From contig BAFH01000002.1 of NCBI GenBank assembly GCA_000296795.1, positions 652,686 through 716,685 of the forward strand: a stretch of 64,000 nucleotides of DNA, read 5' to 3'. The notes beneath the pieces are model-generated. The model was not told the DNA's origin. It made no database searches and saw nothing but the letters and a program-made list of their open reading frames with translations. The position numbers and the translations under genes were made by a program. This stretch comes from Candidatus Jettenia caeni (GTDB lineage Bacteria; Planctomycetota; Brocadiia; Brocadiales; Brocadiaceae). Shown here piece by piece: positions 1 through 64,000 of this stretch. How positions within the stretch are numbered: position 1 is the stretch's first letter; each line of letters starts with the position of its first letter.

Positions 1-872
1 TACTTTATGAGAAGATCAGATGTGATCTTAGTAACTCCTGGTGGCAAATTGTTAAAGAGATCATAGCAGAGAACCTGAAGCTGCACAGGTTCAACAAATT
101 GTCCAATGGTATCTTTTGAACCTTTTACCCTGATCTTAAGCAATTCTTCCACAAGATGTTCAGCTACCCCTTCTGCAAATGTGTAGCCAGTGCCATCTAA
201 TGGCTTGCTGACCGCTTCGCATGCCGCTTTTTCTCTTAAACGCTCTAACGGATAACGGATACGTAGCCTTTTGGGCAGGAAATCGACATAAGGGTCTAAA
301 TTTGCAAGAAAATCTTCTCTGATGATAAATAGAACTCGTAATAGATGATCAGCCTCAAGGGCGGAGTTTACTTGACGAAAAAAATCTTCTCGTTCCTTCC
401 AATGTTCTGGATATGAAGTAAATATTTCCTCGAATTGATCGAAAATGGCTACTCTCAAAACTGGACGATCTTTTTTATCCTTTCCACGTTTGAATTTTTC
501 CAAAAAGGTTATAAGAGAGAAGGAGAGAAGCGATCTGGGATTTTCAATCTCTCCTACCCAGCTCGACAAAGTGTTAAAGACGTAGATGTTAAATTTTTCT
601 TTGGGATCCAGATCTTCTGGCTCAAAGCCATGCACCCTAGCAACAGGGAGCACTTGACACTTATCAGCCTTGAGTAGAGGAATGACTCCAGCATTCATGA
701 GTGATGTCTTGCCAGCTCCTGACTGGGCATAAAGTAGAACTGTACGATGGGCAATAATGAGAGACGCAAGTTCTTCTATTTCACGATCACGCCCAAAAAA
801 CGGGCATGGATCTTCCTCTTTAAAAGGACGTGGTCCCGGGTAAGGATTAATATTCGTTGTTTTACCAAACAT
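1..872 (-). CDS. nSTAND1-type P-loop ATPase (partial, C-terminus beyond window)
   Basis: The protein starts at the ATG at 872. Its first residues match the nSTAND1 signature: PYPGPRPFKEEDPCPFFGRD, then E-x-x-E-L. A Walker A, SGAGKTSLMNAG, follows at about residues 46-57, and a Walker B-like VAIFDQFEE with acidic residues lies further on. STAND ATPases are oligomerising sensors that switch effector domains on. The ribosome site GGAGG overlaps the stop of the upstream SIR2 gene, leaving 8 bp between the genes, so translation is probably coupled. The C-terminal sensor region lies outside the window. Family call from sequence; a defence role is inferred from context. Confidence 0.85.
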   Translation of the reverse strand, partial: MFGKTTNINPYPGPRPFKEEDPCPFFGRDREIEELASLIIAHRTVLLYAQSGAGKTSLMNAGVIPLLKADKCQVLPVARVHGFEPEDLDPKEKFNIYVFNTLSSWVGEIENPRSLLSFSLITFLEKFKRGKDKKDRPVLRVAIFDQFEEIFTSYPEHWKEREDFFRQVNSALEADHLLRVLFIIREDFLANLDPYVDFLPKRLRIRYPLERLREKAACEAVSKPLDGTGYTFAEGVAEHLVEELLKIRVKGSKDTIGQFVEPVQLQVLCYDLFNNLPPGVTKITSDLLIK

Positions 873-880
873 AGGAAAAT

Positions 881-1765
881 TTACCTCCAGTGTTTTCGGA
901 ATTCAATTGCAAACTCTTTGGCATTTCCCCAGTAAACTCGAATTTTCATATTGCCAAAATACTTCTCAAGATACTCTTTTTGTTTTTTCCAACCCTTAGT
1001 CGAACTGTTAGGAGGTATCTGAACGGATAGGGTAAAGCTACGCACGCTTGATTCTATAGATTCGACTAAGCCTTTGAAAATTACACGGAAATTCATGTCA
1101 GCCATCCGATACCCAATAAAGAGAAGAGATCCCCGTGAGAGAGCACACTGGATAATCGGAGGAATAAGCTGCTGCAGATTGTTTCTGGAGATATTTACTA
1201 GAAAGTCGAGATAATCATCTTCGCTAATAACTATAGATTCCGGTACCTTATCGTGACCATGCAAATGAAATACAACAGGGTTTTTCTCTGTAGGTTTAAA
1301 CCCTTCATCAAAAATGGAGGGTAAATCTTTGACATGCTTATTCCAACGACACAATTCTCGTTCCGGACTCTTATTATAAACGTTTAGAGCCCTGATAATT
1401 AGATCATCATAATTGGTAGTCATATAAATGCGGAAAGGCATTTCTGCAAGGAGACTGAGAATTTCATCAGGAGCTCTAAAAAAATTAGATAACTCAGCTT
1501 CTTTTTGCTGAAGTCGTTCCTTAAGTACCCTCAGAATTTCTTTCTTAGGAAACATAGGACTGCTTTTTGTCGCTAAAAATTGAGCAACTCGAATAAGATC
1601 TTCTTTAGAAGAATCTTTGAATGGATATTCATGCTTATTCGCAAGTTCTGTAGCAACCTCGCGGCCAAGAGGGAGAATATCTCCATTGGCTCCAGCCCCC
1701 AGAAATGGGATGCATTTACCATCCTTTATATCAGTAATAAGATCTTGCCATTCCATTTCTTCCAT
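881..1765 (-). CDS. SIR2-like domain protein (putative NAD-consuming effector)
   Basis: The protein has about 294 residues. It carries the SIR2 nucleotide-binding loop FLGAGAN near residues 21-27, the TTNYDDL motif with the conserved Asn, the HLHGH segment with the catalytic His, and a late GYRMADMNF motif. This pattern is typical of bacterial SIR2-like effectors (NAD hydrolases of several antiphage systems) rather than of zinc-binding protein deacetylases; no CxxC zinc pairs are visible. The ATG at 1765 is preferred because GAGGAG lies 7 bases upstream, although an in-frame TTG extends the frame to 1780. It sits directly upstream of the nSTAND ATPase. NADase activity is inferred, not shown. 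Confidence 0.8.
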   Translation of the reverse strand: MEEMEWQDLITDIKDGKCIPFLGAGANGDILPLGREVATELANKHEYPFKDSSKEDLIRVAQFLATKSSPMFPKKEILRVLKERLQQKEAELSNFFRAPDEILSLLAEMPFRIYMTTNYDDLIIRALNVYNKSPERELCRWNKHVKDLPSIFDEGFKPTEKNPVVFHLHGHDKVPESIVISEDDYLDFLVNISRNNLQQLIPPIIQCALSRGSLLFIGYRMADMNFRVIFKGLVESIESSVRSFTLSVQIPPNSSTKGWKKQKEYLEKYFGNMKIRVYWGNAKEFAIEFRKHWR

Positions 1766-1885
1766 TATTGTGCTCCTCAAAATATTTTTTGTTATGATCT
1801 TTTTCTAATGTGTTTGACATTTAAAACCACTAATTAGCTATAACTAGGCATAAGCCCAACAGCAACACTGTTTTTATGAAAAATG

Positions 1886-2515
1886 TTATTGTTGCTTTTC
1901 CTTTGTATCTTCTTGTTTTTCCTTAGAAGTACCTTCCATTTGTTTTTCAGTAATGCGATCTTTTCCTTTTTCCGGCTTGGTAAGCAAGGTCTCTGATACT
2001 TCTTTCAGTTTCAGTATGGCCTGTTCTGAAAACAATCCTGCCAAAGCAGCCATTGCCATAAAACCAAAGGGGCTGGTTTCTCCCGTTTCCGCATGAGGGA
2101 AAAAACCTCCACGAATAATGAGATAAAAGAGGAGTCCAAGGGTTGCTCCAATGAAGGGTAGCATAATATACATAGCAAGCCAACTCCACACGAGTTCCCG
2201 ATTGCCTACATACTTATAAAATGATCTGAGGGCATGAACCAGACTGCCAAGCGCACCTGAAAGGGTTACAATAAGGATAGCACATAGCTCATTCGGAATT
2301 TTGATTGAAAATACCGAGAAAAGAAAGGTTACTGTTCGATCAGGATTTAGTTCATTTGACCTGGATGGCCAGAGTGTTATAATGCCATACAGAAGGAGAC
2401 CAGAGAAAATGATAAGGTATGCCATAGTTGAAGCAATACCTATTATACCAACCGGCTTATCACCTATTTTCTTAAGTTCCTGATCTTCAGTAGTTTTATC
2501 AGATATGCCTGCCAT
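1886..2515 (-). CDS. Four-helix membrane protein of the SIR2/STAND operon
   Basis: This is a hypothetical membrane protein of 209 residues if it starts at the ATG at 2515; an upstream ATG at 2596 adds 27 basic residues. It has four hydrophobic stretches: IIGIASTMAYLIIFSGLLLY, a second around ELCAILIVTLSGALGSL, a third around LAMYIMLPFIGATLGLLFYL, and a shorter one around GFMAMAALAGLF. The tail is highly charged and Lys/Glu/Gln-rich. A gap of about 120 bp separates it from the SIR2 gene, so it probably belongs to the same operon. It could be the membrane component of a conflict system, but no named family was recognised with certainty. Confidence 0.65.
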   Translation of the reverse strand: MAGISDKTTEDQELKKIGDKPVGIIGIASTMAYLIIFSGLLLYGIITLWPSRSNELNPDRTVTFLFSVFSIKIPNELCAILIVTLSGALGSLVHALRSFYKYVGNRELVWSWLAMYIMLPFIGATLGLLFYLIIRGGFFPHAETGETSPFGFMAMAALAGLFSEQAILKLKEVSETLLTKPEKGKDRITEKQMEGTSKEKQEDTKEKQQ

Positions 2516-2982
2516 TTTTATCCTCAATTTTGTAAAAGAAGAAAGAGATTGCTTAGGAAAAAGCCATCGCAACGACAGGTTGTGGATTCGCTTCATTCAC
2601 TCCCCGCCCTTACGGGTCCAATTTTGCAAATTGAACCCGTATATTTTGCATGGTCGCTAGTTCATAGCGTTTTCATAGTTAAACATAGGGGAATATTCCA
2701 AATTGAGGATTCAGGTTAGAAACCTGAATCCGTCCAGAGAATTATAGTATATCCTACTTTTGCACAAGCTCTTTAGGGTTACCTAGCAAGACTAAAGCCT
2801 TGCCCTACATCGATTCCGTTTTTTCATCAGGAGAGACTATAAGATTTTACGTCTCTACTGCCCAAGGTAGTCATGTATAACTCATGTAAATACCGAGTGA
2901 AAGAATAATGACCAGGAATATTTCTTGGTAAGTTGTCTATAGTAGTCATTCCTATCTCCGCCCAGGGCCTTGTTGATATCCT
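2516..2982. other. Non-coding stretch with two hairpins and a dispersed-repeat end
   Basis: No convincing gene. It holds an imperfect palindrome at 2611-2641 (TACGGGT-c-CAATTT, loop TGC, complementary arm) and a perfect 11-bp hairpin with a 3-base loop at 2707-2731 (GGATTCAGGTT/AACCTGAATCC). The segment around 2773-2812 ends in TTGCCCTAC, the same end as the small repeat at 11569-11642. The interval splits the minus-strand operon and suggests repeat insertion between its genes. Confidence 0.55.
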
Positions 2983-3954
2983 TTATTTATCCACATCTTT
3001 GACCTTCTGCCTTATTTCTCGCTTATTTGCTGGTTCTATTGATTTGGGTGTAGTACCTTCAGAATTTCCTGCAAGTGTAGTATTTCCAAGTATTTTTTGT
3101 AAAAGTATATCCTTCTTACTTGAATCGGCAACTTCTACACGAGTAAGACGCTGGCCTGCAATAGATTCTAATTCGGAGAGGAGATAATCTACCTGTTCAC
3201 TAGATAACAACGGCGCTGTTGCTACATCGTTATTTATCATTTCTCTCAATTCCCCCTGTCCATTGAGCGATTTTTGCAGCATTTGAAGCAATTTTTCTGC
3301 ATGAGATTGCGACGTAATTGATGTTTTATTTTTCTTTATGTCGTAGAGCAACTCTTTACCGGTATTGAAATTAATTGTTTGCGCACGTGGTATAATAACT
3401 TCACCAACTGCTTTTGACATCGAGGTGAGATTTGCTGCCTTTTCTTTATCCTTAGATTTTAATGCTGTAAGCAATGTATCGTAGCTAGTCTGACTTAGGT
3501 CAATATGTACAGAACTAACATTCTTGTTAATCTCTACAATAAGATAGGTGTTATCGATATAAGGCCTATTTTTCTTTTCCTTTTTAATATTTCCCTCCTC
3601 ATCTATTACTTTAATATCATCAAATTTAGTCTTCCAACAAACTATCCCTTCGTTCTCATCGAGAGCTAGTTCGTCCCATGGAATATTACTCTCCTGATTT
3701 TCCTTTCGGTCACATCGTATGATGACGTAGTTTCCGGCTTCAAGGTTAAAATGGCTTAAATTATCTAACCCACCTTTTGGATCCAGCACCATGGAGTATC
3801 TGAATTCAATATCATTCAGATCAGTGTTTACTAAAGCCTGACCAAATCCATTTAACAATTTTAATATTGGAGAAGCAGGAGGGTAAGCCATCGAGCCTAC
3901 ATCAGCTAAGCCCTGCAACAAGGCCTTAATTTGGTCTGAGTTTGTGTCGAGCAA
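2983..3954 (-). CDS. Uncharacterised protein linked to the SIR2/STAND operon (start doubtful)
   Basis: A soluble protein of 323 residues from a TTG at 3954, with no signal peptide or membrane segment. Its middle is beta-rich (around LEAGNYVIIRCDRKEN), and its C-terminal third is helical and charged. No family recognised. The TTG lacks a ribosome site and lies three codons after an in-frame TAG (3961-3963) that ends the preceding ORF. The minus-strand interval from about 4045 to 3945 also has an open frame (NNMPIYGPIEYDGASFAF, then RIAIFARH) that reads more like protein than the annotated frame. The true N-terminus is therefore probably upstream and broken by frameshifts. Confidence 0.5.
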   Translation of the reverse strand: MLDTNSDQIKALLQGLADVGSMAYPPASPILKLLNGFGQALVNTDLNDIEFRYSMVLDPKGGLDNLSHFNLEAGNYVIIRCDRKENQESNIPWDELALDENEGIVCWKTKFDDIKVIDEEGNIKKEKKNRPYIDNTYLIVEINKNVSSVHIDLSQTSYDTLLTALKSKDKEKAANLTSMSKAVGEVIIPRAQTINFNTGKELLYDIKKNKTSITSQSHAEKLLQMLQKSLNGQGELREMINNDVATAPLLSSEQVDYLLSELESIAGQRLTRVEVADSSKKDILLQKILGNTTLAGNSEGTTPKSIEPANKREIRQKVKDVDK

Positions 3955-3960
3955 AGATTG

Positions 3961-4356
3961 CTATACGAAAAGCGAAAGATGCACCGTCATATTCGATAGG
4001 GCCATAGATAGGCATGTTGTTGAAATTGAGAAACTGACCTTTAATTGGCCTTCAGTCACTCCATAATATTTCTGGGAAGAACCGGTTTCCCACCCGGTTA
4101 TAAATCCTTTCTCAGCAAGCATTTCAAGGGCTTCCTGAACCTTTGATTTTTCTTGTTCTATAACAACCACCTTTGGAATCCACCATTTGAGAATACCGTC
4201 TATCGTATCCTTTGCATCCGGGTTTCTCATGAGATAATGAAGGATATCCCAGATTACTATTTGATTGCTATCAGGTAAGTGATTTTCACCCAAAGGATAC
4301 TGCCTTTCCCTTGTAGTTGAATTGTTTCTGTCTAAAGCTGATAATTTTAATCGCAA
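3961..4356 (-). CDS. Winged-helix-like small protein, probably truncated or frameshifted
   Basis: The product is 131 residues from a TTG at 4356. The central part (IVIWDILHYLMRNPDAKDTI, then a helix and EALEMLAEKGFITGWETG followed by KYYGVTEGQ) looks like a winged helix-turn-helix with its wing. After GQL the sequence becomes low-quality (Ser/Thr-rich) up to a TAG at 3961. The start codon lies inside the left end of the 430-bp repeat, so the original 5' end may have been lost. It is in the same frame as the next gene (2983-3954), separated only by the TAG. A regulator or the N-terminal part of a larger operon protein are both possible. Confidence 0.5.
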   Translation of the reverse strand: MRLKLSALDRNNSTTRERQYPLGENHLPDSNQIVIWDILHYLMRNPDAKDTIDGILKWWIPKVVVIEQEKSKVQEALEMLAEKGFITGWETGSSQKYYGVTEGQLKVSFSISTTCLSMALSNMTVHLSLFV

Positions 4357-4770
4357 GGGAAATGCCAGGAAATTCCGTGACGGTTGAGTTTGCTGTAGAA
4401 AGAATTCACCGGAGAGGACGCAGAGGGCACGGAGTTTTTTATAAAGAGAGAAACAGATAAAAAGGAAGTTTTTGTATGATAATGGGTTAGATTACATGCA
4501 ACGATTTTCTCGGTACTGAATATTTAAAAAAATTTTTTCCCGTAATAAAAACCAAATAATTATTTTTTCCCTTTTCAAGACCTTACAACTATTGAGTAAG
4601 TGCGGTTTTTTTGCCGCAGGGGTTTTTAGGCAAATTCCAGGAAATTGCTGAAAATACAAGGGAAAGAGGGGTGAGGAGAATTTACCTCAGGGGGTGGTAT
4701 TGTTTGCCGCAGTTGTGCTCAGGAATATTATTGGGACACAGATTTGCGCAGATGAATAAGATAAAAGTAA
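4338..4770. repeat. ~430-bp dispersed direct repeat, copy 1
   Basis: It aligns almost end to end with 8522-8952 at a constant offset near 4184, with small indels. Shared blocks include GCAAGGGAAATGCC, an 'accg(c)agaggacrcagaggg'-like segment, the mini-hairpin TGCGG-Tn-CCGCA, GAGGGGTGAGGAGAATTT-like text in slightly diverged form, and GTTGTGCTCAGGAATATTA. No open frame is conserved between the copies, so it is a non-coding repeat. Similar 'cgcagagg...' and 'acgcagat...' words occur in dispersed repeats of many environmental bacteria. Confidence 0.8.
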
Positions 4771-4945
4771 CATTTTAGTTTTGAAAAAACCCGGTTAAAT
4801 TTGATGCGATTGCCCTGCCAGCATAGCTGATGGTCTTGATTCTTCAATAGGCATGAGGGAAAGAAAAAGAACTTAATCTCACTCATCTCTCCGGTGCTCA
4901 GCAACATCCTTCTGCAGGAAATTAAATTTGGATTCTTTGTTGTAC

Positions 4946-4974
4946 TTGATAAGCGATTACGAATGTAGTATATT
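4946..4974 (+). promoter_or_regulatory. Sigma70-like promoter for the PIN/UPF0175 pair, possibly leaderless
   Basis: TTGATA, a 17-bp spacer, then TATATT. The -10 box ends 6 bases before the ATG at 4981, so transcription would start at or next to the start codon. No ribosome site is visible, which fits a leaderless transcript. Confidence 0.4.
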
Positions 4975-4980
4975 GTAAAC

Positions 4981-5475
4981 ATGGGAATCGTCTTTGATGC
5001 CTCAACGCTCATTCTGCTTGCAAAAATAGAACTGTTACGGGAAATAACAGAAGAGGTAGAAGTTATTATTCCAGAGAAGGTGAAGTCTGAGTGCCTTTTA
5101 AAAGAAAGTATAGATGGTACACTGATTTCAACCCTTATCAACGAAAAAAAGATTCGTGTGAAAAAGGCAGGAAATGGAGAGGCAATGAAAAAGATTCGGC
5201 ATGATTTCAGGATAGAAGCTGGGGAAGCTGAAGTCCTTTGGTTGGCTAGAAGGCTTGATTGTGTGATAGCAGTAGATGATGGACCGACATTAAAGGCATG
5301 TAAAATTATCGGTCAGCAATTCACAACCGCAATTCATCTTCTTTTAAATCTTGCAGTACGGAATAGATTGGAAAAATCCATGGCTTTGGCGAAGCTTGAG
5401 AAACTATCTGTCTATGGTAGATACAGTAAAAAAATAATTGAGGATGCTACTCAACGTCTGAAAGGAGGAAACTGA
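4981..5475 (+). CDS. PIN-domain ribonuclease toxin
   Basis: A protein of 164 residues with the PIN layout: an N-terminal acidic residue in IVFDASTLILLAKI, a central acidic cluster EAGEAEVLWLARRL, and a C-terminal VIAVDDGPTLKAC followed by GQQFTTAIHLL. PIN toxins are metal-dependent RNases. The gene overlaps the following UPF0175 gene by one base (TGATG at 5473-5477), with the toxin first, an order common for the DUF3368/UPF0175 type of toxin-antitoxin pair. AAAGGAGGAA just before the overlap serves the second gene. The target RNA is unknown. Confidence 0.8.
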   Translation: MGIVFDASTLILLAKIELLREITEEVEVIIPEKVKSECLLKESIDGTLISTLINEKKIRVKKAGNGEAMKKIRHDFRIEAGEAEVLWLARRLDCVIAVDDGPTLKACKIIGQQFTTAIHLLLNLAVRNRLEKSMALAKLEKLSVYGRYSKKIIEDATQRLKGGN

Positions 5476-5765
5476 TGGGGGTTATAAGCCTGAGATTAAA
5501 AGATAAAGATTTGGAGAGGATTGAAGAACTTTCCAAACTTGAACACAAGGATAAGTCAACGATAGCCAGAGAGCTTCTTGAATACGGCTGGGAGTTTTTG
5601 ATGATCAGATATTATAAGGAAAGAAAATTATCCTTAGAGGGATTCGCCAGAAAGCTTGATGTTTCAATAAGCGAAGCAATAGACTTATTGGCCAAACTTG
5701 GAATAGAAGCACCGATAGAATTCGATGAGTATCTGAAAGGTTTTGAGGTTTTTAGAGGTAAATAA
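5475..5765 (+). CDS. UPF0175/RHH-like antitoxin
   Basis: A protein of 96 residues. The N-terminal part (ISLRLKDKDLERIEELSKLE, then DKSTIARELLEYGW) looks like a ribbon-helix-helix DNA-binding unit. The C-terminal part (LSLEGFARKLDVSISEAIDL, then LAKLGI) matches the UPF0175 helix-turn-helix-like region. It follows the PIN toxin with a one-base overlap and a strong AAAGGAGG ribosome site, so it is probably the DNA-binding antitoxin and autoregulator. A truncated copy lies 530 bp downstream. Confidence 0.8.
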   Translation: MGVISLRLKDKDLERIEELSKLEHKDKSTIARELLEYGWEFLMIRYYKERKLSLEGFARKLDVSISEAIDLLAKLGIEAPIEFDEYLKGFEVFRGK

Positions 5766-5783
5766 GATGATATAAGAATTCAA

Positions 5784-6014
5784 ATCAGGAGACAGCAGTT
5801 ACTGCCTCATCCAGTGCTGTAGCAATAGCACTGGCATTGCTTATAGCAACTGCAGCAGCAAGTCTAACACAGAAGCTGCAACTCCTATAATCTTGTTGAC
5901 CTGCTTAAGCCTGTAAACAACTTGATCCATGCCGCTTGTTGTTCGACGGATGCTGCCTGTCGTACTATGTGAAATCCAGCCTTTTTAAGAAGCGTAATGA
6001 GTTTGTCTCCTGAT
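5784..6014. repeat. 231-bp segment bounded by 11-bp perfect inverted repeats
   Basis: The left end is ATCAGGAGACA (5784-5794) and the right end TGTCTCCTGAT (6004-6014), exact reverse complements. The segment carries only degenerate minus-strand coding fragments and ends 5 bp before the truncated antitoxin copy. It may be a small non-autonomous element or a relic of rearrangement. No transposase was seen. Confidence 0.45.
5785..6013 (-). pseudogene. Decayed minus-strand gene fragments (HicA-like start plus helical tail)
   Basis: Reading from 6013, SGDKLITLLKKAGFHIVRQ resembles the N-terminus of HicA (YcfA-like) mRNA-interferase toxins. A frame change then gives GSIRRTTSGMDQVVYRLKQ, then VNKIIGVAASV. 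Another gives LAAAVAISNASAIATALDEA, then VTAVS and a TGA at 5785. No start codon is present and at least two frame changes are needed. This is debris of one or two genes; the HicA call rests on a short stretch only. Confidence 0.45.
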
Positions 6015-6016
6015 AA

Positions 6017-6178
6017 TACCTGAGATTAAAAGATAAAGATTTGGAGAGGATTGAAGAACTTTCCAAACTTGAACATAAGGATAAGTCAACGATAGCCAGA
6101 GAGCTTCTTGAATACGGCTGGGAGTTTTTGATGATCAGATATTACAAGGAGAGGAAACTATTTCATTGGAAAACTTAA
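6017..6178 (+). pseudogene. Truncated second copy of the UPF0175 antitoxin
   Basis: Bases 6019-6160 repeat 5489-5630 (inside the intact antitoxin gene) with only a few substitutions, at a fixed offset of 530 bp. The copy lacks a start codon (a TAA precedes it in frame), keeps about 47 codons up to YYKERKL, then runs into unrelated sequence and stops at 6176-6178. The junction lies within 20 bp of the 3' end of the chagasin-like gene, so it marks a recombination boundary. Confidence 0.8.
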
Positions 6179-6507
6179 GGCAATACGATCACATCTATGT
6201 CATGTTGGGCCATTGGTATTTCAGGTGTCCATGGCCTGACCAATCGGAGATGACAACGAGCGGTGCCTGGCCGTCTACCAGTAACAGTAAGTGTAACAGG
6301 CGCCGGCTCGTTGGTTGGCGGTTCTTTCCGTTGAGGCGCAGGGCCGATTTTTATCTGAACAGTAGCTGCATCGCGGTTACCACCTATTACTGCAACCTGC
6401 CAGACATAACCGGCACTGGCAACCGATTGAAGAGGCACCCGGACTTCTGTACCGACCCGCACCTCTAGGCGATGCGGAAGTTTTTCAACGTATGATGTTC
6501 CGTTCAT
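6175..6507 (-). CDS. Chagasin-like (MEROPS I42) cysteine peptidase inhibitor
   Basis: A protein of 110 residues without a signal peptide. It shows the chagasin layout: an N-terminal strand (LEVRVGTEVRVPLQSVASAG, then YVW) matching the NPTTGYxW loop, and a late strand plus loop VTGRRPGTARCHLRLVRPW, where the RPW triplet corresponds to the RPWE loop that enters the active site of papain-type enzymes. The middle GxGG loop is poorly conserved. It begins 11 bp after the stop of the papain-like peptidase gene on the same strand, so the pair is probably co-transcribed, and inhibitor and peptidase families match biochemically. Function as inhibitor of its neighbour is inferred. Confidence 0.75.
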   Translation of the reverse strand: MNGTSYVEKLPHRLEVRVGTEVRVPLQSVASAGYVWQVAVIGGNRDAATVQIKIGPAPQRKEPPTNEPAPVTLTVTGRRPGTARCHLRLVRPWTPEIPMAQHDIDVIVLP

Positions 6508-6518
6508 ATCTAGTCAAC

Positions 6519-8429
6519 TCATGCCTGGCCTATAATTGGTCCCTCATACCATCCACTACGGTCACGCCAGTAGTGTTGTAGTTGATTATCAGTGCGAAGG
6601 ACGATGACTTCGAGGTTCATACCCCACTGACTCTCACACAGGCCGGCGACGGCCAGCACGTCATGACCAAATGTCGCGCTATGCCGCCACTGTTTATCAC
6701 CGGAGTTCCAGCGCCACCAGTGCTGAACCCGCTCACCGGCAGCCACACACAACTCAAAGTTCCCGTGCGGACCAGTTTCATCGTATATCCCGTATTGTCC
6801 TTGAATTATCACTGGCGGGCTTGTTATGCCTGAACCAAATATAGCTCCTGCATTCCAGATCATATTCATCTCATTACGCCAAAAATGCTGCATTGTTCTA
6901 TTATTGGAAACGGCGACTAATTCAAGGCTACCATGGGGAGAGCCAAATGTACTTTGAACCAGTGTCGCACCGGAGTATGCCAGGTTGTTCCCAAACCGGG
7001 GACCAAGATGCCAACCTGCCCCATCCCGCCAGAGGTGCTGGAGCTGTCCGCCGCTGACCAGTACCACAATCTCAAAATTACCGGGTGCATTGTAATCACC
7101 CTGGATAAAGCCTGGTACTCCCAGACAATCATTCGGACCAAACACACCACCATCGTTCCATGGCCCGGTTCCGCCACCAGGCCCCCACCAGTGGTGAAGA
7201 CGTTTCGATGTAGTTAGATAAATAACCTCCATGTTGCGGTTAAAAGTTGTTCCGGTTAGCGTAGGACAAATAGCCGCATCGGTCGCAAAACTCCCGGCAG
7301 TACCCCATGTCCAGGGAGGGCCTCCTTCTCTCCATCGGTGAAGTATCCGGCTACCATTTGCCCCCATCACCTCAAGGTTACGGTTCAATGAGCCATTTCC
7401 ACTTTCGTACAGATTACCGTTGTGAAGGCGACGCTTACTCCAGGGATCCGAATTAACATTTCTAACTCCCGCCTTAGCATAAGAGTCTATTCCGGAATCT
7501 CCATAGGCAATCCAACAATAACCGTTCATCCCCCATCCCTGGCCCCATGAATTTTTGCATAGCCATGCCTGGAGAGCATCACTGTAACCAATAACGAGCA
7601 TAAAGTGCGAACCAGCTTGGGTATTCGATGGATCCGTACTGCGGCGATAAACGCCGGTGGAATATCCAAAGAAATCGTTCCACACCTCAAGCCAGGTTAT
7701 CAACGGTCCAACCGTATCGATCCAATCTTTCGCCTGCTGGACAGTGCCGGTCCACTGAAATGCCGGGCCTCGCACAGTCCTGCCATTGCGGTCCTGAGTC
7801 GGTGTATACGGAGGGTTATTCGTAGTCCACGGGAAGCAACCCGGATCGGCAAATCCGTTATTTACAAAAAAATTTGAAACGTTTCCTATATTACCGTAGT
7901 CAGCACACTGAGCACCAATACCCCGGTGAACATCACCTTCAGAAAGCCGTGTCCATATGGCATCTTCAATTCGGACCATTGCTTCGACCAATGCCACACC
8001 AGCAAATGCCCAACATGCGTTACAACCATTCTGATCACGAATACTTGTAATCCAGTTTGCACCCCAACGGTTGCGCCAGTCAACAGAAGTTGCGGCTCCG
8101 GCTCCAGGGGGTATTGCCCTATCGGTTGGTTCGAGGATTTCTCCAAATCCAAGTCGGAATAATTCCTGCTTTCGGAACTGTTTTTCAATTGCCTCACGAG
8201 ATATGAATCCACGCTCAAGACGGCGAAGTGCCAGAAGCGGATTCGTACCGACATCCAAAACTTTGTGAAAATTAATTGGACTAACAGCCTCAGGTTTCGA
8301 TAACCCCTTTGGGTCACCGCCTAAACCACGGAACTGGATTACTTCATCATCCCTACGATCAATACCAGTCTGCCATGTTAATCCTTGCCGAGTAATAACT
8401 TCACGTAATTTACCAAATGTTAAAGCCAT
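6519..8429 (-). CDS. Papain-like (C1A) cysteine peptidase fused to a PLL-like beta-propeller
   Basis: A protein of 636 residues. Residues 1-115 look like a pro-region. The peptidase domain (about 115-330) keeps the full papain set: Gln133 and Cys139 in RDQNGCNACWAF, His275 in GSHFMLVIGY and Asn293 in CKNSWGQGWG. Residues 335-636 hold at least six repeats of the form N-L-E-V-x-n-L-x-H-W-W-R-x-n-W, as in PLL-type lectin-like seven-bladed propellers. No signal peptide is visible, so export would need another route. The ATG follows an AAGGAAAAAGG stretch. The base composition is clearly GC-richer than the flanks, suggesting horizontal gain. It is paired with a chagasin-like inhibitor. Confidence 0.85.
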   Translation of the reverse strand: MALTFGKLREVITRQGLTWQTGIDRRDDEVIQFRGLGGDPKGLSKPEAVSPINFHKVLDVGTNPLLALRRLERGFISREAIEKQFRKQELFRLGFGEILEPTDRAIPPGAGAATSVDWRNRWGANWITSIRDQNGCNACWAFAGVALVEAMVRIEDAIWTRLSEGDVHRGIGAQCADYGNIGNVSNFFVNNGFADPGCFPWTTNNPPYTPTQDRNGRTVRGPAFQWTGTVQQAKDWIDTVGPLITWLEVWNDFFGYSTGVYRRSTDPSNTQAGSHFMLVIGYSDALQAWLCKNSWGQGWGMNGYCWIAYGDSGIDSYAKAGVRNVNSDPWSKRRLHNGNLYESGNGSLNRNLEVMGANGSRILHRWREGGPPWTWGTAGSFATDAAICPTLTGTTFNRNMEVIYLTTSKRLHHWWGPGGGTGPWNDGGVFGPNDCLGVPGFIQGDYNAPGNFEIVVLVSGGQLQHLWRDGAGWHLGPRFGNNLAYSGATLVQSTFGSPHGSLELVAVSNNRTMQHFWRNEMNMIWNAGAIFGSGITSPPVIIQGQYGIYDETGPHGNFELCVAAGERVQHWWRWNSGDKQWRHSATFGHDVLAVAGLCESQWGMNLEVIVLRTDNQLQHYWRDRSGWYEGPIIGQA

Positions 8430-8521
8430 ACCTTTTTCCTTTCTTCACGTATATATCACGGAAAAGATTTTACCTATCAAAGTATTTCTTATTTTTGCAG
8501 TTGGATTTCATATATTCAAAG

Positions 8522-8952
8522 ATGATCATTTTAATTGCAAGGGAAATGCCGGGGGATTTTATGATAATTGAGTTTGTTATGAAAATGGGTTCACCGCAGA
8601 GGACACAAAGGGCGCAGAGATTTTTGTAAGGAAAGAAACAGATAAAGAGGAAGTATTTGTATGGTAAGGCCTTAAGTTAAGTACAACAATTCTCTCGATA
8701 ATGGGCATTGAAAAAGGGTTTTTATGATTTAGTGAGGTATGGATAATTATTTTTTTCTTTTTTAATACCTTACCATTCCTGAATAAGTGCGGCTTTTTTG
8801 CCGCAGGATTTTTGAGTCAATTTCCTGGAATTCCTTGAAATATAGGGAAAAAGGGGTGAGGAGAATTTGCCGCAGGGGAGGGATTTATTTGCCGCAGTTG
8901 TGCTCAGGAATATTATTGGGACGCGGATGCACGCAGATAAACAGGATAAAAT
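8522..8952. repeat. ~430-bp dispersed direct repeat, copy 2
   Basis: Same orientation as 4338-4770 and alignable over its whole length, including GCAAGGGAAATGCC, the TGCGGC-T6-GCCGCA hairpin near 8786-8804, TGAGGAGAATTTGCCGCAGG, and GTTGTGCTCAGGAATATTAT. It starts about 90 bp upstream of the peptidase start codon, so it may also carry or influence that gene's promoter. Confidence 0.8.
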
Positions 8953-9161
8953 CTTAGGCCTAGTTCCGATAGTAAAGGTGAAAAGGAAGAGGGGGAAGGT
9001 AAAGGGGGGAAAATATTTTTAGTCTACACTTTCGTTGTTTATGCGTGCTTATGTGTGGTTAAATTAATCAGCCGATAAAAATTTTCCCACATTTTTCTCT
9101 TTTCGTTTAGACTGAGATTGTCTCTTTGATAGCATCAGGTGGAGCAGTCTTTATAGAGGTC

Positions 9162-9292
9162 ATCCCAAAACCTTAATTTAGGTCTAGAATCATAAGGAGA
9201 GAGATTTCATACTCTGTAAGCCGGTTCCTGGGTGGCACTGACAAACTCTGTTTGTCAGTGCCACCCAGTCTGGAATCCCAAAACCTCAATTT
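9162..9292. repeat. Long hairpin flanked by short direct repeats
   Basis: A perfect 19-bp inverted repeat (CTGGGTGGCACTGACAAAC, 9228-9246; complement 9250-9268) with a 3-base loop TCT. Near-identical 18-bp direct repeats, ATCCCAAAACCTTAATTT at 9162 and ATCCCAAAACCTCAATTT at 9275, lie on either side. No T-tract follows, so it is not a typical terminator; it looks like a small palindromic repeat element. Confidence 0.6.
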
Positions 9293-9386
9293 CTTATCTG
9301 GGATCATTTGAAGATAGAGAGAGGTCCCGTACAGAATAGGTTTTGAGATAGCTTCTAGCATCCTCAAAGGAAAGACTACCTCGCCG

Positions 9387-9519
9387 GTCATTGCGAGGGT
9401 ATTGTCCGAAGCAATCCTAAAGGCAGAGATTGTGGAGCCTGTTCCGATCGTATCAGCAAGGAATCTCCGGGTTTGCTTCAGCTTTCGCCACGCAACCCCG
9501 CCTCATTCCTCGCAATGAC
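9387..9519. repeat. MITE-like element with 12-bp terminal inverted repeats
   Basis: GTCATTGCGAGG at 9387-9398 is matched by CCTCGCAATGAC at 9508-9519, with GAAGCAATCC and GGAATCTCC words inside. These end sequences are those of a widespread bacterial intergenic repeat. There is no coding capacity. With the rest of 8953-9650 it forms gene-free repeat-rich DNA. Confidence 0.65.
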
Positions 9520-9656
9520 AGTGTTAATTATTCCGTATGTTCCCTATATCAGCATACACCCAAAGACTCAACTTGCACCATATTCTGTTCGGCTTTATCT
9601 AAATGATTGAAAAAGAGATGCAGGAGAAAAGAATAGCTCCTTTTTCCCTTCAAAAC

Positions 9657-10124
9657 CTATTCCTTAGGAGGGTTGTCTAATGTTACAATCTCTACTTTAA
9701 TATTTGCCATTGAAAGTATCTCTTTGGCAAGGGCATCAGGATAATCGGTAAGGGTAACAATACGTTTGATTCCTACATTAACGAGCATTTTTGCACAGAG
9801 AGAGCATGGATGGGTTGTGCTGTAGAGAGTCGCTCCGGAAATCTTTATACCATAATTTGCCGCCTGAAGCAGGGCATTCATCTCGGCATGAAGACCACGG
9901 CACAGCTCATGTCTTTCCCCTGGCGGCACCTTGAGTTGTTCCCGTAAACAGCCAATGTCCAGACAATGCTGGATTCCGCTTGGCGCGCCGTTATAGCCTG
10001 TCGTCAGGATATGTTTATCGATAACCAGAAGGGCGCCTACCTGTCTCCGCAAACAGGTAGACCTCTGTGCTACTTCCCTGGTGATTCGTAGAAAATATTC
10101 ATCCCATGATGGTCTTTTGTTCAT
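9657..10124 (-). CDS. dCMP deaminase family protein (ComEB-like)
   Basis: A protein of 155 residues from the ATG at 10124 ([14 protein letters not shown]). It converts dCMP to dUMP for thymidylate synthesis. The zinc site is present as HAEMNAL with the proton-shuttling Glu, and PCSLCAKML. The frame stays open upstream inside mnmE, but the ATG lies one base from the mnmE stop codon (10126-10128), fixing the start and suggesting coupled translation. Length and motifs are normal for the family. Confidence 0.9.
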
Positions 10125-10125
10125 G

Positions 10126-11532
10126 TTATTTACCAATACAGAATTCAGAGAACACCTTATCCAAAATATCTTCTGTTGTAACCTCCCCGGCGATCTCGCC
10201 AAGGGTATCTATTGCCTCGTGCAAGCTTAATGCTATAAACTCATGGCTTTCATTATTTTCTGCTGATTCCATAGCCCGATGTATTGATTGAAGGGAGCGC
10301 TGTATCGCTTCTCTTTGACGCACGGTAAAGCATGCGGAGTCGCCAGACAGATTGATTCTTCCCCCCAAAACACTTTCTGTTAATAGTTCCTTAAGCCTTT
10401 CCAGGCCTTCCCCGGTTAAAGCAGAAGTATGTACCAGGGGGTACTTTTTTAACATACCCGGTATCTCGGTAATCTGTTTATTTTTTTGCAGATCGCATTT
10501 ATTTATAATCACAATTACATTGCCGGTCAGGTCTTCTAATTCCATTTCCTTTACCTGTTTGCTTATATCAATACTGCCATCGAAGACTAAAACGACAATC
10601 TGTGCCCTTTTCAGACTGGCCTGTGCCATTTCCATTGCTCCGGACATAATAACGTCTTCCGTATTATCTATTCCCGCCGTATCTATTAATTTGAAACAAA
10701 TACCCTCAATTTCTAAAGTACTGGTAATAACGTCCCGTGTTGTTCCGGGTATTTCACAAACTATAGACCTTTTTCTGCCTAGTAAAGCGTTGATCAGGCT
10801 CGATTTACCAACATTAGGATTACCATATAAGACGGTATCAATTCCTTCTGATGTAACTTTCATAGTTTCCGGTTGAGTCAGAAACTGTAACATGTTTTTT
10901 TCAAGTATTTCTATCCTGTTCCGTATTTCTGCCGTAGATATTAATTCGATATCCTGATCAGAAAAGTCAATTGCAGCTTCTATATAGGAACAGAGGGAAA
11001 CTATATCATTTTGAATGTGTTTAATCTTCTTCGATACGTCTCCTCCCAGTTGTGCAACCGCCCGGTTTAGTTCACGGTCCGTTTGTGCACGGATTATGTG
11101 AAGCACACCTTCTGCCTGGGCAAGATCTATCCTTCCGTGCAAGAAAGCGCGTTTGGTAAATTCGCCAGGCTGCGAAAGACGAATACTTTTTTTTGTATGA
11201 ATCCCGTTTGATAAGATGAAACACAAGAGCATTTCGACGATTACCGGAGAACCGGGGGTATGAATTTCCACGACATCCTCTTTTGTATAAGAATAGGGTT
11301 GTTTCATGATATATAAAACTACAGGAATAGTAACATGTTCAGCCGGAAAACGAATATGCCCGCATAGTGAGGTGTAGGTGGGGATATGTTCAAAATTAAT
11401 CTGAGGGGTAGGTATAAAAATATCTTTAATACACTGAATGGCTTCAGGACCGCTGATCTTTATGATTGCGCAAAGAGACCTCCCCGATGGTGTGGAAGCT
11501 GCCACGATGGTATCTTGAGTTTCGGGGAACAT
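10126..11532 (-). CDS. mnmE: tRNA modification GTPase MnmE
   Basis: With MnmG it builds the 5-carboxymethylaminomethyl group on wobble U34 of tRNAs. The N-terminal tetrahydrofolate-binding domain begins [14 protein letters not shown]. The inserted G domain has [16 protein letters not shown], the switch [13 protein letters not shown] and NKCD. The C-terminus ends in the invariant FCIGK, with the catalytic Cys. The start [10 protein letters not shown] at 11532 is preferred: the extra 15 codons to 11577 are encoded by the end of a small dispersed repeat. The gene is followed by the dCMP deaminase gene. Confidence 0.95.
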
Positions 11533-11568
11533 AGAACAGTTATTTTCATGTATAGGAACTTCAATTCT

Positions 11569-11642
11569 GTAGGGCAACCCTTTAGGGTGCTATCCCGGCG
11601 CATATATTCTGGCGGGGAGGCGAGGCTGAAACTTTGCCCTAC
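11569..11642. repeat. Small dispersed repeat with GTAGGGCAA ends
   Basis: A 74-bp element with GTAGGGCAA at 11569-11577 and TTGCCCTAC at 11634-11642, lying between mnmE and yidC. The same end word (TTGCCCTAC) occurs near 2804-2812 in the left accessory region. No coding capacity. Confidence 0.5.
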
Positions 11643-11674
11643 ATCCGGACGAAGAGATAAAAGTCGCCGAAGGC

Positions 11675-13372
11675 CTATTTTATTTTTATCTTTTTAATAG
11701 ATTTCCTGATTATTATACCTTCAATGATACTAAATACCGTGCTTACTGTCCAGTAAAGAGTAAGGCCTGATGGCATGTTATACAAAATGAAAGCAAACAT
11801 AATAGGCATAAACGACATCATCTTTTGTTGGGCCTGTGCCTGAGGGTCTGCCGCAGGAGCTTTCGGCGTCGTCTTCATTTGAACAAATGAAGCGCCTGTC
11901 ATAACTAATGGTAAAATATTGAGGGCATTCCCTATAAAGGGGATAGTAAACGGAAGGGTCATTAAGGTGTCAGGTCTTGAGAGATCGTTGATCCACAGGA
12001 CAAATGGGGCTTGTCTCATTTCAAAAGAAAGTTGTAAGGTACGGAAGAGTGCGAAAAATACCGGAAGTTGTAACACCATCGGTAAGCAGCCGCTCATTGG
12101 GTTAGCGCCATACTTTTTAAATAACAACATCTGTTCCTTGCCCATCCGTTGCTTATCATGCTTATACTTTTCCTTTAGCTGATTAATCATAGGCTGCAGC
12201 TGCTGCATTCTAAACATGGAAACCTGACTTTTTTTTGTGAGCGGAAAAAGAATCATTTTAATAAGGATAGTCAATACAATAATGGAGAGGCCATAATTAG
12301 GAAGCACACGGTGAACAGCATTTAAAAAAGCTAAAAGCGCCTTGCTGATTGCGTTTAACCAGCCATACGTGAGAAGTGCATCCAAAGTCTCATAGTGTTT
12401 AAGAATCTCCTCTTTTTTGGGGCCTACAAAATATAAATAGCTGTGTTTAACCATATCATGGGGAAGGATACGAAGTTTATTGGTTTGTATACTAACCATG
12501 AAATCCCCATGTTCTGCCTTTTCATTTATAGGAATACCCTGAGCATCAAATGCCTGTGCATTTACTGCCCCAACCCAATCACTGGATGCAGGTTTTAGGA
12601 TCGTAGCAAAATACTTATTCATCGATCCAGCCCAGGAAATACCTACAGATTCATTTTTGAGAGGCAAGTTCTTTGGCGATGTGCTGACTAATTTAATCCG
12701 TTTATTTCCCATATCCACACCAGCGACTGCGGCCATATCAGTCGAAGGTTCTCCCTCGTGCATGATCATGGAGGATGCAATAACGCTGTATGCGAGCGAA
12801 ACTTCATCATCGGTCTTATTCTCTAAGACAACGTCCATATTTACATGGTATTTTTCCGGGGGCAGACTAATGGTTTTCATAATATTGATTCCCTCTTCCA
12901 GGCTGCACGTAAATACGATTTTATCCTTACTATGCTCAGCAATGGTATATCGCCATTCCCGAAAGTCGGATTTTCCAAGGATAGTATCAATAGCGAGTGG
13001 ACGGTATTCCGTAGTATCTTCTTTTAGCAACTCAAGGGTTTCTTTTGCCTCCGGATCCTTAAAACGCTTGAGTTTTACAGACTTCAGCGCCGCCCCTTCA
13101 TTTGTCCATACCATCTTTACCAGTTCATTTTCTATAATAATTTCTTTTCGGGGAATTTCCGTCTGAGGTTTAATCGATTCCCCAGGCATTATTGCTGACT
13201 GTCCAAGTTTGCCAATAACCTTTTTCTCTTGTTCCTGGGTCTTTTCTGAAATAGGTTCTACCGCTCCCTGGGGTGATTCCGGCTTTTTAGAAAGGAGGGG
13301 TAATATAAAAGGGTAATACAACAACATAATTACCCCACAAATAATCATTGCAATAAGCGCCTTTTTATCCAT
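11675..13372 (-). CDS. yidC: Membrane protein insertase YidC
   Basis: A protein of 565 residues that inserts and folds inner-membrane proteins alone or with SecYEG. It has the Gram-negative layout: an N-terminal anchor (MIICGVIMLLYYPFILPLL), a large periplasmic beta domain to about residue 340, then the conserved insertase core with membrane segments around LPNYGLSIIVLTILIKMILF, MSGCLPMVLQLPVFFALF and PSGLTLYWTVSTVFSIIEG, and a basic tail. A Trm112-like gene just upstream overlaps its start by one base (TAATG). Confidence 0.96.
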   Translation of the reverse strand: MDKKALIAMIICGVIMLLYYPFILPLLSKKPESPQGAVEPISEKTQEQEKKVIGKLGQSAIMPGESIKPQTEIPRKEIIIENELVKMVWTNEGAALKSVKLKRFKDPEAKETLELLKEDTTEYRPLAIDTILGKSDFREWRYTIAEHSKDKIVFTCSLEEGINIMKTISLPPEKYHVNMDVVLENKTDDEVSLAYSVIASSMIMHEGEPSTDMAAVAGVDMGNKRIKLVSTSPKNLPLKNESVGISWAGSMNKYFATILKPASSDWVGAVNAQAFDAQGIPINEKAEHGDFMVSIQTNKLRILPHDMVKHSYLYFVGPKKEEILKHYETLDALLTYGWLNAISKALLAFLNAVHRVLPNYGLSIIVLTILIKMILFPLTKKSQVSMFRMQQLQPMINQLKEKYKHDKQRMGKEQMLLFKKYGANPMSGCLPMVLQLPVFFALFRTLQLSFEMRQAPFVLWINDLSRPDTLMTLPFTIPFIGNALNILPLVMTGASFVQMKTTPKAPAADPQAQAQQKMMSFMPIMFAFILYNMPSGLTLYWTVSTVFSIIEGIIIRKSIKKIKIK

Positions 13373-13551
13373 TACCTTTCCTTTTTCGGTTTTTCCGGTA
13401 GCTCAGCCTCATCGATAAGCATTACAGGAATATCATCTCTTACAGGATATCGTCTTCCACAATTGGTACAAACAATCCTGTCCCCTTCCAGTCTGACATC
13501 AGTTTTGCAGAGCGGACAGGCGAGAATATTCAGTAGTTCCCTGGTAATCAT
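13372..13551 (-). CDS. Trm112/UPF0434-like small zinc protein
   Basis: A protein of 59 residues read from the ATG at 13551 (MITRELLNILACPLC). Two CxxC pairs, CPLC and CTNC, form a rubredoxin-like zinc site, followed by RRYPVRDDIPVMLIDEA, the usual end of Trm112-family proteins. Eukaryotic and archaeal Trm112 activates methyltransferases; bacterial members are small partners of unclear target. Its TAA overlaps the yidC start codon, so the two are in one operon. Confidence 0.88.
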   Translation of the reverse strand: MITRELLNILACPLCKTDVRLEGDRIVCTNCGRRYPVRDDIPVMLIDEAELPEKPKKER

Positions 13552-13689
13552 AACAAGTGAAGATTAAGTGATAAGGCAATAAAAAATTTCATTTTAACCT
13601 AAAGATGATTACTTTATAGCTAAAATTATTGATAAAGTTAAGATGTTAACAAACTACCTTCACAATTTCAAATTAAAATTGTAATGGTT

Positions 13690-14472
13690 TTAATAATGTA
13701 AGCCTTCGTCTAAAGGAGAACTATGGAGAGATATCTGAATATCCGCATAGTTTTCTGGTTGTTCAATCCTTATTTTATGTAAACGGACTAATTCCAATAA
13801 GGCTAAAAAGAATCCAATAATCCGGATCCTTTCATGTATTCCGGTAAAAAGGTCTGCAAAGGCTATTGAGGTGTGAGTATGAACCTTTTTCACAACCATA
13901 TCCATATATTCCTGTATTGGCGTGTCATCATAGGTGACTTTCGCAGACACATCAGATAATGTTTGCTTCATCAGTTGAGAAAACCTTTGCAAAAGGTCCC
14001 ATATGCCTATCCCTTCCAGGGCTATCTCTTCTTCTTTATCGGATGTCCCGGCAGGGAGTTCTTTGTACGGCCGTGCTAATCTCTTTTCCCATTCGGCAGC
14101 CCTTCGTTCCAGGATAAAAGTGCTTTCTTTATACCGTTTATATTCCAGTAATTGCTTTACAAGGGATAAGCGCGGGTCTATATTTTCTTCTTCATCTCCT
14201 TGTGCTTCTGTGCGCGGAAGAAGCATATAGGATTTGATATACATGAGCGTTGCCGCCATTACCAAAAAATCTCCTGCAATATTCATATCCAGGGTTTGCA
14301 GCGCTTCCACATGGTGTAAATATTGATCTGTAATCCGCGCAATGGGAATATCATAAATATTTACTTCCTCTCTTTGGATTAAATAAAGGAGTAAATCGAC
14401 CGGTCCATTATATATATCTAGCTCTATTTTATATCCGTCCGTCATGTTCTTATTTGCTTTTAACTTATTCAA
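13690..14472 (-). CDS. scpA: Segregation and condensation protein A
   Basis: ScpA is the kleisin of the bacterial SMC complex and acts in chromosome compaction and segregation. The conserved N-terminus is present: YKIELDIYNGPVDLLLYLIQ, then REEVNIYDIPIARITDQYL, DFLVMAATLMYIKSYMLLP and a charged linker. The C-terminal winged helix ends with FFLALLELVRLHKIRIEQ. It has 260 residues, or 251 from the in-frame ATG at 14445. No scpB is adjacent. It lies between the yidC group and a membrane protease, all on the minus strand. Confidence 0.93.
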   Translation of the reverse strand: MNKLKANKNMTDGYKIELDIYNGPVDLLLYLIQREEVNIYDIPIARITDQYLHHVEALQTLDMNIAGDFLVMAATLMYIKSYMLLPRTEAQGDEEENIDPRLSLVKQLLEYKRYKESTFILERRAAEWEKRLARPYKELPAGTSDKEEEIALEGIGIWDLLQRFSQLMKQTLSDVSAKVTYDDTPIQEYMDMVVKKVHTHTSIAFADLFTGIHERIRIIGFFLALLELVRLHKIRIEQPENYADIQISLHSSPLDEGLHY

Positions 14473-14676
14473 CCATCATAAGCGTTATTCCCGGAAGCGA
14501 TATCAACGGTACCGGTGTGTTTGGCCGGAATTATGCGATGAGCAGCGTATACAAGTATACGGGAGAGTACTCCTTTAACTCTTCGGTATGCCACAAGGCG
14601 TGTAATAGTGTAATATCCCTTCATCTTTTACTTTACAGGAGATAAACAAGGGGACAAAAAACTATTTTATATTCAA

Positions 14677-15306
14677 TTATAAACCCGTAAATAATCTTAA
14701 AAAATACTGGATAGGCGGTCCAATTATCATGCCTAAAATCGAGATACCCCCGTAGTTTCCCAGGATGATTAGTCCCAACAGGATAAACGGACTGTAGCGT
14801 TCGATTTGTTTGTATTTTTGAGACATTTCATAAGGCAATAGACTTTCCATAATATGGGAACCATCTAAAGGGAATAAAGGAATCATATTAAAAAATGCCA
14901 GCGATAAGTTCATAATAATTCCTGATATGAGTAAATTATAAAAAAGGGCGGACATATTCGCCGGTATAAATGGCATTTTCCTTAAAAGTTGAAAAATTAC
15001 GCCAAATAAAAATGCAGAAACAAAATTAGAGGCAGGTCCTGCAAAGGATACGATCATATTATCCCGGCGGGGATTTTTAAAATTGTAGGGGTTAATAGGG
15101 ACAGGCTTGCCCCATCCAAAATGGGCGAAGACAAAGCATAACGCACCGAGAATATCGATATGCGCTAATGGATTTAGTGTTAACCTCCCTTGTAGCCTTG
15201 CTGTGGGGTCGCCAAGTCTGTTAGCTGCCCAACCATGAAAGTACTCATGAATCGTTAGTGCATAGAGTATCGCGGGAATTGATATAATTAAGTTATTAAG
15301 ATCCAC
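14677..15306 (-). CDS. Site-2-protease-like M50 zinc metalloprotease
   Basis: A membrane protease of 209 residues from a GTG at 15306, which has AGGAGG 12 bases upstream; a longer frame to 15450 lacks such a site. It keeps the HExxH zinc motif in HEYFHGW and the third ligand motif in NMIPLFPLDGSHI, plus about five hydrophobic segments, as in short rhomboid-length S2P homologues of the YwhC type. It lacks a PDZ domain, unlike RseP. The substrate is unknown. It neighbours scpA, an arrangement common in bacteria. Confidence 0.88.
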   Translation of the reverse strand: MDLNNLIISIPAILYALTIHEYFHGWAANRLGDPTARLQGRLTLNPLAHIDILGALCFVFAHFGWGKPVPINPYNFKNPRRDNMIVSFAGPASNFVSAFLFGVIFQLLRKMPFIPANMSALFYNLLISGIIMNLSLAFFNMIPLFPLDGSHIMESLLPYEMSQKYKQIERYSPFILLGLIILGNYGGISILGMIIGPPIQYFLRLFTGL

Positions 15307-15565
15307 AAATAGATAAATCCTCCTCTCTTTCTGTATTTGAGCATGGTAACACATGAGAAATAAGTTGTCAAGCAAAGAACACTTAATCAACCTTTTCCTA
15401 CACTCTTTTCTCTTGAATATTGAAGAAATGAACACTATAATGATTCTCAAAATTTATCTTATTTTCTCATGAGACCACACAACGCTGTCAGAATCTTTTA
15501 CTCTTGTAGCCCGGACTTGGACAGACAAAAACCTCTCACTACGGTTGTTTTAAAAACAAATCTCC

Positions 15566-16579
15566 ATGAGTCTTTATCCCCGCAAACCAGATGAAAAAAA
15601 TTTTATGAAAGAAAAATCTCTGTCCGACACTGCATATGCAAAAGAAATATTATTCATGGAATCGGAGGCAATAAGGAATTTGATCGGCCGGCTGGATCAT
15701 AGTTTTCAAAAGGCCATCGATCTAATCTTTACCTGTAAAGGAAGGGTGATAGTTACTGGTATTGGAAAGGCGGGGATTATTGGTCAGAAAATTTCTGCAA
15801 CATTGGCCAGTACGGGTACTCCATCATATTGGATTCATTCATCTGAAGCAAGACACGGCGACCTTGGGCGCATCGTTGCCAACGATATTATCCTTGCACT
15901 CTCTAACAGCGGTGAAACAGAAGTTGTTACCCTCTTGCCTTTTGTTAAACAAATCGGGGCAAAGGTGATAGCCATTACCGGAAATAATAAATCTTCCCTG
16001 GCTTCTCACAGTGATGTTGTGCTTGATATCGGGAAGATTAAGGAGCCATGTCCTTTGGGACTTGCCCCGTCAGCAAGCTCAACTGCTATGCTTGCTCTGG
16101 GCGATGCTTTAGCCCTTACCATATTTAAAAAGCGAAATCTCAGCAAAGAGGACTATGCCTTCTACCACCCTGGTGGAGACTTGGGAAGGAAATTACTTAC
16201 GGTAGAAATGGTTATGCGCAAGAACGAAGGAAATCCTGTAGCAGATGAGGATATGATCTTATTGGATGTTCTTACTATTATGACAGAAACAGCAGGCAAG
16301 CCCGGAGCCGTAAGTATTGTAGATAAACAGAATAAGCTGGTAGGGTTTTTTACTGATGGTGATTTGAGAAGACATCTGAAAAATGGCGTATCATTTTTAC
16401 AATACAGGGTGAAAGAGGTTATGACCCGGTCTCCCAAGGTTATAAATGCCCGTTGCCTGGCCGCTGAGGCATACAAGATATTGAAGGATTATAAGATCGA
16501 TCAGCTCCCCGTGGTTGATGGTTCCAATACGCCCATAGGTATTATAGATGTACAGGATTTATTAGAGGTTGGATTTTAA
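15566..16579 (+). CDS. kdsD: Arabinose-5-phosphate isomerase KdsD
   Basis: It converts ribulose-5-phosphate to arabinose-5-phosphate, the first step of Kdo synthesis for LPS. The SIS domain (about residues 30-190) has GRVIVTGIGKAGIIGQKISA, SSEARHGDLGR and LSNSGETEVV. Two CBS domains follow, ending LPVVDGSNTPIGIIDVQDL. The frame starts at an ATG at 15566, and ATG at 15605 is an alternative that trims a charged leader. It overlaps kdsC by 11 bp, so the two are co-translated. Confidence 0.94.
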   Translation: MSLYPRKPDEKNFMKEKSLSDTAYAKEILFMESEAIRNLIGRLDHSFQKAIDLIFTCKGRVIVTGIGKAGIIGQKISATLASTGTPSYWIHSSEARHGDLGRIVANDIILALSNSGETEVVTLLPFVKQIGAKVIAITGNNKSSLASHSDVVLDIGKIKEPCPLGLAPSASSTAMLALGDALALTIFKKRNLSKEDYAFYHPGGDLGRKLLTVEMVMRKNEGNPVADEDMILLDVLTIMTETAGKPGAVSIVDKQNKLVGFFTDGDLRRHLKNGVSFLQYRVKEVMTRSPKVINARCLAAEAYKILKDYKIDQLPVVDGSNTPIGIIDVQDLLEVGF

Positions 16580-17099
16580 ATCTGCAGTGAAGAATATAAA
16601 ACTTGTCATTATTGACGTTGATGGTGTTTTAACGGACGGCAGTATTTACATCGATGTTAATGGATATGAGACCAAAGCATTCCATGTCCTTGATGGCACA
16701 GGTATCTCATACCTTCATCGCGTTGGCATTAAAACTGCCATTATTAGCGGAAGGACCAGTAAGGCTGTTATTCACAGGGCAAAAGAGTTAAGTATTGAAG
16801 ATGTATATCAAGGTTTTAAAAACAAATTAGAAGCTTATAAGGCGATACAAGAGAAATATGCTTTCCGGGATGAGGAAATATGTTATATCGGTGATGACCT
16901 TATAGATCTCCCCATATTCTATCGTGTCGGACTTCCTGTTGCTGTTGCCAATGCTTCACCAATCGTTAAGCAGCAATCGCTTTATGTTACAAAGGCGAAA
17001 GGCGGTACCGGAGCGGTAAGAGAAGTGGCAGAGAAGATAATCAAATTCCAGGATAAATGGCATATAATCATGGAACGGTATCAGAATCCTCCTGGATAA
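16569..17099 (+). CDS. kdsC: Kdo-8-phosphate phosphatase KdsC
   Basis: A type C0 HAD phosphatase of 176 residues that dephosphorylates Kdo-8-phosphate. Motif I is VIIDVDGVLTDGSIY with the nucleophile Asp, motif II is AIISGRTSKA, and motif III/IV is ICYIGDDLIDLPIF, followed by the usual KAKGGTGAVREVAEKII end. It probably begins with a TTG at 16569, inside the end of kdsD. The kdsD-kdsC pair plus the LptC/A-like gene downstream form an LPS precursor/export cluster. Confidence 0.94.
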   Translation: MDFKSAVKNIKLVIIDVDGVLTDGSIYIDVNGYETKAFHVLDGTGISYLHRVGIKTAIISGRTSKAVIHRAKELSIEDVYQGFKNKLEAYKAIQEKYAFRDEEICYIGDDLIDLPIFYRVGLPVAVANASPIVKQQSLYVTKAKGGTGAVREVAEKIIKFQDKWHIIMERYQNPPG

Positions 17100-17360
17100 T
17101 CCAGCGTAGTGAGACCATAACCTAAAATTGCTCTCTTCTTTTTATATAAAGCATACGCTTCGTAGCTTATACCCAGCAAAAGCATACATGATCATCTTTT
17201 GAGAACAAGCTTCGTATTTTTTCTGAAGAAGAGTATTCGTAAAGCTCTATCGTTTTTAAATTTTTTTTTACGCTCAAATTCAGTATACTTACGGAAGACC
17301 AGAAAACATCCATAACGCATAAATTGAAAAAACAGGAATTTTTCTTATGTTTACATCATT

Positions 17361-19337
17361 ATGACCAAACGAAGATACATACTCCTTAGCATTCCTTTAG
17401 CTTGCATAGCCTGCATTATCGTATCGCTTGTTATATCCCAGCCGAGAAAGGAGAAGAAGGATCAAAGGGCAGATCCCGCTTCAAAGGAAGATTTCTCTGC
17501 GCGTAAAGAGGCGCAGAATATAAACAGCAACGATAAGTTAATCCAAACGGTGGAAGGCTTGTCCATCCCAAAGTATGACGAGCAGGGAAATGAGACTTTA
17601 ATAATGCGCGGCAAAAACACCTTCCTGCTCAACAATAATGTTTACAAAATCGTCGAGCCGGAGATCGAATTCCTTGATTCTGCAGATCCCGAACAGGGAA
17701 CCCAATCTGTTTTTATCACATCCGATAATGGAGAAATGAATAACATTTCGAACGAAGGATATCTTTCCGACAATGTTATTGTCAATCTGGATCAGGAAAC
17801 CAAACTCAATACGAATTATTTAAGATATTCACCGGAAAAGAAATCGGTATATACAGACGATTTTGTTACCATCACGGGAAAAGGTATAATGATTAAAGGA
17901 CAAGGCTGCGAGATAGACCTGATTAACAAGAAGATGTGGATCAAAAAGGATGCGGAGATGGAAATGGATGGCGCTAATAATGACCTCTTCTTTCTATCGG
18001 AAGAGGATACCTCTCACGCCGCACAAACTCTTCCGGAAGATACACCATCGGTAAATGAAACAAGTAAAGAAAAAATTTCACACGAAAAAACCTTTATCCG
18101 GTCCAGCGGCCAGCTTGTCTTTAACAGGCATTCGGATACACACGTTATGGTTTTCCATAACAGTGTTGAAGTTAAGAAAGGCAGCTCGACTGTTTTTTCA
18201 GATGAATTAGTTATATTCGTCGATTCGGAAACAAAAAAAACAAAGCAAGCCATAGCAAGCGGTAACGTGCTTGCATCACAGGAAACAACAATCGCCAAAG
18301 GAAGTTCCCTGACCTGGGATGTTAGTACCCAGACTGCCACCCTGGAAGATGCATATAAGGCAGAATTCATTAAAGATGACCTTCATATAGATGCGCAGAA
18401 AATAATCTTTTATAAAGATGCCGGTAAAATAGATATACCGGGTTCTGGCAACTTAAAAGCAAACACAAAGAGAAAATCTGATAAAAACAATATGCCAGGT
18501 CACGCAGATAAAACTGATGATACTATTACCGTAAAATGGGAAGGCAAAATGAACTTTCTGGAAGAAACGCGGGAGGCTAATTTTGAAAAGAATATTGAGG
18601 TCAGAAAGGAAAATTCTATCTTGTTTTGCAACAATCTTAACGTGACATTCAGCGATCGGGATTTTCATCTGAATACCTTGAAGGCCACAGAAAATATCCA
18701 TATTATAGATAAAAAGAGTAACTTGTATAGCGAAGCCATAGGAGATGTGGTTACCTGGAATGTAAAGAGTAAAATTACCGTCTTAAAAGGGCGTCCCTTT
18801 GCACTATTAAGAGAGGGAGATAAGAGGCAGATTCACTCTCCCAAAGTTTTGTTTTATGGGAATGAGAATAATATCCTCTGCGAGGGGAAAGGAACATTCT
18901 ATGAGAAAGGAGACGAGGCGCCTCCTCATAAAGGCACAGAGGATGCTGATATAAAGGTCAATTGGGTTAAAAAAATGGTGTATAATAGTAAGTTGAAAAA
19001 AGCAAGTTTTTTTGAACAGGTGCAAGCTACGAGAGGCGAACAAAAGTTGAACGGCGACCAAATTGATGCGTATATGAACGACAAGAAGAGTGTATCGAAA
19101 ATCGTTGCCACAGATAACGTCTATTTTTTCAGTAAGAATTTGAATAATAGTGAGGGATTAGGAACACTTCTTATTTGGGACTTAATCCAGAATGTAGCCT
19201 TGTTGACAGGGAATCCCAAAGCAGAATTACGAAGGGAAGGAGCAAGGACATTCTCGGAAAAGATCTATTTTGATATAGACGGAAACCATATAACATGGGA
19301 AGGCAGACCTCACTGGCAGCTCATTACCAATAAATAA
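17361..19337 (+). CDS. Large LptC/LptA-like (OstA-type) LPS transport protein
   Basis: A protein of 658 residues, far longer than LptC (~190) or LptA (~180). An N-terminal anchor (YILLSIPLACIACIIVSLVI) is followed by a low-complexity linker. An LptC-like domain comes next (about residues 60-210, with GLSIPKYDEQGNETLIMRGK). Then come several repeated OstA-type beta units such as FEKNIEVRKENSILFCNNL and KKASFFEQVQATRGEQKLNG. It probably spans the periplasm as a lipid-carrying beta jelly-roll that combines LptC and LptA roles. It lies directly after kdsDC, which supports the LPS assignment. Confidence 0.82.
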   Translation: MTKRRYILLSIPLACIACIIVSLVISQPRKEKKDQRADPASKEDFSARKEAQNINSNDKLIQTVEGLSIPKYDEQGNETLIMRGKNTFLLNNNVYKIVEPEIEFLDSADPEQGTQSVFITSDNGEMNNISNEGYLSDNVIVNLDQETKLNTNYLRYSPEKKSVYTDDFVTITGKGIMIKGQGCEIDLINKKMWIKKDAEMEMDGANNDLFFLSEEDTSHAAQTLPEDTPSVNETSKEKISHEKTFIRSSGQLVFNRHSDTHVMVFHNSVEVKKGSSTVFSDELVIFVDSETKKTKQAIASGNVLASQETTIAKGSSLTWDVSTQTATLEDAYKAEFIKDDLHIDAQKIIFYKDAGKIDIPGSGNLKANTKRKSDKNNMPGHADKTDDTITVKWEGKMNFLEETREANFEKNIEVRKENSILFCNNLNVTFSDRDFHLNTLKATENIHIIDKKSNLYSEAIGDVVTWNVKSKITVLKGRPFALLREGDKRQIHSPKVLFYGNENNILCEGKGTFYEKGDEAPPHKGTEDADIKVNWVKKMVYNSKLKKASFFEQVQATRGEQKLNGDQIDAYMNDKKSVSKIVATDNVYFFSKNLNNSEGLGTLLIWDLIQNVALLTGNPKAELRREGARTFSEKIYFDIDGNHITWEGRPHWQLITNK

Positions 19338-19467
19338 AACCAACACCGCCATGTATCCTACTATATGAATTTTCTTTATCCTTAGGGCCAATTTGATTAT
19401 GTATTTTTTTACCTGTGTAATAAAAAAGAAGAGATCAAGGGGTTTTCTCTATGAACTTTGCGTTTGC

Positions 19468-21306
19468 ATGCCTGTATTGCTGGAATATCTTAAAAAATAT
19501 GGGCAAAAGCTATTCTCTATTCAATTCTTTGCATTACTTTTGATACCTGCCTCATCATTGCTTGCTTTTGCAGAAAACGTTCATAAGACAGAGATTATAG
19601 CACATCACGGTGTATTGGAAGACGTTCCGGAGAATACATTTGCCGCATTAAGAAGAGTCGTTGAATTGGGTATAGATGGGATCGAAATTGATATTCGGCA
19701 AACAAAGGATCATCAGCTTATCTTGATGTGCGACGAAACGATCGATAGAACAACTAATGGGAAGGGACGCGTTGATCAGTTATTGTATGCTGAAATCCAG
19801 CAGTACGATGCCGGTTCGTGGCGTGGCCCTGAGTTTAAGAACGAACCAATACCCCTGCTTTCTGATGTGCTGGAATTTTGTAAAATTAACAACCTCAAGC
19901 TCATTCTGAACGCCAGACAGGTTTGTATAGAAAAACAGGTATTGGATCTCGTTCAGTCGTACGATATGTATTCTCAGGTATACTTATGGGGAACGTTAAG
20001 AAATCTCAATACGGAGGAAGCAGAACAATTTGTAAAGGAACTCGTACTCATATCCCCTGAAGAAATAACAGAGGAGAAAATTGCTCGCATACACGAGGAA
20101 AAAAAATATGCATTCTCAATTATACTCAATAGTGATGATAGAAAAACGATAAAAGATCAGATTAACATGGGAGTGGATGTCATCCTGATGGATTATCCCT
20201 GTGTTGCCCAGGACATCCTGGGTATTCAAGATCAAATACCTGCAAGGCAAAGACCGTTTAAAAGCAGAAAAACGAATCATCCTCAACAGGAAGAAATTGA
20301 TAACAAAATGTACGTCCGGGAAAAAGTAAAAGCACTTGTGAAAGCAATAAAAGGCACAGATCCGGATAAGACAAGAACTGCCGCTATGGCATTGATGGTG
20401 TTACCACAAAGACATACCATACCACCTCTCGTAAAACTCCTCAAAAACAAACATCCCCGGATAAAACAGGATGCCGCCTGGGCGCTTGGATTCTGCGGCA
20501 ACGAGGATATAGCCGTATATATTCAGTCCCTCCTCAGCGATAAAAATCCAGAGGTGCGCAGGGAGGCTGTGCTTGTGTTGGGGAGATTGGGCAGTACACA
20601 ATCAGTTCCTGTGCTTATTGAAACATTAAAGACGGAAACCAACCGTGGGGTTAAATATGATATAGCAAGAACATTGGGGATATTGAAAGACCCCGGCTCA
20701 GCTTTTCCATTGCTTACGATTCTCACGAATGAAAAAGACTGGTATGTCAAAAGCGCCGCAGTTGAGGCGTTAAGCCATATTTATACCGATAAAGCTGTAC
20801 ACGTCCTTGCCGATATCCTTGTCACCGATGCGGGGGAAGATGCTGCATGGACACGCACAAAGGCTGCATGGGCGCTAGCCGCCATGGGCAAGGAATCTAT
20901 CCCTCAATTAATTCGAGCCCTGAGTGATAACGAAGAGGTAACAAGGCGCAGGGCAGAATGGGCGCTGGTAAAGATCGGCCAGCCAGCAGTAAGGTCTTTG
21001 GTTCATGCCTTGCATGAACCTAATAAATTTGCAAGAGAGCGTGGAGCACAAGCCTTGGGTTGGATTAAGGACAAAAGCACTGTTACTGCACTCATATGGG
21101 CATTGAAGGATACAGAACCATCTGTTGTATGCTCTGCTGTATGGGCACTGGGCAAGATTGGCGACCCCAAAGCGCTTTCAGCCTTACAATCCCTTATGAA
21201 TCATAAAAATAGTGCTATACGGGAAAATGCGAATGAGTCTGTTGAAAGAATACTGGCAAAGAAAGAAAATATGGTTTATTACAAAAAGTCTCTGCAAAAA
21301 CCGTAA
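19468..21306 (+). CDS. Glycerophosphodiester phosphodiesterase-like domain fused to HEAT repeats
   Basis: About 612 residues from the ATG at 19468; an in-frame start at 19393 adds 25 residues. A signal peptide (IQFFALLLIPASSLLAFA) precedes a GDPD domain (about 40-270) and then at least eight HEAT/PBS-lyase-like helical repeats (about 300-605). Catalytic positions are unusual: the HRG motif is AHHG (46-48) and the second catalytic His of the HDxxLxRTT motif is Cys88 (MCDETIDRTTNG), while ENT, IEID and the RTTNGKG loop remain. Hydrolytic activity is therefore doubtful; a binding or scaffold role at the envelope is possible. Confidence 0.82.
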   Translation: MPVLLEYLKKYGQKLFSIQFFALLLIPASSLLAFAENVHKTEIIAHHGVLEDVPENTFAALRRVVELGIDGIEIDIRQTKDHQLILMCDETIDRTTNGKGRVDQLLYAEIQQYDAGSWRGPEFKNEPIPLLSDVLEFCKINNLKLILNARQVCIEKQVLDLVQSYDMYSQVYLWGTLRNLNTEEAEQFVKELVLISPEEITEEKIARIHEEKKYAFSIILNSDDRKTIKDQINMGVDVILMDYPCVAQDILGIQDQIPARQRPFKSRKTNHPQQEEIDNKMYVREKVKALVKAIKGTDPDKTRTAAMALMVLPQRHTIPPLVKLLKNKHPRIKQDAAWALGFCGNEDIAVYIQSLLSDKNPEVRREAVLVLGRLGSTQSVPVLIETLKTETNRGVKYDIARTLGILKDPGSAFPLLTILTNEKDWYVKSAAVEALSHIYTDKAVHVLADILVTDAGEDAAWTRTKAAWALAAMGKESIPQLIRALSDNEEVTRRRAEWALVKIGQPAVRSLVHALHEPNKFARERGAQALGWIKDKSTVTALIWALKDTEPSVVCSAVWALGKIGDPKALSALQSLMNHKNSAIRENANESVERILAKKENMVYYKKSLQKP

Positions 21307-21386
21307 AACATAGTTGATTAATACATAAATTTTCAATATCATACATATTTAAATTTTCAATTCCATTCATGAAAGGTACGATTTTG

Positions 21387-22916
21387 ATGAAGCGCAGTAT
21401 GGTATATCTTGTAGGCGCAGGTCCCGGTGATCCACGTTTGATCACCGTAAAAGGTCTGGAATGTATTAAAAAAGCCGATGTACTTATTTACGATTACCTG
21501 GTAAATGTCGATCTCCTCAAGGTTGCTAAGCCGAATGCAGAATTTATCTACGTGGGTAAGCAGGGAGGAGCGCATACCCTTGAGCAGGATGAGATTAATA
21601 ACCTTCTCGTAAAAAAGGCGCAAGAGGATAAAATAGTAACCCGGTTAAAGGGTGGTGATCCATATGTATTTGGGCGAGGCGGGGAAGAAGCGATAGTACT
21701 CTATGAGAACCATATACCATTTGAAGTAGTTCCTGGGATTACTGCCGCCATTGCTACTCCTAATTATGCAGGAATACCAGTTACCCATCGCGATTTTACT
21801 TCCACCTTTGGACTTATTACCGGACATGAAGATCCCACGAAAGATGAAAGCTCCATCGATTGGAGCAAAATCAGCACGGGAATTGGTACATTGGCCTTTT
21901 ACATGGGAATTAAGAATCTCCCTTATATCACGGAACAACTCATAAAACATGGCCGTTCGAAAGATACCCCGGTTGCTGTAATTCGATGGGGAACGACCGC
22001 CCAGCAAAAAACAGTTGTGGGAACACTGGAGACAATTGTACAAAAAGCCAGAGACATCCGTCCGCCGGCAATTACCATCGTTGGCGAAGTCGTAAAACTC
22101 CGCAATCAACTCAACTGGTTTGAGACGAAACCGTTGTTTGGGAAAACCGTTGTCGTAACACGCTCAAGGGAACAGGCAAGTGAATTTGCTGATCAATTAT
22201 ACGAATACGGCGCCCGTGTCATTGAATTCCCAACCATTGAGATTGCAAAACCTGATACCATTCAACCACTGGATGACGCTATCACCAATATTCATGCTTA
22301 CGATTGGCTTGTGTTTACGAGTATCAATGGCGTTGATAGCTTTTTTCAGCGTCTGCTTGAACTGGGGAAAGATATTCGTGACCTTAAAGGCATTAAGTTT
22401 TGTGCTATCGGTCCTGCAACAGAGGAAGGAATCAGAAGATATCATATAAAGGTAGATTGCAGACCGCCTAAATTCGTTGCAGAATCTGTTGTAGAGGAAC
22501 TAAAGAAGGTAACGGTTATAAAAGGTAAGAAATTCCTGCTGCCAAGGGCAGATATTGCCAGAAGCTTTCTACCCGAAGAACTTGAGAAATTAGGGGGAAA
22601 GGTTGCCGATGTGGTGGCTTATAAAACCGTTATGGCACAACCTAAGGACATAAATCTTGTTGACAAAATCAAACATGGTGAAATCAACTTCATTACCTTC
22701 ACAAGCTCTTCTACGGTAAGGAACTTTGTTCAAATCATTGGTGAGAAAAACATCGCTTCGTTGAATGGAAAAGTTCAGTATGCCAGCATCGGCCCTATTA
22801 CTACCCAAACCGCAGAAGAATTGGGATTCCGTATTACTATCAAAGCCAAGGAATACACCATCCCCGGGTTAGTAAACGCCATTCTGGAAAGCAGTATTCC
22901 ACATAGTGACAGTTAA
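21387..22916 (+). CDS. cobA-hemD: Uroporphyrinogen-III C-methyltransferase / uroporphyrinogen-III synthase fusion
   Basis: A protein of about 509 residues with two domains. The N-terminal SUMT (about 1-245) has VGAGPGDPRLITVKG, VTRLKGGDPYVFGRGGEE and GITAAIATPNYAGIPVTHRD. The C-terminal HemD (about 250-505) begins FGKTVVVTRSREQASEFADQ and ends with the FTSSSTVRNF region. Together they make uroporphyrinogen III and methylate it toward sirohaem, cobalamin or haem d1. The ATG at 21387 with AAAGG upstream is preferred; 21369 is an alternative. No other tetrapyrrole gene is adjacent. Confidence 0.93.
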   Translation: MKRSMVYLVGAGPGDPRLITVKGLECIKKADVLIYDYLVNVDLLKVAKPNAEFIYVGKQGGAHTLEQDEINNLLVKKAQEDKIVTRLKGGDPYVFGRGGEEAIVLYENHIPFEVVPGITAAIATPNYAGIPVTHRDFTSTFGLITGHEDPTKDESSIDWSKISTGIGTLAFYMGIKNLPYITEQLIKHGRSKDTPVAVIRWGTTAQQKTVVGTLETIVQKARDIRPPAITIVGEVVKLRNQLNWFETKPLFGKTVVVTRSREQASEFADQLYEYGARVIEFPTIEIAKPDTIQPLDDAITNIHAYDWLVFTSINGVDSFFQRLLELGKDIRDLKGIKFCAIGPATEEGIRRYHIKVDCRPPKFVAESVVEELKKVTVIKGKKFLLPRADIARSFLPEELEKLGGKVADVVAYKTVMAQPKDINLVDKIKHGEINFITFTSSSTVRNFVQIIGEKNIASLNGKVQYASIGPITTQTAEELGFRITIKAKEYTIPGLVNAILESSIPHSDS

Positions 22917-23079
22917 GCCACGAGAATTTACACGAATAAGCACGTATAACTTATAATTTCTGTCCTGTAACATTTCATATACATACGGCAATCTACCGGA
23001 TATTTTATTGGAGATAGCCACATGAGATTTATCCATAAATATACTTAAAATACATGGTTGGTAAAGAGAGATAGATGCC

Positions 23080-23724
23080 GTGAAAAATAACCGGGGCTTT
23101 ACGATAATTGAATTAATCGTTGTTTTAGTTGTTATAGGAATCGTTGCCGGTGTAGCCTTGCCCAGATATGCGGGATCTCTCGAATCCCTTAATTTTAAGA
23201 AAAAAATGTCGGATATCGTATTCTTTTTTAGAGAAGCGCGTATTAAGGCGATATCAACTGCCGGAACAACCTATGTTGCCCTTGACCTCCATAATGGATA
23301 CTTTTGGAACGAGGATAAAAAGGTGCTTCAGTTACCTCCCGAGATACAGATTTTTACTAACAAAATTGAGGCCCGGAATGAAAAAACAAAGACATTCGAA
23401 TTTTATCCGAATGGGACTGCGCAAGAGGAAATAGTAGGTTTTGTTTGTGACAAAACAACAGCCATATTACACGTAGAACCATTAGGCGGGTTGGTCTATT
23501 TCAGAATGAATGAAGAAATGGATCAGACTGTGCGCTATGCAAGAAACAGCGATGTATTGAGCGAAAAGGAAATACTACAACGTATACCTGTTGATAAAAA
23601 AGAGGATTTTGATACGTTCGTAGAAATTGTATCTGATGAAGAAACCTTAGATGACGATTTTTATGAGGATGACACGTTATATGAAGAAAAAGAATTTTCT
23701 TATGAGGAGAGAAGAAATGAATAA
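23080..23724 (+). CDS. Type II secretion minor pseudopilin (GspH-like)
   Basis: A protein of 214 residues from a GTG at 23080. The prepilin signal RGFTIIELIVVLVVIGIVAG gives cleavage between Gly and Phe, with the conserved Glu at +5 of the mature protein. The globular part has the GspH-like ARIKAISTAGTTYVALDL region. An acidic C-terminal tail (DDDFYEDDTLYEEKE) is unusual. It precedes gspG and gspE in the same direction, so it is probably a minor pseudopilin of the same secretion machine. Confidence 0.82.
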   Translation: MKNNRGFTIIELIVVLVVIGIVAGVALPRYAGSLESLNFKKKMSDIVFFFREARIKAISTAGTTYVALDLHNGYFWNEDKKVLQLPPEIQIFTNKIEARNEKTKTFEFYPNGTAQEEIVGFVCDKTTAILHVEPLGGLVYFRMNEEMDQTVRYARNSDVLSEKEILQRIPVDKKEDFDTFVEIVSDEETLDDDFYEDDTLYEEKEFSYEERRNE

Positions 23725-23837
23725 ATATGAACATATTCGATTTGTCTAGGTATGAGATCTTATGTGTTTCATTGTTTCTCCTATCAGAGAAACAACAAAA
23801 TTTCTAGATTCTTCAAATTATATGGAGTGATGTAAAA

Positions 23838-24275
23838 ATGGGAAAGAAACTTGTACTGCGGGTATTAAAAAAAGACGGTTTTACTTTGCTTGAGTTATTG
23901 ATTGTAATGATTATTATTGGGCTGCTTGCCGCATTGATTGGGCCTAAAATGATCGGTCGTGTTGGTGAATCACGCCAAACGGTTGCTAAACAGCAGATCG
24001 AGGGTTTTTCAAGTGCTTTAGAGATGTATAAACTTGATACCACAAAATACCCGACGCAGGAACAGGGTTTAGATGCCCTGGTTACACAACCACAGGGTGT
24101 CGTTAATTGGAAAGGTCCGTATTTAAAAAAGAAATTTGTCCCGAAAGACCCCTGGGGAAACAATTATGCCTATCTCTATCCAGGTGAGCATGGAGATTAC
24201 GATATCGTTTCGCATGGTGCAGATGGTAACCCCGGAGGAGAAGGTGAAGATAAGGACGTAGCAAGCTGGGAATAA
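23838..24275 (+). CDS. gspG: Type II secretion major pseudopilin GspG
   Basis: A protein of 145 residues. DGFTLLELLIVMIIIGLLAA is the type IV prepilin signal with cleavage after Gly. The pseudopilin hallmark regions follow: ALEMYKLDTTKYPTQEQGLD, WKGPYLKKKFVPKDPWGNNY, YPGEHGDYDIVSHGADGNPG and a final EGEDKDVASWE. The Gly/Asp-rich end is the calcium-binding loop typical of GspG. It forms the pseudopilus that pushes exoproteins through the outer membrane. Confidence 0.95.
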   Translation: MGKKLVLRVLKKDGFTLLELLIVMIIIGLLAALIGPKMIGRVGESRQTVAKQQIEGFSSALEMYKLDTTKYPTQEQGLDALVTQPQGVVNWKGPYLKKKFVPKDPWGNNYAYLYPGEHGDYDIVSHGADGNPGGEGEDKDVASWE

Positions 24276-24371
24276 GCAGGTATTCTTCAGATAGATTAAT
24301 GGCGATTTTGGTAAGCGTCTTTGTACATACTATACATTTTTTATCTTTATAAAGCATGTGTTATGTAACCT

Positions 24372-26033
24372 ATGGATCTAACAGCAACGTATACTATTGG
24401 TGATGTGTTACTTGAAATTGGCAAGGTAACAAGAGCTGATCTGGACCGTGCCATTGAAGTCCAAAAACAGACAGGACAGAAGTTGGGGCGTATCCTAATC
24501 GATTTAGGGACTATTTCAGAAGAAGATCTTCGGCTTGCCCACAGTAAATTGCTCCTGTTGCCAATTTGGGAAAAGAAAAAAGAGGATCGTTATCCATTGG
24601 TGGAAAATGTGCCAAAGGTATTTTTGGTATCAAACCGTGTGCTTCCGCTCAATCTGCACAATGGAATACTGGATGTTGCTCTTGCAGATCCGCAGGATTC
24701 ACTCCTCATAGAGACAATTGCATTGTCTACTAACAAGCAGGTTAACGTGTTTGTTGGTTGTGAGAAGGATATCCTGGCTTCTCTTGAGACCCTTTATGAG
24801 GGTGAGATTAAAGAAGAGGATACAGTCACCTCCAGTATTGAGGTGATGGAAGATGTAGAACAATTGAGGGATATGGCATCTGAGGCGCCGGTTATACGCC
24901 TGGTGAATAATACCTTAACAAAAGCTATCGAGATAGGGGCAAGTGATGTCCATTTAGAAGTTTTTGAGAAGAATGCGCGACTGCGGTATCGTGTAGATGG
25001 TGTCTTACGAGAGCTTACGCCGCCTCCCCGGGAAATTTATAACGCTATAATTTCGCGTATTAAGATTATGGCTAAGTTAAATATTGCCGAGAAGCGGCTC
25101 CCGCAAGATGGCCGAATCAAGATGAAGGTAGCCGGGAAGGAGATAGATTTGAGGGTCTCTATTATCCCGATGAGTCATGGCGAGGGGGTTGTCATGAGAA
25201 TTCTGGACAGAACAGCAGTAACACTTGATCTGGAAGCCCTGGGGTTTAGTCAGGAATTTTTGGGTAAGTTTCGGCGTATGGTGAATAAACCTGAGGGTAT
25301 GTTGCTGGTAACCGGACCCACAGGAAGCGGAAAGACAACGACTTTATATGCGGTTCTTAAAGAACTAGTTTCTCCCGAGATAAAGATTGTAACGGTAGAA
25401 GACCCCGTCGAATACAGTATGGAAGATGTAAATCAGATACAGGTAAACCCACAGATTGATCTGACTTTTGCTTCCGGACTGCGATCTATTTTGAGGCACG
25501 ATCCTGATATTATTCTCATTGGTGAAATCCGGGACCGGGAGACGGCTTCTATTGCCATTCAGGCTGCCTTAACCGGGCATCTTGTTTTCTCGACATTGCA
25601 TACAAACGATTCAGCTTCAGCCTTTACTCGCTTAATTGATATGGGAATGGAAGACTATTTGATCTCTTCGTGTATTATTGGTATCCTTGCGCAGCGATTA
25701 GTGCGGAAGATATGCACGCAATGCCGTGAGTCCTATATACCAGGAGAAGATTTACGTAAAACAGCGGGATTGAAAGAGGGAGAGCCTTTATACAAATCCA
25801 GAGGTTGCGATGCATGTAACAATTTGGGGTTTAAGGGAAGAAAGTGTATTGCCGAATTTTTATATGTTGATGATGCCATCCGGCGGCTTATCATATCCCA
25901 TAAAGATTCTAATGAGATCATGAAGGAAGCGGTAAAAAGAGGAACAAAGACATTATGGGAGGATGGTCTTGAAGCTGTACGAAAAGGCGAAACGACGTTG
26001 GATGAATTGCTACGGGTATCTTCCGATACATAA
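24372..26033 (+). CDS. gspE: Type II secretion ATPase GspE
   Basis: A protein of 553 residues. The N-terminal MshEN domain (YTIGDVLLEIGKVTRADLDR) is followed by the motor domain with Walker A TGPTGSGKTTTLYA, the Asp box IKIVTVEDPVEYSMEDVNQI, Walker B ILIGEIRDRETA and the His box TGHLVFSTLHTNDSA. A C-terminal tetracysteine zinc motif, CTQCRESY with CDACN, is present as in GspE/PilB ATPases. It powers pseudopilus assembly. Its neighbours identify it as GspE rather than PilB, although PilB cannot be fully excluded. The stop lies 6 bp from the convergent uvrA stop. Confidence 0.92.
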   Translation: MDLTATYTIGDVLLEIGKVTRADLDRAIEVQKQTGQKLGRILIDLGTISEEDLRLAHSKLLLLPIWEKKKEDRYPLVENVPKVFLVSNRVLPLNLHNGILDVALADPQDSLLIETIALSTNKQVNVFVGCEKDILASLETLYEGEIKEEDTVTSSIEVMEDVEQLRDMASEAPVIRLVNNTLTKAIEIGASDVHLEVFEKNARLRYRVDGVLRELTPPPREIYNAIISRIKIMAKLNIAEKRLPQDGRIKMKVAGKEIDLRVSIIPMSHGEGVVMRILDRTAVTLDLEALGFSQEFLGKFRRMVNKPEGMLLVTGPTGSGKTTTLYAVLKELVSPEIKIVTVEDPVEYSMEDVNQIQVNPQIDLTFASGLRSILRHDPDIILIGEIRDRETASIAIQAALTGHLVFSTLHTNDSASAFTRLIDMGMEDYLISSCIIGILAQRLVRKICTQCRESYIPGEDLRKTAGLKEGEPLYKSRGCDACNNLGFKGRKCIAEFLYVDDAIRRLIISHKDSNEIMKEAVKRGTKTLWEDGLEAVRKGETTLDELLRVSSDT

Positions 26034-26039
26034 AAAGGG

Positions 26040-28838
26040 TTAGGAAAGGGCTTTTTTTAAAAATCTTCCTGTATAGGATCTTTCAATCTTTGCAATCTGT
26101 TCCGGTGTGCCTGCTGCAACTATCTCACCTCCGTTTGCGCCACCTTCTGGACCTAAATCAATAAGGTAATCTGCTGTTTTAATAACGTCCAAATTATGTT
26201 CTATCACGAGAACCGTATTGCCCAAATCGACAAGCTGATGTAATATCTTAAGAAGCTGTTGTATGTCAGCAAAGTGTAGTCCTGTTGTCGGCTCATCGAG
26301 AATATAGAGTGTTTTTCCCGTCGCTTGTTTAGAGAGTTCAGTGGCAAGTTTGATTCTCTGCGACTCTCCTCCAGAGAGAGATGTGCTGGACTGCCCCAGT
26401 TTAATATATCCCAGCCCAACGTTTTTAAGTGTTCTTACAATGCGTTCAATCTTGGGAATATTTTTGAAAAAAAGATAGGCGTCTTCAATACGCATATCGA
26501 GAACATCTGAAATGCTTTTATCTTTGTAAGTAACCTCCAGTGTCGCTTTGTTGTATCTTTTTCCCCCACACTCTTCGCACGTAACGTACATATCAGGAAG
26601 AAAATGCATCTCTACTTTTTTAATTCCCTGTCCTTTGCAGACTTCACATCGTCCGCCACTGATATTAAAGCTATACCTTCCTGCTGTGTAACCACGGATC
26701 TTCGCTTCCGGAATTTGCGCAAAGAGGGAACGAATCAAATCAAATGCCCTTGTATAGGTTGCGGGATTCGAGCGCGGAGTATGTCCTATTGGAGATTGAT
26801 CAATTTCTATAACTTTGTCAATGTGCTCAATACCAAGAATCTCGTCATGTTCTCCTGGCAGATCATGACTGTTGTATAACAGTTTCTTAAGGGAACGAAG
26901 GAGAATATCGTTAACGAGTGTACTTTTCCCGGAGCCGGATACACCCGTGACACAGCAAAAGGTTTTTAAGGGAATTTTTACATGGATGGATTTTAGATTA
27001 TGAGCGCGGGCTCCTTTTATTTCGATAGAGTTTTCTAACTGGACGCTTCTTCTTTTGTCGGGAAGTTCAATTTTAAATGTTTGGTTGAGATATTGCCCGG
27101 TTAATGATGTATGATTGTGAGTGATTTCTTTCAGGGTACCCTGGGCAACAATACTGCCGCCTTTTTCCCCTGCGCCAGGACCGAGGTCGATAATATAATC
27201 TGAGTGGCGAATGGTATCTTCGTCATGTTCCACAAGGATAACGGTATTTCCCTTATCTCGTAATGTATATAAGGTTTGCAGAAGGTGTTCATTATCTCTC
27301 GGATGAAGTCCTATTGTTGGCTCATCGAGTACATAACAAATTCCGACAAGACCTGATCCTATCTGTTTGGCAAGCTGTGTTCTTTGTGCCTCACCCCCGG
27401 AAAGAGTATCACTGCTGCGCCCCAGAGTTAAATAATGTAGTCCTACATCTATCATAAAGGAAAGCCTGTTTTGAATTTCTTTGAGAATTTGCTGAGAAAT
27501 AATTATTTGTTGGTTATGTAACTTCAAAGCATTAAAGAAATGAAAGGCTTCTTCTGTGGTTAGATCCATAATTTCATGAATCGATTTCTCATGAATTTTC
27601 ACTGAGAGGGACTCAGGACGCAACCTGGCTCCATTGCAAGATGCGCAGATTCTATAACCCCTATAGCTGGAAAGACGCTTGATAATGCGCTCGCTGGTTG
27701 TTTTTTCATAGATGCGCCTGAGGTTAGGAATTACTCCTTCAAAATCTTGTATACCAAAGAACAAGGCGTCTGTAACTTCTTTGCTTAATTTTTCAAAGGG
27801 TACGTTCAGAGAATTTGGGAAAATTTTTGAGAATGCCGTAATTTGGTTATCGTAATGAGTTTGAGTTAGCGATCCCCAGTTTTGCCAGGCATCAATAGCC
27901 CCTTCTTTGATGTTAAGTTGTTTATTAGGGACGACTAGTTCCGGGTCAAAATCAAGGGTATTCCCAAGTCCATCACAACTAGGGCATGTACCATAAGGAC
28001 TATTAAATGAAAACATGCGTGGCGTTAATTCCTCGTAACCCCTTCCACACTCAGGACAGGCATAACGTTCACTCAGGATAGAATCTATCCAGGTTTTCTC
28101 ATGCTCCTGGCTTACCAACATAACTCCTTCGCCTAATTGGAGGCACGTTTCTATTGAATCATACAGACGTGCCTGTATATCGTCTTTTATGATCAACCGG
28201 TCCACAATTACATCAATCTCGTGGGATTTATACCTTGCTAATTTTGGGATGGCCTTAAGATCCATAATGGCATTATTAACACGGGCACGTACATAACCCT
28301 TTTGCATTATTGACTGAAATACCTCCCGGTGTTCGCCCTTTTTACCTTTGATAAGTGGTGCAAGAAGCATAACCTTGGTTCCTTGAGGAATTTCCATTAT
28401 CCTTTGGACCATCTGATCAATACTTTGGCGGGAAATAATACATTTACAATGATAACAATAAGGAGTGCCAATTTTTGCATACAGTAAACGCAAATAATCA
28501 TAAATTTCAGTAACAGTTGCCACCGTTGAGCGCGGACTCGGTGGGCAGGTACGTTGCTCAATGGCAATGGTGGGCGGAAGACCCTCAATAAGTTCTACGT
28601 CAGGTTTTTGTATTTGATCTAAAAATTGCCGTGCGTAAGAGGAAAGGCTCTCAATATACCGGCGTTGACCTTCTGCGTAAATTGTGTCAAAAGCGAGGGA
28701 TGATTTTCCAGAACCACTGATACCGGTAATAACAACGAGCCGGTCCCGTGGGATATCGATATTAATTCCTTTGAGATTGTGTTCTCTGGCGCCACGGATA
28801 GCGATGATATTATTTGAATTATTATTTTCTTTCGTCAT
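26040..28838 (-). CDS. uvrA: Excinuclease ABC subunit A
   Basis: A protein of 932 residues, the DNA-damage sensor of nucleotide excision repair. It has two ABC ATPase modules: Walker A motifs [20 protein letters not shown] and [15 protein letters not shown], with signatures [12 protein letters not shown] and [12 protein letters not shown]. Zinc-binding Cys sets are at CYHCK/CPECG and at CEVCKGQG with [10 protein letters not shown]. The N-terminal [19 protein letters not shown] is canonical. It is transcribed toward gspE with nearly touching stops. Confidence 0.97.
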
Positions 28839-28971
28839 TATGATCTATACAGGATGGATAAACCAGGCCTGTTTTATGAAATAAAATTTTCAGAAATTTA
28901 TACCGATGGGTATCAACACAAAAGACATCTGCAAAAGTAAACGGAGGTAGATGCAACGAGGGGTTTTTTCC

Positions 28972-30474
28972 CTATGAGAATCGGGTCCAGTCCTGGATGA
29001 GTTGAATGAGCAGCCTGACGCCAACACCTGAAGCCCCTTTCCGGGTGTAGGCAGTATTTTTATCGCACCAGGAGGTGCCGGCAATATCAAGATGCACCCA
29101 AGGGTATTTTTCGGTAAATTTGCTTAAAAAGCACGCTGCTGTAATTGCCCCTGCATGAGGGCCTCCTGTATTTTTAATATCTGCAATATCACTCTTGATG
29201 TACTCTTGATATTCATCCCAGAGAGGCAGTTCCCAAACCCTTTCCCAGGATTTTTCTCCGGCAATCCTAATCCTTTTTTTCAGCTCTTCATTGTTTCCTG
29301 CCATACCTGTGGCAATTGTGCCCAGGGCAACTACGCAAGATCCGGTAAGGGTGGCTAAATCAATAACAGCATCAGGTTTATAGTCTTCCGCATATCCCAA
29401 TGCATCAGCGAGGATAAGGCGCCCCTCTGCGTCAGTATTTACAACTTCTGCAGTCTTGCCAGAATAAAATTTTACAATATCACCGGGTTTTATTGCTGAA
29501 CTGCCAGGCATATTCTCTGTGCAGGGAATAAGGCCAATGATACGCTGAGGTAGTCTCATTTTGGATATAGCTTTCATAGCGCCCATAACTGCAGCAGCGC
29601 CGGACATATCACTTTTCATTTGATCCATATCTTTTGCTGGTTTTATACAAATTCCACCCGAGTCGAAAGTAATTCCTTTTCCAACGAATATAATCGTATC
29701 TTGATTTTTAGCGTGTATATTATATTCAAGGATAATAAGTTTTGGTGGTTGATTACTACCTTGTGAAACACCCAATATACCACCCATGCCTAATTTTTTT
29801 AATTCCGGCGTTGATACTATTTTACAATGAACGCCTGTCTCTCCGGCCAATTTTTTTGCAGTATTGGCTAAAATGGTTGGGGTTTTATCCTGCGCTGGTG
29901 TATTGATCAAATCACGGGTAAAACAGACAGCATCTGCAATAATTTGTCCATGTTTGACACCTTCCTGGGCAGGTTTTGATGTTTCTTTATGAGATAAAAG
30001 GAGGGTAATTGTTTTGAGCTCTTTTTTCTCTTCTGGTAGTACATATTTATATTTTTGAAATGTATAGAGAGCAAGTAGACATCCTTCCGTGTAAGCCTGA
30101 TACCACTCAGGAGAAGCAGGCATATCGATTGAATCGATTACGCTGGTAACTTCCCCAATTCCTATATCGTATACTATACTGGCTGTAGTACCTGCAGCTT
30201 GCCTTACTTTATCTAAAGTTACCTCTTTTTTCTTGCCAAGGCCTACCAGCATGATACGCTTAGCAGGTATTTTCCCATACGTTGGGAGAATAAGTGTCTT
30301 ATTAAGTTTAGCAACAAATTCCTTTTTCTTTATTAACTCGGATACAATGTTATGTAAGGCATTATCACAATACGTGAGCATATCATCCGCTATCGGTAGG
30401 TCTTCATATAGGTAAAAAGCGAGTATTTCTGCAGATTCTTTTTCAACCGTGCCAACTTTTATACGAATGTTCAT
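28972..30474 (-). CDS. pepA: Leucyl aminopeptidase (M17)
   Basis: About 500 residues from MNIRIKVGTVEKES. The M17 catalytic core is complete: VGKGITFDSGGICIKPAKDM with metal-binding Lys and Asp, SDMSGAAAVMGAM, and NTDAEGRLILADALGYAED, the family signature. It removes N-terminal residues from peptides as a hexameric dimetal enzyme in the cytoplasm. Some homologues also bind DNA at cer-type sites; nothing here indicates that. It is divergent from nifU across a 265-bp region. Confidence 0.95.
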   Translation of the reverse strand: MNIRIKVGTVEKESAEILAFYLYEDLPIADDMLTYCDNALHNIVSELIKKKEFVAKLNKTLILPTYGKIPAKRIMLVGLGKKKEVTLDKVRQAAGTTASIVYDIGIGEVTSVIDSIDMPASPEWYQAYTEGCLLALYTFQKYKYVLPEEKKELKTITLLLSHKETSKPAQEGVKHGQIIADAVCFTRDLINTPAQDKTPTILANTAKKLAGETGVHCKIVSTPELKKLGMGGILGVSQGSNQPPKLIILEYNIHAKNQDTIIFVGKGITFDSGGICIKPAKDMDQMKSDMSGAAAVMGAMKAISKMRLPQRIIGLIPCTENMPGSSAIKPGDIVKFYSGKTAEVVNTDAEGRLILADALGYAEDYKPDAVIDLATLTGSCVVALGTIATGMAGNNEELKKRIRIAGEKSWERVWELPLWDEYQEYIKSDIADIKNTGGPHAGAITAACFLSKFTEKYPWVHLDIAGTSWCDKNTAYTRKGASGVGVRLLIQLIQDWTRFS

Positions 30475-30665
30475 AAGTTTACCCCAAATCATGCTATACT
30501 ATGTTCTAATTATAAAATTCCAGGCATCTTACGATTATAAAGCCCCTGTTTATGAATGTCAAGCTATCTTTGTATCAAGGAGTCTTGATACCTTTACTTT
30601 CGGTGTATATGTTAGCGAATAAGAGAGAGATGTATGAGTTTGAATTAGACGAGGCAGGGTAAACT

Positions 30666-30703
30666 TGACATTATTGGTATAAAAGAATATAGTTATACTA
30701 TAG
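30666..30703 (+). promoter_or_regulatory. nifU-nifS promoter with a palindrome over the -10 box
   Basis: TTGACA at 30666-30671, a 17-bp spacer, and TATAGT at 30689-30694. The -10 hexamer is one arm of a perfect palindrome TATAGT-TAT-ACTATA (30689-30703), so a repressor bound there would block the promoter. The start codon is a GTG at 30739 preceded by GGAAAGGAATAAGAG. The regulator is unknown. Confidence 0.5.
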
Positions 30704-30738
30704 TTTACTAAAATAATTTAATGGGAAAGGAATAAGAG

Positions 30739-31587
30739 GTGTGGGATTATTCTGAAAAGGTTAAAGACCATTTTTTCCATCCAAGAAATGTGGGCGATAT
30801 TGAAGACCCAGATGCTGTTGGTGAAGTTGGAAGTCTTGCCTGCGGGGATGCATTAAAGTTGATGTTAAAACTGGACGGATCTGGTCGTATTACCGATGCA
30901 AAGTTTAAAACATTTGGGTGTGGAAGCGCCATAGCCTCTGCCAGCGCCTTGACAGAGATGGTCAAGGGAAAGACGTTAAGCGAGGCTGCAAAAATTACCG
31001 ATAATGATATTGCTGAGTATTTGGACGGGCTTCCTGAGCAAAAGATGCATTGTTCTGTAATGGGACGCGAAGCTCTGGAAGCGGCTATTGCCAATTATCG
31101 GGGACAAAAAATAGAGAAACCCGTTGATGAAGGGACTATTGTTTGTAAATGTTTTGGTGTGACAGATAATAAAATTGCCCATGAGGTTAGAGAACATAAA
31201 TTAACCACCATTGAGCAGGTTACTAATTTCTGCAAGGCGGGAGGTGGGTGCCGCTCATGCCATCCCCAAATTCAGGCCATTATAGATGAAGTTTGGCAAA
31301 AAGAAAAGGAGAAGGTAATGATTGCGAAGAGTCCTGCTAAAAGATTGACAAATATTCAAAAAATGAAGATGGTACAAGAAGTTATTGAAAGGGATATTCG
31401 TCCTACTCTTCAGGCTGATGGAGGCGATATTGAACTGATCGATATAGATGGTGACCGTGTTACGGTCTCTTTTCGGAAAAGCTGCGTAGAGTGCCCCAGC
31501 TCAAAGGTTACGTTGAAATCAACCGTAGAGGCAAAATTAAGGGAATTTGTAACAGATTCGCTTATCGTCGAGGAGGTGTCCTCATGA
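30739..31587 (+). CDS. nifU: FeS cluster scaffold NifU (three-domain)
   Basis: A protein of 282 residues from a GTG. The N-terminal IscU-like scaffold (1-125) has three cluster-binding Cys in GSLACGDALK, FGCGSAIASAS and KMHCSVMG. The central Bfd-like [2Fe-2S] domain has CKCFG and CRSCHPQ. The C-terminal Nfu domain has CVECPSSKVTLK. It assembles FeS clusters with sulfur from NifS, whose gene overlaps its end. No nitrogenase genes are nearby, so the pair probably serves general cluster assembly, as in bacteria rich in multihaem and FeS enzymes. Confidence 0.96.
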   Translation: MWDYSEKVKDHFFHPRNVGDIEDPDAVGEVGSLACGDALKLMLKLDGSGRITDAKFKTFGCGSAIASASALTEMVKGKTLSEAAKITDNDIAEYLDGLPEQKMHCSVMGREALEAAIANYRGQKIEKPVDEGTIVCKCFGVTDNKIAHEVREHKLTTIEQVTNFCKAGGGCRSCHPQIQAIIDEVWQKEKEKVMIAKSPAKRLTNIQKMKMVQEVIERDIRPTLQADGGDIELIDIDGDRVTVSFRKSCVECPSSKVTLKSTVEAKLREFVTDSLIVEEVSS

Positions 31588-32789
31588 AATTTGTATATGC
31601 GGACAATAATGCTACGACAATGGTTGCTCCTGAGGTTGTAGAAACCATGCTGCCTTATTTTACAGAATATTATGGGAATCCTTCAAGTATGCATACCTTT
31701 GGTGGCCAGGTAGCAAAAAAGATTGATAGTGCAAGACAACAAGTGGCAGAGCTTATTGGCGCCGATCCTGGAGAAGTTATATTTACAAGCTGTGGCACAG
31801 AAAGCGATAATGCAGCCATTTTAGGGATACTTAAGGCAAACCCGCACAAGAGACATATCGTAACTTCAAGAGTAGAGCATTCCGCTGTCTACAACTTATG
31901 CAAGTATCTGGCTCAGAATGGTTATCATGTAACAGAGTTAGGTGTAGATACGCATGGGATGCTTAACCTCAATGAATTAGCGGATGCAATAAAAGAAGAT
32001 ACGGCAGTTGTATCGATTATGTATGCAAACAATGAGACAGGAGTGATTTTCCCTATAGAGGAAATCGGCAATATTGTGAAGCAGAAAGGCTCTTTATTGC
32101 ATACAGATGCCGTGCAGGCCGTGGGCAAGATACCGATAAACCTTTCAAAGAGTACGATAGATCTCTTAACACTCTCCGGGCACAAATTGCATGCTCCAAA
32201 GGGAGTAGGTGCGCTTTTTATTAGAAAGGGAATTACCTTTGCTCCTTTTATCATTGGTGGACATCAGGAAAAAAATCGCCGTGGTGGCACGGAGAATGTT
32301 CCGTCAATCATAGGGCTTGGCAAGGCATGTGAATTGGCAAAAAAGCACCTGGTGGAGGAACAGAATGGTGTAAAATTATTAAGGGATAAGCTGGAGAACG
32401 AAATACTCGAAAAGGCGCCAGATGCCAGATTAAACGGGCATAAAATACACCGTCTTCCCAATACTACAAATTTGAGTTTTGAGTTTGTAGAAGGTGAAGC
32501 GATTTTGCTATTGCTCAATGAAAAAGGCATTTGCGCTTCATCCGGGTCTGCTTGTACTTCCGGCTCTCTGGAACCTTCCCATGTACTAAGGGCTATGGGT
32601 GTTCCTTTTACTGCGGTACATGGCTCGGTACGGTTAAGCTTAAGCCGATATAGCACGATGGAAGACGTTGATTTCATTATCGAACATCTTCCGCCCATTA
32701 TTAGAAGATTAAGAGAAATATCACCTTATGGCAGGGATACAAAAGTAAAAGGACAAGTTGTTACTACTCAAGTATCAGCAAGGCCATAG
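31584..32789 (+). CDS. nifS: Cysteine desulfurase NifS
   Basis: A PLP enzyme of 401 residues that releases sulfur from cysteine for NifU. The start is the ATG at 31584, overlapping the nifU stop (ATGA). KFVYADNNATTMVAPEVVE is the canonical N-terminus, HTDAVQAVGKIPI and LSGHKLHAPKGVGAL contain the PLP Lys, and the catalytic Cys loop is CASSGSACTSGS. The C-terminus adds a short basic extension. It is convergent with htrA across a bidirectional terminator. Confidence 0.96.
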   Translation: MKFVYADNNATTMVAPEVVETMLPYFTEYYGNPSSMHTFGGQVAKKIDSARQQVAELIGADPGEVIFTSCGTESDNAAILGILKANPHKRHIVTSRVEHSAVYNLCKYLAQNGYHVTELGVDTHGMLNLNELADAIKEDTAVVSIMYANNETGVIFPIEEIGNIVKQKGSLLHTDAVQAVGKIPINLSKSTIDLLTLSGHKLHAPKGVGALFIRKGITFAPFIIGGHQEKNRRGGTENVPSIIGLGKACELAKKHLVEEQNGVKLLRDKLENEILEKAPDARLNGHKIHRLPNTTNLSFEFVEGEAILLLLNEKGICASSGSACTSGSLEPSHVLRAMGVPFTAVHGSVRLSLSRYSTMEDVDFIIEHLPPIIRRLREISPYGRDTKVKGQVVTTQVSARP

Positions 32790-32857
32790 GAGGGATAAAG
32801 CCCGGTTTAGTCTGTTTTCTTGCTTGATATGATAATGGGGTCAGTCTGAGAAATAAT

Positions 32858-32906
32858 AAAACCCCCTTAACTTTCCTTTTTCATAAAAGGAGGTTCAGGG
32901 GGTTTT
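32858..32906. terminator. Bidirectional terminator between nifS and htrA
   Basis: AAAACCCCCTTAA pairs with TTCAGGGGGTTTT around a ~22-base loop. A-rich and T-rich flanks on both sides allow termination of both convergent genes. Confidence 0.75.
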
Positions 32907-32940
32907 GGTTTTTATAACGGTGAATTTCCAGAGCAGGAAC

Positions 32941-34521
32941 TTATTTTCCCTTTATTTTAATAATAACATACCGGGAAAATTCTCCTCGTTTTACCAGCAT
33001 AAGGATACCTTTTTCCTTATCTGCCTCATTTAATGCCTTTTTAAATTCTGTGACATTGCTAATCTTCTTTCTGTTTACTTCCTTAATAATATCGCCTTCT
33101 CTTATATCTGACATGCCGGCAGGGCTTCCTGGCTGGATATTTGAGACTATTACACCACTCTCATCTTCAATACCCAGATTTTTGGCAATCTCTTTTGTAA
33201 GATTTTGCACCGTCATTCCAAGTTCTTTCTGTTCCTTTTCAAGAGGAGGTGTACCGCCTGGTCCAATGGCAAATAATTCTGCTGGTTGTTCGCCAATCTT
33301 GATGGATAATTCTTTTTCTTTGCCGTCCCTCAGGACTTTCATTTTTACTTTTTTTCCGACTTCTGTTTGAGCAACGGTATTACGGAGATGATTTACATCC
33401 CGAATAGGCTTTCCTTCGTATTCTGTGATAATATCTCCACGCTCAAGTCCGGCTTCCTGTGCAGGGGAATTTTCCTGAACATCACTTACCAGAACACCTT
33501 CTGTAACGGTAACATTAAACGACTTTGCCAGAGCGGGGTCGATATCCTGGATAACAACGCCCAGCCATCCCCGGGTAACTTTCCCTTTTTCTATAAGATC
33601 CTTCATAACAATTTTTACCATGTTCACGGGTATGGCGAACCCGATACCCTGATAACCACCACTTCTGGTAAATATGGCGGTATTGATACCCATTACCTCG
33701 CCTCGTATGCTGACAAGAGGACCACCGCTATTACCAGGGTTGATAGCTGCGTCCGTTTGAATCATATCTTCATATTGTGCGACACCGACGTTGGCTCTTC
33801 CCGTAGCGCTAATGACACCGATAGAAACTGTTTGTGATAAACCGAAAGGATTTCCAATAGCGATAGCCCATTGTCCAACCTGAATGGTATCAGAATCACC
33901 GAGCTTCGCTAAAGGCAAATTATCTCCTTCTATTTTTACTACAGCAATATCTGTTTGAGGATCGGTACCGATAACCTTCCCATCAAATTCCCTTTTGTCT
34001 CCCAAGGTAACCTTGAGTTCATCGGCATCTTCTACTACATGGTTATTCGTTATAATGTATCCTTTTTCACTGTCTATAATTACCCCTGAACCAAGGCCTT
34101 GTATTTTAAAGTCGCCTTCAGGAAATCGTGGTTTAAAGAACCTGTCAAAAAAATCATCGCCAAAAAAATCTCTGAACTGACGGAATGGATCGCCTTCATC
34201 TTCCTGGTCAGGCTCTGATCTGGGTGAAGGTGAATGAAACCGATCATTTGGCATTTGCCGCTGTCTTTGCTGCTGACTATGTTTAAAGGTTTTTACAGAA
34301 GTGATTGAGACTACTGCGGGTTTAACCTGATTAACCACATTTTGGAATACATGTTCAAGATGCACGGCTGTGGCAAGCGCATCTGCGTCAGCTTCATGTG
34401 TCTGTTTATTTGCAGCGCATACTACGGCTCCATAAGACAGATACATACCGATTCCGAAGCAAAGACTAAAAGCTACTACGAAAAGAGGACGAAGATAAAA
34501 TTTTCCTAATTTGTTGCCCAT
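32941..34521 (-). CDS. HtrA/DegP-family periplasmic serine protease
   Basis: About 526 residues from MGNKLGKFYLRP. An N-terminal signal/anchor (FVVAFSLCFGIGMYLSYGAV) is followed by a trypsin-like domain with the complete triad: His in TNNHVVEDA, Asp in PQTDIAVVKIE, Ser in NPGNSGGPLV. Two PDZ domains follow (KSFNVTVTEGVLVSDVQENS and ESGVIVSNIQPGSPAGMSDI). It degrades or refolds damaged envelope proteins. A Gln/Arg/Pro-rich linker lies between the helix and the protease domain. Confidence 0.93.
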   Translation of the reverse strand: MGNKLGKFYLRPLFVVAFSLCFGIGMYLSYGAVVCAANKQTHEADADALATAVHLEHVFQNVVNQVKPAVVSITSVKTFKHSQQQRQRQMPNDRFHSPSPRSEPDQEDEGDPFRQFRDFFGDDFFDRFFKPRFPEGDFKIQGLGSGVIIDSEKGYIITNNHVVEDADELKVTLGDKREFDGKVIGTDPQTDIAVVKIEGDNLPLAKLGDSDTIQVGQWAIAIGNPFGLSQTVSIGVISATGRANVGVAQYEDMIQTDAAINPGNSGGPLVSIRGEVMGINTAIFTRSGGYQGIGFAIPVNMVKIVMKDLIEKGKVTRGWLGVVIQDIDPALAKSFNVTVTEGVLVSDVQENSPAQEAGLERGDIITEYEGKPIRDVNHLRNTVAQTEVGKKVKMKVLRDGKEKELSIKIGEQPAELFAIGPGGTPPLEKEQKELGMTVQNLTKEIAKNLGIEDESGVIVSNIQPGSPAGMSDIREGDIIKEVNRKKISNVTEFKKALNEADKEKGILMLVKRGEFSRYVIIKIKGK

Positions 34522-34944
34522 GAAGACCTCCTTCAAAATAAAAGTTTAAATCCTAAACGGCCTTTCTTTAAATGAATTCTATGCAAGATATATTTTTTTG
34601 TCAAATCAAAACTCAGGGATACTTCTATAGTGCTTGCAATCTCTATTCCGCATTGATAGAATATATCTTCACTGTTGAATCTCATGAAAAATACTGGGGT
34701 AACCCTTGATTTTATAGGAGCAAGCTTCGTTTCCCGAAATTCATAAGGGCTACCTTAATCTTAATACATATGTCGAAGCATGAGATCTATCCGCATGTTT
34801 GAATCAATATTGACAGATAATTCTCATTATTAACCTCATCGCAAATATCCTGAAGCTAAAAATACAGGGTTTATATAAGTACCCTTATGAAACAGGAATT
34901 AATACCTATTTTGTTCCAATGAAATAACAAGAGAAGGGGAATTT
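34522..34944. other. Intergenic region between htrA and the PLD-like gene
   Basis: About 420 bp of AT-rich sequence between divergent genes. No ORF, RNA gene or strong palindrome was found; promoters for both genes must lie here but none is clear enough to place. GAGAAGGGG near 34931 is the ribosome site of the following gene. Confidence 0.4.
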
Positions 34945-36360
34945 ATGGATTGGAAGAAGGCCTCTATACTATTCGTTGTTGTATCAGTTGTCCTCTATGC
35001 ACAACATAACGCATTTTCGTCGGATGCATATTTTACGCATCAGGATATCAAGAAGAGAATGTTACGTGCAGTTGAAGAATCGAAGGAATCTATCGACATT
35101 GCAGTATCTGACATAACCTCAAAAGATATTTTAAATACCCTTAGGAAGGCGCAACAGCGGGGGGTGCAGGTTAGAATTGTAGCAGGCAGGAGGCGTACTT
35201 TAACAAGCGGGCTGATGTTGAATCTTTACAAGGAAAAGCAACTTGCAACGAAGATAGTAGTTCAAGAGGGAATTATGCATAATAATTTTGCCATTTTCGA
35301 TTGTAAATTGCTAATGATTGGATCGTATAATTGGAAAGAAAAGGTGGGTAAGTTTAATCATGGCAACGCATTTTTTACCGAAGAAGCGAAGATAGTAATA
35401 AAATATCAAAAAGAATTTGATCGCCTATTTCATGAAGGAACAGCGCCAAAGGTTGAAAATATTGCTGCTGAAGGAGAAGAAGGGTTTAAAAAGACAGAAG
35501 GTACGTCACCGGGAGCTGTTCCGCATACCTTTGCCATGAGCGGGAAACGGGTTATCGTATCGAAATATGGTGTTGTTATCGTGGAAACTAACGACGGTTA
35601 TATTGATATGGGTTTTGAAGAATTTAATAATATCTTTGGAATGGTGAGTGATTTGTCAGATGAGCAAAAGGAGAATTTGTGGAGTCGATGTATAGGTAAA
35701 AAAGTTCGGTGGAATGGGGTGGTGAATTACATTGGATGGGGTTTGGTAACGGGGTGGATGATGGGAGTAACCCATGGCGACACCAGCGTTGAGGTAAAGC
35801 TAAACCCTGCCAATAAAGGGCATTTTTCTCCGGTAAAATACGGAAATACCGTGACATATACGGGAAAACTCGATTCACGGGTGACAAGGATATTCCCCTA
35901 TAAGCTCGAAGATGGAGATGTGCTTGGAATTGAGAATACAGAGCCAAAACCTTTAAGCAGGCAGGAATTAATTGAAAATCCTGATGTAATACCTATTTCC
36001 CAAGGACCCAAAAGGATATTTCTTGTAGAGTCTTTTGAAGATTTAAACGCTCTGTTTGGCAGTGAAAGTAGTTTATCGGAGATACAAAAGGATGAAGCAT
36101 GGGGAAAATATCAGGGTAAATATGTCAGTTGGACAGGTCAGATTGTTTATAAAAATTTAAATGTTGCATCTGGTTTACGAATAGGAATGATGCAAAAAGA
36201 AAACGAATCTGTAGAATTAAAAATCAGTTTATCAAAAAAGGATAAGATATTAAAATTTCAGGATGGTGAGACTGTGGTCTATACGGGAAGATTAACAACA
36301 CGATGCGGAAATAATTTTCCCTATATCCTGGAAGATGGTGATATCACGACTATTAAATAG
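34945..36360 (+). CDS. Secreted PLD-like protein with degenerate HKD motif and two OB-like repeats
   Basis: A protein of 471 residues with an N-terminal signal (ASILFVVVSVVLYAQHNAF). A phospholipase D-type domain (30-160) keeps the HxKx4Dx6GSxN spacing as MHNNFAIFDCKLLMIGSYNW, but the Lys is Asn114 (His112, Asp119 kept), so catalysis is doubtful. Two homologous C-terminal repeats follow (about 215-325 and 355-470), each with a short helical lead (FNNIFGMVSDLSDEQKENLW / LNALFGSESSLSEIQKDEAW), then VxWxGxVxYxxxxVxxG and a closing YxGxLxxRxxxxFPYxLEDGD, resembling OB-fold (tRNA_anti-like) domains. Binding rather than cleavage is likely. Confidence 0.75.
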   Translation: MDWKKASILFVVVSVVLYAQHNAFSSDAYFTHQDIKKRMLRAVEESKESIDIAVSDITSKDILNTLRKAQQRGVQVRIVAGRRRTLTSGLMLNLYKEKQLATKIVVQEGIMHNNFAIFDCKLLMIGSYNWKEKVGKFNHGNAFFTEEAKIVIKYQKEFDRLFHEGTAPKVENIAAEGEEGFKKTEGTSPGAVPHTFAMSGKRVIVSKYGVVIVETNDGYIDMGFEEFNNIFGMVSDLSDEQKENLWSRCIGKKVRWNGVVNYIGWGLVTGWMMGVTHGDTSVEVKLNPANKGHFSPVKYGNTVTYTGKLDSRVTRIFPYKLEDGDVLGIENTEPKPLSRQELIENPDVIPISQGPKRIFLVESFEDLNALFGSESSLSEIQKDEAWGKYQGKYVSWTGQIVYKNLNVASGLRIGMMQKENESVELKISLSKKDKILKFQDGETVVYTGRLTTRCGNNFPYILEDGDITTIK

Positions 36361-36419
36361 CCACCCACAGCTCATGTGTGGGTTAATGCCATTTTCACTT
36401 AAAGGCGAGGGAGGTCATC

Positions 36420-38249
36420 ATGGCAAGAAGAATGATAGGTATACAGGTTTTTATTATTATACTCTTCTGGTCAGAGGGTATATTGCTTGCTGCGGAAAAT
36501 TACGAGGCATTTATTCATAAAGGGAATGATTTCGTTCGTAATCAGATGTATCAAGAAGCATTTGATGCTTATGAAAATGCCCTTCAGATAAAACCTGACG
36601 CCTTTGAGGCCTGGTACAATAAAGCAATTATCCTTGATTACTTTGGTAAGTATGCAGATGCCATAGAATCATTTGAGAAGGCAATTCAATATAAGCCGGA
36701 CTACTATGAGGCCTGGTATATGAAGGGGAGAGTCCTGGATCATGCCGGGAGATATGACGAGGCTGTTAAGGCATTTGATAAGGCTTTGGAGATCAAACCT
36801 GACTATGTTACCGCATTATACAATAAAGGGAATGTCCTTGATCATATTGGAAGTATTGATATGGCAATTGATACCTACGATCGTATTATAAAGATAAAAT
36901 CTGATGCATATGAGGCGTGGAATAATAAGGGCTTGGCTTTGGCAAAAATTCCTGAGAGAAGAAATGAAGCGTTAGATGCATACGATAAGGCTATTGCAAT
37001 TAACCCAAAATATTATGAAGCATGGATTAATAAGGGTAATTGTTTTGTAAGATTACGCAAATACCAAGAAGCTGTCCATGCTTATGATCAGGCTATTGAA
37101 ATAAAGCCTTCTGAACATGCAGCATGGGCTGATAAGGGATTTACCCTTGCAGATCTTGGGAAATATGAGGATGCCGTTTATGCCTTTAATAAGGCCATTG
37201 AGTTGAAGCCTGATTCTTATGGAGCCTGGAATGGGAAAGGGCTTGCCTTGGATGCCTTAGGACGATATGAGGAAGCGCTTGCTGCATACGAAAAAACCAT
37301 AGAGATTCAGCCGAATTCTTACGGTGCATGGACGAATAAGGGCCTGGCATTATCTCGCACCGGAAAACATGAGGATGCTATCTTAGCATATGAAAAAGCA
37401 TTGCAGATTCAGCCTGATTCTTACGAGACTATGACAAATAAGGGCGGTGAACTATTCCACATGGGGCGCTATGAAGCTGCGATAAAAGTACTTGATAATG
37501 CGATAAAACTAAGGCCGGATTATCCGCAAGTATGGAATAGCAAAGGATGGGCTCTCTTACGATTAGGAAGGTTTATGGAGGCCATGAAATCTTTTGATAA
37601 AGTAGCGCAGATAATTACAGATGAAGAAGCTATGAATATACCGCGCCTGGCAAAGATTAAATACGAGGCCCTTAGTAATAAAGGTCTTGCTCTTATACAA
37701 CTCCAAAACTATGAAGAGGCCGTTAAGGTATTTGAAAAGGCGCTTAGCTTAAAGCCAGATGTCTTTAGTTTATGGATAAATAAAGGGTTGTGTCTTGTAC
37801 AGTTAAAAAAATATGAAGAGGCATTGAATGCCTTTGATAAAGCAGCAACGCTGAGTGGAAATGTACATGAGGCATGGAATTATAAAGGTTATGTATTTGA
37901 GGAAATAGGAAAACAGCTAGAGGCGCTTGATGCTTATGATAAAGCAATCAAGACAAAACCAGATTTTTTTGGAGCCTTAAATAATAAAGGCCTCCTGTTA
38001 GATGTTGTGGGAAACCATAAGGAAGCTATAGAGGCTTATAATCAGGCTTTAAGGATAAAGCCAGACTTTGATGCAGCATGGTTCAACAAGGCCTGTGCAC
38101 AAGCTTTGCTTTTATATAAAGAAGACGCCTTGAATTCGCTGAAGAAGGCGATTGAGTTAAATCCGGGATATAAGAATATAGCAAAAAGCAATCCGGATCT
38201 TTTAAGGCTTAAAGGGGACGCTGGTTTTGAAAAGATTATTGGTGAATAG
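36420..38249 (+). CDS. Secreted TPR-repeat protein
   Basis: A protein of 609 residues. A signal sequence (GIQVFIIILFWSEGILLAAE) is followed by about sixteen tandem 34-residue TPR units of the type EAWxNKGxxLxxLGRYEEAI, then AYDKAIEIKPD. There is no enzymatic domain. TPR solenoids are protein-interaction scaffolds, here probably periplasmic or membrane-tethered. It starts 60 bp after the PLD-like gene on the same strand, with GGCGAGGGAGG as ribosome site, so the two may work together. Confidence 0.9.
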   Translation: MARRMIGIQVFIIILFWSEGILLAAENYEAFIHKGNDFVRNQMYQEAFDAYENALQIKPDAFEAWYNKAIILDYFGKYADAIESFEKAIQYKPDYYEAWYMKGRVLDHAGRYDEAVKAFDKALEIKPDYVTALYNKGNVLDHIGSIDMAIDTYDRIIKIKSDAYEAWNNKGLALAKIPERRNEALDAYDKAIAINPKYYEAWINKGNCFVRLRKYQEAVHAYDQAIEIKPSEHAAWADKGFTLADLGKYEDAVYAFNKAIELKPDSYGAWNGKGLALDALGRYEEALAAYEKTIEIQPNSYGAWTNKGLALSRTGKHEDAILAYEKALQIQPDSYETMTNKGGELFHMGRYEAAIKVLDNAIKLRPDYPQVWNSKGWALLRLGRFMEAMKSFDKVAQIITDEEAMNIPRLAKIKYEALSNKGLALIQLQNYEEAVKVFEKALSLKPDVFSLWINKGLCLVQLKKYEEALNAFDKAATLSGNVHEAWNYKGYVFEEIGKQLEALDAYDKAIKTKPDFFGALNNKGLLLDVVGNHKEAIEAYNQALRIKPDFDAAWFNKACAQALLLYKEDALNSLKKAIELNPGYKNIAKSNPDLLRLKGDAGFEKIIGE

Positions 38250-38309
38250 GAATTAACACTTTGAATATAGGGTGAGTAACCGGTGAAAAGTTTGGCAGGG
38301 GAGTATTTC

Positions 38310-39776
38310 TTACTTGTTATCTTGCTCGTTATTTGACCTGTTAAAGGTTAATTTTAAAATTTTTTTCGTGGTAGACGTAACCTTTACGGTATTATCGATA
38401 CATATACCAATAGCCCAAATAGGTTGATCGTTCATTACAACTATGGGAATGGCATCACGTTCTTTTACCGGAATTTTTTTATCAATGAACAGATCTTTAA
38501 GCTTTTTGTATCCATGTGTGCCTAAGGGAGAAATCGTATCGCCTTTTTTCCGCAATCTTACCATGAGTGGCATCGTAAGATTTTGTAAGTCAAAAACTTC
38601 TTCGTCTTTTGTTTTCGTTTTTTTGTATACTTCTAACGATATATCTTGAATATCTAATATCTCAGATACCAAATATCCTAAAGGATGAATCGACGTCATT
38701 CCGGGTACTTGTATAGCAGTTTTTGATATTTGCGGTATGCATGATTTGTGTAAGAATTCTTTTTTAACAGAGAGTATACCATGTTCATGCCATAAATAGA
38801 GTTTGCCAGGTAACTGGAAATACCGTCTTTTTCCGGTTTTGATTATTTCATCAAGTATCTTTATATAATGCTTATATTTAATTTCTTTTAGTGACGCCCT
38901 CATGATAATGAATATTTCTTGAAGCATCAAATACTGTAATATTTGAGGTTGTTTTGTTAAAAAATGGGTATCAATGCTGTATGAATCATGAGTTCTTTCT
39001 CTGGTAGAGTCTTTTAATATTTTTTTTGCTTCTAATTCTAAGTATTCGTTATTAGCAGCGAGGATTTGGCATAATTGTATGAGAGAATTTTTGATATTTT
39101 TATTATATTGATTTTCTAGTAATGGAATTAAGCCGAGTCTTATCTTGTTCCGGGAGTATATCGTCTCATAGTTGGACATATCTATTCTGTAATTTTGCCG
39201 TTCTTTTTTAAGATATTCAATAATTTCACTTCTCCAGGTGAAGAGAAGCGGACGAACGAGTTGTATTGTGGAATCTCTGGTAAGTGGGCGTTTTATAGGA
39301 ATTCCCCCAAGTCCAGGAAGGCCGGTTCCCCTGATTATACGATGAAGGAGCGTTTCTGCATTGTCATCTGCTGTATGCCCGGTTGATACGGTAAGGGCAT
39401 TATATTCTTGTGCTAATTCCATAAAAAATGCATATCTTTCTTTGCGGGCTGTTTCTTCAATTGAACTTTTTGTTTGGTTTGAGATTTCTTGAATATTAAT
39501 GCTTTTTACAATGAAAGGCAGAGAAAGGTCTCTGGATAAGTTTTGGACAAATTGCGCATCTTTTTCTGAAGATTCTCCACGGAGCTGATGATTAAGATGA
39601 GCAACGAAAATACGTAAATTGAGATTCTTAACGGTATTAATGGAATGGAGAATTTTTAGGAGGGCAACAGAATCGGGTCCACCTGATACCCCTATAATAA
39701 TAGTAGTATGTGATTGAATAAGCTGATATTTATTTATCGTGTTGAAGATTTCAAAAGATAGTTTGTGTAAGCGCAT
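38310..39776 (-). CDS. tilS: tRNA(Ile)-lysidine synthase TilS
   Basis: About 488 residues from MRLHKLSFEIF; an upstream in-frame start at 39806 is less likely. The PP-loop is IIIGVSGGPDSVALLKIL, followed by VAHLNHQLRGESSEKDAQFV and TGHTADDNAETLLHRIIRGT. The C-terminal TilS domain includes GDTISPLGTHGYKKLKDLFI, then DKKIP. It converts C34 of tRNA-Ile(CAU) to lysidine using ATP and Lys, preventing misreading of AUG. It is convergent with the TPR gene. Confidence 0.95.
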   Translation of the reverse strand: MRLHKLSFEIFNTINKYQLIQSHTTIIIGVSGGPDSVALLKILHSINTVKNLNLRIFVAHLNHQLRGESSEKDAQFVQNLSRDLSLPFIVKSINIQEISNQTKSSIEETARKERYAFFMELAQEYNALTVSTGHTADDNAETLLHRIIRGTGLPGLGGIPIKRPLTRDSTIQLVRPLLFTWRSEIIEYLKKERQNYRIDMSNYETIYSRNKIRLGLIPLLENQYNKNIKNSLIQLCQILAANNEYLELEAKKILKDSTRERTHDSYSIDTHFLTKQPQILQYLMLQEIFIIMRASLKEIKYKHYIKILDEIIKTGKRRYFQLPGKLYLWHEHGILSVKKEFLHKSCIPQISKTAIQVPGMTSIHPLGYLVSEILDIQDISLEVYKKTKTKDEEVFDLQNLTMPLMVRLRKKGDTISPLGTHGYKKLKDLFIDKKIPVKERDAIPIVVMNDQPIWAIGICIDNTVKVTSTTKKILKLTFNRSNNEQDNK

Positions 39777-39900
39777 CGTTGCACTATATCTCTTTGGTTT
39801 AAGCAAGTCAAGTTTAGAAATAATTTGACTTTAGTTTTTGTGCTCGTAAAATATTCCGTGTGGTAAACGACTAGAGTTCTGAATTTTGGATAAAACATCC

Positions 39901-40410
39901 ATGAATAAACATAGTTTTCTATGGGTAAAAGAATGGAATCATCTTTTTATTATTATGCTCTGTATTTCTGGAGGTATAGTATATAGCGGTTCTTGCGCAA
40001 TTTGTTATAGTGAGGTGAAAAGAAACAGGGTAGCACCGATAAATGTAGGCGGAATGGAATTAGAAGTAGAACTGGCAATTACACCTGAAGAGCGAATTGT
40101 AGGTTTAATGTACCGAAATAAACTGGAGGATAACGAGGGTATGTTATTTGTTTTTCCAAAAGAGGAGATTCTCTCGTTTTGGATGAAAGATACCCGCATA
40201 CCTATTTCGATAGCCTTTATTAAGGCCGACGGAAGGATTATACAAATAGACACTATGAGTCCGCATAGTCTAGATACTCATGTCTCAAGGGAAAAAGTTC
40301 AGTATGCATTAGAAATGAAGGAGGGGTGGTTTCGGCTGCATAATATAAAAGAGGGAGATATAGTAAGGATACCGTTAGCTGTAGGACGAAAGGCAGAAAT
40401 TGGAAAATAG
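39901..40410 (+). CDS. DUF192 family secreted protein
   Basis: A protein of 169 residues from the ATG at 39901 (a TTG at 39886 is also in frame). A hydrophobic segment (HLFIIMLCISGGIVYSG) precedes the DUF192 fold: ELAITPEERIVGLMYRNKLE, GMLFVFPKEEILSFWMKDTR, then IPISIAFI and ALEMKEGWFRLHNIKEGD. Family function is unknown; members are small exported barrel proteins. The SUMF1-like gene follows 43 bp downstream. Confidence 0.85.
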   Translation: MNKHSFLWVKEWNHLFIIMLCISGGIVYSGSCAICYSEVKRNRVAPINVGGMELEVELAITPEERIVGLMYRNKLEDNEGMLFVFPKEEILSFWMKDTRIPISIAFIKADGRIIQIDTMSPHSLDTHVSREKVQYALEMKEGWFRLHNIKEGDIVRIPLAVGRKAEIGK

Positions 40411-40453
40411 ACAAGCCTTATCTTTGATAATTTGATAATATGGATGGATAGTT

Positions 40454-41095
40454 ATGTCGCTGTTGGGTAACATTATGAATGAGAAAGATAGCTCTCAGAT
40501 GGTTCTTGTTCCGGAAGGTAATTTTATTATGGGTGAAGAACGAAAGACGGTATATGTCGATGCCTTTTATATCGATAAATTTCCAATAACTAATTCTCAA
40601 TATAAGAAGTTTGTCGATGCTACAGGGGCCAGAGAACCTTTCTTTTGGAATAACAAAAGATTCAATAATCCGTTACAACCTGTTGTTGGTGTTAGCTGGA
40701 ATGATGCTGTTGCTTATGCAAAATGGGCCTGTAAACGGCTTCCGAGAGAAATAGAATGGGAAAAAGCAGCACGCGGTGTTGACGGCAGAGAATATCCATG
40801 GGGAAATGTACAACCCGATAGCACGAAAGCTGTGTATAACTTAGACCCAAATACAGGCGCTCCGGCTCCTATTGAGAATCGAAAGGGAGGCGCAAGCCCT
40901 TATGATTGTTTTGATATGGCGGGAAATGTGTGGGAGTGGTGCGAAGATTGGTATGAGGAAGGGAAATTCCGCGTAGTTAGAGGAGGATCATGGGTAAATC
41001 ATCACTATATCCTAAGAAGCGCCTATAGAAGTTGTAGTTATCCTGAGGGAAGAGATAACAATGTTGGATTCCGGTGTGTTAAAGATGCGAAATAG
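40454..41095 (+). CDS. SUMF1/FGE-sulfatase-like domain protein
   Basis: A compact protein of 213 residues made of one SUMF1-type domain: MVLVPEGNFIMGEERKT, VDAFYIDKFPITNSQYKKFV, LPREIEWEKAARGVDGREYP then WGN, CFDMAGNVWEWCEDWYEEG, RVVRGGSWVNHHY and a final NVGFRCV. True formylglycine-generating enzymes are longer and carry a paired active-site Cys arrangement that cannot be confirmed here, so this may be a structural or binding member. No sulfatase gene is nearby. No signal peptide. Confidence 0.85.
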   Translation: MSLLGNIMNEKDSSQMVLVPEGNFIMGEERKTVYVDAFYIDKFPITNSQYKKFVDATGAREPFFWNNKRFNNPLQPVVGVSWNDAVAYAKWACKRLPREIEWEKAARGVDGREYPWGNVQPDSTKAVYNLDPNTGAPAPIENRKGGASPYDCFDMAGNVWEWCEDWYEEGKFRVVRGGSWVNHHYILRSAYRSCSYPEGRDNNVGFRCVKDAK

Positions 41096-41539
41096 TTATC
41101 TTTTCTTGATTCCCAAGGCATTTAATGATAGCCGAATATCATATTTTCCATCTAACTTGAATTCTTCATCAAAGACTTTCTTGAGATCATAAGTATTTTT
41201 AAAATCATCTTTAGAATCTGTTTCTGTCTTTCCCATAAGACCGCTTTCTACTAAATTAAAAACGACGTTTCCAAAGTCTGTATCTTGTTTTATACCCCAT
41301 TGTCCAAATACGGTTAATGCCATAAAACCGAATTGCTTTAATGCATATTGTCTAATGCCCTCCATAAGTTGTTTTCCCGTTACATGGCGATCCTTATCAG
41401 ATGTCTTATGCTGGTCTTTACCTAACATATTTGTAGTATAGTCAAGCGCCTCAAATACAAACTGGTAGGCAGTAGGGGAATAGCGGGGATCTTTTTTAAT
41501 AATTTCCTTTATCTTATTCCATGCTTTTGTCATATACAT
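41096..41539 (-). CDS. Small protein of a Planctomycetes/Verrucomicrobia-restricted family
   Basis: A protein of 147 residues with AWNKIKEIIKKDPRYSPTAY, then QFVFEALDYT, HVTGKQLMEGIRQYALKQFG and FMALTVFGQWGIKQDTDFGN, then VVFNLVESGLMG. From memory this pattern is that of a small uncharacterised family limited to Planctomycetes, Verrucomicrobia and relatives (Minf_1886-like). Mostly helical and soluble. Function unknown. It lies downstream of metG on the same strand, 41 bp away. Confidence 0.72.
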   Translation of the reverse strand: MYMTKAWNKIKEIIKKDPRYSPTAYQFVFEALDYTTNMLGKDQHKTSDKDRHVTGKQLMEGIRQYALKQFGFMALTVFGQWGIKQDTDFGNVVFNLVESGLMGKTETDSKDDFKNTYDLKKVFDEEFKLDGKYDIRLSLNALGIKKR

Positions 41540-41580
41540 TCTCCAACCATTAAGAAAAATTTTTGTAATGAATTTACAAA

Positions 41581-43128
41581 TTATAATGAAGCAATTTTTA
41601 GTTCCGTAAGTTCTATCTTCGGAAATAAGGGCTTACCCTTTCGTACTATGGTACCTTTTTTGAATTTCTGTTGAAATTCCAAGCTAGGGTAACAAGTATC
41701 GTGCAGGATACCAAGTTGCCGTTGAATTTCGACAGTAGTTGTCGGCATAAATGGATAAATAAATACAGAAATATTTCTGATAGCCATAGCTAATGAACTA
41801 ATAACCAAAGCGAGTTGAGGTCCTGTAATGTCTGTCTTAGCTAATGACCAGGGTTTTTTATCTTCGATAAATTTATTGCTACGTCGTATAAACTCCCAAA
41901 TAACCTCAAGGGCCCTGCTAAATTGGAGTTGATTTATCTCCTGATCTATTTTATCGCAGGTGATTTGCGACTCCCTTTTTAATTCATCATTTTCATCTAT
42001 AACTTCGGGAATTACTCCATGAAAATACTTTTCAATCATGGTTAATGTGCGTTGTAATAAATTGCCCAAGTCATTGCCCAAATCAGAATTTATTCGGTGA
42101 ATAAGTGCATGGTAAGAAAAGTTTCCATCCAAACCAAAAGGAACTTCTCTCAGTAAAAAATATCTATAGGCATCTGTGCCATAAGATTGGATAATATGAA
42201 TTGGATTTATTGCGTTCCCTAAGGATTTTGAGATCTTCTGGCCTTCAACGGTCCACCAGCCATGCGCAAAAATCTTATGTGGCAAGTCTATTTTTAAGGA
42301 CATAAGTATGGCAGGCCAAATAACACCATGGAACCATAAGATTTCTTTTCCTATAATATGAACACTTGCCGGCCAGTATTTCTGGAATTTTTGCATATCA
42401 TCATCATACCCTAAAGCTGTAATATAGTTGAGAAGTGCATCGATCCAAACATAAATAGTATGAGTTGGATCCATGGGAACTTGAATACCCCACTCTACTG
42501 CCGAACGGCTTACGCTGATATCTTCGACTTGGGATTTAATTCTCTGTAATAATTCGTTTCTTCTTGATTCAGGTTGTATAAAATCAGGGTGTTTATCATA
42601 ATATTCCAGCAGATGATTTTTGTATTTTGAGAGCCTGAAAAAATAGTTCTTCTCCTTTACTTTCTCTACAACTCGTTTACATTCCGGGCATTTATTCTCT
42701 TCAAGCTGTGATTCAATCCAGAAGCTTTCACAGGGAACACAATACCATCCCTCATATTCTCCCAGGTAGATATCTCCATTCTCGAAGATTTGCTGAAAAA
42801 TTCTCTTTACTCGCCGGCAATGCCGTTCATCCGTTGTTCGTATGAAATCATCATTGGAAATACAAAGATCATTCCACAGAGCTTTAAATTTATCGACCAC
42901 TGTGTTCACAAATTCTATAGGCGTTTTATTACAGATTTGAGCCGCTTTTTGTATTTTTTGTCCGTGTTCGTCTGTTCCGGTCAAGAAAAAGACCTCTAGC
43001 CCCTTTGCTTTTTTATACCGGGCTAATACATCAGCGGCAATAGTTGTATAAGAATGTCCAATGTGTGGTATATCATTGACATAATAAATAGGTGTGGTAA
43101 CATAAAATGTATGCTTATTCAAGGCCAT
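41581..43128 (-). CDS. metG: Methionyl-tRNA synthetase
   Basis: A class I synthetase of 515 residues. The HIGH motif lies in TPIYYVNDIPHIGHSYTTIA, and KISKS replaces KMSKS in GWWTVEGQKISKSLGN. A CP-domain zinc site is suggested by CVPCESFW and CPECKRVV. It ends after the anticodon-binding helices without the dimerising C-terminal tRNA-binding domain, a common short form. Its start overlaps the end of the ricT-like gene by 14 bp. Confidence 0.96.
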   Translation of the reverse strand: MALNKHTFYVTTPIYYVNDIPHIGHSYTTIAADVLARYKKAKGLEVFFLTGTDEHGQKIQKAAQICNKTPIEFVNTVVDKFKALWNDLCISNDDFIRTTDERHCRRVKRIFQQIFENGDIYLGEYEGWYCVPCESFWIESQLEENKCPECKRVVEKVKEKNYFFRLSKYKNHLLEYYDKHPDFIQPESRRNELLQRIKSQVEDISVSRSAVEWGIQVPMDPTHTIYVWIDALLNYITALGYDDDMQKFQKYWPASVHIIGKEILWFHGVIWPAILMSLKIDLPHKIFAHGWWTVEGQKISKSLGNAINPIHIIQSYGTDAYRYFLLREVPFGLDGNFSYHALIHRINSDLGNDLGNLLQRTLTMIEKYFHGVIPEVIDENDELKRESQITCDKIDQEINQLQFSRALEVIWEFIRRSNKFIEDKKPWSLAKTDITGPQLALVISSLAMAIRNISVFIYPFMPTTTVEIQRQLGILHDTCYPSLEFQQKFKKGTIVRKGKPLFPKIELTELKIASL

Positions 43129-43987
43129 AATCTTTCCCGCACATTTGATCGCAGGGTGTTGTTTCCTGTTGTCTCAAAGAATCTCTTACTTTATCTATAA
43201 TATCACGAGTTGACACGCAAATTTTGTTTCCGTTATTCAGTTCAATAGTAACTTGCTGTTGTAACACATCGCAATTAACAACTTCTCCGATTCCTTCTGT
43301 CGTCTTGACAATGGAACCCTTTCTTGGCAAGCCGTGTTTTAAATCCTCATATACTTTATCCTCGTAACGCAGGCAACACATAAGACGGCCGCATCTTCCT
43401 GATATTTTAGAGGGATCGAGCGTTGCCTTTTGATTTTTTGCCATTTTCATAGTAACGGGTTCAAGGTTTTTGAGGAACAATCTACAACATAATTCCCTCC
43501 CACAATGCTCATAATCAGCTAAAAGCCTGGCTTCGTCCCGAACACCGATTTGCTTCATTTCTATACGCGCCTGATATTCTTTTGCCAGGTCTTTTACCAG
43601 TTCTCTGAAATCAACGCGCCCATTAGCAAGATAATAAAAGATAATTTTTTTAGTGCCATATAAATGTTCGACACTGGCAAGTTTCATGAGGAGATTATGC
43701 TCTTTTATCTTTTTTTGACAAAACTTAAACTCAACGGGTATCATTTCATTGTTTATCTTTCTTTGTTTTTCTTTATCATCAGCCGTAGCTTTACGTAAAA
43801 TTTCTCCAAGATTTTCAATGGGAGTATCATCCGCTATCTCGCTAACCTTGGTAATAACTTCGCCAAATTCTATACCACGATTAGAACGAATTATAACTTG
43901 ATCACCTTTTTTTAATGAAGTAATATTGGTAAAAAAATCAGATGTATTCTTTAAGACACCGTATCGAATAGTTAGAATGTGCCGCAT
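43115..43987 (-). CDS. PSP1/RicT (YaaT)-like protein
   Basis: A protein of 290 residues with the PSP1 C-terminal domain: KKIIFYYLANGRVDFRELVK, CGRELCCRLFL, SGRCGRLMCCLRYEDKVYE. The Cys-rich motifs (CCR, CGRLMCC) bind an FeS cluster in the Bacillus RicT complex, which guides RNase Y activity. An N-terminal strand region contains GDQVIIRSNRGIEFGEVITK. The ricT-metG arrangement is conserved in many bacteria and supports the call. RNase Y partnership is inferred. Confidence 0.88.
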   Translation of the reverse strand: MRHILTIRYGVLKNTSDFFTNITSLKKGDQVIIRSNRGIEFGEVITKVSEIADDTPIENLGEILRKATADDKEKQRKINNEMIPVEFKFCQKKIKEHNLLMKLASVEHLYGTKKIIFYYLANGRVDFRELVKDLAKEYQARIEMKQIGVRDEARLLADYEHCGRELCCRLFLKNLEPVTMKMAKNQKATLDPSKISGRCGRLMCCLRYEDKVYEDLKHGLPRKGSIVKTTEGIGEVVNCDVLQQQVTIELNNGNKICVSTRDIIDKVRDSLRQQETTPCDQMCGKDYGLE

Positions 43988-44192
43988 GAAGGTGTTTGAG
44001 GAGATGATATAATTATTTATATAAAAAAATATTTATTTAAGATAACAATTAGATTATATTTTGTCAAGATATTACATTTTTTAGTTGTATATAATAGCTT
44101 CGAAGATTTATATTTGTATTAGTAATTTAACGTATGATTTTTAAACATATCTCTTGTGGTATATCTTTTAGATATTAAATGTGAGGATAGGA

Positions 44193-44717
44193 ATGAAAAA
44201 GTCTTTTATTTCTATAGTAATAATTTTTACAATATTTGGCCATACCGTATTATTTGCGCAAGACACATCAAATAAGGTAAATATGTTAGAGATTGTTATT
44301 TCAAATCTTGTTTCAAGAGTTGAAGCCTTAGAAAAACGGGTAAACGCACTAGAAAAAAATCTTACACCGGGTGTTTCAAAAACACCAAAGAGTGCTCCTG
44401 CGAATAAAGAGCTTTTAAAACCTCCTTTAAAGGATGGATTCGAAGATATTGGTAGTGGATTTTTTGTAAGAAATGTGCGTTTTGATCAATTTGGTTCAAA
44501 TGTTCTTTTTACGGGTGAGATAGCTAACAGATCTGAAAAGAATTATCGCTTTGCAAAATTTACATTAGAGATATATGACGAACGTGACTTACTGGTTAAA
44601 AAAGAAGAGTTTACTATACCTGATATCCCTAAAGATAGTACAAAACCCTTTGAGGCTATGCTTATAGGTATAGAAACAGGTCTTATTAATAAGTATGTAA
44701 TCAAGACAACTGAGTAG
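44193..44717 (+). CDS. Secreted coiled-coil protein with FxLYD-like domain
   Basis: A protein of 174 residues from the ATG at 44193 with AGGATAGG upstream. A signal peptide (SFISIVIIFTIFGHTVLFA) leads to a short coiled coil (MLEIVISNLVSRVEALEKRV, then NALEKNL) and a C-terminal beta sandwich whose NYRFAKFTLEIYDERDLLVK, then KEEFTIPDIPKDSTKPF matches the FxLYD pattern of periplasmic domains. Function unknown. A strong perfect-palindrome terminator follows. Confidence 0.7.
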   Translation: MKKSFISIVIIFTIFGHTVLFAQDTSNKVNMLEIVISNLVSRVEALEKRVNALEKNLTPGVSKTPKSAPANKELLKPPLKDGFEDIGSGFFVRNVRFDQFGSNVLFTGEIANRSEKNYRFAKFTLEIYDERDLLVKKEEFTIPDIPKDSTKPFEAMLIGIETGLINKYVIKTTE

Positions 44718-44757
44718 AAAAATTGATTAAAAAGATTCTTAAAATAAGCTAAAAATG

Positions 44758-44791
44758 AAAAAGGCATGTTTACCGGTAAACATGCCTTTTT
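44758..44791. terminator. Perfect 17-bp palindromic terminator
   Basis: AAAAAGGCATGTTTACC is followed directly by its exact reverse complement, with A and T runs at the ends. It lies between two convergent genes and can serve both strands. Confidence 0.8.
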
Positions 44792-44817
44792 CTATTTAAT
44801 GTAATTTCTTTACAAGA

Positions 44818-45972
44818 TTACTTTGCTAAGCTTTCGTGTTGATGTTCGGCGGGGACCTCTTTTTCACAATTAAAGCAGAAATAAGTCTTGCCACATTCAT
44901 GTCTTTCTCCGGCTTCTTTACTGCACGTAGCACAAAAATGGGTAACACCACAGATATGTTCATCTCCCACTTCTTTCTCACAATCATAACAAAAGTATGT
45001 TATATCGCAGATGTGGCCAGATCCAACTTCCTCTTCACATTTTGTGCAGAATGTCGTTACATTACAAATATGTCCGTCTCCAACTTCTTTTTTACAATCA
45101 GAGCAAAAGAAGGTTAAGTCGCAGATGTGGCGAGGTCCAACTTCTTCTGAGCATTGTTGACAATATGTAGTAAGGCCGCAGACATGCCCTTCTCCAGCTT
45201 CTTTATTACAGGTGGCACACTGATTTATGGACTTTCCCATAGATTCCGTTTGTTCTGAAGAAGTGGCAGTCTCAGGCGCAGGTTCAACGGGGGTAACTGC
45301 TTCCGGCTGTGCAGGCTCTGTTGCTGGTGCCTCTTCAAGGTCTTCCTCTTCGGCAGGTGTTTCCTCCTCAGCTTCTTCAGGCAGTGAAGGAATAACAGTC
45401 TCTGGCGCAGGTTCAACGGGGGCAACTGCTTCCGGCTGTGCAGGCTCTGTTACTGGCGCCTCTTCAAGGTCTTCCTCTTCGGCAGGTGTTTCCTCCTCAG
45501 CTTCTTCAGGCAGTGAAGGAATAACAGTCTCTGGCGCAGGTTCAACGGGGGCAACTGCTTCCGGCTGTGCAGGCTCTGTTACTGGCGCCTCTTCAAGGTC
45601 TTCCTCTTCGGCAGGTGTTTCCTCCTCAGCTTCTTCAGGCAGTGAAGGAATAACAGTCTCTGGCGCAGGTTCAACGGGGGCAACTGCTTCCGGCTGTGCA
45701 GGCTCTGTTGCTGGCGCCTCTTCAAGGTCTTCCTCTTCGGCAGGTGTTTCCTCCTCAGCTTCTTCAGGCAGTGAAGGAATAACAGCCTCTGGCGCAGGTT
45801 CAACGGGGGCAACTGCTTCTGGCTGTGCAGGTACAGGTTCTACAGGTGCAGATGTCTCTTTCTGCCTTAACTCGTGCTCTTCTGCCTCCTTTACTTGCCT
45901 TTGGGTAGTAACACAAGAGTTCAAAAAGATTGCAAGACTTACTAATACTACACCTAAAAATCCTTTTCCCAT
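44818..45972 (-). CDS. Lipoprotein with Pro/Glu repeats and seven CCHC modules
   Basis: About 384 residues from MGKGFLGVVL. The lipobox is AIFLNSC, with Cys acylation. The middle (about 45-235) consists of 43-residue tandem repeats (PAPETVIPSLPEE, then AEEETPAEEEDLEEAP) encoded by a 129-bp DNA repeat and likely extended. The C-terminus has seven 19-residue modules of C-x2-C-x7-H-x-C (for example FCSDCKKEVGDGHIC), the last lacking its final Cys. The modules look like zinc- or haem-free metal-binding knuckles displayed outside the cytoplasm. Two shadow frames are open across the repeats but lack any plausible product. Confidence 0.75.
   Translation of the reverse strand: MGKGFLGVVLVSLAIFLNSCVTTQRQVKEAEEHELRQKETSAPVEPVPAQPEAVAPVEPAPEAVIPSLPEEAEEETPAEEEDLEEAPATEPAQPEAVAPVEPAPETVIPSLPEEAEEETPAEEEDLEEAPVTEPAQPEAVAPVEPAPETVIPSLPEEAEEETPAEEEDLEEAPVTEPAQPEAVAPVEPAPETVIPSLPEEAEEETPAEEEDLEEAPATEPAQPEAVTPVEPAPETATSSEQTESMGKSINQCATCNKEAGEGHVCGLTTYCQQCSEEVGPRHICDLTFFCSDCKKEVGDGHICNVTTFCTKCEEEVGSGHICDITYFCYDCEKEVGDEHICGVTHFCATCSKEAGERHECGKTYFCFNCEKEVPAEHQHESLAK
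45275..45831. repeat. 129-bp coding tandem repeat, four units plus a partial fifth
   Basis: Units start at GGCGCAGGTTCAACGGGG at 45275, 45404, 45533, 45662 and 45791 (partial), nearly identical in sequence. Being a multiple of three, copy-number change would keep the frame and alter the length of the lipoprotein stalk. Confidence 0.9.
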
Positions 45973-46017
45973 AATATTTCTCCTATTTTCCATCACCTAT
46001 AAAAATAGCCAATACAA

Positions 46018-47490
46018 TTAATTCCTAACACCGTTGTTAATCATTAATTCTAATTCATCGGGTATTTCTTTTTTTTCTGTATCTATTCCTGCTGCAGAAA
46101 AAAACTTTTTTCGTACAGCATCAAAAGTAATCCTTGATAGCGATTTTTTATCATTCACATCTCCAAAAATACCTAGATCGATAGTACCGGCTGCCATTGT
46201 TGCATGTCCGCCCGCATTCATAAACCCAAATGCTTTTTGCAATAGTGATGCCAGATTGATTCTTGAATCCATACTTCGAGCTGACAATTGCACCTTATCT
46301 TTATCAATTCCGAATACAAGTACCGTAGATACTCCTTCCATCTGTAACATTAATTCTGCCGCCTGTGGTAATGCATCACGGTCAGTTATAAACTCTACAA
46401 AAGATATAAGGTACGATCCCCTTACCTCTCGGTTTCTTATAGCTCTTCCAATAATATCGAGCGTTTCTGCGCTCATAGGAGGGTTCTCTATTTGATTCAA
46501 CAATCCTACATCAACTAGCGATGAGAGGTAGGCTGCCGCATCAAGGTCTTCTGTAGTAGTATTCCTGGTAAACCCGCTTGTATCAACCCTGATTCCATAA
46601 CGAAGAGCTGTGGCAAGTGGAGGGTCCGGCACAATATCTAATTGCCGTAAGTACCTTGTCATAATAGTAGAAGCAGCGCCAATCTTCGGCAATATTTCAA
46701 CAAACTCACCTTTTACAAGGCTAAAATCTGTTTGATGATGATCAATAATAATATTAGGAACTACATTTGCTGGTAATACATTATTTTTTGAAGCAATGGA
46801 AGCCTCTATTAATGCGACTTTATCGACGTTATGAATTATCTCTAACGATTCATCTGTCGTTCTTAATCGGATAAGATCAGTTTCTAACAAATTGACCAAG
46901 GTCTTATTTTGTTGATGACCAATATTTCCACCATAATAAATCTTGGATTTGATATCGAATTTCTCAGCAATGCATTTAAGTGCAAGCCCACAAGCAATAG
47001 CATCTGGATCGGGATTGTCTTGCAAAAAAATGGCTAATCCTTTATTAGATGCTGCTTTAATAACGCTTGTTAAATGAAAAACAGATCTTTTTAATTTCGC
47101 CATTTCCAATTCATTCAGAATTGCATTCGTTATAATTTTAACTGTTTGAATGGTACTATCAACACCATTCTCTAATAGCTCAAAAGTCTCTTTTTCATCG
47201 ACTGCTCTTGAGAACACAAATTTATCGGGAAATATCTTTTTTATATAATTTGCTAAAGTCAGATTATCTTTAAGATTTTTTTGTAAGAGGACAAAAGCAA
47301 TGATATCTTTCGCCGGTAATGAATTAAAGTCTAATGTATTAATATCTGATGTAATCGTTTGAATATTACATTCCTTTAATCCTGTTAAGGCTTTTTCATT
47401 ACTATCAATTACGAGTACTTCCTCGCCGGATCTCATTAAGTTTAAAGCTAAGGCAGATCCAATATCATCGCAACCTAGGATTATATACAT
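46018..47490 (-). CDS. RCK (TrkA-N) domain fused to DHH/DHHA1 phosphoesterase
   Basis: A protein of 490 residues. An N-terminal Rossmann RCK unit (MYIILGCDDIGSALALNLMR then SGEEVLVID) is joined to a DHH phosphoesterase with DNPDPDAIACG, IIDHHQTD, RVDTSGFTRN and the DHHA1 motif GGHATMAAGTI, as in NrnA-like nanoRNases or cyclic dinucleotide hydrolases. The fusion suggests ligand control by a nucleotide bound to the RCK part. Similar fusions are known in archaea and some bacteria. Substrate unknown; pApA or nanoRNA is a reasonable guess. Confidence 0.85.
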   Translation of the reverse strand: MYIILGCDDIGSALALNLMRSGEEVLVIDSNEKALTGLKECNIQTITSDINTLDFNSLPAKDIIAFVLLQKNLKDNLTLANYIKKIFPDKFVFSRAVDEKETFELLENGVDSTIQTVKIITNAILNELEMAKLKRSVFHLTSVIKAASNKGLAIFLQDNPDPDAIACGLALKCIAEKFDIKSKIYYGGNIGHQQNKTLVNLLETDLIRLRTTDESLEIIHNVDKVALIEASIASKNNVLPANVVPNIIIDHHQTDFSLVKGEFVEILPKIGAASTIMTRYLRQLDIVPDPPLATALRYGIRVDTSGFTRNTTTEDLDAAAYLSSLVDVGLLNQIENPPMSAETLDIIGRAIRNREVRGSYLISFVEFITDRDALPQAAELMLQMEGVSTVLVFGIDKDKVQLSARSMDSRINLASLLQKAFGFMNAGGHATMAAGTIDLGIFGDVNDKKSLSRITFDAVRKKFFSAAGIDTEKKEIPDELELMINNGVRN

Positions 47491-47875
47491 TAATTATATC
47501 CTTATGAGAGGAATCTCATTTTCAATTAAAAAATAGAATAGAAATTTCATTATACGATTGCATGTTTTTGAAGTCAATATTAAAAACGAAATGCATCTTA
47601 AATTTAACCTTATGTAAATACAAGAGTTATATAAATAATTGTGCCAAAGCAACAACGGATATACTCGTTGGTTCTTCAATTTTTCTATTGAAATCAAGAG
47701 ATTGCTTTAGGTAACATCAGTTTAAAAATTGCATTCATTCTGACATCTAAGTAAACAGACTATGAGAGAAGAGTGTCATTACGAAGAACAAAAATTTTAT
47801 AGTTTTAGCATTTTTCTGGTAAAAAGACTGTTTTATGAGTTATGGTAAATTCCGAAATATATATTGAGAGAGTCG
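47491..47875. other. Intergenic region upstream of the RNA ligase gene
   Basis: About 385 bp of AT-rich DNA between divergent genes. No RNA gene or clear ORF. TGTCATTACGAAGAAC near 47777 recalls the end of the CATTGCGAGG repeat family but without a partner arm. Promoters could not be placed confidently. Confidence 0.35.
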
Positions 47876-49006
47876 ATGGATATGCAAATGTATGAAGTGG
47901 TTAAGCAGGTTGGTATCTCAGAACCGATGTGGAAGGAATCTATTGAAAAACATGATGTCATCCATGAAGAATTCGGCAACATTTGCGTCTATAGGGTTGC
48001 AAAAAAGGTTGGTCTTTTGGAAAAAGGATCTATCGTTACCCAAGATGGGATTATTTTTGATTTTCCCCGGATTGCCCGGATAATGCATTTAGAAAATGGT
48101 ATTTATCATGCCTATACTCAACCAGTTTACGTTGAAGAAAAGGTTGATGGTTACAATGTGAGAATTGCACGTATCCAGGGGCAAATAGTAGCTTTTTCAC
48201 GTGGCGCCTATATTTGCCCGTTTTCAACAGACCGGATTGTGGATTTTCTGGATGTAAAAAGGATATTTGATGAAAATCCTGGTTTGATTGTTTGTGGTGA
48301 ATTTGCAGGTCCGGACAATCCTTACAATATCGAGCATCCTCCCTATGTAAAAGAAGATATTCGTTTTTTTGCATTTGATTTAATGGTAATGAATAAACCT
48401 CATAATCTTCCCATAGAAGAGCGATATAAACTTTTTGATATTTATGATATGCCAACGGTAAGGAGATTTGGATGTTTTTCTCCCTCCGATATTTCAGGTC
48501 TGAAAGAGGTTGTTAAGGAGCTAGAGGAAAAAGGGTGCGAGGGGATGCTAATAAAACCGATCAACCCCCTTGAGAAGACCTTGAAATACGTGACATTAGG
48601 CTCTTGTTTCCGTGATATTCGGGTTACTGCTCCCTTAATGGCGGAAATGATGTCTGAGTTTTTCACTCATCGGATCATTCGTGCAGCGCTTTCTATCCAT
48701 GAACACACTCATTCATTAAAACCAGAAGTTTTTGCCCAGCTTGGCGAGTCGCTTTTAAAGCCTATCTATGAGAGCATTACCAAGGTGGCAAGAGAAGAGG
48801 TAATTGAAGAGCGGTTTCTCCTGCGTTTCCGGGAGGAAAAAAATATACAACGGATGATAGATCATCTGTATAAATGCAAAGTAAAGTTTGAGGTATTATC
48901 TAAAAGCAGGGAGGGTGATTATTGGCATGTCAGATTTGCAAAAAAGTGCTATGCATCATATGAAATTCTCCAAAAACACCTGGGAGGCTCATTTCATGTA
49001 GATTGA
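47876..49006 (+). CDS. ATP-dependent RNA ligase, archaeal Pab1020/Rnl3 type
   Basis: About 376 residues from MDMQMYEVVKQVG; a TTG at 47864 would extend it. The nucleotidyltransferase motif I is EEKVDGYNVR with the adenylated Lys, followed by GEFAGPDNPYN, motif IV GCEGMLIKPINP and LKYVTLGSC. The C-terminal helical region fits the homodimeric archaeal ligases (Rnl3), which seal 5'-phosphate and 3'-OH RNA ends. These are uncommon in bacteria. A convergent PIN-domain gene 62 bp away is the family's usual RNA ligase partner, which strongly supports the call. Confidence 0.88.
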   Translation: MDMQMYEVVKQVGISEPMWKESIEKHDVIHEEFGNICVYRVAKKVGLLEKGSIVTQDGIIFDFPRIARIMHLENGIYHAYTQPVYVEEKVDGYNVRIARIQGQIVAFSRGAYICPFSTDRIVDFLDVKRIFDENPGLIVCGEFAGPDNPYNIEHPPYVKEDIRFFAFDLMVMNKPHNLPIEERYKLFDIYDMPTVRRFGCFSPSDISGLKEVVKELEEKGCEGMLIKPINPLEKTLKYVTLGSCFRDIRVTAPLMAEMMSEFFTHRIIRAALSIHEHTHSLKPEVFAQLGESLLKPIYESITKVAREEVIEERFLLRFREEKNIQRMIDHLYKCKVKFEVLSKSREGDYWHVRFAKKCYASYEILQKHLGGSFHVD

Positions 49007-49068
49007 GCTTTTACGTAACCTGAGCAAACGATCTCTATGCGATAAGGAATGGAGAGAAAAACGACGTA

Positions 49069-49671
49069 TTACTCGACATCCTTTGACATCGCTAATTTAT
49101 CCAGAATGCCTCGTAGCATACGAGGGTCGATGTATCTGATACCAAGCTTATCAGCCCATTTGACAATGCCTGAATCGGCTGTCATTACAATACCATCCAG
49201 CTCTTTAGCCAAAAGGATCAAATCAACATCCTCCTTGCTGTCAATAATACCCTCACGGAGTGCCGCGCGATATTTTTTCCGCAAGTTAGCAATAGCCTCT
49301 GGCTCAGTTTCGGGTGATGTTCCACGCACGGCTTCTTCTGCCACCCGCAGGCCCTTATCGATCCTAAGGCGTACATCCTCTATAAGCTCATACAACAAAA
49401 AGGCCGGAACCGATAACTCATACCGCTTTGGGGGTTTCTGGAATATACGGATTTGCAAATCAAGAGGAATATCTTCAATTACAACAAAATTAAGCAGTTC
49501 CTGATAGATTGTTGGAGGCATGTAAAAAGTCGGTCCATCTAATTTGCTGATAATTTCTAAGAACGTGCGCAGCGCTTCTGTGGGAGAAACGCCAAATGAC
49601 TGATAAACATCAGGGTTGGTAAAAATACTGGTGTCAATAATAATTCGCTCGTGTTTGATTTTTTTTTCCAT
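49069..49671 (-). CDS. RNA ligase partner protein, PIN-domain family
   Basis: A protein of 200 residues with the PIN-type fold: [20 protein letters not shown] with the first acidic residue, a middle helical part, and [20 protein letters not shown], then [20 protein letters not shown]. Length and motifs match the MJ0950-like 'RNA ligase partner' family, known mainly from archaea next to Rnl3 ligases. It could be a nuclease that makes ends for the ligase or a processing subunit. Here it is convergent with the ligase and followed by alt-glmU. Confidence 0.85.
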
Positions 49672-49681
49672 AAAATTCCTT

Positions 49682-50917
49682 TCACTGGGAATTTCTTTCT
49701 TTTTCAGTAAGCTGAAATACCATCGTAAAAAGCTGTTCTTCCGTTGGAGTCATTTCTTTGTTACGTCTTTTCATCGCAATCTTTGCCACGTGCAAGGCTT
49801 TTTCCAGGGTATAGACTTTTATACCATGATGTGAATACCAGGCAAAAGAAGGAAGATATTTTGGAGGATATGCTGGAGTGACGATATTGCAGGCAAAGCC
49901 AAAAACACTGCCAGTCATGATTGTGGTATTAATTGCTGTTTTCGTGTTATCACCCATTGCCATTCCAAGGAACATATGCCCAGTACTCAGGATATCATTT
50001 CCCAATTTTACTTTTATATCTCCATACGTATTAAGTAAGTTGCTGTTTACCGTACTTGCTCCAATATTGACCCATGAGCCAATATACGAATCACCAAAGA
50101 ATCCATCATGCTGTTTATTGCTTTGGCCATGAAAGATAGTATTTACAATTTCTCCTCCTATTTTGCACAACTCTCCTATGTTCGTTCCTTCACGCAACTT
50201 TGCGTTTGGCTGAATAACTGAATGGTTACCAATATAAGCAGGCCCCTTGACAGTTGTGTTAGGGGAGATGGTAACGTAATCACCAACATAAATTGGTCCG
50301 CTTTCGGCATCTAATACGCAGCAAGGTTTAATCTGAGTATTTTTACCAATAAAAATTTGGTCCTTATTCATAAAGTAAACGCCATCACACAATCTTTCAG
50401 AAATAGCTCCCTTTTGGGCAAACAACGTGAAATCCTTTCCCAATTGGGATTTATTGAGGTTAATAATATCCCAAAAATAGTTAATCATGGGTATTTGAAT
50501 GTTAACTATTGGAACTCCCTTTAGTAATTCAATAGGGTTCTGTGTAAGAAATGCCTCAGGGGATATTTTTTTAATATTTTCTCCTTTAAGTCTCATATAA
50601 ACAATAGTATTGTCTTTGATTCCAATCTCCTCATTACCTTCTATAGGGATACGGGTTGAAAAGATTGCACGCCCATTTAAAAAGAGGCAGATATCATCGG
50701 TTGTAAGGAGATTACTAACACAATAGGGATAACGCTCTTGCATTACATGAGATAAATAATTTCTACAAAAAAGTGTAACAGGGATATGAGAGTAATGTCT
50801 TATAATCCTTTCTAAGGTGGTAAAGAGACCACACCTGAGTTCAAAAGTCGCTCTCGTATATACGAGTGGAGTTAATTGTGAATGCTGGTAATCCTCAAAT
50901 ACACATACACGTTGCAT
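49682..50917 (-). CDS. Alternative GlmU-like sugar nucleotidyltransferase / acetyltransferase
   Basis: A protein of 411 residues. The N-terminus [20 protein letters not shown] then [16 protein letters not shown] is that of the non-classical bacterial GlmU family. The C-terminal half is a left-handed beta helix of hexapeptides ([46 protein letters not shown]) typical of acyltransferases. It probably makes UDP-GlcNAc for peptidoglycan-like or LPS precursors in organisms lacking E. coli-type GlmU. The bifunctional role is inferred. Its upstream region contains an 18-bp tandem repeat. Confidence 0.82.
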
Positions 50918-51022
50918 TTCAATATCTCCTTTATTAAAATAAATTCCATATTTATCAGTTATTTACTGTATATAAAAATATCTGCTAATTATTATATAAA
51001 TGTCGGTAGCATACTGAGACTT

Positions 51023-51101
51023 GCAATCTTTGTCAAGTATGCAATCTTTGTCAAGTATGCAATCTTTGTCAAGTATGCAATCTTTGTCAAGTATGCAATC
51101 T
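51023..51101. repeat. 18-bp tandem repeat, four copies plus partial
   Basis: GCAATCTTTGTCAAGTAT is repeated exactly at 51023, 51041, 51059 and 51077, then GCAATCT remains. It lies in the divergent control region between alt-glmU and the MaoC-like gene. Each unit contains TTTGTCAA, whose complement TTGACAAA resembles a -35 box for the leftward gene. Confidence 0.9.
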
Positions 51102-51162
51102 ACGGTCGTATGTTTCGTAGAAATAAGATTTGTTTTATAAAAATGAAAAATTTTTAAAATCC

Positions 51163-51191
51163 TTGACATAAGTTAGTTTGCATAATAAAAT
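51163..51191 (+). promoter_or_regulatory. Sigma70-like promoter of the MaoC-like gene
   Basis: TTGACA (51163-51168), 17-bp spacer, TAAAAT (51186-51191), about 43 bp before the ATG at 51235. Good match in an otherwise non-coding stretch; no experimental support. Confidence 0.55.
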
Positions 51192-51234
51192 CAAAAAAAT
51201 TAAAAGAAATAAATTTTTTATCGGTAGTATCATA

Positions 51235-52218
51235 ATGAATCGATCGAAAACCCCTATATTTTTGCTCCCATTAAGACGGGTAGATGGTTTTTTAACCGAT
51301 AAAATCTGCTTTCGGGACGCAAAGGCACAAACACCGCATCCAGGTTTAGTATTAGAGCACGATAGTAACAATGAACGTCGGTTGTTAGTATGGGATAAAT
51401 TTTTGATCAAACATGAATACAGAATCTCTAAACAACACGGTGAACGTTTTGTTGATGTAACAAATGATAATAATCTTATTCATCGCAAAGGGAATATAGT
51501 TCCTGGCGCTATGACCGTTTCTAAAATCATCCTTCCCCTTGAAATTCTGTTTCCAGAATTAGAAATATCTTCATTAAATATAAAATTTACTGGTTCGGCT
51601 TTTTATACCGAAAGAACATGCAATTTATTCTTATGGCAGTTTGTGAGTAATGATTATATTCAAATTGAGGTAAAAACGTATCAGCAAGACAGAGTAATTG
51701 CTACTACCATTATTCTGGGGAGATTGAAAGCAGATAGCAAACAGATCAAAGAAATAGACGAATCTATAGTAAATAAAGAATGTTTTGCAAAAGTGCAAGC
51801 GTACTTTGATACTCTGGAGATTCGAAGTGATTTTTATGTGCATAAAGACAACTATAAAGATTATACATATCCTTTAGCTTATATTGCCTCGTTACCTTCG
51901 GCAGAAATTGTGAACCAATTATCCGGACAAGGCGGCATGATTAACATATTAAGGATGGATTTCGGAAGTTATGAAAGGATTCCAATTACCGGTGATAAAG
52001 GTCCTGAAGTAAAACTTGCAAGAGCAAAAAAGCGAAATACTTTCAACAAGATTATGACAGAGATTGCAGAAGGACTTGTTACCTATTACCGTGGCCTTGC
52101 AATCGTGAATCCTATAGCTAAATTTCAGAACTCCACAGAGCCTGTTCTGGAAGCAATTAATAAGCTGATAAACACAGAAGAAAATACCCTACCACTTCAT
52201 GGTATCAATGAAGTATGA
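51235..52218 (+). CDS. MaoC-like hot-dog fold protein
   Basis: A protein of 327 residues from MNRSKTPIFLLPLRRVDGFL. The segment GERFVDVTNDNNLIHRKGNI, then VPGAMTVSKIILPLEILFPE resembles the MaoC/enoyl hydratase 2 signature (D-x-N-x-I-H then PG-x-x), giving a single or double hot-dog fold that acts on acyl thioesters in fatty-acid pathways. The C-terminal half is less clear. The conserved Asp is present as DVTNDNN, with His following. A role in unusual lipid metabolism is possible but not shown. It is divergent from alt-glmU. Confidence 0.6.
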   Translation: MNRSKTPIFLLPLRRVDGFLTDKICFRDAKAQTPHPGLVLEHDSNNERRLLVWDKFLIKHEYRISKQHGERFVDVTNDNNLIHRKGNIVPGAMTVSKIILPLEILFPELEISSLNIKFTGSAFYTERTCNLFLWQFVSNDYIQIEVKTYQQDRVIATTIILGRLKADSKQIKEIDESIVNKECFAKVQAYFDTLEIRSDFYVHKDNYKDYTYPLAYIASLPSAEIVNQLSGQGGMINILRMDFGSYERIPITGDKGPEVKLARAKKRNTFNKIMTEIAEGLVTYYRGLAIVNPIAKFQNSTEPVLEAINKLINTEENTLPLHGINEV

Positions 52219-52242
52219 AATAGCTACAAAAAGTTCTTAGCA

Positions 52243-52992
52243 TCATTGCAAAATACCCAACCAATCCTTTAGTAAAAACTGGACCCTGCCTATGAGTAAT
52301 GATACCCTTGCCATAACCGTATAACCAAAAGAAGCTCCGAAGGATATCATAAGAAACCATATCCCAATCTTTGATATCTTTCCAATTGCGCCCTTATGTT
52401 CAACAGAAAAGATAAAATAGATAAGCACCGATATTACTCCTAATAATATAAGCAAGGTATCTATACTGGAGAAAATAGTTTCACTACCGGAAAAGACAGG
52501 CTGTAATGAAGGTTTTATTTGTTGCAAGATGAATGCCGAGATCACTCTTGGAATACTAATTCCTGCCCCTAATCCTACCACAAATGCAAACGTCCAGCGA
52601 CTTAGCCATGATAAACTTTTTGAAAATCTCAACAGCATAAAAATGCCTAATAAGGAAGGTATTAGTAATGTATACTGCGGCTCTTTTGTTGCAGCCTTTG
52701 AAAAAACAGGCACAATAAGCGGATCATACAAGTCTGGCTTAAGGAAATTAAACCAGGTAATAATGATGGTATATCCTAAGGAAACACCTACATAAAGATT
52801 TTCGGCAATCTTAAAGGCTGGATTATCCTGATAAAGAAAGCTGTAAATAGACAGGGTAAGTCCCGCGCCGAGAATAATTCCAAAACTGTGAGAGGTAAAA
52901 GGCAACTTTCCTGATACCATTAAAAAGATATTAATACAAACGAATAAACTAATCGAGCCAATGAGGATAAAAAAATTAGAATCCTTACGCAT
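52243..52992 (-). CDS. Polytopic membrane protein, last gene of a four-gene envelope operon
   Basis: A protein of 249 residues from MRKDSNFFILIG, overlapping the end of the previous gene by 8 bp. About seven hydrophobic segments, including FILIGSISLFVCINIFLMVS, FGIILGAGLTLSIYSFLY, WTFAFVVGLGAGISIP, TLLILLGVISVLIYFIFS and IGIWFLMISFGASFGYTVMA. No named family recognised. Strict overlap with its neighbours indicates a membrane complex produced together. Confidence 0.75.
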   Translation of the reverse strand: MRKDSNFFILIGSISLFVCINIFLMVSGKLPFTSHSFGIILGAGLTLSIYSFLYQDNPAFKIAENLYVGVSLGYTIIITWFNFLKPDLYDPLIVPVFSKAATKEPQYTLLIPSLLGIFMLLRFSKSLSWLSRWTFAFVVGLGAGISIPRVISAFILQQIKPSLQPVFSGSETIFSSIDTLLILLGVISVLIYFIFSVEHKGAIGKISKIGIWFLMISFGASFGYTVMARVSLLIGRVQFLLKDWLGILQ

Positions 52993-53800
52993 GCCGTGTC
53001 CTTCTGGATGCAAAATAAACAACATTGCCAAATATAACAAAAAGAATGATAAGCATATGTACCACACTTTGGGGGCGCATTCCACTTACCGCAAAGGACT
53101 TTTTGTTGATCAACGTCTCATATTCTGCCGCTCCTTTGAGGCCTCCGAGTAAGCCATTAAGCTGTTTTGATTGAAGAAAGGGGTACATATCAGGCCCCAT
53201 TACTGCAGTACATCCTGCGCCAAGTTCGAATTTATATTTCTCTTTTCCATACACAAGCCAGGTTTCTATCGTTGTTCCTGATGCGATATCGAGTAAATAG
53301 TCAATATTTCTTAACGAATCGATACCCTGTAGGGCTGGCAAGGTCATGGTATCATTTCCGTAAAAATCTTTCGGAAAGGCAGAATAAAGATTCTCTCCCA
53401 TATTAATAATGAGAGAAGCGCCGCCAGGTTTGTAACCTAAAAAGACATAGTCTTCACCATACTTTTTTTGGTACTCTTTGGCCACAAGATTCATTGCCTG
53501 TTCTGCAAGGCCTGATGCCCCTGTGTAATGTGTCATACCGATTACTTTTAAATCTCTGCTAAAGCAATGATGGAGGAAGGCAATAGCCATCGGTTGCAAC
53601 TCCTCTTTAGAGGATGGATCATAGTCAAAGGCAATCATGATGTGGGAACCTTTAGGCAATGACTCTACTTTCTCATAAATTCTCCGAACAGGTTCTGATT
53701 CAGGCACAGGCAGCTCAAATTGCAGGATGAGGGAGATAATAACAGCTACCGTAATGATTGCAAAGATAAAGCGCCGGTCTATCCGTAAAAACCTTTCCAC
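52985..53800 (-). CDS. Membrane-anchored protein of the four-gene envelope operon
   Basis: A protein of 271 residues. An N-terminal anchor (FIFAIITVAVIISLILQFEL), a soluble extracytoplasmic alpha/beta domain (GSHIMIAFDYDPSSKEELQP, FSRDLKVIGMTHYTGASG, EDYVFLGYKPGGASLIINMG, TWLVYGKEKYKFELGAGC), and a C-terminal membrane segment (VVHMLIILFVIFGNVVYFAS). No catalytic motif recognised. It shares its first bases with the previous stop and overlaps the next gene, so co-translation is likely. Confidence 0.75.
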   Translation of the reverse strand: MERFLRIDRRFIFAIITVAVIISLILQFELPVPESEPVRRIYEKVESLPKGSHIMIAFDYDPSSKEELQPMAIAFLHHCFSRDLKVIGMTHYTGASGLAEQAMNLVAKEYQKKYGEDYVFLGYKPGGASLIINMGENLYSAFPKDFYGNDTMTLPALQGIDSLRNIDYLLDIASGTTIETWLVYGKEKYKFELGAGCTAVMGPDMYPFLQSKQLNGLLGGLKGAAEYETLINKKSFAVSGMRPQSVVHMLIILFVIFGNVVYFASRRTRHA

Positions 53801-54453
53801 TAATCACCCCCGCCAAGATAAGATCGCTCGATGCCAAATATAATCTTTAATGAGGTTGCAATTGCTCCTAAGCTCACGCCTAAAAGAATACCTCGTTTGG
53901 CAGCAAGGTTAGGAACCGCCATAATCCAGTCAGCAACGGCCGGAATGTACTGAGAAATATAATTTCCAATAGGAACCCTCCCAAGCATAACAAGAATAGC
54001 AGCAATTAACAATACCGTCGATTCCCTTGTACGCGCACGAAAGGTCCGGTAAGCTGCAGAAGCGATAAAGAAAGCTAAAATAGAAAAGATGGTAGCCCCT
54101 GCCGGCACTTGTATGTAATAATAAAACCAATCAAACATTGTCCCATCCTGCTTATCATTCCAGAAGAATTTCCCTCCGTTTATAAGGCCAAAAATTAAGG
54201 TAATGATAGCTCCGAAATAAACAAAAATACTGTATCCCCATCCTTCCACCCTTCTTTTGATTCTTGTCCAGTGAAGATGGAATAAACTATATGCTCCAAT
54301 AAATACAGCAAAACCCGCTATAATCCTATCCCATCGGGTTACTATCTCTAATAAATCCTGTGATAGTTTATGAGGAACGTAGTACTGCATAGCCATGAGT
54401 ACGCCCATGACAAAAGCAATAAGTAATGGAATAGTTCGTTTGAGAAAGTTCAT
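53800..54453 (-). CDS. Membrane protein of the four-gene envelope operon
   Basis: A protein of 217 residues with about six hydrophobic segments: TIPLLIAFVMGVLMAMQYYV, WDRIIAGFAVFIGAYSLFHL, GWGYSIFVYFGAIITLIFGL, PAGATIFSILAFFIASAAYR, TVLLIAAILVMLGRVPIGNY and an Ala/Gly-rich end (RGILLGVSLGAIATSLKIIF). It begins 77 bp after the DUF6754-like gene and its stop touches the next start. Function unknown. Confidence 0.75.
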   Translation of the reverse strand: MNFLKRTIPLLIAFVMGVLMAMQYYVPHKLSQDLLEIVTRWDRIIAGFAVFIGAYSLFHLHWTRIKRRVEGWGYSIFVYFGAIITLIFGLINGGKFFWNDKQDGTMFDWFYYYIQVPAGATIFSILAFFIASAAYRTFRARTRESTVLLIAAILVMLGRVPIGNYISQYIPAVADWIMAVPNLAAKRGILLGVSLGAIATSLKIIFGIERSYLGGGD

Positions 54454-54530
54454 ATAATTATTTATTAAAAATTATGTAAAATACTGTTATTTTTGTTATG
54501 TATATTGTGCCAATTTGTAGCTAAACGATA

Positions 54531-55769
54531 TTAAAAGGCATCAAATAAATGCGTAATATATTCAAATCCAAAACTAGCCAGTATCGTGCCCAATAGTAAT
54601 ACAATAATAAGTAAACCCTTTCCTACATCTTGTGCCCTGAGTGTGCCCATAAGCATAGGCTCTCTTGACAAATAAGCGCTGGCTGCATAAAGTTCTTCTC
54701 CAATTAAGGTATAATCGCACGTGGTAATGAAGAAGGGCAATTGAGTATAAGCATCCGTTCCGGCAATCTGAATTGCCCCTGTTGTTGCGCCTGTTTCAGC
54801 CAAAATCAAGGCTTCTGCATAGAAATATCCTACAAAAAAGTTGGCAGCCGGTTTTTCACGGGTCATAATACCGCTTACTGCTGCTACATAAGGAAACTGT
54901 TCTGAGGCTACAAGGAATACGTTGTCTGGATTATAAGCATCAGGGCGTCCTGCCTCCAGATAAGATTCCTTTACTACTTCCTGGCTTACAGACATAACAA
55001 TCGGGTCATTGTTAACGACCTTCAGATTTGCATCATAATCAGCAATCTTCCGTGCAATTCTGCCCAGAATACTCGTTGCTGCAATTGTTGAAATATTTCC
55101 CATACCGGTCAATCCATGAACGAAAAGTACCGGTTTACCCATTTCCGTGGCCCGGCCCAAGGCTTCATCCACGGCATCCAATCCGCCTATCTTTCTCAGA
55201 AACATATCAGGATTTCTTCGTGCATGCACAATAAAATAAAGAATAATGGCCGAGAGTATGATCATAATCACAAAATTATTTATCTTTTTTGTGTGCAGCC
55301 AATTGGCGCGGGGCGATGCTGAGGCTATAGTATCCAGGATAATTTTATTATCCCCGGCCGCCATTGCCAGTTTGAAATAATAGACTAATCTTTTATCGGA
55401 TACCTCTCCGTTGAAAATCTTTCTGAGATTAATCTGAACATAGTGGTAATCGCCATTTCCTTTCTTATACCCATAAATTTCAGGAACACTTGTCCGATAA
55501 CTGGTATTTGATTTTATACGAATAACCTCTTTCTCAAAGGTACCGTTTTTGTCCTTATCGATATAAATTATATAAAAGACATCGGATGCATCACTAGGAG
55601 ACGTTGGCCAGGTCAGCGATACTGTTTCCCCGGCGTCATTAGGGGTATCAAAGGCTTTAAATTCTGTGGGAGGGATAAGAAACGCAGGTAATTGTTGAGC
55701 GAAACTTATAAAACAGGGGAAAAAAAGTAAAAGCAAAATAATAGTAATAAAAAATAGTTTTTTAAGCAA
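54531..55769 (-). CDS. DUF6754-like membrane protein, first gene of the four-gene operon
   Basis: A protein of 412 residues. A signal sequence (LFFITIILLLLFFPCFISFA) is followed by a fibronectin-III-like domain (LIPPTEFKAFDTPNDAGETV, then SLTWPTSPSDASDVFYIIYI). A membrane helix follows (NNFVIMIILSAIILYFIVHA), then a conserved cytoplasmic part (IGGLDAVDEALGRATEMGKP, VLFVHGLTGMGNIS, AYNPDNVFLVASEQFPYVAA, IAGTDAYTQLPFFITTCDY) and a final helix (LLIIVLLLGTILASFGF). The GGLDAVDEALGRATEMGKPV region recalls DUF6754 proteins. It leads an operon of four membrane genes. Confidence 0.72.
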   Translation of the reverse strand: MLKKLFFITIILLLLFFPCFISFAQQLPAFLIPPTEFKAFDTPNDAGETVSLTWPTSPSDASDVFYIIYIDKDKNGTFEKEVIRIKSNTSYRTSVPEIYGYKKGNGDYHYVQINLRKIFNGEVSDKRLVYYFKLAMAAGDNKIILDTIASASPRANWLHTKKINNFVIMIILSAIILYFIVHARRNPDMFLRKIGGLDAVDEALGRATEMGKPVLFVHGLTGMGNISTIAATSILGRIARKIADYDANLKVVNNDPIVMSVSQEVVKESYLEAGRPDAYNPDNVFLVASEQFPYVAAVSGIMTREKPAANFFVGYFYAEALILAETGATTGAIQIAGTDAYTQLPFFITTCDYTLIGEELYAASAYLSREPMLMGTLRAQDVGKGLLIIVLLLGTILASFGFEYITHLFDAF

Positions 55770-56118
55770 TGTATTAATATCACTCTAAGGTAAATGAAAA
55801 GTCTTATGTATAAACTTTTGTAATTATAATTTATTGCACCTAAATTACAATAAGAAAAGTAACCGCTACAAGAACTTATGCTTGAGAACGGGTTATAGAA
55901 ATACCTATAAGAACCTTAGATAAGAATTTATTTGATATCTTTCCCAGGTTTTGATAAAGAAGCTATCACAAAAATGACTACTCTGAAAGAAGTCGCGCAG
56001 AAAGGCCTTCTATCCCTAAAGGTCCTTCTTCCTATCCTTTACCTAAAATTTATATTTTAAATATAGCAATACTATTAACATTTCACAATAGTAACATCAT
56101 TATCAAAAATTAAAAAAC
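55770..56118. other. Gene-free AT-rich region between divergent transcription units
   Basis: No ORF of note, no RNA gene recognised, and no long repeats; AGAAAGGCCTTCTATCCC followed by AAAGGTCCTTCTT near 56000 could form a weak stem. It presumably contains the promoter of the four-gene operon on the minus strand. Confidence 0.35.
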
Positions 56119-56146
56119 TTGACATTTTTTTTAAATGTGCTATAAT
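56119..56146 (+). promoter_or_regulatory. Strong sigma70-like promoter of the NG-pentad protein gene
   Basis: TTGACA at 56119-56124, 16-bp spacer, TATAAT at 56141-56146: both hexamers are consensus. Transcription would begin near 56153, leaving a ~74-base leader and the ribosome site AAGGAG at 56213-56218. Confidence 0.7.
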
Positions 56147-56226
56147 AAACAGTGTTTTTCTTTAACAGAAAGAATGATAGCAATCTTACTTTATCTCTTT
56201 CACTAACTTTGTAAGGAGTGTATTTT

Positions 56227-56526
56227 ATGTTAAAAAAGATTTTAGTACCAATGGTAGCAATAGTAGTGATTTTTGCTTTCGCAGTGCCTTCTTTTGCTGG
56301 TATATCTTTTAATGGCCTGTCAATAAATGGCATGTCATGGAATGGCCTTACAGTAAATGGCCGGTCGCTAAATGGCCTTACAATAAATGGCCTGTCGATA
56401 AATGGCATTAAATTAGACAATGGCAAAATCTTGTATGGGTTGCGTGCTGGTGGCAGCGGCTACATGGTAAAGAATGACGCAACATTAAACGATTTAAGCA
56501 AGAGCGGTTTGGCAAAAAAAAATTAG
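56227..56526 (+). CDS. Secreted NG-pentad repeat protein, N-terminal part of a frameshifted gene
   Basis: It reads 99 residues from the ATG at 56227 (AAGGAG 8 bases upstream; a GTG at 56218 is less likely). The signal peptide is VPMVAIVVIFAFAVPSFA. Seven consecutive pentads of the form N-G-x-S/T-hydrophobic follow (NGLSI, NGMSW, NGLTV, NGRSL, NGLTI, NGLSI, NGIKL), encoded by seven 15-bp AATGGC units at 56311-56415. The frame stops at 56524 just after an A9 run (56514-56522). Frame 0 is open from 56478 through to 57224, so one more A would fuse it to the next ORF and give a 332-residue protein. Confidence 0.8.
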   Translation: MLKKILVPMVAIVVIFAFAVPSFAGISFNGLSINGMSWNGLTVNGRSLNGLTINGLSINGIKLDNGKILYGLRAGGSGYMVKNDATLNDLSKSGLAKKN

Positions 56527-56576
56527 AGATTGTAAATGTCGCGGACTTAGTCCGTGCTGATAGTAAATTAACAACA

Positions 56577-56617
56577 AAAAACCCTGTTCGGCGAGAGCTT
56601 CGTCAAACAGGGTTTTT
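56577..56617 (+). terminator. Terminator-like hairpin lying inside the fused reading frame
   Basis: AAAAACCCTGTT pairs with AACAGGGTTTTT around a 17-base loop, ending in a T run, a classical intrinsic terminator shape. It sits 55 bp after the A9 run and within the frame that would join the two halves of the NG-pentad gene. It could end transcription after the short form or attenuate the long form. Confidence 0.6.
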
Positions 56618-57224
56618 GTTTTCAGAAGAAGGGCGGGAATTGCTTAAATACCTGGTCGAATGCGCCTTGCCTGGTGGCATTGAACTTTACGGAAAGACAG
56701 ACGGCGTGGAATATACATTTGAAGGCGTAATGGGCTTGGCGCCTGATTGGGAAGACGAGGGGTTGACTCCTGAACAAGAGCGTTGGGTCTCAGCGTGCAT
56801 GCTGGCAAGAACCAATTATTTTGGCAAGCACGTGGAAATTTCGATGCGGAGCCCGCTTAAAGATGCGCCTGTCAGTCTAAGAACAACCCCGGAGCAGGAG
56901 GAAGAGCGAGTTTTCTCTTTGTATGAGGGCGATTTTTTTGGAAATATTTTTTTAGAGCCACCAGTGGCCGGGGTTTGTAAAGGGGAACGCACACCAGAGC
57001 AAGAATTGGACTCCATTTTAGACGATCGTGTTTGCACGGAATTGGATACTGGCACTACCTTTGAAGACCCGCCACGCACGTTTTGTGGCTTTATTCTAAC
57101 GGGTGATTGTAATGGGAAAAATGCGCATGTTATTAATGGGCAGGTTTATCGGGAAGTGATTTCGGTTTATTTAAAACCGATTGGTAAAAAAGGGCAATCA
57201 GACAAACCTCTGAAGACCCGATAG
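56616..57224 (+). CDS. C-terminal half of the frameshifted NG-pentad protein (Cys-containing domain)
   Basis: The conserved part begins SEEGRELLKYLVECALPGGIE and continues with GLAPDWEDEGLTPEQERWVS, then ACMLARTNYFGKHVEI, VCKGERTPEQEL, RVCTELD and TFCGFILTGDC: six Cys that could form disulfides. The nominal start at 56616 is a TTG inside the terminator hairpin without ribosome site, while the frame is open back to 56478. This supports one original gene from 56227 to 57224. The pairing of an NG-rich start with a 'YLVxCALPxG' domain recalls large secreted proteins of myxobacteria and planctomycetes (from memory). Confidence 0.65.
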   Translation: MFSEEGRELLKYLVECALPGGIELYGKTDGVEYTFEGVMGLAPDWEDEGLTPEQERWVSACMLARTNYFGKHVEISMRSPLKDAPVSLRTTPEQEEERVFSLYEGDFFGNIFLEPPVAGVCKGERTPEQELDSILDDRVCTELDTGTTFEDPPRTFCGFILTGDCNGKNAHVINGQVYREVISVYLKPIGKKGQSDKPLKTR

Positions 57225-57225
57225 G

Positions 57226-57504
57226 GTGATACAAAAGGAGTATCAGGCGGTACGTATAAGGAAACAAAAACGCATTGGGCTTTATGGGGAAAATGAAGAT
57301 TATCAGCTTTATTACCGACTTGTTGTCTGCATTTTAATTGTATTGGCATCCAATCGTTCAAATCGTTCCAATCATGAGGTCGAAGAATCCAAGGATAAAG
57401 CCGGGAACGCCATCGGCCGTGTTGTTGACGACGGCGGTGCAGATGCCTTGCGCGGTGTATTGCCCAAAGAATTAATAATGCCATTTACAGATAATATTGT
57501 CTAG
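57226..57504 (+). CDS. Doubtful small ORF
   Basis: A 92-codon frame directly after the previous stop. Its second half (HEVEESKDKAGNAIGRVVDD then GGADALRGVLPKELI) looks protein-like, but the first half is basic and ordinary, no ribosome site is clear, and no family was recognised. It may be a gene remnant or chance frame in a 290-bp spacer. Confidence 0.2.
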   Translation: MIQKEYQAVRIRKQKRIGLYGENEDYQLYYRLVVCILIVLASNRSNRSNHEVEESKDKAGNAIGRVVDDGGADALRGVLPKELIMPFTDNIV

Positions 57505-57518
57505 AGCAAAGGAGAAAC

Positions 57519-57941
57519 ATGACTACCTTAAACAAAATAGCAAAAATCTTTATCGTTGCCTTGTTAGGCTTTCAAGTTATTTCCTGCGGCACGATCCTAT
57601 ACCCGGAACGAAGAAATCAAGAGGCCGGACGCATCGATGTGGGAGTAGCGTTAATGGATGGAGCTTGGCTTTTGGTCGGTTTGGTTCCGGGTATTATCGC
57701 CTTTGCCGTGGATTTTACGACCGGCGCCATTTATCTTCCTGATTCAAAATCGGGTCAGCTTGATTACGATCACATCCGCGCGATACGATTTGATCCTGAA
57801 ACAACAACATGTACACAGATCGAAGGGATCATCTGTAAAGAAACCAGCCACGATATTAAATTTTCGGATGAGCATATCAGGTATTCCCGCGTTAAGACTC
57901 GTGAAGAGCTTCCTGCAATCTTCTCGTCAGTCAGACAATAA
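57519..57941 (+). CDS. Small lipoprotein of unknown function
   Basis: A protein of 140 residues. The signal with lipobox is FIVALLGFQVISCGTILYPE, with the Cys followed by Gly. After it come QEAGRIDVGVALMDGAWLLV, then GLVPGIIAFAVDFTTGAIYL, a hydrophobic hairpin seen in a widespread family of small proteobacterial lipoproteins, and a soluble tail with two further Cys. AAAGGAGAAAC precedes the ATG. Base composition resembles the flanking accessory genes. Confidence 0.75.
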   Translation: MTTLNKIAKIFIVALLGFQVISCGTILYPERRNQEAGRIDVGVALMDGAWLLVGLVPGIIAFAVDFTTGAIYLPDSKSGQLDYDHIRAIRFDPETTTCTQIEGIICKETSHDIKFSDEHIRYSRVKTREELPAIFSSVRQ

Positions 57942-58027
57942 TATCTCTTCGTGCAAAGCGTTTGGATCATAGGGTCATTAACCTTCTTCAATGGAAAAGC
58001 GAAAGTTGTAAAGCCAGGAAGATAGGC

Positions 58028-59800
58028 CTACTTCCCTAGCCGTGTCAAAGCGTCTTTGGCTTGCGCAATGCCCTGGCGGGATGCTGCCTTATACCAACGG
58101 ACCGACTCGGTTACATTTGCTGCAATGCCCATGCCGTGTTCGTAAATGATGCCGAGATTATACTGGGCAGGGGCATAACCCTGTTCTGCCGCAGTACGAA
58201 CTAACTGTGCAGCCCTCTGAAAATACCCATGGTTAGTCCCGGCGATATAAATCTTTCGCTTCTGAATGCCCGCTAGCCCCTGATAATACAAATAACCAAG
58301 CCAATCCTGAGCCTGAGCATTGCCCTGTTTCGCAAGGATGGTTAACTGTTGAAATACCCCCTCTTTATCACCCTGATTACACGCAGTATAGACTGTGGTA
58401 AATTTCGCAACTCCGGCAACCGTAGCACATTGTGGTTCAATAAGCAGAGTGACGCCTTCTGTATTCTTATGGGCAATTTGATACCATCGGTTCGCTTCCT
58501 CCCTGTCTTTAGCCACACCCTGCCCTTCACGATAGTACCCGCCCATATCCATCTGTGCATCAGGATGTCCCTGTTCTGCCGCGGCACGGCACCATCGGAC
58601 AGCTTCAGCATAGTTTGTCCATTTACGGCGGCCTTCACGGTCCACATAATTGGAACTATATATTCGCGAAAGCCGATACTGCCCTTCAGCATCACCCTGT
58701 TCGGCCGCTGTGCGGTACCATTGGGCAGATTCATCGATACTTCTTTCCCGATCATACAATTCACCAAGATACAACTGCGCATCGGCATTACCTGCTTGTG
58801 CCAACGGCAGAAATTGTTCGATGGCCCAGTCGTATTTCATACTATCATAAGCAGCAACCGCTGTATCAAACCCCGACAATTGTCCGGCAGCACCGCCAGG
58901 ATGTTGAATCCGGTGTTGAAGGCGTTCTACAGCAGCAGCGGCATTCGGATTGCCACGAGCCTTAGCGGCAGCATATTGATCGAACGCCTGTTTAAAATCC
59001 GTTGCAACACCGCGACCGTGTTCATACAATGCCCCAAGATTGAACGCAGCATCAGCATTGCCTGATTTCGATGCGGCACGGTACCATTTGGCTGCCTGTT
59101 TATAGTCCTGCTCCACTCCCTGACCCTTCTCATAGAGAAGACCAAGCCAATATTGGGCCTTTGCCAATTGCTGATAATAAGCCGCATCACGGCGCCCTGG
59201 TTTGCTACCCCGTTCATTCACTAGTTCGTTAAACTGAGCAAAGGCTGTCGCATAATCAGCACGCTCATAGGCAGCAATCGCCGCATCTAAAGATTGTGCG
59301 GCATCCACACGCTGCAACCCATCCTGTGCCCGCTTAGTATTTGAAGCAGCGGTGGCGCCTGACTGACCTTTTGCCATTTGATACCAGCGAGCTGCCTCGC
59401 GGAGATCCCGCGGCACACCGCGGCCATTTGCATACAGATCGCCAAGTCGCATTTGTGCCTCGGCATGGCCCTGCTCCGCTGCTGCGCGGTACCACTGCAA
59501 CGCAACAGTATAATCCTGCATCATTCCCAAATGGAACTTATCATGCAAGTAGCCGACGTAATACTGGGCCTCGGCATTCCCTTGATTTGCCAACGGATAA
59601 AACTGCTGATAAGCATCCGAGTATTCACCCCGGTCGTAGGCAGCAACAGCAGTCTTGAGTTCTGGCGGTCCGGTAACGTCCGGTCCCCGACTATAGCGAC
59701 GCCCATACCCGGTATCAACATTACCGGGACTGCTTAAGGCATAGCGGGATGCAAGAAAGAAGACTAGTATTGTTGTTATGCGCAATGCTATTAGCCACAT
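58028..59800 (-). CDS. Secreted Sel1-like repeat protein
   Basis: A protein of 590 residues. A signal peptide (LIALRITTILVFFLASRYAL) is followed by about nine Sel1-like repeats of the kind AEQGHAEAQMRLGDLYANGR, then GVPRDLREAARWYQMA, interspersed with three longer units starting TAVAAYDRGEYSDAYQQFYP. Sel1 solenoids bind proteins and are frequent in envelope regulators and in effectors. The GC content is higher than that of the core genes, as in the peptidase gene at 6519-8429. An upstream GGAGGAGAACG precedes the ATG. Confidence 0.88.
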   Translation of the reverse strand: MWLIALRITTILVFFLASRYALSSPGNVDTGYGRRYSRGPDVTGPPELKTAVAAYDRGEYSDAYQQFYPLANQGNAEAQYYVGYLHDKFHLGMMQDYTVALQWYRAAAEQGHAEAQMRLGDLYANGRGVPRDLREAARWYQMAKGQSGATAASNTKRAQDGLQRVDAAQSLDAAIAAYERADYATAFAQFNELVNERGSKPGRRDAAYYQQLAKAQYWLGLLYEKGQGVEQDYKQAAKWYRAASKSGNADAAFNLGALYEHGRGVATDFKQAFDQYAAAKARGNPNAAAAVERLQHRIQHPGGAAGQLSGFDTAVAAYDSMKYDWAIEQFLPLAQAGNADAQLYLGELYDRERSIDESAQWYRTAAEQGDAEGQYRLSRIYSSNYVDREGRRKWTNYAEAVRWCRAAAEQGHPDAQMDMGGYYREGQGVAKDREEANRWYQIAHKNTEGVTLLIEPQCATVAGVAKFTTVYTACNQGDKEGVFQQLTILAKQGNAQAQDWLGYLYYQGLAGIQKRKIYIAGTNHGYFQRAAQLVRTAAEQGYAPAQYNLGIIYEHGMGIAANVTESVRWYKAASRQGIAQAKDALTRLGK

Positions 59801-59933
59801 ATCGTTCTCCTCCTTTAAAATCCAAACTGTTGTTTTTGTTTAGTTTGAAGGTATCTTAATAGTAATATAAAAGAGAATATAAGATAATTTCCTGAAAGAA
59901 TTTTAATTCGGACACGTAGCATACATGGTTTAA

Positions 59934-60179
59934 AATTATCTCACCGAAGTACCTCTTACACGCTTCCAGATCCACGCCTTTACAATACTCACTTTTATTG
60001 CCAAATGGAATAATACGCAGATAAGACCTGTTGCCGGAGAGGAATATCATTTTAAAGCAAGCGGCCAATGGAAAGACTGGAACATTGTCTGCGATGCTGA
60101 TGGCTATACAAGCTCTAATTTACTGCTGCGGCAACTGAGTGGCTGCGACGTGTTCCAAAGGAGCGCTGGTTTGCTCTGA
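59934..60179 (+). pseudogene. 5'-truncated gene remnant
   Basis: An open frame without a start codon (preceded by TAA at 59931) encodes 81 residues ending TGA at 60177. Its core, FIAKWNNTQIRPVAGEEYHF, then KASGQWKDWNIVCDADGYTS, then SNLLLRQL, reads like a genuine extracytoplasmic beta domain. The rest of the gene is missing, so this is debris beside the Sel1 gene. The remainder of 59801-60220 shows no other feature. Confidence 0.5.
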
Positions 60180-60220
60180 TCGGCTCAGTTGATCAGAATA
60201 AACATACTTGCTTTCATAAG

Positions 60221-61351
60221 TTATCTCTCGATCATTTCTACATTTGTCCGTGGGACGATGGCTGTAGTACCGTCGGGGAATTCTACTTCGAGGATGCGTA
60301 CGGTGGCTTCGGTTTCTATCTTTTGCGGAGAAAAGGGAAGAGCCTTGATCTTGCCGATTTTTCCAAAATAGGGTACACGGATGATCCTTACCGGATCTCC
60401 GATTTCCATGCCTCTGTCGATGGGTTTGTCCGTTCCTTCACTCACGGCCTTGTCCCTTTTTTCATAAGGTACAATAACCTCAGGTCTTACCACGCCTGCC
60501 CGAATCTGAGTAGCACCATTCACAGAGGTTTTTGCACCTGAGCGTGATTTTAAAAGTTCGAAAGTTCTTTGAGCCATTTGTATTTTACCAAAACCTTCAG
60601 TGATAATGAGTGTGATACCAATATCTTCTGAACCGGTAATGGCTACGCCAAGATCGTATCCAAGGAGCTTCCTGAGATCTTCGTCGTTAAATCCGCCGAC
60701 AATGATGCCCTTAACACCAGCCTTTTTTGCTTTATCAATAGTGTCATGCTGAATAAAGGAACCGCCAACTATGATCTTATCCTTATGTCCGGATTGGATA
60801 TGTTCTGGTGTAAGTATATCGCCAGGCCCATCTACAGCAATAGCCAGTTCACCTACCGTTTCGCCTCCTACGCCAAAGATACCCTGAATAAAGGTGGCTA
60901 TCGTTTCCATAACTACACCCTCTTTTTCGATAACCTCTATCACCATGCCATCTATATGCGCATATACCTGGATTGGTTTTGGCGGTTCTCGCAGGAGTAT
61001 TTGCCCTGTTACCGTGGATATTGTTTCAATGGTGCCTGCAATGGGAGAGTGTAAGACCGATTTTAACATCTTGATCCAGGGTTTAGTTTCAGCTATGGGT
61101 TCGTCTTTTTGGACAGAGTCATCCTCCTTCTTTAGCATGTATTCCCTGAGATCTTTAGGCTGGATACCTAAGCGGTTTACGGCATTGATAGCATGTACTC
61201 TGCCAGGCAAATAGGTTTTAGCCACAATGTCTTCCGTTTTTAGGAGATCGCCTTTTTTAACTACAACGTCACCCAATAAAGGTAAGGCACGATGACTTGT
61301 GACCTTTATTTTTTCTGCTATGCGTAAACCGGGCGTATAAGCGTGAGTCAT
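60221..61351 (-). CDS. Uncharacterised protein with sandwich-hybrid-like and KOW-like parts, linked to GlmL
   Basis: A soluble protein of 376 residues. The N-terminal part resembles a barrel-sandwich hybrid of the RnfC/biotinyl type (HRALPLLGDVVVKKGDLLKT and LHSPIAGTIETISTVTGQIL). The middle has Gly-rich turns (GVKGIIVGGFNDEDLRKLLG, GVAITGSEDIGITLIITEGF). The C-terminus (GDPVRIIRVPYFGKIGKIKA then LPFS, ending in DGTTAIVPRTNVEMIE) looks like a KOW/SH3-like barrel. It is 66 bp downstream of glmL in one operon, so a role linked to that ATPase is likely. Reaction unknown. Confidence 0.7.
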   Translation of the reverse strand: MTHAYTPGLRIAEKIKVTSHRALPLLGDVVVKKGDLLKTEDIVAKTYLPGRVHAINAVNRLGIQPKDLREYMLKKEDDSVQKDEPIAETKPWIKMLKSVLHSPIAGTIETISTVTGQILLREPPKPIQVYAHIDGMVIEVIEKEGVVMETIATFIQGIFGVGGETVGELAIAVDGPGDILTPEHIQSGHKDKIIVGGSFIQHDTIDKAKKAGVKGIIVGGFNDEDLRKLLGYDLGVAITGSEDIGITLIITEGFGKIQMAQRTFELLKSRSGAKTSVNGATQIRAGVVRPEVIVPYEKRDKAVSEGTDKPIDRGMEIGDPVRIIRVPYFGKIGKIKALPFSPQKIETEATVRILEVEFPDGTTAIVPRTNVEMIER

Positions 61352-61417
61352 ATTGAACCTTTATAGGTATTTATTTATATTGCATCTGAATGAAATACAG
61401 GAATAACTATACTATTT

Positions 61418-63205
61418 TTATTCTGGATAGGCATCGATAGCTTTAGCCCATTGCTGGAGCTGCTTTACCCTTGACGCCTTATCCTTTGCCAGAGTTATTG
61501 GTTTTCCACGCGTATCAATAACGATACCTACAACTCCTCCAAAAACTTTCTTGGTAACGGGCTTACCCTTTCCTGTTCCAACGTCGAAATTTTTTCCGGG
61601 TAAAATCTCAATTTCTGCAGTCTCATCGATACCAAGCGGTATAACACGTAATTCTCCATAAGGAAGTGATTCTTCTATCCTTTTACCATCTGACATTATT
61701 ATCGTATATGAGATACATTTTTCTCCATGTTTCCCAATACTACCTTTAACGAGAGAAACACATGTTCCCAGATGAATCAGGCAGTCTTTCTCAAAAACCT
61801 CTGTAGCAGCCTGCTCATTTACCGTGGAAAGGACGCCGAGGTGAGGCATCATGAAAATGCTATCAACAGCAATCCTTGTGATCCCTTCGGGCTGGAATGC
61901 ATCGATCATCATAAGCATAGCTTGCGACCGTCGTGGTGCATGTGAGAGCACCCCACCACTACCCACCAGGAGATCCAGCTTTATCATGTCTATGATTGTT
62001 TCACCGGCAGCTTCTTGTTTAAATGCCTCTGAGATATCACGTTCCCTTTGTACACCCTTGAGTCCTACTGCCAGGGATTTATGTTGTTCAAAAGATACCC
62101 TTAGTGCTTCACGCGCTATAGCATGCTCAATCTTGAGCTCTTCCAGGGTTTGGGGTATCGTCGTGGGGCGGATCATCTTATTTTTAATCCTATTTCGGAG
62201 ATCCGATTCTTCCATATCAAATGGTACCCAACGGAGGATATTCTCAAGCCCGGCTTCAGCGAGTACATTAGAAATACTATAACTCATCCCGAGGTTAGCA
62301 CTCACGGTTCGATTAAAGATTTCGCCATACACGGAAAAGACATCCGTGGTAGCGCCACCGATATCTACCCCAATTACATTAATATTATTTTTTCTGGCAA
62401 TAGTTTGCATAATAAGGCCAACCGCACCGGGTGTTGGCATAATTGGTGCTCCGGTCCATGATATAAGTTTTTTGTAGCCAGGGGCCTGAGCCATGACGTG
62501 TTCGAGAAAAAGCTTCTGGATCTCTTGTCGTGCGGGAAAAAGATTCTCTCGCTCAAGGGTAGGCCGGATATTTTCTGTAATGTGGAGAGAAGTTTTTTTA
62601 TCTAAAATTTCTTTAATTTTTTCCCGTGCGTCTTTGTTACCCGCATAGATGACAGGAAGTTGAAAAGACATACCAAGCCGGGGCTTGGGGTTAGCTGCAG
62701 ATATGTATTCTGCCAGCTCTACTACATGAGTAACTGTACCGCCATCCGTGCCACCGGAGAGAAGAATCATATCGGGTCTTAAGTGCCGAATGCGATCAAT
62801 CTTCTCGTGGGGAAGGCGCTGATCGTTAGAAGCAATAACATCCATTACAATTGCACCCGCCCCTAATGCTGCACGTTGGGCGCTTTGAGCGGTCATTGTC
62901 TTTACGGCCCCAGCGACCATCATTTGCAATCCACCACCGGCACTACTGGTAGAGACGTAAATATCTACTCCAACATTTCCTTGTGCTGGTGTAATAATCT
63001 TTTCTCCATCAAGTATTTTTCGGCCAGAGAGTTCTTCTAATTCCGCAAAGGCATTTAAGACACCTCTGGTTACATCCTCAAAAGGCGCCTCTACCGTAGT
63101 AGGCGACTCTCCACGGAAGGTTTGCCGGTATACCCCGTCCTTCTTTTCAATTAAGATGGCTTTTGTTGTAGTGCTACCGCAATCTGTAGCGATGATTACG
63201 TTCAC
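61418..63205 (-). CDS. glmL: Glutamate mutase MutL/GlmL-family ASKHA ATPase
   Basis: A protein of 595 residues. The ASKHA phosphate motif is TDCGSTTTKAILIE, with later motifs LLSGGTDGGTVTHVVELAEY, NVIGVDIGGATTDVFSVYGE and VGSGGVLSHAPRR. These match the MutL/GlmL family, found beside B12-dependent glutamate mutase (MutS/MutE) and thought to reactivate it. Neither mutase subunit gene is in this window. It lies between a 136-residue protein and the KOW-like protein in a compact minus-strand operon, suggesting a different partner here. Confidence 0.85.
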   Translation of the reverse strand: MNVIIATDCGSTTTKAILIEKKDGVYRQTFRGESPTTVEAPFEDVTRGVLNAFAELEELSGRKILDGEKIITPAQGNVGVDIYVSTSSAGGGLQMMVAGAVKTMTAQSAQRAALGAGAIVMDVIASNDQRLPHEKIDRIRHLRPDMILLSGGTDGGTVTHVVELAEYISAANPKPRLGMSFQLPVIYAGNKDAREKIKEILDKKTSLHITENIRPTLERENLFPARQEIQKLFLEHVMAQAPGYKKLISWTGAPIMPTPGAVGLIMQTIARKNNINVIGVDIGGATTDVFSVYGEIFNRTVSANLGMSYSISNVLAEAGLENILRWVPFDMEESDLRNRIKNKMIRPTTIPQTLEELKIEHAIAREALRVSFEQHKSLAVGLKGVQRERDISEAFKQEAAGETIIDMIKLDLLVGSGGVLSHAPRRSQAMLMMIDAFQPEGITRIAVDSIFMMPHLGVLSTVNEQAATEVFEKDCLIHLGTCVSLVKGSIGKHGEKCISYTIIMSDGKRIEESLPYGELRVIPLGIDETAEIEILPGKNFDVGTGKGKPVTKKVFGGVVGIVIDTRGKPITLAKDKASRVKQLQQWAKAIDAYPE

Positions 63206-63289
63206 AAATCATCATCCTCTCTTATAATAATTCATCGCAAGAATGTGAAAAAACAAAGTCTTAAATAGTATAGAAGTGTATTTTGTTTT

Positions 63290-63700
63290 TTATTGTTTCT
63301 TGCTTTCTCCTGGTATCTCTGCAATGATATTTCCCCTTTTTTCTAGCTCCTCAATGATTCTTTTAATGCCATCCCTTTTTTCAAGGATACCCTGAAGTAA
63401 ATCATATTCTGTAGGGGTAAAGAAAAAAGTTAAAAATGGCCTGAAGAATACCATCATCTGGCTTCCAATATAATTGAGCGGCTGTACACTTTCAAGAAAG
63501 AGCGAGGCTGGAACTGTAAGTTTCCGTTTTCCGACGATGGTAACTAATTTTGAAATAAGAACTTGTTCTTTTTCACTTAATGTTGTATTTTCACAAGACG
63601 TACCAACACTGAAGGCATGCTTGAATCCCTGCCGGATGGATTGCCTATCAATCTTATCAAAATATGAAAATATTCTTGAAAAAAATTTTTGTAAATACAC
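63290..63700 (-). CDS. Small uncharacterised protein, first gene of the glmL operon
   Basis: A protein of 136 residues from a GTG at 63700. The sequence is amphipathic and helical with a hydrophobic centre (SVQPLNYIGSQMMVFFRPFL, then TFFFTPTEYDLLQGILEKRD) and a charged end. The central part could sit on or in the membrane. No family recognised. It precedes glmL by 84 bp. Its promoter candidate leaves almost no leader. Confidence 0.6.
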   Translation of the reverse strand: MYLQKFFSRIFSYFDKIDRQSIRQGFKHAFSVGTSCENTTLSEKEQVLISKLVTIVGKRKLTVPASLFLESVQPLNYIGSQMMVFFRPFLTFFFTPTEYDLLQGILEKRDGIKRIIEELEKRGNIIAEIPGESKKQ

Positions 63701-63710
63701 GGTATTCGGA

Positions 63711-63740
63711 ATCTTATCAAAACTACAACGCCTTTGTCAA
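63711..63740 (-). promoter_or_regulatory. Candidate promoter of the glmL operon
   Basis: On the minus strand, TTGACA (63735-63740), 18-bp spacer, TAAGAT (63711-63716). The predicted start is only a few bases before the GTG at 63700, implying a leaderless or nearly leaderless message. Confidence 0.35.
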
Positions 63741-63973
63741 AATTAAAATAACTTCTGTATATACACCACATATTATACTTGTAATTATACGCTTCTCTGC
63801 CTATAATTAATTTACTATTTGTAATAAATATCAGTAGTTAAAATTTTGATTTATTTAGAACAATATTCGCTACTTAAGAGAGGTTTGTATTGAATTATTT
63901 GGAAAAACTATTCCCAAGAGAAATGTGAGTGAATTGTAAAATTTTTATAATGTTTGGAGAGGAGAAATAGTTC

Positions 63974-64000
63974 ATGCCATATCACGCATGGTTTCAATGC
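63974..64000 (+). CDS. Start of a gene cut by the window edge, possibly threonine synthase
   Basis: ATG at 63974 with GGAGAGGAG about 10 bases upstream; nine codons are visible, MPYHAWFQC. The AWFQC beginning with a Cys resembles the zinc-ribbon start of some bacterial threonine synthases, but nine residues cannot prove it. Confidence 0.4.

Follow-up and report, generated by a model that had tools for sequence, protein, structure and literature searches.

In the window, i.e. the whole stretch of 64,000 nucleotides of Candidatus Jettenia caeni DNA analysed here, two open reading frames on the minus strand encode a papain-family (C1A) peptidase and, 11 bp downstream of it, a chagasin-type inhibitor (I42), an arrangement whose coordinates agree with the initial annotation. 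Our preferred reading, which we regard as rather probable, is that they constitute a horizontally acquired two-gene module, in which a leaderless papain-like peptidase is restrained by a cognate cytosolic chagasin inhibitor. The pair looks like a mobile protease accompanied by its own safety catch, and not like a proven toxin.

The peptidase, its propeller and the inhibitor loops

The peptidase (positions 6519-8429, minus strand; 636 residues), assigned by Pfam and by its homologues, combines a C1A catalytic domain with a C-terminal PLL-like propeller and is apparently intact, as judged from its sequence. The catalytic domain, residues 113-317 (7479-8093, minus strand), matches the Pfam family Peptidase_C1 (PF00112) with 103.3 bits (cut-off 20.7; E 2.6e-29), and, among solved structures, dipeptidyl peptidase I and cathepsins are closest to it in sequence. 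The Gln-Cys-His-Asn set proposed previously is indeed complete and consists of Gln133, Cys139, His275 and Asn293, without variation across five aligned homologues. Furthermore, every member of the peptidase subfamily carries Asp132 immediately before the oxyanion Gln133. Residues 1-112 (8094-8429, minus strand) can be aligned in the homologues and have a Trp-containing start, as in other prokaryotic C1 enzymes; this region could represent a pro-region. A model of the whole peptidase, built from five sequences, was poor (mean pLDDT 47), with the propeller blocks mostly at about 60-89, i.e. at moderate confidence.

The propeller covers residues 331-636 (6522-7439, minus strand), where repeat alignment reveals six units, as compared with the seven blades of PLL-type lectins. 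No Pfam family scored above its cut-off on this region; in a Foldseek search of the PDB, the top 16 matches were all PLL/PHL lectins of Photorhabdus (E about 1e-11), which bears out the PLL-like propeller of the initial annotation. These lectins are similar in fold but are stand-alone, seven-bladed proteins, whereas here six repeats are fused to a protease. The propeller probably serves as an anchor, holding the enzyme to glycans or to the substrate; the more specific suggestion of a glycan-targeted protease gained no positive evidence, lectin activity being deduced from the fold alone.

The inhibitor (6175-6507, minus strand; 110 residues) scores 30.9 bits with the Pfam family I42 (PF09394; curated cut-off 27.2), and its model (pLDDT 83) retrieves EhICP2, chagasin and the ICP of Pseudomonas aeruginosa with Foldseek, so that its chagasin-like identity holds. 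The inhibitors of the relatives L005-L009 fall below the I42 cut-off or are missed by the profile. By alignment to chagasin and homologues, loop L2, residues 28-36 (SVASAGYVW; 6400-6426, minus strand), is the counterpart of the chagasin NPTTGFxW; it has VASAG where the chagasin family has NPTTG, Gly33 and Trp36 being retained but not NPTT. The L6 motif Arg91-Pro92-Trp93, assigned from sequence and alignment, is located at 6229-6237 (minus strand). The GYxW and RPW loops pointed out in the initial annotation are thus both present in the window inhibitor, but they are not strictly kept in homologues, where GYxW drifts to GNxW and RPW becomes R-x-[WF] (RSF, RPF, RRF). This loss is partial: Gly33, Trp36, Arg91 and an aromatic residue at position 93 (Trp or Phe) stay in the aligned inhibitors, and other positions are lost. 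The L4 motif GxGG is missing from the window inhibitor and its aligned homologues, with a variable, Pro-rich stretch there instead. The missing GxGG and the reduction of RPW to Arg-x-aromatic in homologues weaken the case for a dedicated pair.

The register of the inhibitor is identical to that of chagasin (Ser31, Ala32, Gly33, Trp36, Arg91, Pro92 and Trp93). In chagasin, Thr31 and Thr32 lie close to the catalytic site, and the contact of Arg91 is with residue 18, an Asp in cruzain; the T31S and T32A variants retain a picomolar Ki (PMC2607524). Since the loop register is identical and Asp132 precedes the oxyanion Gln in all subfamily members, inhibition of the peptidase is plausible, and the chagasin-type protein probably blocks its neighbour. 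The chagasin fold, together with Arg91 and Asp132 retained as in chagasin and cruzain (PMC2607524), supports the idea of a dedicated pair. Among the linked papain-type peptidases, only that of Streptomyces canus has Asn18, and its inhibitor is devoid of R-x-W. Co-variation of Asp18 and Arg91 is thus suggestive, but we do not count it as proof: the lineages concerned are few, and Asp also occurs in several enzymes without linkage.

Neither protein has a hydrophobic leader, in agreement with the lack of signal peptides noticed before: the 12-residue Kyte-Doolittle maximum over the first 60 residues is 0.82 for the peptidase and 1.30 for the inhibitor. By hydropathy, a Sec leader is absent from the peptidase; non-Sec routes are possible.

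Linkage of peptidase and inhibitor genes

Relatives of the peptidase, 62-72% identical, were found in five genomes (three Nitrosomonadaceae, one Anaerolinea MAG and Kribbella steppae); the contig end truncates one Nitrosospira copy, and the gene of the Anaerolinea MAG is interrupted by one in-frame stop. In all five of these closer relatives, the start codon of a chagasin-like ORF overlaps the stop codon of the peptidase gene (ATGA or GTGA). The same pair, with a peptidase about 49% identical, is present in two more genomes of the order of the Nitrosomonadaceae relatives. The inhibitor gene is located directly behind the peptidase gene in 8/8 subfamily members, including the window, from four phyla; the linkage is therefore conserved outside the window genome in all seven other members, which belong to Pseudomonadota, Chloroflexota and Actinomycetota. 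The pairwise identities of peptidases and inhibitors are correlated (r 0.88, Mantel p 0.0002), and two close pairs give dN/dS values of 0.05-0.08 (peptidase) and 0.22-0.25 (inhibitor). According to these sequence comparisons, the inhibitor is a constrained gene, under purifying selection, that travelled with its neighbour while diverging faster. Collectively, the linkage, the overlapping frames, the correlated divergence and the purifying selection provide good support for the dedicated peptidase/inhibitor pair suggested initially.

The same data bear on the view that the inhibitor targets foreign proteases and is only incidentally encoded behind the peptidase. Exported bacterial chagasins, for instance Cip1, do act on foreign papain-like proteases (PMC5014320), but the window inhibitor has no leader, its linkage is kept across phyla and its divergence is correlated with that of the peptidase, and we consider this view extremely improbable.

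A decayed pair was observed in one genome of the order Propionibacteriales (L067, around 3600-5400), with a transposase-like ORF, IS110-like by sequence reading, inside the remnant of the propeller peptidase and with a frameshifted chagasin.

Outside the subfamily, pairs of a C1 peptidase and a chagasin occur in Anaerolineae, Propionibacteriales, Deinococcus, Streptomyces and Priestia; a survey for co-occurrence, recommended with the initial annotation, thus reveals that the pair recurs in unrelated bacterial groups. The chagasin of the Anaerolineae pair (L060) has the classical NPTTGY, GAGG and RPW, the Propionibacteriales pairs L066 and L068 have other repeat domains, and annotated plasmid pairs are found in Deinococcus aetherius, Streptomyces canus and Priestia megaterium. 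By hydropathy, no protein of these pairs has a clear leader; a leaderless C1 peptidase and a leaderless chagasin are found together in Actinomycetota, Chloroflexota, Deinococcota and Bacillota, beyond the subfamily. On plasmid pDAETH-2 of D. aetherius (L072, 3782-8099), the genes for the C1 peptidase, a hypothetical protein, the I42 inhibitor and a caspase-family protein are consecutive.

In an inhibitor-led survey of 497 Actinomycetota and Chloroflexota genomes, none of the 91 exported I42 ORFs had a C1 gene within reach. The survey also yielded three exported fusions of C1 and I42, and the complete leaderless I42 genes were beside a C1 gene in 3/3 cases. Five I42 frames were left out: contig ends truncate two of them, two others start within the domain, and the fifth is a borderline case with an evident lipobox. 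Among 158 Pseudomonadota genomes, 9/9 I42 genes are exported and without a C1 neighbour. Counted from the peptidase side, a chagasin neighbour accompanies five of ten leaderless C1 enzymes (including L069, whose longest frame was flagged as exported and which was counted as leaderless from an internal start) and none of 13 exported ones, with export judged by hydropathy, a searched flank of 1.5 kb (60 loci) or as much as about 5 kb (all others), and few linked cases. Exported single chains fusing a C1 peptidase and an I42 domain were observed at L162, L166 and L169. In three genomes of the phylum Chloroflexota (L172, L173 and L163), C1 peptidases of another subfamily, with a SCTANA-like motif, have a convergent leaderless I42 gene; at L163 the C1 and I42 genes nearly touch.

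That leaderless chagasins stand beside a C1 gene whereas exported ones do not, and that independent pairs exist elsewhere, supports the dedicated-pair reading. The split between exported and leaderless proteins suggests a second class of chagasins that, like those of trypanosomes, would control an endogenous papain-like enzyme. The role of bacterial chagasins was stated in 2016 as not elucidated, with one exported inhibitor of plant proteases shown (PMC5014320). In the literature searched, mostly without subscription journals, we found no description of the leaderless C1A/I42 pairing or of this split, though a prior mention is possible. Genes annotated merely as 'protease inhibitor I42' thereby acquire a testable function, and the pairs provide natural cognate enzymes and inhibitors to study.

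Putative restraint of the protease and comparison with known systems

By analogy with staphostatin/staphopain and Spi/SpeB, the likeliest role of the inhibitor would be cytoplasmic restraint of the cell's own protease. Both proteins would be cytoplasmic products of tightly coupled genes, and the three-loop edge of the inhibitor would plug the active-site cleft. In this arrangement, L2 would cover Cys139/His275, and Arg91 of L6 would come close to Asp132, whose counterpart in cruzain pairs with the chagasin arginine. With its cleft plugged in this manner, the protease, anchored through its propeller to glycans or substrate, would be inactive in its own cell until separated from the inhibitor, which could occur through lysis, a non-Sec export route, or loss or turnover of the inhibitor.

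A papain-like protease with an adjoining inhibitor is already a known kind of pair. In staphopain/staphostatin (C47/I57), SpeB/Spi and Bacteroides C10/Bfi-Bti, a papain-fold protease likewise has a small inhibitor gene a few bases away; these pairs are co-transcribed where tested, and staphostatins and Spi are thought to restrain staphopains and SpeB, protecting the producing cell (PMC3462683). The similar gene arrangement supports the dedicated-pair reading for the window. These systems belong, however, to other peptidase and inhibitor families and have no propeller. Moreover, staphopain, SpeB and the C10 proteases are secreted enzymes, whereas both proteins of the window pair are leaderless: the adjacent conserved inhibitor gene and the leaderless inhibitor are shared with the staphostatin/Spi type, but not the Sec-secreted protease, which weakens this reading.

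Cruzipain/chagasin of Trypanosoma cruzi represents the same two families (C1A/I42), with a leaderless chagasin governing an endogenous papain-like enzyme, and shares with the window pair its L2/L6 register and the Asp at position 18. On the other hand, it is eukaryotic, its genes are without operon pairing and its chagasin carries NPTTG and GxGG. Cruzipain is not known to possess a PLL propeller. The chagasins that bacteria export (Cip1 of Pseudomonas syringae and the P. aeruginosa ICP) share the I42 fold and family with the window inhibitor but, unlike it, carry a leader.

The lack of leaders on both proteins would also fit an intracellular suicide or defence module of toxin-antitoxin type, where the protease attacks the cell's own proteins once stress or infection removes the inhibitor. 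The mobile pairs are scattered patchily over several phyla and also occur on plasmids, which points in the same direction, as do the caspase-family gene adjoining the Deinococcus pair and a SIR2/ThsA-like gene 4.7 kb from the pair in the window. However, neither protein matches PADLOC, the related loci have no consistent defence neighbourhood and the SIR2-like gene is far off, and this explanation appears unlikely to us. We give similarly low credence to the general proposal that leaderless C1A/I42 pairs constitute a mobile, unnamed class of bacterial modules, akin to toxin-antitoxin or defence systems, in which loss of the chagasin unleashes a cytosolic protease.

The initial annotation also evoked a toxin/immunity pair, i.e. 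a contact-delivered antibacterial peptidase, with its propeller binding target-cell glycans and the chagasin as immunity protein. Such a pair could account for the adjacent partner genes, one of them diverging faster, and for the lectin fold of the propeller, but it is quite unlikely: no PAAR, LXG, Rhs, T7SS or similar delivery domain is present in the peptidase according to Pfam, none was seen among the neighbouring ORFs by reading, and the carriers are both Gram-positive and Gram-negative, with no common secretion locus nearby. A secretion marker, a delivery domain and a phage context were looked for and none was found, leaving this suggestion with no positive evidence. A phage origin was likewise rejected, as neither the window peptidase nor the one at L060 had a tblastn match in phage records; a scan of viral contigs brought up a single, distant C1.

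Acquisition of the pair and its genomic surroundings

The host genome has two copies of hydrazine synthase alpha and is hence that of an anammox bacterium, presumably of the Brocadiaceae. The window I42 gene is the only one found in it by the Pfam profile, and C1 genes are three. Horizontal acquisition of the pair is well supported. Among 294 genomes of the host's phylum, no full-length relative was found in the others, and the other sampled members of the host family yielded one match only, to a part of the propeller. The GC content of the pair is 50-53%, against 40% for the window. Repeat comparison showed that 6019-6161 is a 97% direct repeat (143 bp) of 5489-5631, a partial copy of a ribbon-helix-helix gene; it lies 13 bp away from where the inhibitor gene ends and could be an insertion scar. 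An imperfect direct repeat of about 460 bp (4311-4766 and 8495-8951; 73-85%, spacing 4184-4187) flanks the area. Elsewhere in the window, a SIR2-like protein with PADLOC matches to ThsA (7.7e-19) adjoins a small membrane protein (881-1780 and 1886-2596, both minus strand); the SIR2-like gene is possibly a defence gene.

Another C1 peptidase of the host genome also bears the PLL-like propeller (L025, G000:C4:292000-305000; 865-10068, minus strand), its N-terminal part being in a separate overlapping ORF. It has no chagasin neighbour, which weakens the dedicated-pair reading. This paralogue clusters with PatA-like, PatG and radical SAM genes and with Cys-rich short peptides, and the window peptidase might, as the paralogue may, process a ribosomal peptide, with the chagasin tuning its activity. 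Since the paired loci contain neither such genes nor leader-like peptides and the paralogue is without chagasin, we regard a role in peptide maturation as very unlikely. A RiPP context for the pair was indeed searched for and rejected: a leader-like peptide is absent from the window and the paired loci, and the upstream short ORFs include nothing recognisable. The RiPP-like cluster at L025 itself comprises a PatA-like S8 protease, PatG D and C domains, a YydG-like radical SAM/SPASM protein, DUF6895 and two Cys-rich short proteins with the common leader MK-[MI]-P-x-FIAE-x-SLYK.
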